NCBI GenBank assembly: GCA_012517155.1
Contig: JAAYVN010000064.1
Location: forward strand, 1 to 39,602
Length of the DNA: 39,602 nucleotides
Origin: Ignavibacteriales bacterium
Lineage (GTDB): Bacteria; Bacteroidota; Ignavibacteria; Ignavibacteriales; Ignavibacteriaceae
Reading direction: 5' to 3'
Part shown: one piece after another, positions 1-39,602 of the stretch
Layout: every line of letters starts with the position of its first letter
Numbering within the stretch: the stretch's first letter is position 1
Position numbers and translations under genes: made by a program
The notes under the pieces: generated by a model
Seen by the model: only the letters and a program-made list of their open reading frames with translations
Database searches by the model: none
What the model was told of the DNA's origin: nothing

Positions 1-254
1 AAATAATTACTATTTGCAACAATTCTTATAATTGAAGGTAGAAAATGAGAGTAAACTAAAGCGTCTTTTAGGAATTGAGAAAGAGAAAAAATAGAATTGA
101 AAAGTCTCATAACATTAGTTTCAGTTTCCTTGCTAGAGGCATTTTGAGATAACTCATGATTAATTATCTTAATTATTTTATCAATGTCTCTTTTTTCAAG
201 TATACCAATTGTCTGTTTTACGATCTGATTAAATAATGCATCCGAAAGCACCAT
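1..254 (-). CDS. 5' part of an unidentified gene, cut by the window edge (possibly GlnE-like)
   Basis: An open frame starts at ATG 254 and runs 84 codons without a stop to the left edge, so only the N-terminus is visible. A GAGGAA ribosome binding site lies in the last codons of recX, nine bases before the ATG, and the gap to recX is four bases, so it is the next gene of the recA-recX run. The product starts MVLSDALFNQ and is mainly helical with no signal peptide or membrane segment. The stretch SLSQFLKDAL followed by HFLPSIIRIVANSNY resembles, from memory, the N-terminal region of glutamine synthetase adenylyltransferase (GlnE) proteins of this group, where a similar SNYL segment occurs. That is a guess: the nucleotidyltransferase motif itself would lie outside the window. 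Confidence 0.6.
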   Translation of the reverse strand, partial: MVLSDALFNQIVKQTIGILEKRDIDKIIKIINHELSQNASSKETETNVMRLFNSIFSLSQFLKDALVYSHFLPSIIRIVANSNY

Positions 255-258
255 TTTT

Positions 259-906
259 TTATTCCTCGAAGGTGAGTGTCTGATCTGGTATTATCTCATC
301 CAAAGTCTCCTTAATATCGATATAATCAAATCCTCGTGAAATCAAATAATTAAAAATTTTATGTTTTATCACTTTTAAATCATTTTGAGTTGTTTTTAAT
401 GAATCATATTTCTTTTGGCAAAGAATTCTTATATTTTCAGTTTTTAACTGGATCAATTCACTTTCAGCAAGAATTATATCAACCATTTCAGATCTTATCC
501 CCTTTTGAAACAACATACTCTTCATTTTCTTAATTCCCCATTTTTTTTTCAAAATCATTTCATGAATATACTTTTGTGCAAATTCTGCATCGTTGAGGTA
601 ACTTTTTCTGGTAAGTTCTAATATCACCTCCTTTATTATATGTTTTTTAAATTTTTTTCTTTCGAGTTTCAGTTGGATCTCAAAAGATGAGTGGGCTCTA
701 TGTGCAAGATATCTTAAAGCAGAAATTATAATTTTCTGCCTTTCCTCTTCATTCTTTAAATTTTCGGTTAATTCCTCATTAACTTCCATTCCCTTTTGCA
801 AGGAGTAAGTGATCAATGTATTAATATTTACGGTATATTTCTCACCTGAGGATATAAATACAGTTACGGAGTCCTGATCTTTTTTTTGTATTTTTTCGAT
901 TACCAT
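259..906 (-). CDS. recX: Regulatory protein RecX
   Basis: RecX binds RecA filaments and modulates, usually inhibits, RecA recombinase and co-protease activity in the cytoplasm. The 215-residue product has the RecX helical repeats: ALRYLAHRAHSSFEIQLKL near residues 63-81, then SYLNDAEFAQKYI and KKWGIKKMKSMLFQKGI, which are the family's conserved blocks. About 55 residues precede the first repeat, including a beta-rich start (VFISSGEKYTVNI), as in longer RecX proteins. It lies 57 bases downstream of recA in the same orientation, the classical arrangement, and shares the transcript with the gene that follows four bases later. The ATG at 906 is the only sensible start. The sequence is divergent and Lys/Ile rich, but the family call is firm. 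Confidence 0.88.
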   Translation of the reverse strand: MVIEKIQKKDQDSVTVFISSGEKYTVNINTLITYSLQKGMEVNEELTENLKNEEERQKIIISALRYLAHRAHSSFEIQLKLERKKFKKHIIKEVILELTRKSYLNDAEFAQKYIHEMILKKKWGIKKMKSMLFQKGIRSEMVDIILAESELIQLKTENIRILCQKKYDSLKTTQNDLKVIKHKIFNYLISRGFDYIDIKETLDEIIPDQTLTFEE

Positions 907-963
907 TGATTATCATTTTTAACAGGGGACCTCATTTTAGATCCCCGATAAACAAATGATGTT

Positions 964-2025
964 CTATGACTTAGATTTCTTTTCCTTTGATGGTGTTTGT
1001 GTTTCATTAAATGCAGAATCATTTATCTTATTTCCCAAACCTAATTTACTTGTTAAATCTTCGTTTAGTTTGGTTAAAATCTCGGGCATTTCAACAAGTT
1101 TATTTTTCATTTGTTCACGACCTTGAAAACGGTCATCATTATATGTGAACCAACTTCCGCTTTTCTTTATAAGGCCTATGTTAACCCCAAGATCAATCAA
1201 ATCCCCAATTTTATTAATCCCTTCATTATATAGAATATCAAATTCAACTTCTTTGAATGGTGGAGCAACTTTGCTTTTAACAACCTTAACTCTGGTCCGA
1301 TTACCAACTACATCATTTCCTTCTTTGATAGCTGCAATTCTGCGGATATCCAGTCTTACTGATGCATAGAATTTTAAAGCATTACCTCCCGTTGTTGTCT
1401 CCGGATTACCAAACATTATTCCGATCTTACTTCTTAATTGATTAGTAAATATTACGGAAGTTTTTGATCTGGCTATTGCAGCAGTTAATTTTCTGAGAGC
1501 TTGACTCATCAATCGTGCTTGAACAGCCATATGTGAGTCACCCATATCTCCTTCAATTTCCGATTTAGGTACTAAGGCAGCCACTGAATCAATAACTATG
1601 ACATCCAAAGCATTGCTTCTTACAAGTGTGTCTACAATTTCTAAAGCCTGCTCTCCAAAATCGGGTTGAGAAAGGAGTAAATTCTGAATATCCACACCTA
1701 ATCTTTTTGCATATTGCATATCTAAGGCATGTTCGGCATCTATAAATGCGGCTAAACCTCCTATTTTTTGTGCTTCCGCAATTATATGTAAACAGACAGT
1801 TGTTTTACCGCTAGATTCAGGACCATAAATTTCTATTATGCGTCCACGGGGAATTCCTCCAATTCCCAAAGCCCAGTCGAGGCTTAAGGCTCCTGTTGGA
1901 ATTGCTTCAACTTTATTAACAACACCATCACCTAATTTCATAATTGCACCCTTACCATAGTTCTTCTCGATTCCAGCTATTGTTTCCTCGAGGATTTTCA
2001 TTCTGGCTTCTTTATCTCCTAACAT
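964..2025 (-). CDS. recA: Recombinase RecA
   Basis: RecA is the ATP-dependent strand-exchange protein of homologous recombination and the co-protease of the SOS response. The 353-residue length is normal. The Walker A motif GPESSGKT is at residues 68-75. The usual blocks follow: [22 protein letters not shown] (Walker B), [20 protein letters not shown], and the L2-region [10 protein letters not shown] with [13 protein letters not shown]. The C-terminal tail here is Lys/Ser/Thr rich rather than acidic. The start at 2025 is supported by an AAGGAG six bases upstream that overlaps the thpR stop codon, giving translational coupling. It sits in a cinA-thpR-recA-recX order seen in many bacteria. I see no obvious LexA box, since the gene has almost no leader of its own. 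Confidence 0.99.
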
Positions 2026-2036
2026 GATAACTCCTT

Positions 2037-2597
2037 TTATATTAATTTATAACTTTGAATTTTATGGTATTCGGAACCGCTTGGTTTAAGTTTACTATCA
2101 TAAATTGTTACCTGATCCAGTTTCATTTCAACTTTTTTAAATTCTAACTTCAATAACTCGTTGATAAACGAGGTGTCATAGTTTTCTTTCAGTCTTAACA
2201 ATGTAATATGAGGTTTGAAGAGCATTGCTTCTGTACGATGACCCATTTCATTCAATTGCTCATTTATCTCGACTATAAGATCATATATTTTCGGTTGAAT
2301 CTCAACTTTTGAAATAATGATTCTGGGATTTTTTTCATTTGGGAATGCACTAAAAATATCGAGATACCCTTGGAATGAATTTCTATTCTCTATAAAGAAC
2401 ATTTTTCGTATTAGAAGTTTTAAGTTGTCCCCTGAAAGATTACCAATAAACTTTAATGTTATGTGATATTTTTCAGGTGCTTCCCAACGTAAATTAACAA
2501 TATTATGCTTAGTAGTTCGCTTGAATTCGCATAAGAGTTCGGAAATATACGTCTTTATTTCTGGCGGAATGTCCAGACTGATAAAGAGTCTATGCAT
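2037..2597 (-). CDS. thpR: RNA 2',3'-cyclic phosphodiesterase (ThpR/LigT)
   Basis: This is a 2H phosphoesterase that opens 2',3'-cyclic phosphate ends of RNA. Both HxT motifs are visible: HITLKFIG near residue 44 and HITLLRLK near residue 130. The length of about 186 residues is typical. I start it at the ATG at 2597 ([12 protein letters not shown]), which matches the family's usual first residues and overlaps cinA by eight bases. A TTG at 2612 would add five residues but has no better ribosome binding site. The gene lies between cinA and recA, an arrangement known from several phyla. The physiological substrate in bacteria is still unclear, so the link to DNA repair is only positional. Confidence 0.92.
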
Positions 2598-3846
2598 CGT
2601 AACTGATTCCAAGTATATGACGTCGCAGAAAATCCAGAGCTGCTTGTGCAGTTCTTTTTTTATTTATTACCCTGTCATTTGCAAATTTAAATCTTTGTGC
2701 CGTGCAAACATTGTTGTCACACAGTCCAATAAATACTGTTCCAACCGGCTTTTCTTCAGAACCTCCTCCAGGTCCCATTATACCTGTTACGGATAGACCG
2801 ATATCAGTACCACTAATGGCTTTAATACCCTCTGCCATTTGTCTTGCAACCTCCAAACTAACCGCTCCATTTTTTGAAAGTGTATCTTCATCAACTTTTA
2901 GCAATTCGACCTTTGCTGCATTACTATATGTTACAAGACCCCTTTCAAAAAAATTACTGCATCCTGCATAATTTGTTATCAAATGACTGATAAATCCTCC
3001 CGTACAACTTTCTGCAACAGAAAGAGACAATCCCCTTTCTTTGAGCAATCGACCAACGACTTCAGGAAGTTGTTCGTTATCTTTCCCATAAATGTGCCTG
3101 CCAGCAACTCCTCTTATTTTTTGTTCGATCTCAAGTAATTTGTTATTAACCTCGTCGACAGTATCTCCAATCACGGTTATTCTCAACTTCACTCCGTATG
3201 GATCGGGCAAAAATGCAAGTTTGGCATCTCCTAAAAGTGCCTCCATATCTCCAAGTCTTTCGAATAAAGTTGACTCTGCTATCCCTGTTGTCATAAGGGT
3301 TGTTCTTTTAATTATTTTTTCTTCGTGTAAAATCTCCACCAATTTGGGAGCGACATAATCCTGCACCATGTTTTCCATTTCAAAAGGGACACCCGGTAGA
3401 GCAATTACGATCTTTTCTCCGTCCTCTATCCAGTAACCCGGAGCAGTGCCCGCATTGTTCGGTATTATGGTGGCATTTTTAGGAATTAGGGCCTGTGATT
3501 CATTAACTTTTGACATGCTTCGATTCAACATTCTAAATCTTTCTCTAATTCTTTCGAGCACTTCATTGCTTAATGTCAACTCGGTCTTAAAAAATCTAAT
3601 TATTGCACTTCGTGTTACGTCATCGTGAGTCGGTCCAAGTCCGCCGGTGGTTATAACTATATCGTTTTTTGCAAGAGTTAAGTGTAGTTCGGAAATAATA
3701 TCTTCCTCAGTATCTGGTATGGATGACTGTTTTGATACTATAATTCCAAGATCAGATAGTATAAGTCCGATAAACGATGCGTTCGTATTAACAGTCTGTC
3801 CAATCAGCAATTCGTCCCCTATTGAAATTATGTGAGCTTTCATCAT
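2590..3846 (-). CDS. cinA: CinA, nicotinamide-nucleotide amidohydrolase / competence-damage protein
   Basis: The 418-residue protein has both CinA domains. The N-terminal MoCF-like domain (about 1-170) carries AHIISIGDELLIGQTVNTNA and TGGLGPTHDD and is linked in the family to ADP-ribose pyrophosphatase activity. The C-terminal domain (from about residue 260) carries SVAESCTGGFISH and SVTGIMGPGGGSEEKPVGTV, the signature of NMN deamidase, which recycles nicotinamide mononucleotide. The two domains are joined in the usual order. The gene begins one base after pgpA ends and overlaps thpR, so it belongs to the pgsA-recX run. Association with recA is common and gave the gene its competence/damage name, although no competence genes are visible here. 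Confidence 0.95.
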   Translation of the reverse strand: MMKAHIISIGDELLIGQTVNTNASFIGLILSDLGIIVSKQSSIPDTEEDIISELHLTLAKNDIVITTGGLGPTHDDVTRSAIIRFFKTELTLSNEVLERIRERFRMLNRSMSKVNESQALIPKNATIIPNNAGTAPGYWIEDGEKIVIALPGVPFEMENMVQDYVAPKLVEILHEEKIIKRTTLMTTGIAESTLFERLGDMEALLGDAKLAFLPDPYGVKLRITVIGDTVDEVNNKLLEIEQKIRGVAGRHIYGKDNEQLPEVVGRLLKERGLSLSVAESCTGGFISHLITNYAGCSNFFERGLVTYSNAAKVELLKVDEDTLSKNGAVSLEVARQMAEGIKAISGTDIGLSVTGIMGPGGGSEEKPVGTVFIGLCDNNVCTAQRFKFANDRVINKKRTAQAALDFLRRHILGISYDA

Positions 3847-3847
3847 A

Positions 3848-4309
3848 TTAATTTAATTTTAAAAAATAAATATTCGCTATGTTCATAATTAAGCAGACAT
3901 AAATCGCCGCAATAATATCGTCAAGCATTATTCCTGATCCTCCCGAGAGTTCCTCAGCTCTGTTAGCCGGAAAAGGTTTTATAATATCAAATAATCTCCA
4001 GAGAAAAAATGTGATACTTATCAGGATAAGGTTCTTTGGAAGGAAGAGTAGTGAAATCCAAGTACCTACCGCCTCATCAATTGTACATTCAGCAGGATCT
4101 TTACCATATTTAGCTTCAAAAATATTTCCCACATATATTCCATATATGGAAAACAACACAATCATTCCTAAATGGAAGTATATGTTCTCAAAGCCGGGGA
4201 TTAAATAAATGAGAAGAGCCAGAAAACTACCAAATGTTCCTGAGGCAATCGGAATGTATCCGGTGTAGAGAAAAGAACCAGCTATTTTGGTTACTCGACT
4301 AATTTTCAT
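3848..4309 (-). CDS. pgpA: Phosphatidylglycerophosphatase A
   Basis: This inner-membrane enzyme removes the phosphate from phosphatidylglycerol phosphate, the second step of phosphatidylglycerol synthesis. The family motifs are complete: the ASGTFGS block near residue 22, KDPAECTIDEAVGTW near residue 70, RLFDIIKPFP near residue 105 and the metal-binding GGSGIMLDDIIAA near residue 122. At 153 residues with about four membrane segments it is normal in size. It overlaps pgsA by 11 bases, so the two enzymes that act in sequence are translationally coupled. The acidic residues in the DE and DD motifs are intact, which suggests an active enzyme. Confidence 0.95.
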   Translation of the reverse strand: MKISRVTKIAGSFLYTGYIPIASGTFGSFLALLIYLIPGFENIYFHLGMIVLFSIYGIYVGNIFEAKYGKDPAECTIDEAVGTWISLLFLPKNLILISITFFLWRLFDIIKPFPANRAEELSGGSGIMLDDIIAAIYVCLIMNIANIYFLKLN

Positions 4310-4895
4310 TTTTGATTAATTTCTGTATTAATTTTTTATTTCGTAAAAAATACATTACCCCTGAGTGCAGAGTAATTAATGTTATAAAAAACATCATATA
4401 ATATACAAGATATTCGTTTAAGAGCAATAGTAATATTTCTTTGTAATTTATTTGGAAGTATTCTGTATGGTACAAAACGTATGCAAACAGAAGATAGTAG
4501 AGTACTATCATCTGTATAAAAGTTTTCCACTTTGCATAACGGCTTGTCGTAAAGTTCAAACCCCTTTTATCCGCAAGTCCCCGCAGTATAGTAATTGCAA
4601 AATCCCTTACCACTATAATCAATACCATCCAGAGTTCAATCAACCCAACACTAACCAAACTTAAAAATGTCCCGGCAGTAAGTATTTTATCCGCTAGCGG
4701 GTCCATGAATTTACCCCAGTTAGTTATGTAATTAAACTTACGAGCAAGCCACCCGTCGTACCAGTCAGTAATCGCCGCAGTTAAAAAGATGATAATGGAG
4801 AGGTGCCTGGAGAACTCTGAATCTCCGAGAAAGAAAAATATGAATACAGGGGTTAGAATAATTCTTAAAACAGTTAGTTGGTTTGGGAGTACCAT
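4299..4895 (-). CDS. pgsA: CDP-diacylglycerol--glycerol-3-phosphate 3-phosphatidyltransferase
   Basis: PgsA transfers the phosphatidyl group from CDP-diacylglycerol to glycerol-3-phosphate in the inner membrane. The CDP-alcohol phosphotransferase signature D-G-x2-A-R-x8-G-x3-D-x3-D is exact, from DGWLAR through GKFMDPLAD (about residues 47-69). The N-terminus NQLTVLRIILTPVFIFFF is typical of the family, and several hydrophobic segments follow. At 198 residues the length is standard. It is the first of the pgsA-pgpA pair and starts eight bases after the DUF971 gene ends. Confidence 0.96.
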   Translation of the reverse strand: MVLPNQLTVLRIILTPVFIFFFLGDSEFSRHLSIIIFLTAAITDWYDGWLARKFNYITNWGKFMDPLADKILTAGTFLSLVSVGLIELWMVLIIVVRDFAITILRGLADKRGLNFTTSRYAKWKTFIQMIVLYYLLFAYVLYHTEYFQINYKEILLLLLNEYLVYYMMFFITLITLHSGVMYFLRNKKLIQKLIKNEN

Positions 4896-4902
4896 TCCTA
4901 GC

Positions 4903-5199
4903 TTACTTTTTCTTTCCTAACTGATAGAGATATTCATACTGATATATCCCGGTTGAGTGGGAATCCCCCCACTCTATCGATATACCGTAATTACCAATAG
5001 CCCTGATATTTTTTATGCTTAACTGATCTTTTGTATAAAGCGAGATGTATGTTGAGGATTGCTTCCCTCGTTCTTCTTCACACTCCGCACAGGGACAGAA
5101 CTTCCGCAGGTCAGTATTACTTATATCGAATGATTCGGAATTTTCCCATTCGAAAAGAACTGACGAATCAGAAACAACACTTATCCTCTTAAGTCTCAA
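4903..5199 (-). CDS. DUF971 (GBBH-like N-terminal) domain protein
   Basis: This small 98-residue protein is a stand-alone DUF971 domain, the domain also found at the N-terminus of gamma-butyrobetaine hydroxylase. Diagnostic parts are [15 protein letters not shown], with the CxxC pair around residues 35-38, and the end block [18 protein letters not shown], the family's usual G-H-x-S/T-G-I-Y motif. In eukaryotic relatives the corresponding cysteines take part in zinc binding; in bacteria the function is unknown, and the domain is often linked to Mrp/ApbC-type Fe-S carriers, none of which is seen here. It overlaps the purC end by 11 bases and precedes pgsA by eight. The start at 5199 is the only reasonable one. 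Confidence 0.85.
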
Positions 5200-6091
5200 T
5201 TTGTAACTCTTGACCGGTTAAACGTTTTAATGCCTCAATATATTTCAGCGAGGTTTTACCGATTATCTCTTCCGGTAAATCCGGCGGAGGTGGCATTTTA
5301 TTAAATTTAACTGATACGAGATAATCCCTCACGTATTGCTTATCAAAACTTTCCTGTACGAACCCTTTTTTATAATTGGAAAGAGGCCAGAATCTTGAAG
5401 AATCAGGTGTAAGGAGTTCGTCAATAAGTATTATTTCACCATTCTCATCCATTCCGAATTCCATCTTCGTGTCAGCAATAATAATTCCCTTAGTCAGTGC
5501 AAACTCGGAACACTTCTTAAATATTTCGAGGGTGTAGTATTCTAATTTATCCACAATTTCCGCACCTGCAATTTCCTTCGCTTTTTCAATACTTATATTT
5601 TCATCGTGATCCCCCACTTCCGCTTTTGTGGATGGTGTGAATATTGGTGTTGGCAATTTCTCGCTTTCAACTAATCCTGGAGGAAGTTTAACTCCGCATA
5701 TTTCACCTGTCCTTTGATAATCCTTAAGTCCAGAACCGGTTATATATCCTCTAACAATACATTCTATCGGAATTACTTTAGTCTTCTTTACCAGTACAGA
5801 TCTACCTTCAATTATTTTGGAATAATCCTTGCATTCCGGAGGATAATTGTTCACATCGGTTGTGATAGTATGATTTTTAATAATATCCTTTGTAAACTCA
5901 AACCAGAAATTTGAGATCTGCGTTAGTACAACACCCTTGTATGGAATCCCCTGATTCATAATAACGTCAAAAGCCGAAAGTCTGTCCGTTGAAATCAGAA
6001 GTAAATCATCCCCGACCTGATACAAATCTCTCACTTTTCCCCGTTTTAGGAAGCTGAGTTTGCTCAATTCTGTTTTCAGAACTACACTCAT
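5189..6091 (-). CDS. purC: Phosphoribosylaminoimidazole-succinocarboxamide synthase
   Basis: SAICAR synthase joins CAIR and aspartate with ATP in purine synthesis. The 300-residue protein shows the family blocks [20 protein letters not shown] (17-36), [24 protein letters not shown] (about 110-121), [18 protein letters not shown] and [19 protein letters not shown]. The length is that of the longer yeast-like type rather than the short 240-residue bacterial type. An AAGGAG seven bases before the ATG overlaps the end of the MBOAT gene, so purC may be read from the upstream acylation genes although its function is unrelated. No other purine gene is in the window. Confidence 0.97.
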
Positions 6092-6100
6092 ATTTTCTCC

Positions 6101-7618
6101 TTAAAATTGAAAATAAATAAATGGCTGAAGGTCCGCAGACTTAACCTGGGCTACTAAATAGATCACTATCGCGAGAATCAGGCCTTTGACCACCAAAGGA
6201 CTCTTAATGATATATTTTTCAGTGTATTTCTCTAAACTGGACGGTAGAAAGTTGAAAATAAAACCGATTACCATCATTATAAACACCCCCTGATATCCTT
6301 CAATAAACTGTACAAAAACTCCCGGATGGAAATACTCGGTTATCTGGGTGAACATGATCATCGCCTGATCAATTGAAGAGGTTATAGGATAAACAGGCGG
6401 ATGGAAAAATACGAATGCTATGGCTATTAAATGAAATGTTATAAATATCTGTATGAATCCTAAAAATCGTGTATTTTTTAATCCCACCAAAGCAATTAAT
6501 TTCTCCCTGTATTTCTTCGTCAAAAGGGAAAACGACATAAAGAATCCGTGAAGGAACCCCCAGAAAACAAATCCCCAGGTTGATCCATGCCACAACCCGC
6601 AAAGAACAAATGTTAACATTATCGCAAGTGCATTTCCGACTATCTTCATGTGACGGAAACTCATCTGCATCGGTTTGAATAAGTAGTCCTGTAACCAGGT
6701 AGAGAGAGATATGTGCCACCGCCGCCAAAAATCTGCAACACTTTTTGCCTTGAAAGGATAATTAAAGTTATCCATCAACCTAAATCCAAAAAGCATACTT
6801 ATCCCGATTGCCATATCCGTGTAACCCGAGAAATCACAGAATATCTGAAGTGTATATCCATACATAGCTAAAAGATTTTCAACTCCGGTAAATCTCGCTG
6901 AGGCTTCAAACACTCTGTCAACAAAATTCAAGCTTATATAATCCGCAATCGCATATTTTTTTATTAATCCGAGAGATATTAAAAGTACCGCCTTCCCCAA
7001 AACTTCGTTTGTTATTGGGTTCGACTCCCTTACTTGCGGAAGAAATATTCTCGCCCTGTCAATTGGTCCGGAGATAGTATTCGGGAAGAATGTTACAAAA
7101 AGCAGGAACTCAAAAAAGCTGTACTCCGGTTCCATCATTTCATAATAGATATCAAAAATATATGTCAGGGACTTAAATGTGTAAAAAGAGATACCCAGCG
7201 GAATAATGATATCCAGCACACTCCACTCCGTACCACCTAGATCATTCACAGTGGTAATAAAAAAGTTTGCATATTTGAAATATGCAAGTATTCCAAGATT
7301 TACCAACAACGCTAGGGACAGAACAATTTTTCTTAAAGTCCCCTCCCCGCTCTTCTGAATCCAGATACCGAATAAGTAATTTATTAGCGCTGTGCTTATC
7401 AGCAGAATTACAAAAATCCCAGAGGTTTTGTAGTAAAAGAAAAGAGAAAATAGCAGCAACCAGTATAATTGGAGTTTGTAATTTACTTTCAGAACTGCAT
7501 GGACAAGCAAAAAACCTGCAAAAAGAAACAGAAACAAACTTGTTCCGAATATAAGCGGGTCATACTCAATGAACTCAAATAAACTTTTTAGTGCAGTAAA
7601 ATCAATTGAGTTTAACAT
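6101..7618 (-). CDS. MBOAT family O-acyltransferase (AlgI/DltB-like)
   Basis: This 505-residue, roughly 11-segment membrane protein belongs to the MBOAT family, which moves acyl groups across or at the inner membrane onto extracytoplasmic polymers. Diagnostic blocks are CDFSGYTDMAIGISMLFGF (about 261-279), SVADFWRRWHISLSTWLQDY with His302, and LCGLWHGSTWGFVFWGFLHG with the catalytic His344, as in AlgI and DltB. It is the last gene of a block that also encodes a carrier protein (two bases upstream), an acyl-AMP ligase and an SGNH protein. By analogy with DltABCD, the MBOAT would take acyl groups from the carrier and pass them outward. Which acyl group and which acceptor are used cannot be read from the sequence. 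Confidence 0.93.
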   Translation of the reverse strand: MLNSIDFTALKSLFEFIEYDPLIFGTSLFLFLFAGFLLVHAVLKVNYKLQLYWLLLFSLFFYYKTSGIFVILLISTALINYLFGIWIQKSGEGTLRKIVLSLALLVNLGILAYFKYANFFITTVNDLGGTEWSVLDIIIPLGISFYTFKSLTYIFDIYYEMMEPEYSFFEFLLFVTFFPNTISGPIDRARIFLPQVRESNPITNEVLGKAVLLISLGLIKKYAIADYISLNFVDRVFEASARFTGVENLLAMYGYTLQIFCDFSGYTDMAIGISMLFGFRLMDNFNYPFKAKSVADFWRRWHISLSTWLQDYLFKPMQMSFRHMKIVGNALAIMLTFVLCGLWHGSTWGFVFWGFLHGFFMSFSLLTKKYREKLIALVGLKNTRFLGFIQIFITFHLIAIAFVFFHPPVYPITSSIDQAMIMFTQITEYFHPGVFVQFIEGYQGVFIMMVIGFIFNFLPSSLEKYTEKYIIKSPLVVKGLILAIVIYLVAQVKSADLQPFIYFQF

Positions 7619-7620
7619 AA

Positions 7621-7863
7621 TTAGCTTACTTTGCTGTCAACAAGTTTCTGCAAATCTCCGATATTCTTGCATTTCAGGACTTCATACCCCTTGAACCTTA
7701 CTCCATAATCTTTTTCAATCGCAAGAATTACGTTAATATGATTCAGCGAGTCCCATCCCGGAATCTGGTTTGCCAATGTTTCGTCCTGAATGTCATACTC
7801 GTCAAGTTTTAATTCCTTAAGAATTACGTTTTTTAATCTGTCTGATATCATTTTACAATCCAT
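7621..7863 (-). CDS. Acyl carrier protein
   Basis: This 80-residue protein carries the phosphopantetheine attachment motif GWDSLNH, with Ser39 as the modified residue, inside a typical four-helix carrier fold (LKNVILKEL, HINVILAIEKDYGV, IGDLQKLV). It is not the housekeeping fatty acid AcpP: it lacks the usual acidic helix 2 and sits away from fab genes. It overlaps the end of the acyl-AMP ligase gene by 16 bases and ends two bases before the MBOAT gene, so ligase, carrier and acyltransferase are tightly coupled. A second ATG at residue 5 (7851) is possible. It most likely accepts the acyl group activated by the neighbouring ligase, the DltC role. Confidence 0.92.
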   Translation of the reverse strand: MDCKMISDRLKNVILKELKLDEYDIQDETLANQIPGWDSLNHINVILAIEKDYGVRFKGYEVLKCKNIGDLQKLVDSKVS

Positions 7864-9578
7864 TTCTTTTGTTCTTCAATATCCTGAATTCTTTCCGAAC
7901 TGGCTTTCCTTGAAGGTTTGCCTGCTGAACTCTTTATCAGCCATCTGGGAGGCACGAGATAAACATTGTATATCATAACGTCAATAGCCATACCTGCCGC
8001 AACGATGTTCTTTTTCAAACTCTTTCTTTCCTCTTCCGCTGCCAGTTTTGTTTCCGCAATTACGCTTATCACTTCCGTCCCCAGCTCTTCTGCATACTGT
8101 CCGAAAGAAATAACTCTTCCTGGTACAACTCCATCTACTTTACCTACTGCATCCTCAACATCTTCGGGATAAACGTTCACACCCGCTACAATTATCAGGT
8201 CCTTCTTTCGTCCGACGATAAAGAAATCCTCTTCCCACTTAAAGCCAATGTCACCACTGTAATACCAGTCACCCGATAATACTTCTGCAGTTTTTTCCGG
8301 GTAATTTCTGTAGCCGTCGAACATTGATACCGACTTGATAGCAACTTCTCCGAGAACCCCGTCCTGAAGCTGCTCTCTGTTTTCATCAACTATTTTTACC
8401 TCACAACCGGGTATCAGTTTCCCGGAACTGCTGCAAATTCTGTAAGGTTCGTCGTTTTCTGCTATCCTGATTATCCCCTTCGCAAAACTATCGCGAACTA
8501 CACTTAAGGCCCTGATCTCTTCTCCAGGAGGCACTTGAGTTACCCCGAAAGTTGTCTCAGCCATCGCATAGCTTGCACTCAGTACATTTTTCTGCAATCC
8601 GTAATGCGCGAATTTTTCAATGAACTTCTGGTTGCTTTCAAACCTTACCGGCTCGCTGCAGGAAATTGATAAACGCAACGACTTCAGGTTAACATCAAAA
8701 AGATCCTCATCCCTTATTTTGTCAGCCATTAAATTGTACGCAAAATTCGGCTGCCATGTTATCGTTCCTTTTTCTGATGTGATCGCCTCCAAAAGGATCA
8801 CTGGCACTAGTACCCATTCAAACGGATCAATCTGCACAGTGGTTATTCCAAAGACTATCGGTAAATGGAATGCCGCAATTAAACCCATATCATGATAGAG
8901 GGGAAGCCAGCTAACTATCTTGTCATTACTAGTCATCTTCAGGGATTCTGCCATGTTTTCAACATGCAGCAAAACTGCCTTGTGGGAAAGGAGTACTGGT
9001 TTCTGCAACCCGGTTGTTCCTGAGGAGTGCTGCAGAAGCAGCGGGTCAGATGGATTTAAGGATTGCCTAAATTCCTTAAACTCGTTTAATTCTTCCTCAG
9101 TTATTGTTCCGGAAAGGACATTCTCTTCAAACGGGTAAAAAAGTCCTTTTATTGTGGTCCCTTCTCTGATCACAAGCGGTTTTATAATCTCTTCAAGATC
9201 TTTTTCCGTCAGGATGTAATCAAGACCACTTCTCTGGCTCATTCCTTCTATCCCCTGACGGAACTTGTCGGGATGCAGCCTCGGATTGGGGTACGCCAGT
9301 ACTGCCGGTATTGCGCCAATCCCCATTACTCCGTAATAAAGCGGAAAGAAATTAATGTTGTGGCGTATTATCAGCGCACAGACATTCCCCTGCTTAATCC
9401 CTATGCTTTTCAGATATTTGCTGAATAAGTTAGCCCTTCTGAATAGTTCGCTGAATGACAAATGTACGGGTCTTTCTCCCGCAACCCAATGAGTGATCGC
9501 TGCCTTATCAGGGATAGTGAGGATGTTCTCTTCAAACCTCTCCCAGATATTCTTATAATCAGAAAATTTCTTATTCAT
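7848..9578 (-). CDS. Fatty-acyl-AMP-ligase-like acyl-activating enzyme
   Basis: This 576-residue ANL-superfamily enzyme should activate a carboxylic acid as an acyl-adenylate and load it on the adjacent carrier protein. Visible motifs are the P-loop HSSGTTGLQKP (184-194), WLPLYHDMGL (224-233, very typical of fatty-acyl-AMP ligases), YAMAET (337-342), YSGDIG (440-445), GRKKDLIIVAGVNVYPEDVE (456-475) and the C-terminal catalytic lysine in SAGKPSR (Lys554). The region GAIPAVLAYPNPRLHPDK is also FAAL-like. D-alanine ligases (DltA) are shorter and lack the YHDMG-type stretch, so a fatty or short-chain acyl substrate is more likely than D-alanine. The gene lies between the SGNH gene (nine-base gap) and the carrier gene (overlap). 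Confidence 0.9.
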   Translation of the reverse strand: MNKKFSDYKNIWERFEENILTIPDKAAITHWVAGERPVHLSFSELFRRANLFSKYLKSIGIKQGNVCALIIRHNINFFPLYYGVMGIGAIPAVLAYPNPRLHPDKFRQGIEGMSQRSGLDYILTEKDLEEIIKPLVIREGTTIKGLFYPFEENVLSGTITEEELNEFKEFRQSLNPSDPLLLQHSSGTTGLQKPVLLSHKAVLLHVENMAESLKMTSNDKIVSWLPLYHDMGLIAAFHLPIVFGITTVQIDPFEWVLVPVILLEAITSEKGTITWQPNFAYNLMADKIRDEDLFDVNLKSLRLSISCSEPVRFESNQKFIEKFAHYGLQKNVLSASYAMAETTFGVTQVPPGEEIRALSVVRDSFAKGIIRIAENDEPYRICSSSGKLIPGCEVKIVDENREQLQDGVLGEVAIKSVSMFDGYRNYPEKTAEVLSGDWYYSGDIGFKWEEDFFIVGRKKDLIIVAGVNVYPEDVEDAVGKVDGVVPGRVISFGQYAEELGTEVISVIAETKLAAEEERKSLKKNIVAAGMAIDVMIYNVYLVPPRWLIKSSAGKPSRKASSERIQDIEEQKKWIVK

Positions 9579-9587
9579 AAAATTACT

Positions 9588-10982
9588 CTATTTTTTTATT
9601 TGTGCAGTTAACGCCTCTGTTAACATGTTGGCAATTTTTTCTGCTCCCTGCAGAGTCGTGTGCGTGTAGTCTTTCATTGCAAGCGGTGGATTAGAACTTA
9701 CCCACTTGGGCATTGAGTTCTGCCCTCCCATTGCCTCAAATAAATCCCAGAACACAACTCCCGTTGTGTTGGCAACATTTTTCTGTGCTTTGATTAATTT
9801 TGGAATTCCTGGATCGGTTACAAATTGTGTTCCTTGTTTTGTGCTTCTGTCTCCCACGCCCATTATAATTATGCTCGTCTGCGGAAAGGCTGCTTTAAGG
9901 TGTTCGATTACCTTTACCATCTCTCTTTCGTACCAAGAGAAGTCAGACGTCCCGGACGTCGTCATGTTCAGTCCGAAATTCAGAATAATAAGTTTATAAT
10001 TGAATAACTTGTTGAATCCCGTAAGGATGTCCTTAGGAATATCCTTTATTGAGACGCCGCTGTTCCCGCGCAATGGATAGTTGTCAACATAAACTCCGTT
10101 ATCTGACTCAAAGCTCACCCCGAAAAACTTTCCTTGGTCGGCTGTCGGGATTGTCAGCTTTATGTTTTTTGTGCTGGATGGAACGGTTATTAAAAGTTCC
10201 TTAACGTCACTACCAGCAACTAAACTAGCCGTCTGCTCAGCACCTTTGTTTACAGAGTACTTTATTGAGCCCTTTGCCTCGGTGTAAATAAGCCTTACGT
10301 TTGTAAAAGTCTTTTTATAGAATGGGGTCGTCTCATACATTACCCAGCTGTTTGCCTGTGGAGATGCAACAGCTCCATTCATTCCGAGTTTCCACTTGTT
10401 CGGATTACCGGTCATAATGGAACCACTTTTCCAATCACTACTGAATGACTGCTTCATTGTTGTGCGGAAACTGATATCCTGTGAGGTTATTGATACAAAA
10501 CCCACTCCTGAACCGTTGTAATTCTTTTGCAGGTTATTCCTGATTGTTGCTGTAACCAGATCCCCTTCAATAGCCGAGTCTCCGAAGTGCGCTATTCGTA
10601 CTTTGCTGCTTCCGGCATTTTTTATAGCTTGAATAAAGTAACTTAGATTGGATAAATTTCCCGAGAGTCCAACGCTCTGCATCGGGGCATTCAAGTTCGC
10701 AACTTTGTTATATTCATAAACCAGTACATTGTTTATGCTTTCTGAATATTTTGTGATATCAAACGAGGCATATTTTACATACTCCTCATCAAAAATCAAC
10801 TTCTTCTCAATGCTTTCGCCAACCGTTTCCATCTTCTTTATATCCGAGAAGAAGTCCACTTTCTTTAACTGATAACCAAACACGGTCGTCCCTTCGGGAA
10901 TCAATGTCAAAATCAGTGCGAATACAATGGCGATTGCAATCAGCAAAAATGATTTATAGTTCATAATTTGATTCTTGCTCAT
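9588..10982 (-). CDS. Membrane-anchored SGNH/GDSL-type hydrolase or acyltransferase
   Basis: This is an extracytoplasmic SGNH-fold protein of about 464 residues. One N-terminal hydrophobic segment (SFLLIAIAIVFALILTL) is followed by a spacer, then block I HFGDSAIEGD with the nucleophile Ser near residue 136, a beta-rich insert of about 100 residues, the LNFGLNM block and the C-terminal KDYTHTT block giving the Asp-x-x-His pair (about 438 and 441). The triad is complete, as in PatB/Ape1 and AlgX/AlgJ-like partners of MBOAT proteins. I start it at ATG 10982, because AAAGGA lies six bases before it; the ATG at 10997 has no ribosome binding site. It could transfer acyl groups to a glycan or remove them. 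Confidence 0.82.
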   Translation of the reverse strand: MSKNQIMNYKSFLLIAIAIVFALILTLIPEGTTVFGYQLKKVDFFSDIKKMETVGESIEKKLIFDEEYVKYASFDITKYSESINNVLVYEYNKVANLNAPMQSVGLSGNLSNLSYFIQAIKNAGSSKVRIAHFGDSAIEGDLVTATIRNNLQKNYNGSGVGFVSITSQDISFRTTMKQSFSSDWKSGSIMTGNPNKWKLGMNGAVASPQANSWVMYETTPFYKKTFTNVRLIYTEAKGSIKYSVNKGAEQTASLVAGSDVKELLITVPSSTKNIKLTIPTADQGKFFGVSFESDNGVYVDNYPLRGNSGVSIKDIPKDILTGFNKLFNYKLIILNFGLNMTTSGTSDFSWYEREMVKVIEHLKAAFPQTSIIIMGVGDRSTKQGTQFVTDPGIPKLIKAQKNVANTTGVVFWDLFEAMGGQNSMPKWVSSNPPLAMKDYTHTTLQGAEKIANMLTEALTAQIKK

Positions 10983-10988
10983 TTTCGG

Positions 10989-10994
10989 TCCTTT
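10989..10994 (-). promoter_or_regulatory. Ribosome binding site deciding the SGNH gene start
   Basis: AAAGGA on the minus strand lies six bases before the ATG at 10982. It falls inside the longer frame that starts at 10997, so it favours the shorter protein beginning MSKNQIMNY. Confidence 0.7.
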
Positions 10995-11017
10995 CATTTT
11001 AAAACTACATTCTTAAA

Positions 11018-11857
11018 CTATCTGAGATTATTGCTTCTCTGATACTTTTCAGCATCATTCAAACTTGTGAAATATCCAACTCTAACCCTGTACCATATAC
11101 CCCCCTTTTGCGGCAAATATGCCTCAGTTACAAACGCATTGTGCCCGCTCCTGGTCATCTTCTGAGCCTCCGAATTAGCTTTGTTCCTGTCCTGCCAGGA
11201 GGAAACCTGTATTATAAATGTCTCCCCGTCTGTGAATATAGTTCCTCTGGCAACTCTTTCGTTCTTTTCGTCATATCCTGCGCCGGATGAATTGCTTTTA
11301 GGCTTTTCCTTCTCTTTATTTTTGGGCTCTTCTTTCGGTTCGTTTTTCACAACCTGTGATACGTCATTGGTTACCTCCGTAACAGATGGCCTCCACTTAT
11401 CGGCGTTGGTTTCCTTTCCTTCGTATGATATATTGTTTTCATCGAGGTAATTAATTATCCCCGTGTAAATCGCTTTCACATCGGCATCGTTCTCCGTATC
11501 GTACGGAAATTGCTCATCTAACGAGGTCGGTGCCGGATTTCTAGTTTCCCCGGTCATCGAACCGTTAACATCGTAGAATATCGAACCAATTATCGTGAAT
11601 TTCTTTTTCGGTACATAAAAGAAATAATATGTTTTTATACTTGCCGTGTTTAACTGGGTACTTTCATTCAACACCGGCTTGTTAAATACCTCTAGTACAT
11701 ATACCGCAATCTTGTTCCCAAAGACTTTGATTGTTTGCTTGTTAAAAAAGACCTTGCTGTTCTCCTTTGTATCTACCGGAACCCATTCAGCGGATAAATT
11801 CTGCCCCGCAATATTTGCGCAAAACAAAACAATCATTATGAATATTATTCTTATCAC
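11018..11857 (-). CDS. Secreted SPOR-domain protein
   Basis: The 279-residue product starts with a signal peptide (MIRIIFIMIVLFCANIAGQ, likely cut after Ala-Gly). A domain of unknown identity (about 20-145) follows, then a Lys/Glu/Pro/Asn-rich linker (about 160-200), then a C-terminal SPOR domain (about 205-279) with FIIQVSSWQDRNKANSEAQKM and WYRVRVGYFTSLNDAEKYQ. SPOR domains bind peptidoglycan stripped of stem peptides, mainly at division sites, so the protein probably sits in the periplasm on cell-wall glycan. It lies four bases after the ATPase gene and 35 bases before the SGNH gene start. Its position suggests a wall-anchored partner of the acylation genes, but that is inference. Confidence 0.85.
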   Translation of the reverse strand: MIRIIFIMIVLFCANIAGQNLSAEWVPVDTKENSKVFFNKQTIKVFGNKIAVYVLEVFNKPVLNESTQLNTASIKTYYFFYVPKKKFTIIGSIFYDVNGSMTGETRNPAPTSLDEQFPYDTENDADVKAIYTGIINYLDENNISYEGKETNADKWRPSVTEVTNDVSQVVKNEPKEEPKNKEKEKPKSNSSGAGYDEKNERVARGTIFTDGETFIIQVSSWQDRNKANSEAQKMTRSGHNAFVTEAYLPQKGGIWYRVRVGYFTSLNDAEKYQRSNNLR

Positions 11858-11861
11858 GGTT

Positions 11862-12965
11862 TTATATCTCTATTCTTTTACCCGTCTCATTATCAAAGAA
11901 ATGCAGTTTCTCAGTGTCGAAGTAGAGATTAATATCTGAGCCCGCCGTTACAGATTCTCTCGCTCCTACCCGCGCTGTGTGCTGCTCTCCTTCTAAAACA
12001 AAATAAAGAAATATTTCATTCCCCATAGGTTCCACAACTTCCAACCTCGTGTGTATTTTAACCAGGTTTTCCGAGTCGGGCTTCGTGCTTTCGTCATATA
12101 TATCCTCCGGACGAATTCCCAGAGATACCACCTTCCCTGTATGTGCTTTTAATGTACTGTTCTCAGGAAACGGAATAGTTACTGATTTACCGCTGCTCAC
12201 GAACGCAATTTTCTGTCCGCCGGTGATTGTTCCGCTCATGAAATTCATTGCCGGACTCCCAATAAATCCTGCCACAAATTTATTCACCGGATAATTGTAC
12301 AGATTCAGGGGTGTGTCAATCTGGTTAACAACTCCGTCCTTCATGACCACAATCTTGTCCCCCATAGTCATTGCCTCGGTCTGGTCATGTGTTACGTATA
12401 CCATAGTAGCTCCCAGCCGCTGATGCAGTCTGGAGATTTCTGTCCTCATTTGTACTCTTAACTTGGCATCCAGATTGCTTAGCGGCTCATCAAATAAAAA
12501 TACTTTAGGTTTTCTCACTATCGCCCGCCCCACTGCGACTCTCTGCCTTTGCCCTCCTGAAAGTGCTTTCGGCTTCCTGTTCAGATATTCCTCCAGACCA
12601 AGTATTTTGGCGGCTTCTTCAACCCGTTTTTTTATTTCTTCTTTTGGAAATTTTCTAAGTTTTAATCCGAAAGCCATGTTTTCGTATACAGTCATGTGGG
12701 GATACAGTGCATAGTTTTGGAATACCATAGCAATATCCCTATCCTTTGGCGAGACGTTGTTTACCACTCTCCCGTCGATAGTCAACTCACCCGAGGTAAT
12801 TTCTTCCAGACCGGCAATCATTCTCAAAGTAGTTGTTTTACCACATCCGCTAGGACCAACCAGAACCACAAATTCCTTATCTTTAATTTCGATGTTACAG
12901 TCCTTTACTGCAAAGTTGCTCCCATCATAAACTTTCTGGATGTTTTTTAAAGTTACCTCTGCCAT
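11862..12965 (-). CDS. ABC transporter ATP-binding protein, MalK/UgpC type
   Basis: This 367-residue ATPase has Walker A GPSGCGKT (37-44), the Q-loop QNYALYPH, the signature LSGGQ (135-139), Walker B VFLFDE (155-160), the H-loop VTHDQTEAMT, and a C-terminal TOBE/MalK-like regulatory region including GIRPEDI. It is therefore a carbohydrate-type (CUT1) importer ATPase such as MsmK, UgpC or MalK. No permease or binding protein gene lies nearby, so it probably serves a transporter encoded elsewhere; shared ATPases of this type are known. It starts three bases after aroA ends and stops four bases before the SPOR gene. A specific substrate cannot be assigned. Confidence 0.93.
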   Translation of the reverse strand: MAEVTLKNIQKVYDGSNFAVKDCNIEIKDKEFVVLVGPSGCGKTTTLRMIAGLEEITSGELTIDGRVVNNVSPKDRDIAMVFQNYALYPHMTVYENMAFGLKLRKFPKEEIKKRVEEAAKILGLEEYLNRKPKALSGGQRQRVAVGRAIVRKPKVFLFDEPLSNLDAKLRVQMRTEISRLHQRLGATMVYVTHDQTEAMTMGDKIVVMKDGVVNQIDTPLNLYNYPVNKFVAGFIGSPAMNFMSGTITGGQKIAFVSSGKSVTIPFPENSTLKAHTGKVVSLGIRPEDIYDESTKPDSENLVKIHTRLEVVEPMGNEIFLYFVLEGEQHTARVGARESVTAGSDINLYFDTEKLHFFDNETGKRIEI

Positions 12966-12968
12966 ATT

Positions 12969-14246
12969 CTACCTGCAAACCTTTGTAAGTTGTTTTATAA
13001 AATTCGGATTCGAAATTTTAATACTTTCAAAATTATTAATTTTTCCGCCATTTTCCAACAATAAACTTAAAATAGTCGTAGCCATTGCAATCCTGTGATC
13101 ACCGTAACTTTCGAATATCCCGCTTTTCTTAGTAACTCTCCCGGAAATACAAAATCCCTCCTCAGTCTCATCTATACGAACGCCCACCTGCTTAAGGTTG
13201 TTGCATATCGCGCTTATTCGGTCAGTTTCCTTTACCCGCAACTCTTTTCCCCCATCAATTCTAAATTCCCCCTCCGCAAATGCCCCTGCAACCGCAAGTA
13301 TCGGGATCTCGTCGATTATTTGCGGAATCAAATCTTTCCCGATTTTCACATTATGCAGCGAACTGCTTCTAATATGTAAATCGCCGAATGCCTCCCCGCT
13401 TAAATTCTTTATCTCCAATATCCGGATATCTCCCCCCATTTCTTTCAGAATGCTCAGATATCCCGTCCTGGTGGAGTTAAGGGAAACGTTTTTGATGATT
13501 AGCTCCGAATCCCTTGCCAGAAGAGTAAGGACAATGAAAAATGAGGCGGTGGAAATGTCCCCCGGAATAAAATAGTCCTCGGCTAAAGGATAGCAGTCTT
13601 TCGATACTTTTATAATTTTCAAATCCCCCTCGTGAACTGCCGGTAAACGGAGCATCAGCTCAGTGTGATTTCTTGTTATCCCGGACTCCCTTATAGTGGA
13701 TACCCCCTCTGGATGAAGCCCTGTAAAAATTAAAGCCGACTTCACCTGGGCGCTGGCAACAGACATCGTGTAGTCCCGCGGCATAATGTTCCTTGATATT
13801 CTAAACCTGATAGGGAGGAAATTATCCTCCCTGGCATCCATTAGTGCTCCCGCATATCTCAATGGATCAATTATCCGCTTCATCGGTCTCCTACTCAAGG
13901 AGTCATCCCCGCTTATTTCAGATTCAAAACTCTGACACGCTAAAATCCCTGAAATCAGTCTCGCTGTTGTCCCTGAATTTCCACAGTTGAGAGTCCTCTC
14001 GGGTTTTCTCAATCCCTTAAATCCTCTCCCTTCCACGGAAAGCCCCCCTGATACTTTCTTGAATATTACCCCCAGCTCTTCAAAGCACCCTATTGTGCTC
14101 TTTACATCCTCCCCAATGGAAAGATTCCTGATAAAGGATTTTCCCCCAGCCAAAGATGAGAGAATTACCGCGCGGTGGGAGATGGACTTGTCCCCCTCAA
14201 ATTCTAGTCTTCCTTTTACGCTTTTTATCTTGTTGAAAACATTCAC
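12969..14246 (-). CDS. aroA: 3-phosphoshikimate 1-carboxyvinyltransferase (EPSP synthase)
   Basis: AroA joins shikimate-3-phosphate and phosphoenolpyruvate in the shikimate pathway to aromatic amino acids. The 425-residue protein has EGDKSISHRAVILSSLAGG (17-35, with Lys20 and Ser21), LNCGNSGTTARLISGIL (86-102), the RESGITRNHTELML block, IDEIPILAVAGAFAEG and KELRVKETDRI near residue 330, and the terminal YGDHRIAMA motif. All are standard. The NSGTT block matches the common glyphosate-sensitive-looking form, but I make no resistance claim. It lies 74 bases after trmH, the longest gap in this part of the run, and no clear promoter is seen in that gap. Confidence 0.96.
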   Translation of the reverse strand: MNVFNKIKSVKGRLEFEGDKSISHRAVILSSLAGGKSFIRNLSIGEDVKSTIGCFEELGVIFKKVSGGLSVEGRGFKGLRKPERTLNCGNSGTTARLISGILACQSFESEISGDDSLSRRPMKRIIDPLRYAGALMDAREDNFLPIRFRISRNIMPRDYTMSVASAQVKSALIFTGLHPEGVSTIRESGITRNHTELMLRLPAVHEGDLKIIKVSKDCYPLAEDYFIPGDISTASFFIVLTLLARDSELIIKNVSLNSTRTGYLSILKEMGGDIRILEIKNLSGEAFGDLHIRSSSLHNVKIGKDLIPQIIDEIPILAVAGAFAEGEFRIDGGKELRVKETDRISAICNNLKQVGVRIDETEEGFCISGRVTKKSGIFESYGDHRIAMATTILSLLLENGGKINNFESIKISNPNFIKQLTKVCR

Positions 14247-14320
14247 AATATTATTTTTTTCATTCGAATTACTTCGTCCAGTATTTTGTTCTTTCAGGTT
14301 TTATAACCGCTCTTTAAAAC

Positions 14321-14920
14321 TTACTTTTTTAGCCAGGTGGCAATCCGTTCATCCAACTCTTCCTTCGTAATCATGGAAGTATCGTACATCCCTTTGCCCA
14401 GTCGCTGGCGCATGGCTTCGTACAGAATTATTGCTGTCGCCACGGATACATTCAGGCTCTGTACCATCCCAACCATCGGGATATAAAACAGCTTATCTGA
14501 CTTTTTTACTACCTCTTCTGAAATCCCCCGGTGCTCGTTCCCTACAACCAGAGCCACTTTCCCTGTCAGGTCCAGGTCATAAAAATCCACCGCCCCCTCA
14601 CCAATCCATGAGGAATAGATCCTGAATCCCTCCCTTTTTAACACTTCGAAGCAGTTATCGACTGATGTGAACTTCTCCCTGTTCACCCACTTCCATGCGG
14701 ATGAGGAGGACTTTTTACCAATTTTAGGAAACTTTTCAATATAGTATAAAAGAGATACAGTGTCCACCCCCACGGCATCGCATGTTCTCATGATGGCGCT
14801 TACGTTGTGTGGATCGTGAATGTTTTCCAGGATCAAACGGAGGGAAGTCTGCCTTTTGCTGATTACAGACTCTATTTTTATTATTCTCTTCTGGGTTCTG
14901 ACCTTTTTCTCACTGCTCAT
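14321..14920 (-). CDS. trmH: tRNA (guanosine-2'-O-)-methyltransferase TrmH
   Basis: This SPOUT-fold enzyme 2'-O-methylates a ribose, most likely G18 in the tRNA D-loop. The 199-residue protein shows motif 1 IHDPHNVSAIMRTCDAVGV (with the catalytic Arg), motif 2 VALVVGNEHRGIS and motif 3 IPMVGMVQSLNVSVATAIILYE, which form the SAM-binding trefoil knot. The short C-terminal extension after residue 165 (TKEELDERIATWLKK) is typical of TrmH rather than of RlmB or TrmL. It overlaps the HicB-like gene by 11 bases, and aroA follows. Confidence 0.92.
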   Translation of the reverse strand: MSSEKKVRTQKRIIKIESVISKRQTSLRLILENIHDPHNVSAIMRTCDAVGVDTVSLLYYIEKFPKIGKKSSSSAWKWVNREKFTSVDNCFEVLKREGFRIYSSWIGEGAVDFYDLDLTGKVALVVGNEHRGISEEVVKKSDKLFYIPMVGMVQSLNVSVATAIILYEAMRQRLGKGMYDTSMITKEELDERIATWLKK

Positions 14921-15143
14921 TAGCTCTGATAAGTACCTTTAACACTTTTTTATTCTTGATTTTTCTGCTGTAATCAACTTCAACAATGTGTCGTGGAGTT
15001 AATTTCAGATAAAACCGCAGTAGTTCAAGTACGTTTTCAATTGCCTTCGCTTCTTCGTGTGCCCAGGATTCACATCCTTTTACGGATGGAATTTCCGCAC
15101 TGTAGCCGTCATCGCCTGAATGTATTATCAATTCCAGTACCAT
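14910..15143 (-). CDS. Solitary HicB-like protein
   Basis: The 77-residue product matches the partly degraded RNase H-like fold of the HicB antitoxin family: DDGYSAEIPSVKGCESWAHE near residues 11-30, then a helix (EAKAIENVLELLRFYLKL). HicB antitoxins normally accompany a HicA toxin of about 60 residues and often carry a DNA-binding C-terminus; neither is present, as the neighbours are a membrane protein (two bases upstream) and trmH (11-base overlap). It is therefore probably an orphan HicB-fold protein rather than a working toxin-antitoxin pair. The same fold also occurs in UPF0150 proteins of unknown function. The start at 15143 is the only suitable one. Confidence 0.8.
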   Translation of the reverse strand: MVLELIIHSGDDGYSAEIPSVKGCESWAHEEAKAIENVLELLRFYLKLTPRHIVEVDYSRKIKNKKVLKVLIRANEQ

Positions 15144-15145
15144 AG

Positions 15146-15568
15146 TTATGTGCTAAAGATCTCCGGATTGTAAGATATGAATGCAAGAATCAAAACCACG
15201 TAGACTATCATGATTATAATGAAAAATATTATAGATATGATAAATAGTATCTTCTGTATGTTGAAATACCGGTACTGCTTCTCGAAAGCTCTGAGCAGAA
15301 AATCTTGATCATTTGTCATTCCATAATGCATGAAAAAATCAGCAGACTCTCTTAATCTTGTTCCCATAAAGATCATCGGTATCCCTACCGGCAATCCTAA
15401 CACAGTCAAGCAATTAAGTACTCCGGAAATTATCGTGATAATCCCGATAAACTTCATGTCTCTAACCATTTTTACTAATATAAGTTGAATCGGATTGTTC
15501 GATTCAAAGGATTTATTGCCCATATTAAGATAATCGAATTGCTGGTTACTGTTGTAACTACTATCCAT
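15146..15568 (-). CDS. Small membrane protein (DUF5362-like)
   Basis: The 140-residue product has a polar Asn/Ser-rich start. One hydrophobic hairpin follows around residues 38-72 (FIGIITIISGVLNCLTVLGLP, GIPMIFMGTRL), and a second membrane segment spans residues 105-133 (ILFIISIIFFIIIMIVYVVL). The arrangement of FIGI-x-T-I-I-x-G-V-L followed by GIP-x-I-x-x-G-x-R-L-R-E-S recalls the DUF5362 family from memory, but I am not sure. It lies between deoC (nine-base gap) and the HicB-like gene. No function can be assigned. Confidence 0.75.
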   Translation of the reverse strand: MDSSYNSNQQFDYLNMGNKSFESNNPIQLILVKMVRDMKFIGIITIISGVLNCLTVLGLPVGIPMIFMGTRLRESADFFMHYGMTNDQDFLLRAFEKQYRYFNIQKILFIISIIFFIIIMIVYVVLILAFISYNPEIFST

Positions 15569-15577
15569 TTGTACCTC

Positions 15578-16420
15578 TTAAGAAATTATTTTTACACTAG
15601 CACTAGCCCCAATCCTGTCCGCACCACTAGCAATCATTGCCTGTGCATCTTCCTTTGTTTTAATTCCTCCGGAGGCCTTCACACCTACTGAACTTCCCAC
15701 AACGAATCTCATAAGTGCTACATCTCCCACAGTTGCCCCTCCCTTGGAGAAACCGGTTGATGTCTTAACAAAATCCGCCCCCGCCTCTTTACATATAAGA
15801 CAGGCAATTATTTTTTCCTTGTCGGTAAGTAATGCAGTTTCCAGAATTACCTTCGAAACCACTCCCTCTCTTTTCGCGGCTAAAACTACTTGACGCACAT
15901 CATTCGCCACGTACTCATTATCTTTTGATTTCAGCCTTCCGATGTTGATCACCATATCAATCTCCCTTGCTCCCTTGCTTATCGCATCCTCTGCCTCAAA
16001 TCTTTTCGATTCGGTTGATGTAGCTCCTAAGGGGAATCCGATTACAGTACAAACTTTCACATCTGTTCCCCTTAATAAATCCGCACACAGCGGCACAAAT
16101 CCAGGATTTACGCACACCGATACAAAATGATATCTTCTGGCCTCTTCACAAAGATTTTTTATCTCATCGACAGTAGCGTCCGCTTTTAATATTGTGTGGT
16201 CAATCATTCTTGCCAGACCTAAATCGCTTATATTTTCCCCCACACCCAACCCTGCGCTTATCCTGTCCGCCCCGACTTTCACAATATTCTTTACCGCTTC
16301 AGGTTGATGAACGACGTTGGTTTCCCACCCTTTGCAGGTTTCTTCGGTCTTGTAAAAATCAAGAAGCGATTTTTCTAAAAATACTTGCGATATAACTTTA
16401 TCAATATTTACGTTCTTCAT
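15578..16420 (-). CDS. deoC: Deoxyribose-phosphate aldolase
   Basis: DeoC is a class I aldolase that splits 2-deoxyribose-5-phosphate into glyceraldehyde-3-phosphate and acetaldehyde in nucleoside catabolism. The core from about residue 65 has [39 protein letters not shown] and the Schiff-base block [16 protein letters not shown], with a second Lys in VKASGGIKT. The core is full length. The protein has about 60 extra N-terminal residues (280 in total against about 220), including [14 protein letters not shown], whose role is unknown. No other deoxynucleoside catabolism gene is adjacent. It follows folD by 14 bases. Confidence 0.95.
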
Positions 16421-16434
16421 ACTCTTCCCGAATT

Positions 16435-17316
16435 CTAATTGTTTATGGATAAAAGAAACGATTTCAAAGTGTTTTTCATCAGCATGGCTATTGTCATTGG
16501 TCCTACTCCCCCCGGAACCGGTGTGAAATAAGCGGCCTTTGGAGCAGTGCTTGCCTGGTCCACATCCCCAACTACTCTATACCCCTTCTTTGCAGAGGTG
16601 TCAGGAACCCTGTTTATCCCCACATCAATAATTGCCACCCCATCCTTTACCATATTCCCGGTAATAAAGCCCGGTACACCTATAGCTGCAATCAGAATGT
16701 CCGCACTTCTTGTGTATTCCTTTAAATCCTTTGCCGCTGAATGACAAACTGTAACAATACAGTTCGCAAATTTTTTCTTTTGCAACATGATGTTAGCAAT
16801 TGGCTTACCCACTATGTTGCTTCTCCCCACCACAACCAGGTGTTTCCCCTCGGTCTCAATACCATATCTCTTAATCAACTCCTGAATTCCGGCCGGAGTG
16901 CATGGAAAAAATGTATCGCTTCCTGCTACCAGTCTGCCCACAGATACCGGGTGAAAACCGTCCACATCCTTTTCCGGTTTTATCAGATTAATAACTTTTT
17001 CCTCCCTGATTGATTTAGGGAGGGGAAGCTGCACCAGAATACCATTGAACCTCAGATCCTCGTTGTAAGAATCCACAATCCTAAGCAACTCATCTTCAGG
17101 AGTATTCTCATCCAGAAATCTTGCTTCCGAGTAGATTCCCAGTTCTTCGCAGGCCTTAATTTTGCTTCTTACGTAAATATGGGAGGATGATTCATTCCCC
17201 GCAACTATCGTAACCAGCCCTGGTACTCTACCATGCTTTTCCTTTAGAACAACAATCTCTTTTTTAATTTCTTCGCGTATCTCTTCTGCTACTTTTTTTC
17301 CGTCAATTATAATCAT
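16435..17316 (-). CDS. folD: Bifunctional methylenetetrahydrofolate dehydrogenase / methenyltetrahydrofolate cyclohydrolase
   Basis: FolD interconverts 5,10-methylene- and 10-formyl-tetrahydrofolate using NADP, feeding one-carbon units to purine and formyl-Met synthesis. The 293-residue protein has [14 protein letters not shown] with the catalytic Tyr and Lys (about residues 48-52), [39 protein letters not shown] (the dinucleotide-binding loop) and the C-terminal [15 protein letters not shown]. It overlaps the upstream phosphoesterase gene by four bases (ATGA), which implies coupled translation. Confidence 0.97.
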
Positions 17317-18131
17317 CCTTCTGTCTCCGGTATATTTTCAGAAATAAATCCAGGGAACAGGATGCTATTAATTTTTTCACATTTTCCCGTTTGTGAATCG
17401 ATTTTAATAAATACCCCCGAAAGATGCACATCCTTTTCTGCGGTTTCATACTTCTGGGGAGTCTGATATAAAAACCTGTTTACCGCTGGCTGTATTTTCA
17501 TACCAATAACCGATTCGAAAGGACCTGTCATTCCGACATCAGTTATGTATCCCGTCCCTTTAGGCAGTATCCTATCGTCTGCTGTCTGAACGTGCGTATG
17601 GGTTCCCACAATTGCACTCACAGTCCCGTCAAGGAACCAAGCTAATGCGATCTTCTCCGCTGTAGCTTCCGCATGGAAATCCACAATCACACCCTTGACA
17701 TCTTTCCCGATTTTTGAAAGGACCCACTCCGCCAATCTGAACGGACAATCAATAGGCTGCATATATGCCCTTCCCTGCAAATTGATAACCGCAACATTTC
17801 CCTTCGCAGTTCCGACAATATAATATCCGTTTCCGTGTGCTCCTCTGGGATAGTTAAGCGGTCTTAATACCCGTTCATCAGTTTTTATATAGTCCTGAGA
17901 CTGGAATTTATCCCACGTATGATTCCCCCCGGTAATCACGTGAACACCCAGACCAAACAGAATATCCCCCTCCTTTTTAGTTATACCCTTCCCGTCTGAA
18001 ACATTCTCTCCATTAGCAATTACCAGATCAGCTTTATATTTGCTGATAAGCCCGGGAAGCCATGTTTCCACAAAATTCAATCCCGGTTTGCCTACAATAT
18101 CTCCTACAAATAAACAGTTTATAGTACTCAT
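17313..18131 (-). CDS. TIGR00282-family metallophosphoesterase (YmdB-like)
   Basis: The 272-residue product is a calcineurin-like phosphoesterase of the TIGR00282/YmdB type. It carries the metal ligands in CLFVGDIVGKPG near residue 8, NGENVSDGKG near 40, GGNHTWDK near 70, VDFHAEATAEK near 148 and GTHTHVQTADD near 175. Relatives such as Bacillus YmdB hydrolyse 2',3'-cyclic nucleotides and affect developmental choices. A start at 18197 would add 22 residues (MSYSGFYVRLKIDIFG) that the family lacks; I choose ATG 18131, which gives MSTINCLFVGD and the normal length. It is the first gene of the long minus run and overlaps folD by four bases. Confidence 0.88.
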   Translation of the reverse strand: MSTINCLFVGDIVGKPGLNFVETWLPGLISKYKADLVIANGENVSDGKGITKKEGDILFGLGVHVITGGNHTWDKFQSQDYIKTDERVLRPLNYPRGAHGNGYYIVGTAKGNVAVINLQGRAYMQPIDCPFRLAEWVLSKIGKDVKGVIVDFHAEATAEKIALAWFLDGTVSAIVGTHTHVQTADDRILPKGTGYITDVGMTGPFESVIGMKIQPAVNRFLYQTPQKYETAEKDVHLSGVFIKIDSQTGKCEKINSILFPGFISENIPETEG

Positions 18132-18145
18132 AAAATCCAAATAAT

Positions 18146-18175
18146 TTGAACCAAATATATCTATTTTTAGTCTAA
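18146..18175 (+). promoter_or_regulatory. Candidate ECF promoter upstream of the NHL-repeat gene
   Basis: TTGAACC (18146-18152), a 16-base spacer and AGTCTAA (18169-18175) match the pair of elements flanking the sigma gene at 20893-20922 and 20953-20982. Transcription would start about 7 bases downstream, giving a leader of about 70 bases before the ATG at 18254. TTGAACC is close to the GAACC -35 box common to many ECF sigma factors. Confidence 0.6.
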
Positions 18176-18253
18176 CATAAAAACCGGAATAACTCATTAT
18201 TCATTTGTTTTTCTTATCTTTAACTAATAAAATTAAATAATTCTGTCGGAAGA

Positions 18254-19105
18254 ATGTCTTTGAAAACAGTAGTACTCTTTTTCGTAATTACACTAACCCT
18301 TCATTCGCAGCAGTATCATTATGCTGGAGAAATTGGTGAATTCCGCCAAGCATCCTCCTTTACGATCAGCAGCCTTGGTTTTATATACGTAACCGATGTC
18401 GCTACGAACGAAATAGTGAAATATGATTTGCAGGGAAACAAACTTAAAGATATCGGTGGATTTGGGTGGGGAAATGCCCAATTCGACTCTCCCTCCGACA
18501 TCTGCACTGGTCCCCTGAACATCTACGTAGCCGATAAAAATAACCACAGAATACAAATATTCGATAAAGACCTTAACCTGATAACCCTGTTTAAATCCAA
18601 CTCCGTTTCCTATAACACTCCGGTTTTTGCATATCCCGTTGCTGTGGGGATTTCCAATCAGGGAGATATGTTCATACTCGACAGTGACAACCGGAATATT
18701 CATAAATATGATATAAACGGAAGTTACATAAACTCATTTGGGGGGATAGATGCTGGCGAACTCTCTATATCCGAACCGTTGGATTTACACGTTGATGGGA
18801 ACAAATCTGTATTCATACTGAACGGACAAAAAGAACTCCTGATTTACGACACATTTGGAAACCCACAGGCATTTGTGCAATACGAATTCTCCGTCACCTC
18901 GATAAACGGTTACGGAAGAACCATAACCCTTACGTCGGAAGATCAGATCACAATACTTGATGCAACTGAACCCGGTTTACCGGGCAACAAGTTAATATTA
19001 GCAGACACCCCTGAAAAAACCCGTTTTATTTCCTCACTATTGCATAACAATATTTTATATATATTAACAGAGACAAAAATCCTAATCTACCACCCTTTTC
19101 CCTGA
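18254..19105 (+). CDS. Secreted NHL-repeat / six-bladed beta-propeller protein
   Basis: The 283-residue product begins with a signal peptide (MSLKTVVLFFVITLTLHSQ) and is otherwise a beta-propeller of NHL-type repeats. Repeated units of the form GFIYVTDVATNEIVKYDLQG, LNIYVADKNNHRIQIFD and DMFILDSDNRNIHKYDING recur every 40-45 residues, with the typical D-x-x-N-x-x-I/V pattern. No catalytic motif is visible, so a binding or scaffold role outside the inner membrane is likely. It is the only gene in its plus-strand unit, divergent from the YmdB-like gene, and its upstream region carries the same promoter motif as the ECF operon further right. A GGAAG very close to the ATG may act as the ribosome binding site. 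Confidence 0.82.
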   Translation: MSLKTVVLFFVITLTLHSQQYHYAGEIGEFRQASSFTISSLGFIYVTDVATNEIVKYDLQGNKLKDIGGFGWGNAQFDSPSDICTGPLNIYVADKNNHRIQIFDKDLNLITLFKSNSVSYNTPVFAYPVAVGISNQGDMFILDSDNRNIHKYDINGSYINSFGGIDAGELSISEPLDLHVDGNKSVFILNGQKELLIYDTFGNPQAFVQYEFSVTSINGYGRTITLTSEDQITILDATEPGLPGNKLILADTPEKTRFISSLLHNNILYILTETKILIYHPFP

Positions 19106-19183
19106 CCTTCAATCAAACCTGTTTACTATGCAATCTGCTTTGAACTTCTTTGTGACATTACAGAATAATCAGTAAAAAGCCTT

Positions 19184-19204
19184 CTAGGGGACTTTTTTCC
19201 CTAG
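19184..19204. terminator. Possible hairpin terminator between convergent genes
   Basis: CTAGGG (19184-19189) pairs with CCCTAG (19199-19204) around a T-rich loop, in the 109-base gap between the plus-strand propeller gene and the minus-strand end of the sigma operon. On the minus strand five Ts follow soon after the stem. The stem is short, so this is tentative. Confidence 0.35.
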
Positions 19205-19214
19205 TATTGCTCTG

Positions 19215-19706
19215 TTATCTGTTAAATTTATTACGCCTGTTTTCCCTAATGATTTCCATCAATTCCCTCCTGAAACGCTTCTCATAAGTCACATACCTTG
19301 CCATCTGCTCGTTCGTTAAAAAACCTTTTACAGAATTTATGTGTTCATACTTTAAATTTACTATCTTTTTTTCAAGCTCAAGGTATTCTGTAACCGCTTT
19401 TTTAACTTCATTGCTCCCCTCCTCCTTTTCCTTCACCTTGGCTTCTATGAATTTTTCCAGACTGTCTAACCTGATCAGTGACTCTCTTCTTTTCTCTACA
19501 TATGCCTGCCGTTTTGCTAAGAATTTTGCTGAGGTTTCCGAATCCAGTTCCAACAAGTCCATTAACTTAACCATCTCAAGCTGGTCAATCTTTCTATATG
19601 CATTCCGCCTTCCCTGTGGATTTATCGATCCGACCCATATAAAAAACAACAGGATAATTATTATTCCGGTTCTCATTTTTTTATCTTTCATATTATAAAT
19701 CTTCAT
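19215..19706 (-). CDS. Secreted helical protein, Spy/CpxP-like, third gene of the ECF operon
   Basis: The 163-residue product has an N-terminal hydrophobic signal segment (TGIIIILLFFIWVGSINPQG) and then an almost wholly helical, charged body. Its ends look like the Spy/CpxP/ZraP heavy-metal-resistor group: LDLLELDSETSAKFLAKRQ at the front and an LTNEQ motif followed by YVTYEKRFRRELMEII at the back. The middle (LEKFIEAKVKEKEEG) is probably coiled coil. Its ATG overlaps the stop of the anti-sigma-type gene (ATGA), so the two are translationally coupled; ATGs at 19691 and 19676 are alternatives. A periplasmic sensor or chaperone role in the same stress response is likely, by position and family resemblance. 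Confidence 0.75.
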   Translation of the reverse strand: MKIYNMKDKKMRTGIIIILLFFIWVGSINPQGRRNAYRKIDQLEMVKLMDLLELDSETSAKFLAKRQAYVEKRRESLIRLDSLEKFIEAKVKEKEEGSNEVKKAVTEYLELEKKIVNLKYEHINSVKGFLTNEQMARYVTYEKRFRRELMEIIRENRRNKFNR

Positions 19707-20305
19707 TTACCCAGTTCCCGTAAAGCTAAATCAAGTTCTTCTTCACTCACATCCCCCAAATCATATCCGTACAAATCCGATGATGAATATACCGAGGCTA
19801 CTTCCTCTTCCCCTATCCCTAAACCCTTGATCAGTTCGCTATATACGCTGTTAAGTAAATCCTCATCATTTATCATTTCAATTTCCGAGTCATTATAAAG
19901 ACTGTACCCAATCTCATTTTCCGGAAAATCAAATGTCTCATTAATATTATTTCCTCCTCTGAATGCAAATACATACAACATTAAGACCGCGACAACGGCT
20001 ACTGATGCTGCTCCTTTGAATGAGAGGATAAAATCCTGCGTCCCTTTCCAAATTCCATTTATCATGCCGGCACGTCCTTTTTCCTTTTGAACCTTTTCCC
20101 TCACAACCGGTATAAGTTCACTGAAATATCCCGGGACGGGTTCTCCTTCAGGTTGATTCTTCAAAAGTACAAATCGACTCTTGATTTCCTCGTATTCTTT
20201 GAAAAGTTCTTTTCTTTGCCAGAGTTCGCTCTCAAAAACCTCTTTTTCTGCCGGAGTCATCATTCCGTCCAGGTATTTGATAATTCTTAAGTCATTCTTT
20301 TTCAT
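19703..20305 (-). CDS. Probable anti-sigma factor, single-pass membrane protein
   Basis: The 200-residue product follows the ECF sigma gene with a 14-base overlap, the usual place for an anti-sigma factor. Its N-terminal cytoplasmic part (about 1-90) contains IIKYLDGMMTPAEKEVFESEL, the start typical of anti-sigma proteins in this group. One membrane segment (about 97-114, GAASVAVVAVLMLYVFAF) follows, then an acidic external domain with many Glu/Asp/Tyr and an end block SEEELDLALRELGK. There is no zinc-binding HxxxCxxC motif, so it is not a ZAS-type factor. The function rests on position and layout more than on sequence identity. Confidence 0.78.
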   Translation of the reverse strand: MKKNDLRIIKYLDGMMTPAEKEVFESELWQRKELFKEYEEIKSRFVLLKNQPEGEPVPGYFSELIPVVREKVQKEKGRAGMINGIWKGTQDFILSFKGAASVAVVAVLMLYVFAFRGGNNINETFDFPENEIGYSLYNDSEIEMINDEDLLNSVYSELIKGLGIGEEEVASVYSSSDLYGYDLGDVSEEELDLALRELGK

Positions 20306-20870
20306 ATTTTTTACTCATAATTTCGTTAACTTTTGCAAATGCATGATAATAGTTGGCTTTCAAACCTCCAACGCTTTTACCGGTTATATCAGCAATCTCT
20401 TCATAGGTCATTTCGTCAAAATGCCTCATTATGAATATCTCTCTTTGTTTCGCCGGTATCTCTTTCAAAACTCTGTCCAGAAAATCAAGTTTTTCTTTGT
20501 TCTCCAATTCCTCAAGTATTGATGTTCTGCGGGTTTTCAAACTCACTTTTTCATTCTCCTCTTCACTCCCGTTAGAACCTGAAAAAATCTCCCTTACTCT
20601 TCTTCTTTTTAAATAGTTTAGTGTTCTTGTGGTTATTATTCTGTATAACCAAGTAGAAAATGAAGATTGAAATTTGAAGTCTCCAATACTCTTTAAGAGC
20701 GTAAGCATAACTTCCTGAACTATTTCATCAGCATCCATATGATTCCCTGCCATCTTTCGTGCATGCCAGTAGATCTTTTGCTGGTACTTTCTAAGAAGCA
20801 GATTCAATGAACTCTCGTCTCCTTCTTTATAGTTCCTTATTAACTGGAAATCACTTTCTTGTTCTGCCAT
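20292..20870 (-). CDS. ECF-type RNA polymerase sigma factor
   Basis: This 192-residue protein is a sigma-70 factor with only regions 2 and 4. Region 2 (about 24-95) has LLRKYQQKIYWHARKMAGN, DADEIVQEVMLTLLKSI and FSSFSTWLYRIITTRTLNYLKRRR-like -10 contacts. Region 4 (about 130-180) has LKEIPAKQREIFIMRHF followed by the helix-turn-helix MTYEEIADITGKSVGGLKANYYHAFAKV. It heads an operon with an anti-sigma-type membrane protein and a Spy-like protein and is divergent from another Spy-like gene. The 159-base gap contains two mirrored copies of one promoter motif, so it probably activates its own transcription. The layout suggests an envelope-stress or metal-stress role. Confidence 0.93.
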   Translation of the reverse strand: MAEQESDFQLIRNYKEGDESSLNLLLRKYQQKIYWHARKMAGNHMDADEIVQEVMLTLLKSIGDFKFQSSFSTWLYRIITTRTLNYLKRRRVREIFSGSNGSEEENEKVSLKTRRTSILEELENKEKLDFLDRVLKEIPAKQREIFIMRHFDEMTYEEIADITGKSVGGLKANYYHAFAKVNEIMSKKYEKE

Positions 20871-20892
20871 TATATGCTTCTGTCATCAATCT

Positions 20893-20922
20893 TTAGACAA
20901 TCCATTCGTCTTTAAGGTTTAA
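20893..20922 (-). promoter_or_regulatory. Candidate autoregulatory promoter of the ECF sigma operon
   Basis: On the minus strand TTAAACC (20922-20916), a 16-base spacer and TGTCTAA (20899-20893) form a two-part element 23 bases before the sigma gene start. The same two boxes with the same spacing occur on plus at 20953-20982. With so little room downstream the leader would be only about 15 bases, so the mRNA would have a very short 5' end. Confidence 0.6.
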
Positions 20923-20952
20923 TTCTTTTTTTTCACTACAAATGTAATAACT

Positions 20953-20982
20953 TTAAACCCTATCTCAAAAATGGCTGTCTAA
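20953..20982 (+). promoter_or_regulatory. Candidate ECF promoter of the Spy/CpxP-like gene
   Basis: TTAAACC (20953-20959), 16 bases, TGTCTAA (20976-20982), the same boxes and spacing as upstream of the sigma gene on the other strand. Transcription would begin near 20989, about 40 bases before the ATG at 21030, with an AAAGG ribosome binding site in the leader. Confidence 0.62.
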
Positions 20983-21029
20983 AAGTCAGATTTAACAAAT
21001 TTTTATTAATTAACACGAAAGGCAATATC

Positions 21030-21500
21030 ATGCGTTCATTAAAATCAATCATACTCGTTTTAACAATGTTACTGGTCTCTACTCCAATCTATGCTCAAAG
21101 GGGCGATTGCTATTATATGCAGCAACGCCTGAATCTTACCGATTCACAGACGGAGTCGGTTCTTTCTCTCAGAAATGCTGCAGATAAGGATATTATTGAC
21201 CTTCGCGCTGAGCAGGATAAACTGATCCTTAAGAAGAAAGAACTTTACGGAAGCAAGTCTTTGGATAAATCAGCTCTAAGATCCATAGAGGAAAAAATTG
21301 TAGATAACCAGAAAAAAATCCGATTGAGAAACTTCGACTTCAGAATGGCTGTTTACGATCTGCTTGATGACAATCAGAAAGCCGAATGGAACAAAGGAGG
21401 TCAATTCTTCAGAAACAAGAAAGATATGGGAAACCGACGTTTCAATAATAATATGAACAGACCAAACCGTTTAAGAAATATGCGCAACCTCTGCTGGTAA
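21030..21500 (+). CDS. Periplasmic Spy/CpxP-family protein
   Basis: The 156-residue product has a clear signal peptide (SIILVLTMLLVSTPIYAQ, cut after YAQ) and a helical body with the LTxxQ-type motif of the Spy/CpxP/ZraP superfamily: LNLTDSQTESVLSLRNAA near residues 36-53 and a second copy-like LLDDNQKAEWNKGG near residues 111-124. The C-terminal tail is rich in Arg, Asn and Met (NNNMNRPNRLRNMRN). Family members are ATP-independent periplasmic chaperones or metal sensors. It is divergent from the ECF sigma gene, carries the same promoter element, and ends at a strong terminator, so it forms its own unit. Confidence 0.85.
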   Translation: MRSLKSIILVLTMLLVSTPIYAQRGDCYYMQQRLNLTDSQTESVLSLRNAADKDIIDLRAEQDKLILKKKELYGSKSLDKSALRSIEEKIVDNQKKIRLRNFDFRMAVYDLLDDNQKAEWNKGGQFFRNKKDMGNRRFNNNMNRPNRLRNMRNLCW

Positions 21501-21520
21501 TATTTACCGGTATTTTATAA

Positions 21521-21557
21521 AGACAGATTCCGGACCTCCCGGATCTGTCTTTTTTTT
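21521..21557 (+). terminator. Rho-independent terminator of the Spy/CpxP-like gene
   Basis: AGACAGATTCCGG (21521-21533) pairs with CCGGATCTGTCT (21539-21550), with one bulged T and a five-base loop, followed by a run of eight Ts to 21557. The T run overlaps the stop codon of the convergent SDR gene (21556-21558). Confidence 0.9.
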
Positions 21558-22272
21558 ATGATAAATCTCCCAGCTCAGGTCTTAGCACAATATCCTCAAC
21601 AACCATTTGTCCCTCATCCTTGTAACTCCATAAGATTGCTTTAGCAACTTCTTCGGTTTTCATCATTCTATCGTGAAATTTTTCCCGAACACTGGTGGCC
21701 CATATGTCCGTAACAGTAGCTCCGGGATATATATTCACAATTCTTATTTTATCCTTTCTTACTTCTTCCCTCAGGGATTCCGTGTAACCCTGTAAGCCCA
21801 TCTTGGAAGCTGCATAGGCACTACTGTTCGTAAAGATTTTCCTGTTTACTATCGAAAGGATGTTAATAATTGTTCCGCCCCCCTGCTCCCTCATAGAGCC
21901 CAGAACACTTTTCATTGCATAAATTGCACCATAAAGATTTGTGTCGATTATATTCGTGATGGTCTCTAAACTGTCGCTCATTGCAGTTTTAAACGATGAA
22001 ATTCCCGCTGCATTGATCAGACAGTCAATTCGCTTATCTTTTTGAACAATATTTTCAACAACTGATTTCACATCTTCAGGATTCCGTATATCCAATTTTG
22101 CGGTATTCAATCTTAGTCCCTGGGATTCTAATTCCGACCTGAGTTTTTCAAGTTCTTCACCCCTCCGTGCAGTTGCCCAGACATTAAATCCGTTTTTCAC
22201 AAATTCCACTGCGCATGCTCTTCCTATCCCGCTGCTTGCACCGGTTATCCAAACAATTTTCTTTTGGTTCAT
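21556..22272 (-). CDS. Short-chain dehydrogenase, sepiapterin-reductase candidate
   Basis: This 238-residue classical SDR has the NADP-binding TGASSGIG (about 10-17), the NAAG-type motif in LINAAGIS, the catalytic Ser in NILSIVNRK and the SAYAASK (YxxxK) motif. The Arg pair after the glycine loop (TARRGEE) suggests NADP preference. The C-terminus MVVEDIVLRPELGDL and the YPGATVTDIWA stretch recall, from memory, the Chlorobium sepiapterin reductase, which makes a biopterin. It follows folE and a PTPS-type gene with a 13-base gap, which supports that role. A general ketone or serine dehydrogenase (YdfG-like) is the alternative. As the last gene of the operon it meets the plus-strand terminator head on. 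Confidence 0.85.
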   Translation of the reverse strand: MNQKKIVWITGASSGIGRACAVEFVKNGFNVWATARRGEELEKLRSELESQGLRLNTAKLDIRNPEDVKSVVENIVQKDKRIDCLINAAGISSFKTAMSDSLETITNIIDTNLYGAIYAMKSVLGSMREQGGGTIINILSIVNRKIFTNSSAYAASKMGLQGYTESLREEVRKDKIRIVNIYPGATVTDIWATSVREKFHDRMMKTEEVAKAILWSYKDEGQMVVEDIVLRPELGDLS

Positions 22273-22285
22273 ATTTTCTTTTTCG

Positions 22286-22843
22286 CTAGGATTTAATTAG
22301 GTTTAAGAACTCCATCCTGGTTTTAGGATCGTCCTGAAAGCACCCGAGCATTGAGCTGGTAGTAGCGGATGCATTCTGCTTCTCCACTCCCCGCATTGCC
22401 ATGCACATGTGGAATCCCTCAGCTACTACCCCAACTCCCTGCGGATGTAAATAGTTATTTATAGTGTTGGCTATCTCCTGGGTCATCCTTTCCTGTACTT
22501 GAAGTCTTCGCGCAAAGACTTCAACAATTCTTGGAATTTTGCTCAATCCTACAATTTTACCGTTAGGGATATAAGCGACGTGTACTTTCCCGTAAAATGG
22601 AAGCATGTGATGTTCACACATTGAATAAAAATCAATGTTTTTCACCACAACCATTTCATCATATTCTTCCGTAAAAATAGCCTTGTTCAATACCTGTTCA
22701 ATATCCATTTTATAGCCCCTGGTAAGATATTCGTAAGCCCTTGCAACCCGTTTAGGAGTACTCAACAATCCCTCTCTGCCGGGATCCTCTCCGATTTCCT
22801 CCAAAATCCCCTTTACAAATTCTTTAATTTTCTCACTCTCCAT
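22286..22843 (-). CDS. folE: GTP cyclohydrolase I
   Basis: FolE converts GTP to 7,8-dihydroneopterin triphosphate, the entry to folate, biopterin and some deazapurine pathways. The 185-residue protein has the zinc ligands in [12 protein letters not shown] and [14 protein letters not shown], plus [23 protein letters not shown] and the end block TTSSMLGCF. All are standard type IA features. It overlaps the PTPS gene by 11 bases and precedes the SDR, so dihydroneopterin triphosphate made here would be the direct substrate of the PTPS product. Confidence 0.97.
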
Positions 22844-23252
22844 ACTTCTCGCCTTTATATTCTATATAATTATTTTCCGTTTCGTATAATTTTACGGAAT
22901 AGAGTTTCCCCGCCGGTATTTTCCCCTCCAATTGATTCCATATAGCTATGCATATATTTTCCGAGGTCGGAATGATCCCCTCCATAAAATCCACATCCAG
23001 ATTCAGGTTTTTATGGTCCAGTTTATCGGTTACGTTTTCTTTAATAATCCTTTTAAGTTTCTTAAGGTCTAAAAGATATCCGGTTTTAGGATCAATTTCT
23101 CCGGCAACCATAACCTCCAGAACATAATTATGCCCATGCCCGTTCGGATTACTGCACTTGTCGTAGATTTCGCAATTCTCCGCCTCGCTCAGACCGGGAT
23201 TATACAGCCTGTGACTGGCACTAAACACTTCACGCCGAGTTATATAGATCAT
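22833..23252 (-). CDS. 6-pyruvoyltetrahydropterin synthase-type enzyme (PTPS/QueD family)
   Basis: This COG0720 protein of 139 residues acts on dihydroneopterin triphosphate. It has FSASHRL with zinc ligand His14, the C-x5-HGH motif (Cys33, His39, His41) inside [12 protein letters not shown], the catalytic pair LDH (Asp79-His80) followed by KNL, and KLYETENN with Glu124. The C-x5-HGH spacing and the GEIDPKTG and KNLNLDV blocks are those of eukaryote-like 6-pyruvoyltetrahydropterin synthase; QueD enzymes of queuosine synthesis usually have C-x3-HGH. So a biopterin-type role is favoured over queuosine. The start is fixed by AGGAG in the last codons of bcp. It overlaps folE by 11 bases. Confidence 0.88.
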
Positions 23253-23711
23253 TTATTCTCCTAAAGCGGATAAAACTTCTTCCGTATGACCTTCCACTTT
23301 TACCTTGGGAAATATTTTTGAAATTTTTCCTTCTTCGTTAATAATAACAGTAGTCCTCTCAACGCCCATATATTTTTTTCCATACATGCTTTTTTCTTTC
23401 CAGACTCCAAATGCCTCAAGCACTTTTTTTTCCGGATCTGCGAGCAAACTGAATGGCAGGTCATACTTTTCGGCAAATTTTTTATGGCTTGCAACCGAGT
23501 CCGGACTTACTCCGAAAATTACTGCTTTAACACCCTTGAACTTCGGGAAACTATCCCTGAAATTACAAGCCTCTTTTGTACATCCGCTGGTATTGTCTTT
23601 CGGATAAAAATAGAGGACAACTTTCTTTCCTTTATAATCAGCAAGATTTATTTCATTTCCGTTCTGGTCTTCCAATTTTACTGCAGGTGCTTTTTTGCCA
23701 ACTTCTATCAT
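23253..23711 (-). CDS. bcp: Thioredoxin-dependent peroxiredoxin, Bcp/PrxQ type
   Basis: This 152-residue peroxiredoxin reduces hydrogen peroxide and organic peroxides. The motif YFYPKDNTSGCTKEACNFRD (about residues 31-50) holds the peroxidatic Cys and, five residues on, the second Cys typical of the atypical two-Cys PrxQ group. Ser/Arg partners are in GVERTTVIIN. AGGAG lies before the ATG, and the next gene starts directly after the stop, so it is in the middle of the prx-rhodanese-bcp-PTPS-folE-SDR operon. Confidence 0.94.
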   Translation of the reverse strand: MIEVGKKAPAVKLEDQNGNEINLADYKGKKVVLYFYPKDNTSGCTKEACNFRDSFPKFKGVKAVIFGVSPDSVASHKKFAEKYDLPFSLLADPEKKVLEAFGVWKEKSMYGKKYMGVERTTVIINEEGKISKIFPKVKVEGHTEEVLSALGE

Positions 23712-23730
23712 TTATTCACTCCTATTATAT

Positions 23731-24096
23731 TTAATACTGTTTGATCTTCGGATCAACTGTTAAAGCCCAAAGAGCTATTCCCCCTCTTAGGTTTACTAAA
23801 TTAGAGTATCCTTGTTTCAAGAGAAAGTTACAAACCGTCATACTCCTGTTTCCATGATGGCAATAAACGATAAGTGATTCATCCTTCCCCAGTTTATCGT
23901 ATTCATTATTAAATTTGCTTAACGGAAAAAGCTCGCATCCTTCAATGCGAGCCAGATTATTTTCCCATTCTTCACGAACATCAATAAGTCTTACTTTCTC
24001 ACCTGAATCAAGAATCTCCTTAACTTCATAAGGATTTAAATTCCGGATCATAGAGTTTTTGCTTTTAGGCTTGAAGAGCTGCTTTAATATTCTCAT
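23731..24096 (-). CDS. Rhodanese-like domain protein
   Basis: The 121-residue protein is a single rhodanese domain: PYEVKEILDSGEKVRLIDVREEWE, then the active loop VYCHHGNRSM with the sulfur-accepting Cys, then LRGGIALWA. Such proteins carry persulfide sulfur or act in thiol redox steps. With the ATG at 24096 it overlaps the upstream peroxiredoxin gene by 32 bases; an ATG at 24051 (MIRNLNPYEV) would give a domain-only protein of 106 residues with no overlap, and I cannot decide between them from the weak ribosome binding sites. Between two peroxiredoxins, it may take part in thiol or sulfide oxidation control. Confidence 0.88.
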   Translation of the reverse strand: MRILKQLFKPKSKNSMIRNLNPYEVKEILDSGEKVRLIDVREEWENNLARIEGCELFPLSKFNNEYDKLGKDESLIVYCHHGNRSMTVCNFLLKQGYSNLVNLRGGIALWALTVDPKIKQY

Positions 24097-24538
24097 AGTT
24101 AGGTTCTTCGCCTGCGTTTTCTAAAATCTCGATGTACTTTAATTTTCCTTCTTTGTCAATAACAAATGCAGATCGCTTTGCCACGCCTGCATAGTCAAAC
24201 TTACCGGGTACAAATACGTCGTACATTGCACCATACGCCTTAATAACTTCTTTATTAAAATCACTTACGAGGGTAAAGTTCAGATTGTGTTTATCTTTCC
24301 ACATTTTTAATGCGAAGGGACTGTCCACGCTTAGTCCTATGATTTCAGCATTCAAATCCAGATACCTTGAGTAGTCATCCCTCATAGTGCACATCTCTTT
24401 TGTGCATACAGCAGTGTCGGCGAGAGGGAAAAACATCAATACAACATTTTTTCCCCTCAATGAGGACAAAGTTACTTTTTCAACATTGGTATTAAACAAT
24501 GAAAAATCCGGTGCCAAATCTCCAATTTTTAAAGACAT
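24065..24538 (-). CDS. Peroxiredoxin (AhpC/TSA-like, AhpE type)
   Basis: This 157-residue peroxiredoxin has FFPLADTAVCTKEMCTMRD (about residues 35-53) with the peroxidatic Cys in the VCT position and a second Cys five residues later, then a GVAKRSAFVIDKEGKL block. The pattern is that of short one- or two-Cys peroxiredoxins of the AhpE group rather than full AhpC. AGGAG stands five bases before the ATG. It is the first gene of a six-gene minus operon and has a 252-base upstream gap where its promoter must lie. It overlaps the rhodanese gene. Confidence 0.9.
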   Translation of the reverse strand: MSLKIGDLAPDFSLFNTNVEKVTLSSLRGKNVVLMFFPLADTAVCTKEMCTMRDDYSRYLDLNAEIIGLSVDSPFALKMWKDKHNLNFTLVSDFNKEVIKAYGAMYDVFVPGKFDYAGVAKRSAFVIDKEGKLKYIEILENAGEEPNYENIKAALQA

Positions 24539-24732
24539 TCTTACTCCTATTTTTTATTATATTTATTTGTATTTCAAATTTAAACAATTCCGGATTAATT
24601 TAGTTCAAATTTCCTTTCTGATTTTTATATTTTTTATTGTTTAAAAAGCGGAGGGAATTTGGTTCATGGATTGAGCGCTCCCCCGGCTTCTGAGTTTTCC
24701 ATATTTCAAAGTGAGATGGAACAGTTTTTAAT
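24539..24732. other. Intergenic region upstream of the peroxiredoxin operon
   Basis: This AT-rich gap lies between the first peroxiredoxin gene and the terminator of the T9SS-substrate gene. On minus, about 30-90 bases before the peroxiredoxin ATG, there are TTTG and TAAATTTG boxes that loosely recall Bacteroidota promoters, but the spacing of about 23 is off, so I do not call a promoter. No small gene, repeat or RNA structure is evident. Confidence 0.4.
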
Positions 24733-24769
24733 AAAAAAAGGGAATCATCCACATTGTGGAGATTCCCTT
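24733..24769 (-). terminator. Rho-independent terminator of the T9SS-substrate gene
   Basis: On minus, AAGGGAATC and TCCAC pair with GTGGA and GATTCCCTT across a short loop, with one bulged base (24738-24769), followed by a run of seven Ts (24739-24733). It lies 22 bases after the stop codon at 24791. Confidence 0.9.
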
Positions 24770-24790
24770 ATTTTCAGAACTTGAATTCTG

Positions 24791-27700
24791 TTACTTCATT
24801 AAAACAAGCTTTTTGATCTGTACAAAATCGCCTGCATTCAGTTTGTAGAAATAAACGCCGCTGGCAAGATTACTGCCGTCAAATGATACAGTATACTTTC
24901 CTGTCTGCTGGAATTCATTTACAAGATTTGTCACCAGTTCACCCGATATCGAGTAAACGGATAATTCAACTCTTGCGTCAACCGGTATCTGATAAGTGAT
25001 CTTTGTAACCGGGTTGAACGGATTCGGGTAATTCTGCTCAAGAGCAAAATCACTTACGATACTGCTAAACTCAACCTTGACTTCCTGGGAGTATGCAAAA
25101 GTTCCGTCAAAGTCAACTTGCTTCAGTCTGTAGCTCAATTCACCCTTTAAGGTCAAGCCCGTTAAATTATCTGTGAACTGATAGCTGCTAATCTCAGAAG
25201 TTGTTCCCTTGCCGGAAACAAATCCGATTTTAGCCCATGATCCGTTGATATTTCTCTCAACTTCAAAACCACTGTTATTTGTCTCGGTTGCAGTTACCCA
25301 GTTAAGGCTAACGCTGCTGCCCGTTACAGAAGCTTCAAAGAGACTAAGTTCAACAGGAACTAATTCCGGATTTCCGACAACTAACAACCAGTCTGAACCA
25401 ATTCTAAGTCCATCAAGTCGCAGGGTTGCAGCAGTTGATGCACCACCTTGCCTGAAAGCAACGCTACCAAGATTAACCGGATCGGTTGTTGCATCCGTCT
25501 GCTCTAAAAGTGCGGCAGGTTCGGTTCCGCCAACCGGGTTTACCCATAATTTAACTATGTCAGTACTTTCTCCGGCAACGAACTGATATTTAAGTACTAC
25601 AAGCGTAGTTGTGTTCATGGTATAGTTGAATGGCGTGTAAACTATGTCATTTCCGCCCTTGCTAACACCAAATGCAAGCAGGTTTTCCGCATTTCTCTTC
25701 ACATAAACTCTACCACGGAAGGTTGTGCTTATTGTGGTTGGTCCTAAGTGAACGAAATAATCGCCTGCTTCAGTAGCGGCAGTTACGTTTACCAGGAAGG
25801 ATGTATAGAAGCTGCCGGTAGTTTGTTCAGCGAAGTTCCTGTGAACATCCTCACCCGAAGGTCCGAGCAAGCCAACTGAATTTCCTTCCCCACCGCCAAG
25901 ATATCCGGGGAATCCAAGCGCCGGTGGATTAACTGCAATAGAATTTGTACCAGCACCGCTGTGTGCAGTCCATCCGGAATTGGATAATAATGTACCATCC
26001 GGTAAATCAAAGTTATCAGCATAAAATACCGGAGTTACAAATGGAGTGCTTTCGTCAGCACCTTTGTATGGCTGAACAGCATCTCTCAAATCACCGTCTA
26101 TATCGGTTGTGATTCCAGCAATCGGTGTACCTGCTAGATCAATATCTCCGGAGGAAGAACCTACCAGATGTAGGTCTGTACCGCTGACAAAGAAAACCGG
26201 TTTGCTAACAGAGTTCGCATCCTGAGTTGTTACCTGCCAGGCTGGTAAATCAGCATAGCTGGTTCCCTGATAGTTTACAAGGTTCTGCTCTGATTTAAGT
26301 ACGTTATAGTTCGAAGTCAAAACAGTTGTAGCGGGAACAAGAGCTATTGCGGATGATCCCGTATTTCCGGTGTGTTTGTTGATAATAATATTATTCTTGA
26401 GATCAACATTAACCGGACCGGTGCCATTTGTATGATATCCGATTGCATGACTTACAAGCGTGGAAGCGTTGTTATTTACAACAATCGTATTATAGTAAGC
26501 CTTGATATTTCCCATGTTCTGGGCTGAGCGGAATCCGATTCCGTATGTATATCTGGTCTCGTCTGCAGCGCCAATATTTATCATGTTGTTCACAACGCTG
26601 ATAATATCCGTAGGTTCCGCACCGTTTCCTGCGAATGCAATTCCTATCAAATAGGCAGATGCATTAAGGGTTTTCTCGAGACAGTTTATCACGTTACCTT
26701 CGATATTCAGGTTACCAACGTGACCGGTAATATAAATTCCGTGATTGTATGTATCCGTAGCACCGGCAGATGTAGGAAGGACATGAATAGTGTTGCCGAT
26801 GATTTCGCTGTTTGTAAGATAAATCGTGGCAACGCCTCTTGTACCGCAGTACATCTCGTTGTTCACAATACTAAAGGAATTTGCAACAGATGCGCCACCC
26901 CAAGGAGCAAGGGCATCGCGTCTTACCGGTCTTTCCGGTGTGCCTATCTGGCAGTTTTCTACTCTGAATCCGGTAACTCCGCCAAGATCGTTAATAACCG
27001 CACCATACCTAAAATTGGTTTGTCCCGTTATATAGTTTTTAATAACAAGGTTTTTCAGCGTAACGCTGTCCGCATCAGCATGGTTAAGTGTGAAAGGAAC
27101 ATCAACCACCGGGGTTATTTGTTCAGTGCTGATAACCAGATTTCTTGTATCTGTACCGTTATTGCTTCCGTCAAATGTAATATTTCCTGTCTTGAATCCA
27201 ATCAAATATGGACCATTACCTACTGATGGATTTGAAGTCAGAAGTAAAGTAACATTCCTGCCAGGAGCCGGTTTGATGGTAACAAAAGCATCTTGCCAAA
27301 GAGGCGGATTAAATTCAAATGCTGCGCCCCTCAGGGTGTCCGCATCAAGCAGAAAGTTTGTGATTCCAACTGCACCTGTGGAATTGAGAGTCTCCATTGC
27401 CTCATCGAAGGATGCAAAACCTTTTGGGTGTGTTCCCTGAGGTATGTAATAATCACCTGTGAGCATATTTGCATATACCACCCCGATCCATAAATCAATC
27501 TGAAGTGCCCAGCTGCTTGGAGATCCATACTGCCAGAATGTTCCATCGTTCCATCTTTCCCAAACGCGTGACGGGGATGCACCGTTTGGTGACTGGTTTG
27601 AAATCAATGCAAATTTATCATCAACAGTGAGTGACCACTCAATACCAACAAACACTGACATTCCGTCAAGTTCGATGTCGCCGATTGATTCTTTTGCAAG

Positions 27701-28135
27701 ACTGACAACAGTTGGTCCGGTTGTATCAATTTCACTTACAAGTTTTGGAATTGATACAATCAAATCGCCGGGGGCGCCGTTAATTGCAACCTGCCTTATT
27801 ACAATAAATACAGTATCGGATGAACCGACGACCTGCTTAGCTCCAAAAAAGAGAATAAGCGAATGTGCCATAGGATTATTCATAGCGAAGTCAAATCTCT
27901 GATACTTACCGGTATCAAAATAATCGTTCGTACCATTTACGTAGCCTGCCGGCTGACCGCTTATTGTAGCCGTGTAAATTACTCCCGGGGGAACCATGTA
28001 ATGCAGTGTGTCATTGCTTTCCGTTCCAACACTTCTATCGAATTGCCGGTCGGAAGAAACTGCATTCCTCTGCTGAGCATTTACCAGGCTTACAGTTAGT
28101 ATGAGAAGCAGAAAGATATAGATTGCTTTCCTCAT
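24791..28135 (-). CDS. Large secreted beta-helix protein with T9SS C-terminal sorting domain
   Basis: The product is about 1114 residues. It has a signal peptide (MRKAIYIFLLLILTVSLVNA). After a start region of unknown type, right-handed beta-helix repeats (about 315-640) carry units such as NITFDGSNNG and NIIINKHTG. A lectin-like or LamG-like domain (about 705-920, from YADNFDLPDGTLLSNSGWTAH) and a fibronectin-like stretch (about 928-1020) follow. The T9SS type A sorting domain (about 1030-1114) has LEQNYPNPFNPVTKITY, LASGVYFYKLNAG and the KKLVLMK end. It should be exported through the outer membrane and attached or released. I start at ATG 28135, because AAAGG lies seven bases before it; an ATG at 28150 lacks a site. 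No catalytic residues can be named. Confidence 0.9.
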   Translation of the reverse strand: MRKAIYIFLLLILTVSLVNAQQRNAVSSDRQFDRSVGTESNDTLHYMVPPGVIYTATISGQPAGYVNGTNDYFDTGKYQRFDFAMNNPMAHSLILFFGAKQVVGSSDTVFIVIRQVAINGAPGDLIVSIPKLVSEIDTTGPTVVSLAKESIGDIELDGMSVFVGIEWSLTVDDKFALISNQSPNGASPSRVWERWNDGTFWQYGSPSSWALQIDLWIGVVYANMLTGDYYIPQGTHPKGFASFDEAMETLNSTGAVGITNFLLDADTLRGAAFEFNPPLWQDAFVTIKPAPGRNVTLLLTSNPSVGNGPYLIGFKTGNITFDGSNNGTDTRNLVISTEQITPVVDVPFTLNHADADSVTLKNLVIKNYITGQTNFRYGAVINDLGGVTGFRVENCQIGTPERPVRRDALAPWGGASVANSFSIVNNEMYCGTRGVATIYLTNSEIIGNTIHVLPTSAGATDTYNHGIYITGHVGNLNIEGNVINCLEKTLNASAYLIGIAFAGNGAEPTDIISVVNNMINIGAADETRYTYGIGFRSAQNMGNIKAYYNTIVVNNNASTLVSHAIGYHTNGTGPVNVDLKNNIIINKHTGNTGSSAIALVPATTVLTSNYNVLKSEQNLVNYQGTSYADLPAWQVTTQDANSVSKPVFFVSGTDLHLVGSSSGDIDLAGTPIAGITTDIDGDLRDAVQPYKGADESTPFVTPVFYADNFDLPDGTLLSNSGWTAHSGAGTNSIAVNPPALGFPGYLGGGEGNSVGLLGPSGEDVHRNFAEQTTGSFYTSFLVNVTAATEAGDYFVHLGPTTISTTFRGRVYVKRNAENLLAFGVSKGGNDIVYTPFNYTMNTTTLVVLKYQFVAGESTDIVKLWVNPVGGTEPAALLEQTDATTDPVNLGSVAFRQGGASTAATLRLDGLRIGSDWLLVVGNPELVPVELSLFEASVTGSSVSLNWVTATETNNSGFEVERNINGSWAKIGFVSGKGTTSEISSYQFTDNLTGLTLKGELSYRLKQVDFDGTFAYSQEVKVEFSSIVSDFALEQNYPNPFNPVTKITYQIPVDARVELSVYSISGELVTNLVNEFQQTGKYTVSFDGSNLASGVYFYKLNAGDFVQIKKLVLMK

Positions 28136-28142
28136 AATAGTG

Positions 28143-28147
28143 CCTTT
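28143..28147 (-). promoter_or_regulatory. Ribosome binding site deciding the T9SS-substrate start
   Basis: AAAGG on minus lies seven bases before the ATG at 28135 and inside the longer frame from 28150, so it favours the start that gives a signal peptide beginning MRKAIY. Confidence 0.7.
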
Positions 28148-28207
28148 CATTTGTTTTTTGTTTTTTGATTTTATTTAATTTATCCGCAATACGAATATTT
28201 AAAAAAC

Positions 28208-28236
28208 AAGATAGTATTTTTTTTCATAATAGTCAA
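28208..28236 (-). promoter_or_regulatory. Sigma-70-type promoter of the T9SS-substrate gene
   Basis: On minus TTGACT (28236-28231), a 17-base spacer and TATCTT (28213-28208) form a near-consensus promoter. The start of transcription would be near 28200, giving a leader of about 65 bases. This separates the gene from hpnE, which ends at 28316. Confidence 0.7.
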
Positions 28237-28315
28237 CAATATTCGGAAATGGTTATCACCCAATGTTAATTTCATAATTTCCTTTAGGAAAAGAATTGTG
28301 CTTTTTAAGTAGTAA

Positions 28316-29593
28316 TCAGAGAAGTATATTGGAAAGTCTTCTTGCGGATAAAACGCCTGTTTCAATTGTGGCAGGGAGATTGGGAATAGTCCAGTCCCCT
28401 ATTATATACGCATTCTCTGCTATATTTAACAGGGATATTTTAGGTCCTCTCTCAACACCGGAAAGTATGGTAGCACGCTTTTCTTTTATCACTTTTGCAT
28501 TTGTGAATTCTTCTTCTTTCACACCAAGATATTTCGAGATTTCATTTTTTGTTCTTCGAATTATTTTCCGGGAGTCTAATGAAGCCCAGTCATCAGCACA
28601 GCTTATAACCGCGGAAAGCATATCTCCGTGATTAAACACCCAGTGAATGCCGGATTTTACAAGGGAATATAACTCCTCCTTCAGGGGATTGTTCGTTATT
28701 TTCAGAAAGACGGTAATAATTGTTGAGTAGTTGAAATCCAAAGATCCCCCGGGCAATCTTTCCGGAATCCCTTCAATTCGTTTCAACGCATGGGGGGGAA
28801 TGGCGAAAACCACTTCATCAAAGGGGGTTAATTCCCTTTTAGTGGTTTTGATTAAGGTTATCTTATCTCCTTGAAATACAACCCCTTTCACCGCTTCGGA
28901 AAAGTTTATTTTACCCGATCTTTCCTTCAGATACTGAATTGCAGAAGTGACGTATAAACTGCTAAGTCCTTTTCTTGTTATTACGGGTTTGCTTCCTTCG
29001 CTTCCTTTCAGGAAAATTTCCTTCAGCACATTAGCAAATATCACGAAGGAGGCGGATTCAATCGGAGTATTCATCGTGCTCACGACCAGCGGTTTCCAAA
29101 GTGTTTCCAGTTCATTTTCTCCGGAATTATTGTTTCTAAGCCACTTCAGTACCGGAATATCTTTTTTCTTACTCAAATCAAGAAACCAAAGGGAAGCAAT
29201 CAGTTTGCCAACTCTAAACCGCTCTGTTAAAGTCAACTGACCAAAATCAAGGATTGCATGAAGAAGATTCAGAGGATAGAGACTTGTGCGTGATTTCAGA
29301 TGCTGTATATAGCCCCTTTCAGAAACAAACGGTATGGACATTTGTTCCTGTTTGTAATACCCTTCGTTTGCACCAATCATTTGAAAGAAGCGGAGAGTTT
29401 CGCGGTAACAACCCATCAGGAGGTGCTGACCGTTATCTATCTCCCTGCCGAAATGATTGTCATAAAAAGAACGGGCTCTACCGCCGGGCATGGAGGATGC
29501 TTCAAATATCTCTACGCTGTTATTTTTTTGCGACAGGAAAACTGCGGCGGATAATCCCGCAATACCTCCCCCTGCGACTAAAATCCTTTTCAT
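28316..29593 (-). CDS. hpnE: Hydroxysqualene dehydroxylase HpnE
   Basis: HpnE is the FAD-dependent enzyme that turns hydroxysqualene into squalene, the last step of the HpnCDE route. The 425-residue protein has the dinucleotide-binding VAGGGIAGLSAAVFLSQ (6-22) and FEASSMPGGRARSF, and the family-specific EIDNGQHLLMGCYRETLRFF near residue 52. It ends with the FAD-contacting block AYIIGDWTIPNLPATIETG. The phytoene-desaturase-like fold is complete. It overlaps hpnD by four bases. Squalene would feed hopanoids or C30 carotenoids; no cyclase gene is in the window. Confidence 0.94.
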   Translation of the reverse strand: MKRILVAGGGIAGLSAAVFLSQKNNSVEIFEASSMPGGRARSFYDNHFGREIDNGQHLLMGCYRETLRFFQMIGANEGYYKQEQMSIPFVSERGYIQHLKSRTSLYPLNLLHAILDFGQLTLTERFRVGKLIASLWFLDLSKKKDIPVLKWLRNNNSGENELETLWKPLVVSTMNTPIESASFVIFANVLKEIFLKGSEGSKPVITRKGLSSLYVTSAIQYLKERSGKINFSEAVKGVVFQGDKITLIKTTKRELTPFDEVVFAIPPHALKRIEGIPERLPGGSLDFNYSTIITVFLKITNNPLKEELYSLVKSGIHWVFNHGDMLSAVISCADDWASLDSRKIIRRTKNEISKYLGVKEEEFTNAKVIKEKRATILSGVERGPKISLLNIAENAYIIGDWTIPNLPATIETGVLSARRLSNILL

Positions 29594-30432
29594 TGATAGA
29601 CTAAGTTGTATTTCACCCAGACCCCGAGTGCGATACCAACTTTTTCGAATTTGCTTACTTTTACGTGATTCGAGAAGATGTCGTAGTTATTCTCAACAAT
29701 CCTGTCCAGAAGCCTGTGATAAATATGCTGCATTGCCCTGGCAGCAAACATAGATACCTTGTCGTCCATATGCAACAGCCGTGTTGCTTTGTCGAAGTAG
29801 ATGTTAGCCCTTTCGACCTCAAATCTCATAAGACTGACGAAATTATTGTTATAAACGCTTGTCAGAAGTTCCTCTTCGGAATAATTGAACCTGCGCAGAT
29901 CTTCCCGGGGTAAGTATATACGGTTTTTAAGTGCATCCTTTTTAATGTCACGCAGGATATTTGTCAGCTGCAAAGCTATTCCGAGATTCTCGGCAAAATC
30001 CTTTGCGGATTTATGCTTGTACCCGAAAATCTCGATGCACATCAGTCCGACAGTAGAAGCCACCCGAAAACAATAGAGGCGCAAGTCTTCAAAATTCTCA
30101 TATCTGTTGTAGTTCAGATCCATCTCCATTCCCTTTATGAGATTGAAGAATGGATCCAGGGGGATATTGAATTGGGCTATAGTAGTTCCAAGAGTATTCA
30201 GGAGGGAGTATTCTGAGTCCCCTTTCAGGGCATTTTCGAACTCGCTTCGCCATTTAGTGAGCGTCTGGGATTTCATCTCCTGGGACATAACGTCCTCGTC
30301 AACAATATCGTCTGTCTTCCTGCAGAAAGCATAGACGGTATTCATTGCATCCCTCTTGGCTGCGGGGAGTAAATTGAACGCATAGTAGAAACTACTTTTA
30401 CTGTTCTTCGATATGTTTTTTGCTTCAGACAC
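29590..30432 (-). CDS. hpnD: Presqualene diphosphate synthase HpnD
   Basis: HpnD condenses two farnesyl diphosphates to presqualene diphosphate. The 280-residue protein has SSFYYAFNLLPAAKRDAM, the first aspartate motif DDIVDE (about 42-47), YCFRVASTVGLMCIEIFG and the second aspartate region QLTNILRDIKKDALKNRIYLP, all typical of squalene/phytoene synthases. Its place between hpnC and hpnE marks it as HpnD rather than a carotenoid CrtB. It overlaps hpnC by eight bases and hpnE by four, so the three genes are translated together. Confidence 0.94.
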   Translation of the reverse strand: MSEAKNISKNSKSSFYYAFNLLPAAKRDAMNTVYAFCRKTDDIVDEDVMSQEMKSQTLTKWRSEFENALKGDSEYSLLNTLGTTIAQFNIPLDPFFNLIKGMEMDLNYNRYENFEDLRLYCFRVASTVGLMCIEIFGYKHKSAKDFAENLGIALQLTNILRDIKKDALKNRIYLPREDLRRFNYSEEELLTSVYNNNFVSLMRFEVERANIYFDKATRLLHMDDKVSMFAARAMQHIYHRLLDRIVENNYDIFSNHVKVSKFEKVGIALGVWVKYNLVYQ

Positions 30433-31288
30433 TAAGTAATGACTTAAAAAAAATAATTATAAAATCCAATTTATCAAGTTTTAGTCTATTTGTCAAGACA
30501 TTAAAACCGCTTTTTTCAATTTTTGAAAGTATTCTCTCTCCCCCTGCAACAGTCCATTTTATCTCGAACTTAAAACGCCCGGACAGATACGGAATCAGGT
30601 TTCTTCCCTCGAGGAACATATTTCTCACCAGTTCAATGTTTTCTCTTACCACTTTCTTAAGGGATTCCGGTGTTTCGCCGGAGAGGAAATCGTTTACGCT
30701 GACTGAATTTCTTTCCAGTTCGTCGAGAGGGAAATATATTCTCCCCTTCCCGAAGTCAATTTTAACGTCCTGAAGAAAGTTAGTTAACTGCAGCGCCGTG
30801 CATATTTTATCGGAGTAAAGAAGCGGGATACTATGCCGCACACCTACAAGTTCAAGCAGGAGTCTGCCAACAGGGTTTGCAGATCTTCGGCAATAATCGA
30901 GCACCTCATCATGCGTGGAGTATCTCTTTTTTACCACATCCTGCTTAAAAGCACTCAGCAGATCAAGAAAAAGTTGGGGAGTAAGCTTGCGTTCTTTAAT
31001 TGTATGCGCAAGTGCGGTAAACTGAACAGATTCACCCCTGCCGTCAAGCGCTTTTCGGAAGGATACTTCAAAACGGTCCAGTTCCTCGAGTCTTCTCTTT
31101 TCATCCGACGGATTATTTGTGGAGCCCTCATCGGCGATATCGTCCGCAGCCCTAGCAAACCAGTAAATAACAGCAATATGCTTTCTGAGTTCTTTTGGAA
31201 TAAGGAAAGAGGCAACGGGGAAATTTTCGTAATGAGATTTCGAAAGGTTAAAGGCTTCTTTATATAAGTCAGCGTTTTTCAGATTTAT
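30425..31288 (-). CDS. hpnC: Hydroxysqualene synthase HpnC, start codon unclear
   Basis: HpnC converts presqualene diphosphate to hydroxysqualene. Read by hand, one uninterrupted frame runs from the tRNA-Leu to the stop at 30425 and contains the whole family: KSHYENFPVASFLIP, the motif ARAADDIADEG, RRSANPVGRLLLELVG and the second motif NFLQDVKIDFGKGRIYFP. There is no frameshift. However, the first ATG, GTG or TTG in this frame is a GTG at 30937, after the first aspartate motif, which would remove about 115 essential residues. The true start must be a near-cognate codon just 3' of the tRNA: ATT 31294, ATA 31288 or CTG 31282 (ATT 31309 is also possible). I give 31288 as a midpoint. A base error in the source sequence is the plain alternative. 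Confidence 0.8.
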   Translation of the reverse strand: MNLKNADLYKEAFNLSKSHYENFPVASFLIPKELRKHIAVIYWFARAADDIADEGSTNNPSDEKRRLEELDRFEVSFRKALDGRGESVQFTALAHTIKERKLTPQLFLDLLSAFKQDVVKKRYSTHDEVLDYCRRSANPVGRLLLELVGVRHSIPLLYSDKICTALQLTNFLQDVKIDFGKGRIYFPLDELERNSVSVNDFLSGETPESLKKVVRENIELVRNMFLEGRNLIPYLSGRFKFEIKWTVAGGERILSKIEKSGFNVLTNRLKLDKLDFIIIFFKSLLSV

Positions 31289-31313
31289 ATGAATTTGAGT
31301 TGAATGAATTTTG

Positions 31314-31397
31314 TGCCCGAAAGGGGACTCGAACCCCTACGAAGTCATCTTCACTAGACCCTGAACCTAGCGCGTCTACCAATTCCGCCATCCGGGC
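31314..31397 (-). tRNA. tRNA-Leu(CAG)
   Basis: This 84-base type II tRNA has acceptor stem GCCCGGA/TTCGGGC (with one G-U pair), D arm GCGGAATTGGTAGACGC, anticodon loop TTCAGGG with anticodon CAG (reads CUG), a long variable arm GAAG/CTTC typical of Leu, and T arm GGGG-TTCGAGT-CCCC. The discriminator base is A; the CCA end is not encoded (the next bases are CAA). It lies upstream of hpnC on the same strand with about 20-30 bases between them. Confidence 0.97.
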
Positions 31398-31411
31398 AAA
31401 TTTCATTAACA

Positions 31412-31440
31412 AAAATAACACTTTTTAAGGAATTAACCAA
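31412..31440 (-). promoter_or_regulatory. Candidate promoter of tRNA-Leu and hpnCDE
   Basis: On minus TTGGTT (31440-31435), a 17-base spacer and TATTTT (31417-31412) stand 14 bases before the first base of the tRNA. Transcription would begin near 31405. No other promoter is obvious between the tRNA and hpnC, so both may lie on one transcript. Confidence 0.5.
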
Positions 31441-31474
31441 TTCCCGGCAAATGGTAATTTCAATTTGCCGGGAA
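31441..31474 (-). terminator. Perfect 12-bp hairpin after the PBP gene
   Basis: TTCCCGGCAAAT (31441-31452) and its exact reverse complement (31463-31474) flank a ten-base loop. The hairpin starts eight bases after the PBP stop codon and ends directly at the -35 box of the tRNA promoter. On minus the bases that follow (TTGGTTAATT) are only partly T, so as a terminator it is imperfect; it may also protect the 3' end of the mRNA. Confidence 0.6.
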
Positions 31475-31481
31475 TAAAAAA

Positions 31482-33716
31482 TTACCACTCACTTCCCCGT
31501 TTTTCCTCACCATGTCCGCCACCACCGTGGAAAGTGCAGTATCCGGGTTTCTTATTTACATTGATAAGGTCGGAAATTCTTTCCGAACACTGGGGAGTAG
31601 CGAGTTTTGAGTCCCCCATATCCACCGAATGTTTGCAGAACTGTACAGACTCGACATCCTCAGCGAGTTTGAAATATTCCAGCGGGATATTTAACTGCTT
31701 ATAAGTGGCTTCCATAAATTTAGCCCAGATGGGCATAGAGGCACGTGCTCCCTGACCATACCAACCATTGAATTTCACCCTGCCATCATCGAAGCCTGTC
31801 CAGACGGTTCCCACAAGCTGAGGAGTGAATCCAACAAACCAGGCATCGCCAAAATCCTGAGTAGTTCCTGTTTTTCCTGCAGCCGGACGGTGGAAAAACT
31901 CACGTGATCGTGCTCCCGTACCATATTGAAGAACGTCCTGCATCATATTACTGATAATACTTGCTGTTTGCGGACTGATCGCTTCCCTGTATTCCGGTTT
32001 AAATTCATCTATCAACATCCCGTTGCGGTCTTCGATTCTAAGGATACTTATCGGGCTTATATATATACCGTTATTGGCTATCGTTTGATAAGCACTATTA
32101 AGCTCCATCGGAGAAACCTCTGCCGTGCCAAGCGCAATAGAGGGGAAACTTGGAATAGTGGAGTTTATCCCCATTCTTTTAGCAAATTTTGCCACCTGCG
32201 ATGGTGGAGCCATGTCGCTTACAGTCAGTTTTGCAGCAATAATATTAACAGAGAGGGCAAGACCCCGACGCAATGTCATGTACCCACCTTCTGAGAAATC
32301 GCTGTTATTAGGTGACCAGCCATTATAATTGAATTTCTGGTTCAGAAGAGAATATGCAGGGTAATACCCGTTATCAACTGCAACCGTGTAAACTATTGGT
32401 TTGAAAGAAGATCCGGGTTGGCGTCTTATTTGAGTTACATGATTTAACCCATACATAAAAGTCTGGTTGTTTGCACCGACCATTGCCCTGATCTGCCCGG
32501 TTTTAACATCCGAAACAATGAATCCTGTCTGTACAGTAGCTTCGGCATTTTTTACGGAATCTATGAACTTCCGGTCATTCTTTAAACGGTTGTAAATCAT
32601 TGTTTTTTCAGGTTTTTCGTCTGCTCCCCTATATTCAGGATTATTCCTTATTGCTTTTTCCAACAGAGCGTTCAAAGCGGACTTATTCTTGTCCCAGCTC
32701 CAGTTTTTATTGAAAATATCCTGATATTCTTTTAGATGCTCCGCAGCAACTCTGTTGGCAATCCTCTGCATCCTCATATCCAGGGTAGTGAAGATCGTCA
32801 GACCATCACGGTAAAGATCATAACCGTAGCGGTCCGCCATAGAAATCATTTGCTGGCGCACGTATTCGAGAAAATGGGCTGCTTCGTTGTTCGATTTCAC
32901 TTTTTCTCCCCTGGCAAGTACAATTGGTTCTTTCTTGTACTTCTCAAAATCGGTAAGGCTCAACTGCTCCGTGTTAACCAGATTCATCAGTACAATATTA
33001 CGCCGGCGAAGAGCGTTGTCGTAACGGAATTCGGGATCATAGTTTACGGAAGATTTTAACAATGCCACCAGCAGGGCGGATTCAGTAACGCTAAGTTCCT
33101 TTGCCTTTTTGTCAAAGTAGATATTTGCGGCGGATTCCACTCCGAATGCTCCCTTGCCAAAGTAGGAAACGTTGAGGTAGAGTTCCAGAATCTCTTTCTT
33201 CGTGAAGTTCTTTTCTATCTGAATGGAAGTGATCCACTCCCTGATTTTCCGTACAAAAGTATCAAAACTGTTCTCCCCTTTTATCTTGAGGTTGTACATA
33301 TTCTTTGCAAGCTGCTGTGTGATTGTGCTTGCTCCCTCGCGTCTGAAAGTAAGGATATTCTTAATAATTGCTTTAATAAAGCGGTCAACATCCACCCCCC
33401 AGTGGTCATAGAATTTCCTGTCCTCGGTAGCTATCAGCGCATCCAGCAGTAATTTCGGAACGCTGTCAATGCTTGTTTCTATACGATTCTCAATAAAGAA
33501 CTGCCCGATCAGTTCGCCGTCAACGGAATATACCTTGCTTGCCAGAGCAGGCTTGGGGTTCTCCAGTTCTTCCAGGGAGGGCAAGCCAAGCACGACATAA
33601 GTCATGAAAGCGGCAAAAAGGAGAAATGCCACGCCTCCAAAATACCACCATTTCCGTTGTTTGGAAACTTTCTTACGGGGTTTGTTATTCATCTCATTTA
33701 AATCATTATTGCTCAT
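31482..33716 (-). CDS. Class A penicillin-binding protein (PBP1A family)
   Basis: This 744-residue bifunctional enzyme polymerises and cross-links peptidoglycan at the outer face of the inner membrane. A short basic cytoplasmic tail and one membrane segment (about 24-44) are followed by the glycosyltransferase domain with the catalytic Glu98 in ATEDRKFYDHWGVD and GASTITQQLAKN. The transpeptidase domain has SSFK (near 436), SVN (near 488) and KTGT (near 612). The C-terminus has CKHSVDMG and CTFHGGGGHGEE, a Cys/His-rich tail. It is the last gene of the right-hand minus run, with a nine-base gap after lpxH, and ends at a perfect hairpin. Confidence 0.95.
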   Translation of the reverse strand: MSNNDLNEMNNKPRKKVSKQRKWWYFGGVAFLLFAAFMTYVVLGLPSLEELENPKPALASKVYSVDGELIGQFFIENRIETSIDSVPKLLLDALIATEDRKFYDHWGVDVDRFIKAIIKNILTFRREGASTITQQLAKNMYNLKIKGENSFDTFVRKIREWITSIQIEKNFTKKEILELYLNVSYFGKGAFGVESAANIYFDKKAKELSVTESALLVALLKSSVNYDPEFRYDNALRRRNIVLMNLVNTEQLSLTDFEKYKKEPIVLARGEKVKSNNEAAHFLEYVRQQMISMADRYGYDLYRDGLTIFTTLDMRMQRIANRVAAEHLKEYQDIFNKNWSWDKNKSALNALLEKAIRNNPEYRGADEKPEKTMIYNRLKNDRKFIDSVKNAEATVQTGFIVSDVKTGQIRAMVGANNQTFMYGLNHVTQIRRQPGSSFKPIVYTVAVDNGYYPAYSLLNQKFNYNGWSPNNSDFSEGGYMTLRRGLALSVNIIAAKLTVSDMAPPSQVAKFAKRMGINSTIPSFPSIALGTAEVSPMELNSAYQTIANNGIYISPISILRIEDRNGMLIDEFKPEYREAISPQTASIISNMMQDVLQYGTGARSREFFHRPAAGKTGTTQDFGDAWFVGFTPQLVGTVWTGFDDGRVKFNGWYGQGARASMPIWAKFMEATYKQLNIPLEYFKLAEDVESVQFCKHSVDMGDSKLATPQCSERISDLINVNKKPGYCTFHGGGGHGEEKRGSEW

Positions 33717-33725
33717 AAATTTCCG

Positions 33726-34457
33726 TCAAGTCAAATCTACTATTTCAAAAACTCCGTTCTCAAAACGTCCGTAGCAAGGCTGCCTGAGCCACGTTCCAAG
33801 ATTAATATAAGTACCATTTTTGTATTTAATAAACTTCCTCCGGTGCAGATGCCCGAAAATCACAAAGTCAAATCCGCTGTCAATCATCTCCTCAGCTTTC
33901 TGGGTAAGCCCGTCAAGTTCGCCGTAATCCTTTCCGGATGTATATTTCCTGCTTTTTTTACTAGTTCCGCTGGCAATCCTGATTCCAAGATCCGGGTGAA
34001 TCAGGGAAAAAAGGAATTGAGCGACCCGGTTTCTGAGCACTTTTTTCACAATCAGATAACCGTAATCATTCTTAACCAATCCGTCGCCGTGCCCAAGATA
34101 GAATTTTCTGCCATTTAACGTAAGACTCACTTCCTCAGGGTAAAGTTTCACACCAAGATCCCGGGTAAAAAAGTCGCGATGCAGGAAATCGTGATTTCCT
34201 ATAAAATAGTGAACCGTAATTCCCTTTTGGACCAGTGTGTGGATAGCCGTAAGTGTGCGGAAATACCCTTTTTGATAAACCCGCCGGTATTCAAACCAGT
34301 AGTCAAACAAGTCTCCCATAATAAAGAGTTCATCACAATTTCCGGAAGCAAACTCAAGGAATTCGAGTAGTTTGTCCTCTTTTGCTTTCTCCTTTTCGGG
34401 AGTATCCAGACCCAGATGGATATCCGAAATAAAAAAGTAGCGCTTGTCCCCGTTCAT
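33726..34457 (-). CDS. lpxH: UDP-2,3-diacylglucosamine diphosphatase
   Basis: This 243-residue calcineurin-like phosphoesterase is an LpxH-type enzyme of lipid A synthesis, which cleaves UDP-2,3-diacylglucosamine to lipid X. The metal motifs are FFISDIHLG (8-16), FIMGDLFDYWFEYR near 45-58, HYFIGNHDFLHRDFF near 79-93, YLGHGDGLVKNDYGY near 118-132 and VIFGHLHRRKF near 200-210. The DYWFEYR and TGLV-type stretches favour LpxH over LpxI or a general phosphatase, so the organism should have an LPS outer membrane. The gene overlaps the upstream peptidase by four bases (ATGA). Confidence 0.88.
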   Translation of the reverse strand: MNGDKRYFFISDIHLGLDTPEKEKAKEDKLLEFLEFASGNCDELFIMGDLFDYWFEYRRVYQKGYFRTLTAIHTLVQKGITVHYFIGNHDFLHRDFFTRDLGVKLYPEEVSLTLNGRKFYLGHGDGLVKNDYGYLIVKKVLRNRVAQFLFSLIHPDLGIRIASGTSKKSRKYTSGKDYGELDGLTQKAEEMIDSGFDFVIFGHLHRRKFIKYKNGTYINLGTWLRQPCYGRFENGVFEIVDLT

Positions 34458-36112
34458 TCAGACTCCTTTTCATTAAATGAGGCAAGGACTCTGGTATCGG
34501 GATCAAATGAAATTGTCTGCAACTCATCTTTGAGTTCAACGGTAATGGATTTTTCCCTTTCATCCATCAGAACAAACACTCTTTCGCTTCTTCTTTTCTC
34601 ATAATTTATCACAATGTCCACAGGTATCCGGTAAACCGGAAACTTATCCTGAATCTGACTAAGTTTAATTTGCAAATATACTCTATTATTCTCTTTTTTC
34701 AATGATTTGGACCACTCAATCACCGGGATATTATCCCCCTTAAAAACCCACTGATCAAAGAACCAGTCCAGATCCATCTCCGAAACCTCCTTAGCCAGGG
34801 CAACAAAGTCAAATGTAGATGCGTTTTTGTATTTGTACTTTTGATAGTACTCCCTCAGGAGGCGGAAGAAGTAAAGATCCCCGATCTCGTTTCTTAACAT
34901 ATGCAGCACCCAAGCCCCTTTGTCGTAAACCATTCTGCCGAAAAGCTCAGGCGGGTCATATAGCGTACCGGCAAAGTGAATTGAGTATATCCTGTTCATA
35001 TTGGCAGACAGCGCTCCTTTTCCGTATAGAGCTTCATCATAGAGGGCTTCGGAATAAGTTGCAAACCCCTCGTTCAGCCAGATATCTTTCCAGGAGGCGG
35101 GACCCACTGCATTTCCCCACCATTGATGAGCGAGCTCATGCACAAGGATATCGTTAAAGTACTTGCGTCCGGTTACCAGTTTATACCCGATGGAGGTGAT
35201 TGTCTGATGTTCCAGTGCCCCGTTCATCCAGAGGAATTCGGTAACGCCGTACTTTTCATCAATAAAAGGATATTCGCCGAACAACTCCGCAAAGACCCTG
35301 ATCATAGCGGGATGGTCTTCCCAGTCAATCATTGCTTCTTTCTGATGTTCTTTCACAGGAAAGTAGTGTAATTCCATCTTTTCATTCCGGAGACCCGTAT
35401 AGGTATCCGTAAAATGGGCGTAGTCGGAAATATTCACAGAAATAAGATAAGTGGAAATTGGATATTTTGTTTGCCAGTGATAAGTTTTTTTTGATCCTTT
35501 GGGATAAACGCCAATCAGTTTACCGTTGGAAACCGAAACAAGCCCGGAATCGGCGGTGATTTTAATATCGAGCAGAGCCTTATCGGTCGGTAAATCGTTT
35601 GAGGGGAACCACCTGCTTGCGCTCATCGGTTCATTAATTGTGTACATAAGAGGGTTTGTGTTGATCTCTCCAAAGATAAAGGACGTATGTCCCTCCATAA
35701 CCGGAGTTCCCCTGTATGTAACGGAGACCGTCACCGTATCCTCCGTTTTAATTTTTTCCTGGATATAAATTTTATTGCCGTATTCCGAGAATAATGTTTC
35801 CGCTCCATTCAGAGCCACCCGGAGGATATCCATATTATCAAAGAAGTTGAGGACAATCGAATCCGCCTGTCCCGTTGCAGTTAGCACGGCAGTGCCGTAA
35901 ATTATCTTGTTCCGGTGATCAGCAAGAATATCAAGATCGTAATGGAGGATATCCAGTTTTTTCTGTTCCGGATGGATATACTCCTCCTCATCATTCTGCA
36001 TATTATCCAACAAATTTCCGTTTGCGCTGTTGCAGGCAAGTGAACGCATGGAAACATCCCCAAGGAAAGCAATTATAAGCGAGATAAGATAAATTAAGAA
36101 ACTTTTTTTCAT
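34454..36112 (-). CDS. M1 family metallopeptidase (aminopeptidase N-like)
   Basis: The 552-residue protein has a signal-peptide-like N-terminus (FLIYLISLIIAFLGDVSM) and the M1 fold. An N-terminal beta domain carries IHYDL-type DILHYDLDILAD. The exopeptidase block is here MNGALEHQTITS in place of GAMEN. The zinc site HELAHQWWGN (near residue 325) has its third ligand in NEGFATYSEAL, 18-22 residues on. A helical part (KYKYKNASTFDFV) and a C-terminal beta domain follow. It lacks the long C-terminal helical domain of E. coli PepN. It probably trims peptides in the periplasm or at the surface. The replacement of the usual GxMEN by GALEH is notable but seen in some relatives. Confidence 0.88.
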   Translation of the reverse strand: MKKSFLIYLISLIIAFLGDVSMRSLACNSANGNLLDNMQNDEEEYIHPEQKKLDILHYDLDILADHRNKIIYGTAVLTATGQADSIVLNFFDNMDILRVALNGAETLFSEYGNKIYIQEKIKTEDTVTVSVTYRGTPVMEGHTSFIFGEINTNPLMYTINEPMSASRWFPSNDLPTDKALLDIKITADSGLVSVSNGKLIGVYPKGSKKTYHWQTKYPISTYLISVNISDYAHFTDTYTGLRNEKMELHYFPVKEHQKEAMIDWEDHPAMIRVFAELFGEYPFIDEKYGVTEFLWMNGALEHQTITSIGYKLVTGRKYFNDILVHELAHQWWGNAVGPASWKDIWLNEGFATYSEALYDEALYGKGALSANMNRIYSIHFAGTLYDPPELFGRMVYDKGAWVLHMLRNEIGDLYFFRLLREYYQKYKYKNASTFDFVALAKEVSEMDLDWFFDQWVFKGDNIPVIEWSKSLKKENNRVYLQIKLSQIQDKFPVYRIPVDIVINYEKRRSERVFVLMDEREKSITVELKDELQTISFDPDTRVLASFNEKESE

Positions 36113-36123
36113 TTTGCCGGCAA

Positions 36124-37443
36124 CTACCCGATAATATAGAAATATAAAATGAGTAATAAATTAACTACGATGAACGATGTAAAACCGAGTGTCACATTCC
36201 TTCTTAGTTCCCTGTGTCCGGTAATTGCGGAGAGTGCAAATTTAAGGAGCGAATTTGCCAGCAGGGCAAGCAATATTCCCTTGGCCGCGGTAATCTCGTT
36301 AAAACTCTTTCCGGCGAGCTGACTGACTGAAAGAACAATTGCGTCAATATTCGGTAGACCGGAAATAAAGCTGACCAGCAGAACACCCTTCTCCCCGAAA
36401 TAGATCTGCGAAAGTTTTGATACAAAAAGTATTGCTCCGAAAATCAATCCGAAAAAGAGGGCGCTTTTAAGTTCAAAAGGATTCTTAACAACCGTTTCAC
36501 CGTTTAGTGCGGCGGTCTTGGTCTGTCTCCAGAGTATCACACTGTGCAGCACCCCCACCGCGGTAAGGATTACAAGGGGGATTAGCATGGTCATAGCCAG
36601 GGAAGCGTTAACCACGTATATTTCCAAAAACACTTTAGGATAGACAATTGTACATGCAAGGATAATACCCGCCGCATAATTTTTAACCACCCCCACATTC
36701 GCGTTGCTTTTTTTGGAATAAGCGAAAGTAAGTGCAGTACTGGAAACGAATCCGCCGAAGATACCTGTGTATTTAATCCCCTTCTGATAGCCGATGAACT
36801 TGGTAAGCAGGTAACCAAGGAAACTGATCCCCGCAATGAATATAACCATATACCAGATAATCCTGGGATTAAGAATATTATGCGGTCCAAAGGTTTTATC
36901 GGGAAGCAGAGGGAGGATAATGATGGTTACCAAAGAAAGTTTAAGGAAGGCAAATATATCCTCCTCATTGATTTTCTCAACGAAAGTATGCACCTGCGTT
37001 TTGAGGGAAAGAAGTGCCGCCACAATAATTGCAATGATTGCGGAAAGGAGGATAATATTCCAGAAAATCATTCCGCTGAGAATGAATACGAGAATTGCGG
37101 CAAGCTCGGTGGTAATACCCAGCTGCCCCTCCCTGGCGGTTACAAAGTAGGATATCGAGACAATCATTATAAAAGTAAAGAAAAACACCGGGTACATCCA
37201 TAATGATATAATCGAGGAGAGCATTGCAGCCACGTAACCAAAGAGGGCTATTATAGGGAAAGTCCTCGCCCCGGCAAAGCTATTCTGATCCTTGCCTCTG
37301 GAGAACTCCCTTTCCATGCCAATCAGCAAGCCAATCAGCAGTGCAATTCCCAACCTTTGCGCAAGCAGCCCCAGTTCAGGGAGCGAACTTTCGAAACCGT
37401 AGGTCAGGAATTCTTTTGTTACAGTTTGCAGGGAGTCGTTCAT
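36124..37443 (-). CDS. MgtC/SapB and DUF4010 domain membrane protein
   Basis: The 439-residue protein has about 12 hydrophobic segments. The N-terminal third carries the MgtC/SapB signature LLIGLLIGMEREFSRG followed by AGARTFPIIALFGYVAAML. The rest matches the DUF4010 domain, with FLGYLLTKFIGYQKGIKYTGIFGGFVSSTALTFAYSKKS and SFISGLPNIDAIVLSVSQL. This fusion is common in Gram-negative bacteria, and its transport or signalling role is unknown. MgtC proteins are linked to magnesium limitation. It overlaps the aldehyde dehydrogenase stop by one base and precedes the peptidase by 11 bases. Confidence 0.87.
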   Translation of the reverse strand: MNDSLQTVTKEFLTYGFESSLPELGLLAQRLGIALLIGLLIGMEREFSRGKDQNSFAGARTFPIIALFGYVAAMLSSIISLWMYPVFFFTFIMIVSISYFVTAREGQLGITTELAAILVFILSGMIFWNIILLSAIIAIIVAALLSLKTQVHTFVEKINEEDIFAFLKLSLVTIIILPLLPDKTFGPHNILNPRIIWYMVIFIAGISFLGYLLTKFIGYQKGIKYTGIFGGFVSSTALTFAYSKKSNANVGVVKNYAAGIILACTIVYPKVFLEIYVVNASLAMTMLIPLVILTAVGVLHSVILWRQTKTAALNGETVVKNPFELKSALFFGLIFGAILFVSKLSQIYFGEKGVLLVSFISGLPNIDAIVLSVSQLAGKSFNEITAAKGILLALLANSLLKFALSAITGHRELRRNVTLGFTSFIVVNLLLILYFYIIG

Positions 37444-38807
37444 TATTTTATATAGACTGTTTTAATATTAACAAATTCTTTAATACCGTAGAGTGAAAGT
37501 TCCCTGCCGAAACCGCTTTCCTTGATACCGCCGAACGGAAGGCGGGGGTCGGACTTGACGAATGAATTCACAAAACAGCTGCCTGCATCAAGTTTATACT
37601 TGGCAATTTCCTCCCCCTTTTTTATATCCTGCGTAAACACAGCCGCACCCAGGCCAAAACTGGTATCATTTGCAACGAAAATGGCTTCATCCTCGTTCCT
37701 GACTTTAATCACTGAGGCAACCGGACCGAACAACTCCTCGTGATAAGCGGGCATGCCTTTCTTAACATTCACCAGTATAGTAGGCGGATAATAAGCGCCT
37801 TTAATATCGGGAATCACCCCGCCCAGCAGCACTTCAGCGCCAAGCTCAACACTCCTGCGCACCTGGGAATGGAGTTCATCGCGCAGATCCTCCCGCGCCT
37901 GCGGACCAATATCGTTTGAAGGATCAAGGGGATCTCCCATTTTCTTTGAATTCATTTTTTTCACAAAGAGTTTAAGAAATTCGTCGTAAACCTTTTCCGT
38001 AACAATAAAACGCTTGGCAGCAATGCAACTCTGCCCCCCGTTAAGAAGCCGTGCCGTGGCACAGGTATCTGCTGCCGATTCAAGATCCGCGTCGTCAAGA
38101 ATCAGATATGGGTCACTCCCCCCAAGTTCGAGTACTACTTTTTTAAGCACACTCACCGAAGCGGTAGCCACACTTATCCCCGCAGGAGTACTTCCCGTAA
38201 GAGTAACCCCTTTGATTCTCGGATCCTTAATAATATTCTCAACCCTTTTAGAGCTGACAAGCAAAGTGGAGAAAACCCCGTCTGGAAAACCTGCATCCCT
38301 GAATACGTTTTCTATAGCCAAAGCACAACCTGAGACGTTGGAAGAATGTTTAAGCAGACCGGTATTACCTGCCATCAAGCCGGGGGCTGCAAACCGGAAA
38401 ACCTGCCAGAACGGAAAATTCCAGGGCATAACAGCGAGTATCACCCCCAGGGGTCTGCAGGTAATAAAACTTTTTTTCGCATCAGTCTCAACCAATTCAT
38501 CCTTCAGGAACTCATCAGCGTTAGCAGCGTAATAAGTGCATACCCAGGCACATTTGTCAATCTCAGCGCGGGACTGAATAATTGGTTTGCCCATTTCGAG
38601 CGTCATCAGTTCAGCCAGAAATTCTCTTCTTTTACAAAGAACATCCGAAGCGTTTTTCATAAGCCTGCTCCGTTCGGTAAAAGGAGCTTCACTCCAGGCA
38701 AGGAATGCAGAGTCCGCCTTGTCAATTATTGCATTAACCTTTTCATCGCTGTACTCATCGTACTCCTCGATAACCGAGGAGAAAGCAGGATTAACAGATA
38801 ACAACAT
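37443..38807 (-). CDS. NAD(P)-dependent aldehyde dehydrogenase, succinate-semialdehyde dehydrogenase type
   Basis: The 454-residue protein has the aldehyde dehydrogenase blocks GVILAVMPWNFPFWQVFRFAAP, VTLTGSTPAG, the general base in VLELGGSDPYLIL (Glu near 227), the nucleophile in NGGQSCIAAKRF (Cys near 259), EELFGPVASV and LPFGGIKESGFGRE. It is short at the N-terminus compared with E. coli GabD and resembles the GabD1/Sad-type group of about 455 residues, so succinate semialdehyde is the likely but unproven substrate. No GABA transaminase gene is adjacent. It lies between the phosphatase gene (13-base gap) and the MgtC-like gene. Confidence 0.93.
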   Translation of the reverse strand: MLLSVNPAFSSVIEEYDEYSDEKVNAIIDKADSAFLAWSEAPFTERSRLMKNASDVLCKRREFLAELMTLEMGKPIIQSRAEIDKCAWVCTYYAANADEFLKDELVETDAKKSFITCRPLGVILAVMPWNFPFWQVFRFAAPGLMAGNTGLLKHSSNVSGCALAIENVFRDAGFPDGVFSTLLVSSKRVENIIKDPRIKGVTLTGSTPAGISVATASVSVLKKVVLELGGSDPYLILDDADLESAADTCATARLLNGGQSCIAAKRFIVTEKVYDEFLKLFVKKMNSKKMGDPLDPSNDIGPQAREDLRDELHSQVRRSVELGAEVLLGGVIPDIKGAYYPPTILVNVKKGMPAYHEELFGPVASVIKVRNEDEAIFVANDTSFGLGAAVFTQDIKKGEEIAKYKLDAGSCFVNSFVKSDPRLPFGGIKESGFGRELSLYGIKEFVNIKTVYIK

Positions 38808-38820
38808 AACTTCCTCGCAT

Positions 38821-39602
38821 TTAATTTTTCTTTATAACCACAATGGTCTTATCGTCCGAATAAGTTCCTTTAGCATTGAACTTAATAACCTTTTCCATCA
38901 GTCTGAGTGCCATATCCTTTGGGGGAAGCTTTCGTAATTTAAAGAAAAGTTCCCGCACCCGTTCCTCTCCAAAGTCCTCCTCTTTTTCATTAGTAGAATC
39001 GCACAAACCGTCGGAATAAATAAGCAGGACATCCCCCTTCTCAAAAATAACACTTTCCGTAGCGTAATGGGCTTTAGGAGCGACGCCAAGGACAGGACCG
39101 GTAGGATTAAGGAGCCTGAGTTCATTACTTTTCCGTTTAAGGAACAGAGGAGGATTATGCCCGGCATTGGCAAAAAGGCAGAGTCCGGAAGAATCATTTG
39201 ACAACTCGCAATAAAAGAGTGAACTGAACTTATCGTCCTTGAAAATCTTATTTACGAGTTTATTCAGTTTCCTCATCAGGGGAGTAATCTTGATTTCAAA
39301 ATTCATAGCCATTCTGAGAGCGCCGGAGATGTACATGGCTTCCGCTGCGGCGGCAACCCCTTTACTGGCGGCGTCACCAAGCGTAATTCCAACGCGGTCC
39401 CCCTCCCCGCCAATTTCCAGATAATCAAAAAAGTCCCCCCCCACATATTCGGAAGGGACGGTAAGTCCGTAAATTTCATAATCATGAAAGAAATACTCAT
39501 GTTCCGGAAGGATGCTTCTCTGGAGCTGACGCGCCTTATCAATCTTATCGAAGAGGTCACGCTGACTTGAGGAAGCGCGCCACTGTTTTATCTTGCTGGT
39601 CA
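38821..39602 (-). CDS. RsbU/SpoIIE-type PP2C protein phosphatase, 3' part of the gene
   Basis: The frame is open from the right edge of the window to the stop at 38821, so the 5' part is outside. The visible 260 residues include the linker DLFDKIDKARQLQRSILPEHEY and a full SpoIIE-family PP2C domain. That domain shows the metal ligands in VGGDFFDY, GITLGDAASKGVAAA, the block FANAGHNPPLFL, LLIYSDGLCDSTN and the closing SDDKTIVVIKK. Such phosphatases dephosphorylate anti-sigma-antagonists in partner-switching systems; the missing N-terminus would hold the sensor (GAF, PAS or HAMP). It must begin beyond the edge, not at the internal GTG at 39444, which would cut the first metal motif. Confidence 0.9.
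   Translation of the reverse strand, partial: TSKIKQWRASSSQRDLFDKIDKARQLQRSILPEHEYFFHDYEIYGLTVPSEYVGGDFFDYLEIGGEGDRVGITLGDAASKGVAAAAEAMYISGALRMAMNFEIKITPLMRKLNKLVNKIFKDDKFSSLFYCELSNDSSGLCLFANAGHNPPLFLKRKSNELRLLNPTGPVLGVAPKAHYATESVIFEKGDVLLIYSDGLCDSTNEKEEDFGEERVRELFFKLRKLPPKDMALRLMEKVIKFNAKGTYSDDKTIVVIKKN

What the first reader, a model, noticed from the sequence alone, without database searches (positions are those of the whole stretch)
18146..20982. Three matching ECF promoter elements define a small autoregulated envelope regulon
TTRAACC-N16-WGTCTAA occurs at 18146-18175 (plus, before the NHL-propeller gene), 20893-20922 (minus, before the sigma operon) and 20953-20982 (plus, before the Spy/CpxP-like gene). 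All three have exactly the same spacing and correct orientation, and every target encodes an exported protein or the regulator itself. This gives a likely recognition motif for this sigma factor and assigns the otherwise orphan propeller protein to its regulon.
Basis: partly seen in the sequence, partly recalled or inferred. Interest (0 to 1): 0.72.

Follow-up and report, generated by a model that had tools for sequence, protein, structure and literature searches.

The report
Self-regulated sigma-factor envelope stress module
Two facing promoter boxes beside a sigma-factor gene are a conserved, self-activating switch for a cell-envelope protection system found across the Ignavibacteriaceae; the third box, in front of a propeller-protein gene, is weaker and seen only in this genome, so that gene's membership is unproven.

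Summary
The three boxes are real, at the stated places and spacing, and are the only exact matches in the 3.29 Mb genome. Two of them (20893-20922 minus, sigma operon; 20953-20982 plus, Spy-like gene) are very well supported. The same back-to-back pair, TTAAACC-N16-TGTCNAA, precedes the orthologous sigma and Spy-like genes throughout the family: 30/30 loci for the sigma box, and a divergent box at all 25 named Ignavibacteria loci. Across 61 genomes the motif occurs 128 times against 26 for the reversed control. Of 54 sites outside the sigma/Spy pair, 37 are intergenic and just upstream of an exported protein (69%; random positions 1.3%). So the regulon is larger in relatives: second Spy-like proteins, outer-membrane barrels, efflux adaptors. 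The third box (18146-18175) is an outlier: PWM 13.2 against 25.6 and 26.1, below all 80 training sites, and absent before 28 orthologous propeller genes. It may still be a weak, genome-specific site. The third operon gene models as a CnrX-like periplasmic protein and the second as a class I anti-sigma, suggesting sigma / anti-sigma / periplasmic sensor control. All functional steps are inferred; no transcription data exist.

The parts
20292..20870 (-). ECF sigma factor (192 aa), orthologous in about 53 of 61 genomes of the family
   Evidence: Pfam Sigma70_r2 and r4_2; orthologs 44-60% identical
20893..20922 (-). Promoter of the sigma operon: -35 TTAAACC, -10 TGTCTAA, 16 nt between
   Evidence: PWM 25.6; box present at 30/30 family loci and 25/25 named loci
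20953..20982 (+). Divergent promoter of the Spy-like gene: TTAAACC-N16-TGTCTAA
   Evidence: PWM 26.1; divergent box at 25/25 named Ignavibacteria loci
21030..21500 (+). Spy/CpxP-like (LTXXQ) exported protein, 156 aa
   Evidence: Pfam PF07813, E 2.5e-6; divergent neighbour in 20/20 family loci and 25/25 named loci
19703..20305 (-). Membrane anti-sigma factor, 200 aa: N-terminal three-helix bundle plus fourth helix, one TM helix near 92-115, extracytoplasmic tail; overlaps the sigma gene by 14 nt
   Evidence: AF2 model (mean pLDDT 76, N-terminus >90); 15 of 16 Foldseek hits are RsiW, RslA, MucA or ChrR; hydropathy
19215..19697 (-). CnrX/Spy-like exported helical protein, 160 aa, third gene of the operon
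   Evidence: AF2 pLDDT 91; top 14 PDB hits are CnrX, rank 16 NccX (best E 0.012); conserved third gene
18146..18175 (+). Weak variant box TTGAACC-N16-AGTCTAA, 78 nt before the propeller gene; function uncertain
   Evidence: PWM 13.2, below all training sites; absent in 28/28 relatives
18254..19105 (+). Exported NHL-repeat propeller protein (283 aa); possible lineage-specific regulon member
   Evidence: Pfam NHL 7e-14; orthologs in most family genomes, commonly 10-14 kb from the sigma gene on the same contig

Best explanation
The 20893-20982 segment is a back-to-back pair of promoters recognised by the adjacent ECF sigma factor. One box drives the sigma operon (sigma, membrane anti-sigma, CnrX/Spy-like periplasmic protein); the other drives a Spy-like periplasmic chaperone. 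Proposed working (inferred): at rest the anti-sigma holds the sigma at the inner membrane. An envelope insult, read by the CnrX/Spy-like protein or by the anti-sigma's outer part, releases the sigma. Sigma-RNA polymerase then fires both boxes, amplifying the sigma and making Spy-like chaperone plus, in relatives, barrels, lipoproteins and efflux adaptors. Co-expression of the anti-sigma closes the loop. The propeller box is at most a weaker, recently gained member.
For: Exact sites and genome-wide uniqueness. Sigma box at 30/30 orthologs about 47-60% identical and 25/25 named loci. Four-gene module in 20/20 neighbourhoods where contigs allow and nearly all of 25 others. TTAAAC-N-GTC still within 150 nt of 30 of 52 more distant sigma genes against a background of 0.6% per window. 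Motif 128 versus 26 control in 61 genomes; 37 of 54 non-sigma/Spy sites intergenic before exported proteins versus 1.3% of random positions. Barrel orthologs carry the box. Anti-sigma and CnrX-like folds.
Against: No transcription start, binding or expression data. The CnrX match has a modest Foldseek E-value (0.012), and VIA-align ranks unrelated helical bundles as high. The family shows no conserved His/Met metal ligands, so signal and sensing step are unknown. No biochemical proof that the anti-sigma binds this sigma. Another of the genome's seven ECF-like sigma hits could share the boxes. No strong box was found in this genome outside the sigma/Spy pair.
Confidence: 0.88

Rival explanations
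1. The propeller box at 18146 is a genuine, weaker promoter of the same sigma, gained in this lineage when the propeller gene came to lie next to ymdB, 2 kb from the operon.
For: Third-best site of the window with a wide gap to the next (13.2 versus 5.5); expected 0.017 times in 6 kb; exact spacing and orientation; TTGAACC (L307, L311) and AGTC (L295) each occur before barrel targets in relatives; target is exported.
Against: 0 of 28 orthologs have it; below all 80 training sites; about nine sites this good expected per random genome; long 78-nt leader.
Confidence: 0.5
2. The propeller box is a chance match and the propeller gene is transcribed by the housekeeping sigma.
For: Not conserved; TTNAAC-N18-GTCNAA matches in the genome (7) do not exceed the reversed control (5 and 14); TTRAACC-N16-WGTCNAA expected 0.8 per genome by chance.
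Against: Position beside the operon, correct strand and intergenic location make pure chance unlikely, although the test is post hoc.
Confidence: 0.48
3. The paired boxes are operators of a DNA-binding regulator rather than sigma promoters.
For: Conserved paired sites near a regulator can be operators; none tested biochemically.
Against: Two-part motif with fixed spacing (44 of 45 autoregulatory sites at the same spacing), AAC and GTC cores typical of ECF -35 and -10 elements, constant orientation toward the gene, and strict linkage to an ECF sigma gene.
Confidence: 0.04
4. The system is a metal-responsive Cnr-type switch (CnrX-like sensor detects a metal and frees the sigma).
For: CnrX and NccX are the top structural matches of the third gene; HlyD-type efflux adaptors and MacB follow the motif in some relatives.
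Against: No His or Met column is conserved apart from the start Met; anti-sigma resembles class I rather than CnrY; main targets are chaperones and barrels.
Confidence: 0.12

Closest known systems
CnrYXH of Cupriavidus metallidurans (PMC7689651)
   Same: ECF sigma + membrane anti-sigma + CnrX-fold periplasmic protein in one locus; efflux among targets in some relatives
   Different: Anti-sigma looks class I, not CnrY (class II, PMC7406223); no conserved metal ligands; divergent Spy-like target; different regulon
RpoE-RseA and SigW-RsiW envelope-stress systems
   Same: Autoregulated ECF sigma with class I membrane anti-sigma; envelope targets; AAC / TC-type promoter elements
   Different: Own promoter TTAAACC-N16-TGTCNAA; no RseB-like gene in the operon; a CnrX/Spy-like third gene instead
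Spy and CpxP (Cpx/Bae regulons of enterobacteria)
   Same: Small periplasmic LTXXQ helical protein induced as an envelope-stress effector (function by family)
   Different: Under an ECF sigma rather than two-component systems; sequence similarity weak
ECF-type SM6 promoters of Flavobacterium psychrophilum (PMC9723704)
   Same: Bacteroidota ECF promoters that include a sigma/anti-sigma operon
   Different: -10 CGT box and T9SS targets; the string TTAAAC does not occur in that paper's main text

Membership tests
ECF (group IV) sigma factor | Sigma70 region 2 and region 4 only, about 200 aa | tested here: met
   TIGR02937 E 5.7e-32
ECF (group IV) sigma factor | Autoregulated from a two-part promoter with conserved spacing | tested here: met
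   Sequence level only: 30/30 and 25/25 loci; transcription not testable here
Class I anti-sigma factor (ASDI) | N-terminal three-helix bundle plus fourth helix, next to the sigma gene | tested here: met
   E-values weak (0.16 at best) but 15 of 16 hits are class I anti-sigmas
Class I anti-sigma factor (ASDI) | Binds and inhibits the cognate sigma | not testable with these tools
   Needs pull-down or in vitro transcription
CnrX metal sensor | CnrX helical hairpin fold | tested here: inconclusive
   Foldseek top 14 hits but E 0.012; VIA Z 9.5 over 106 residues, tied with unrelated bundles
CnrX metal sensor | Conserved His/Glu/Met metal ligands | tested here: not met
   No His or Met column reaches 50% in 40 homologs apart from the start Met; some Glu columns do
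Spy/CpxP (LTXXQ) family | LTXXQ profile and signal peptide | tested here: met
   PF07813 28.6 bits, cut-off 24.3; hydrophobic N-terminus
This sigma's regulon (propeller gene) | Box matching the family consensus, kept in orthologs | tested here: not met
   PWM 13.2; 0 of 28

The most novel reading that the evidence does not exclude
A family-wide, undescribed envelope-stress pathway of Ignavibacteria in which a CnrX-fold protein that lacks the metal site acts as a misfolding sensor for a class I anti-sigma, controlling Spy-like chaperones, OMP_b-brl_3 barrels and efflux through TTAAACC-N16-TGTCNAA.
Probability: 0.4. Interest if true: 0.65.

Novelty: new variant of a known kind. Interest (0 to 1): 0.5.

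Why it matters
Promoter motifs and regulons of ECF sigmas in Bacteroidota are poorly known, and only about 6% of Bacteroidetes ECFs were linked to class I anti-sigmas (PMC7406223). Here a sharp promoter consensus, a conserved four-gene module and a predicted regulon are obtained for a whole family of mostly uncultured bacteria. That makes an envelope-stress pathway testable, and suggests that a CnrX-like sensor fold serves beyond metal resistance.

Tried and rejected
Relaxed motif in the own genome (up to 2 or 3 mismatches): no excess over the reversed control, so weak sites cannot be trusted by score alone. Spacing variants in the own genome: one extra site, inside a gene. Same-genus genomes: none held, so recent conservation of the propeller box could not be tested. 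htpX as a further member (ATGAACC-N16-TGTCTAA, 25 nt before its start): not conserved, 0 of 29, left as a candidate. Closest barrel homolog in the own genome: no box (L317). Literature on this motif or module: nothing found in the held library; the ECF reclassification paper is not held, so the ECF group number is unknown.

Full report
Observation.

Genes. 20292-20870 (minus) is an ECF sigma. 19703-20305 is a 200-aa protein with one membrane helix, without Pfam matches; its AF2 model has an N-terminal three-helix bundle and 15 of 16 PDB hits are class I anti-sigmas. 19215-19697 is a small exported helical protein whose model (pLDDT 91) finds CnrX as the first 14 PDB hits and NccX at rank 16. 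A second aligner gives CnrX Z 9.5 over 106 residues but also unrelated helical bundles at similar Z, and metal ligands are not conserved; so a CnrX/Spy-like fold is likely, metal sensing is not shown. 21030-21500 is a Spy/CpxP-like LTXXQ protein. 18254-19105 is an exported NHL-repeat propeller.

Conservation of the pair. Sigma orthologs at about 44-60% identity exist in about 53 of 61 family genomes. All 30 loci fetched (the window's own among them) carry an AAC-N17/18-GTC box 38-50 nt before the sigma start, counted from AAC, nearly all as TTAAAC[CT]-N-TGTC. All 25 named loci at or above 47% identity (Ignavibacteriaceae, Melioribacter, Ignavibacterium MAGs; partly the same genomes as before) have both this box and a divergent one. 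The Spy / sigma / anti-sigma / CnrX-like order is kept in the 20 neighbourhoods (in two of them the anti-sigma ORF sits in place but falls below the phmmer cut-off, and one contig ends early) and in the other named loci. Sigma / anti-sigma / CnrX-like order reaches further into Bacteroidota, Kapaibacteria and a few other phyla, with TTAAAC-N-GTC still upstream in 30 of 52. This is strong phylogenetic evidence that the boxes are the promoters of this sigma.

Regulon in relatives. TTAAACC-N16-TGTCNAA occurs 128 times in 61 genomes against 26 for the reversed pattern. I fetched 54 distinct sites outside the sigma/Spy pair: 37 are intergenic and within 130 nt of a start codon of a protein with a signal-like N-terminus (69%; random positions in the same DNA 1.3%). 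Targets include further Spy-like proteins, OMP_b-brl_3/TonB-type barrels, fibronectin-type secreted proteins, lipoproteins, HlyD-type adaptors and MacB (one barrel checked with Pfam; the rest named by eye from sequence). Most of the closest orthologs of one barrel carry the box.

The propeller box. A PWM from 80 sites of relatives scores the sigma and Spy boxes 25.6 and 26.1 (training median 25.4) and the propeller box 13.2, below the weakest training site, 15.4. Its two substitutions were never seen in 44 autoregulatory sites. None of 28 assessable propeller orthologs (34-42% identical) has a box, although the propeller gene commonly lies 10-14 kb from the sigma gene on the same contig; ymdB is its neighbour only here. 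In its favour, each substitution is found before a barrel target in a relative (L307, L311, L295), it is the clear third-best site of the window, and a match that good is expected 0.017 times in 6 kb. I put its chance of being real near one half.

Mechanism. Shown at sequence level: promoter motif, divergent arrangement, conserved module, likely exported targets. Inferred: recognition by this sigma, release from the anti-sigma on envelope stress, the CnrX/Spy-like protein as sensor or co-regulator, and negative feedback through the operon.

Known kinds. It works like RpoE/RseA or SigW/RsiW circuits with a CnrX-like third component; it is not a CnrYXH system in the strict sense, because the metal-ligand feature was tested and not met and the anti-sigma resembles class I. 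No paper describing this motif or module was found in the held library, which lacks most subscription journals.

Noticed in passing
G000:C146:5467-6300 (-), locus L319: htpX-type M48 protease, a classic envelope-stress gene, has ATGAACC-N16-TGTCTAA 25 nt before its start in this genome only (0 of 29 relatives).
   Followed up: yes
window 18254-19105 and relatives L062-L090: The propeller gene stays on the same contig as the sigma gene, mostly 10-14 kb apart, in many genera, although the box is not shared.
   Followed up: partly
window 21556-24096: SDR, FolE, QueD and Bcp-like genes beside the Spy-like gene form a cluster syntenic with the sigma module in many relatives.
   Followed up: partly
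window 24791-28150 (-): Large exported protein with a C-terminal FALEQNYPNPFNPVTKITYQI... segment resembling a type IX secretion sorting signal (by eye).
   Followed up: no
L166 and L178 (CROMO_A_100): One MAG carries two diverged copies of the whole module; contamination of the assembly may explain it.
   Followed up: no
L276, L278, L282: Strong box before a multi-pass membrane protein (by eye DUF1624-like) in one genus, an unusual target.
   Followed up: no
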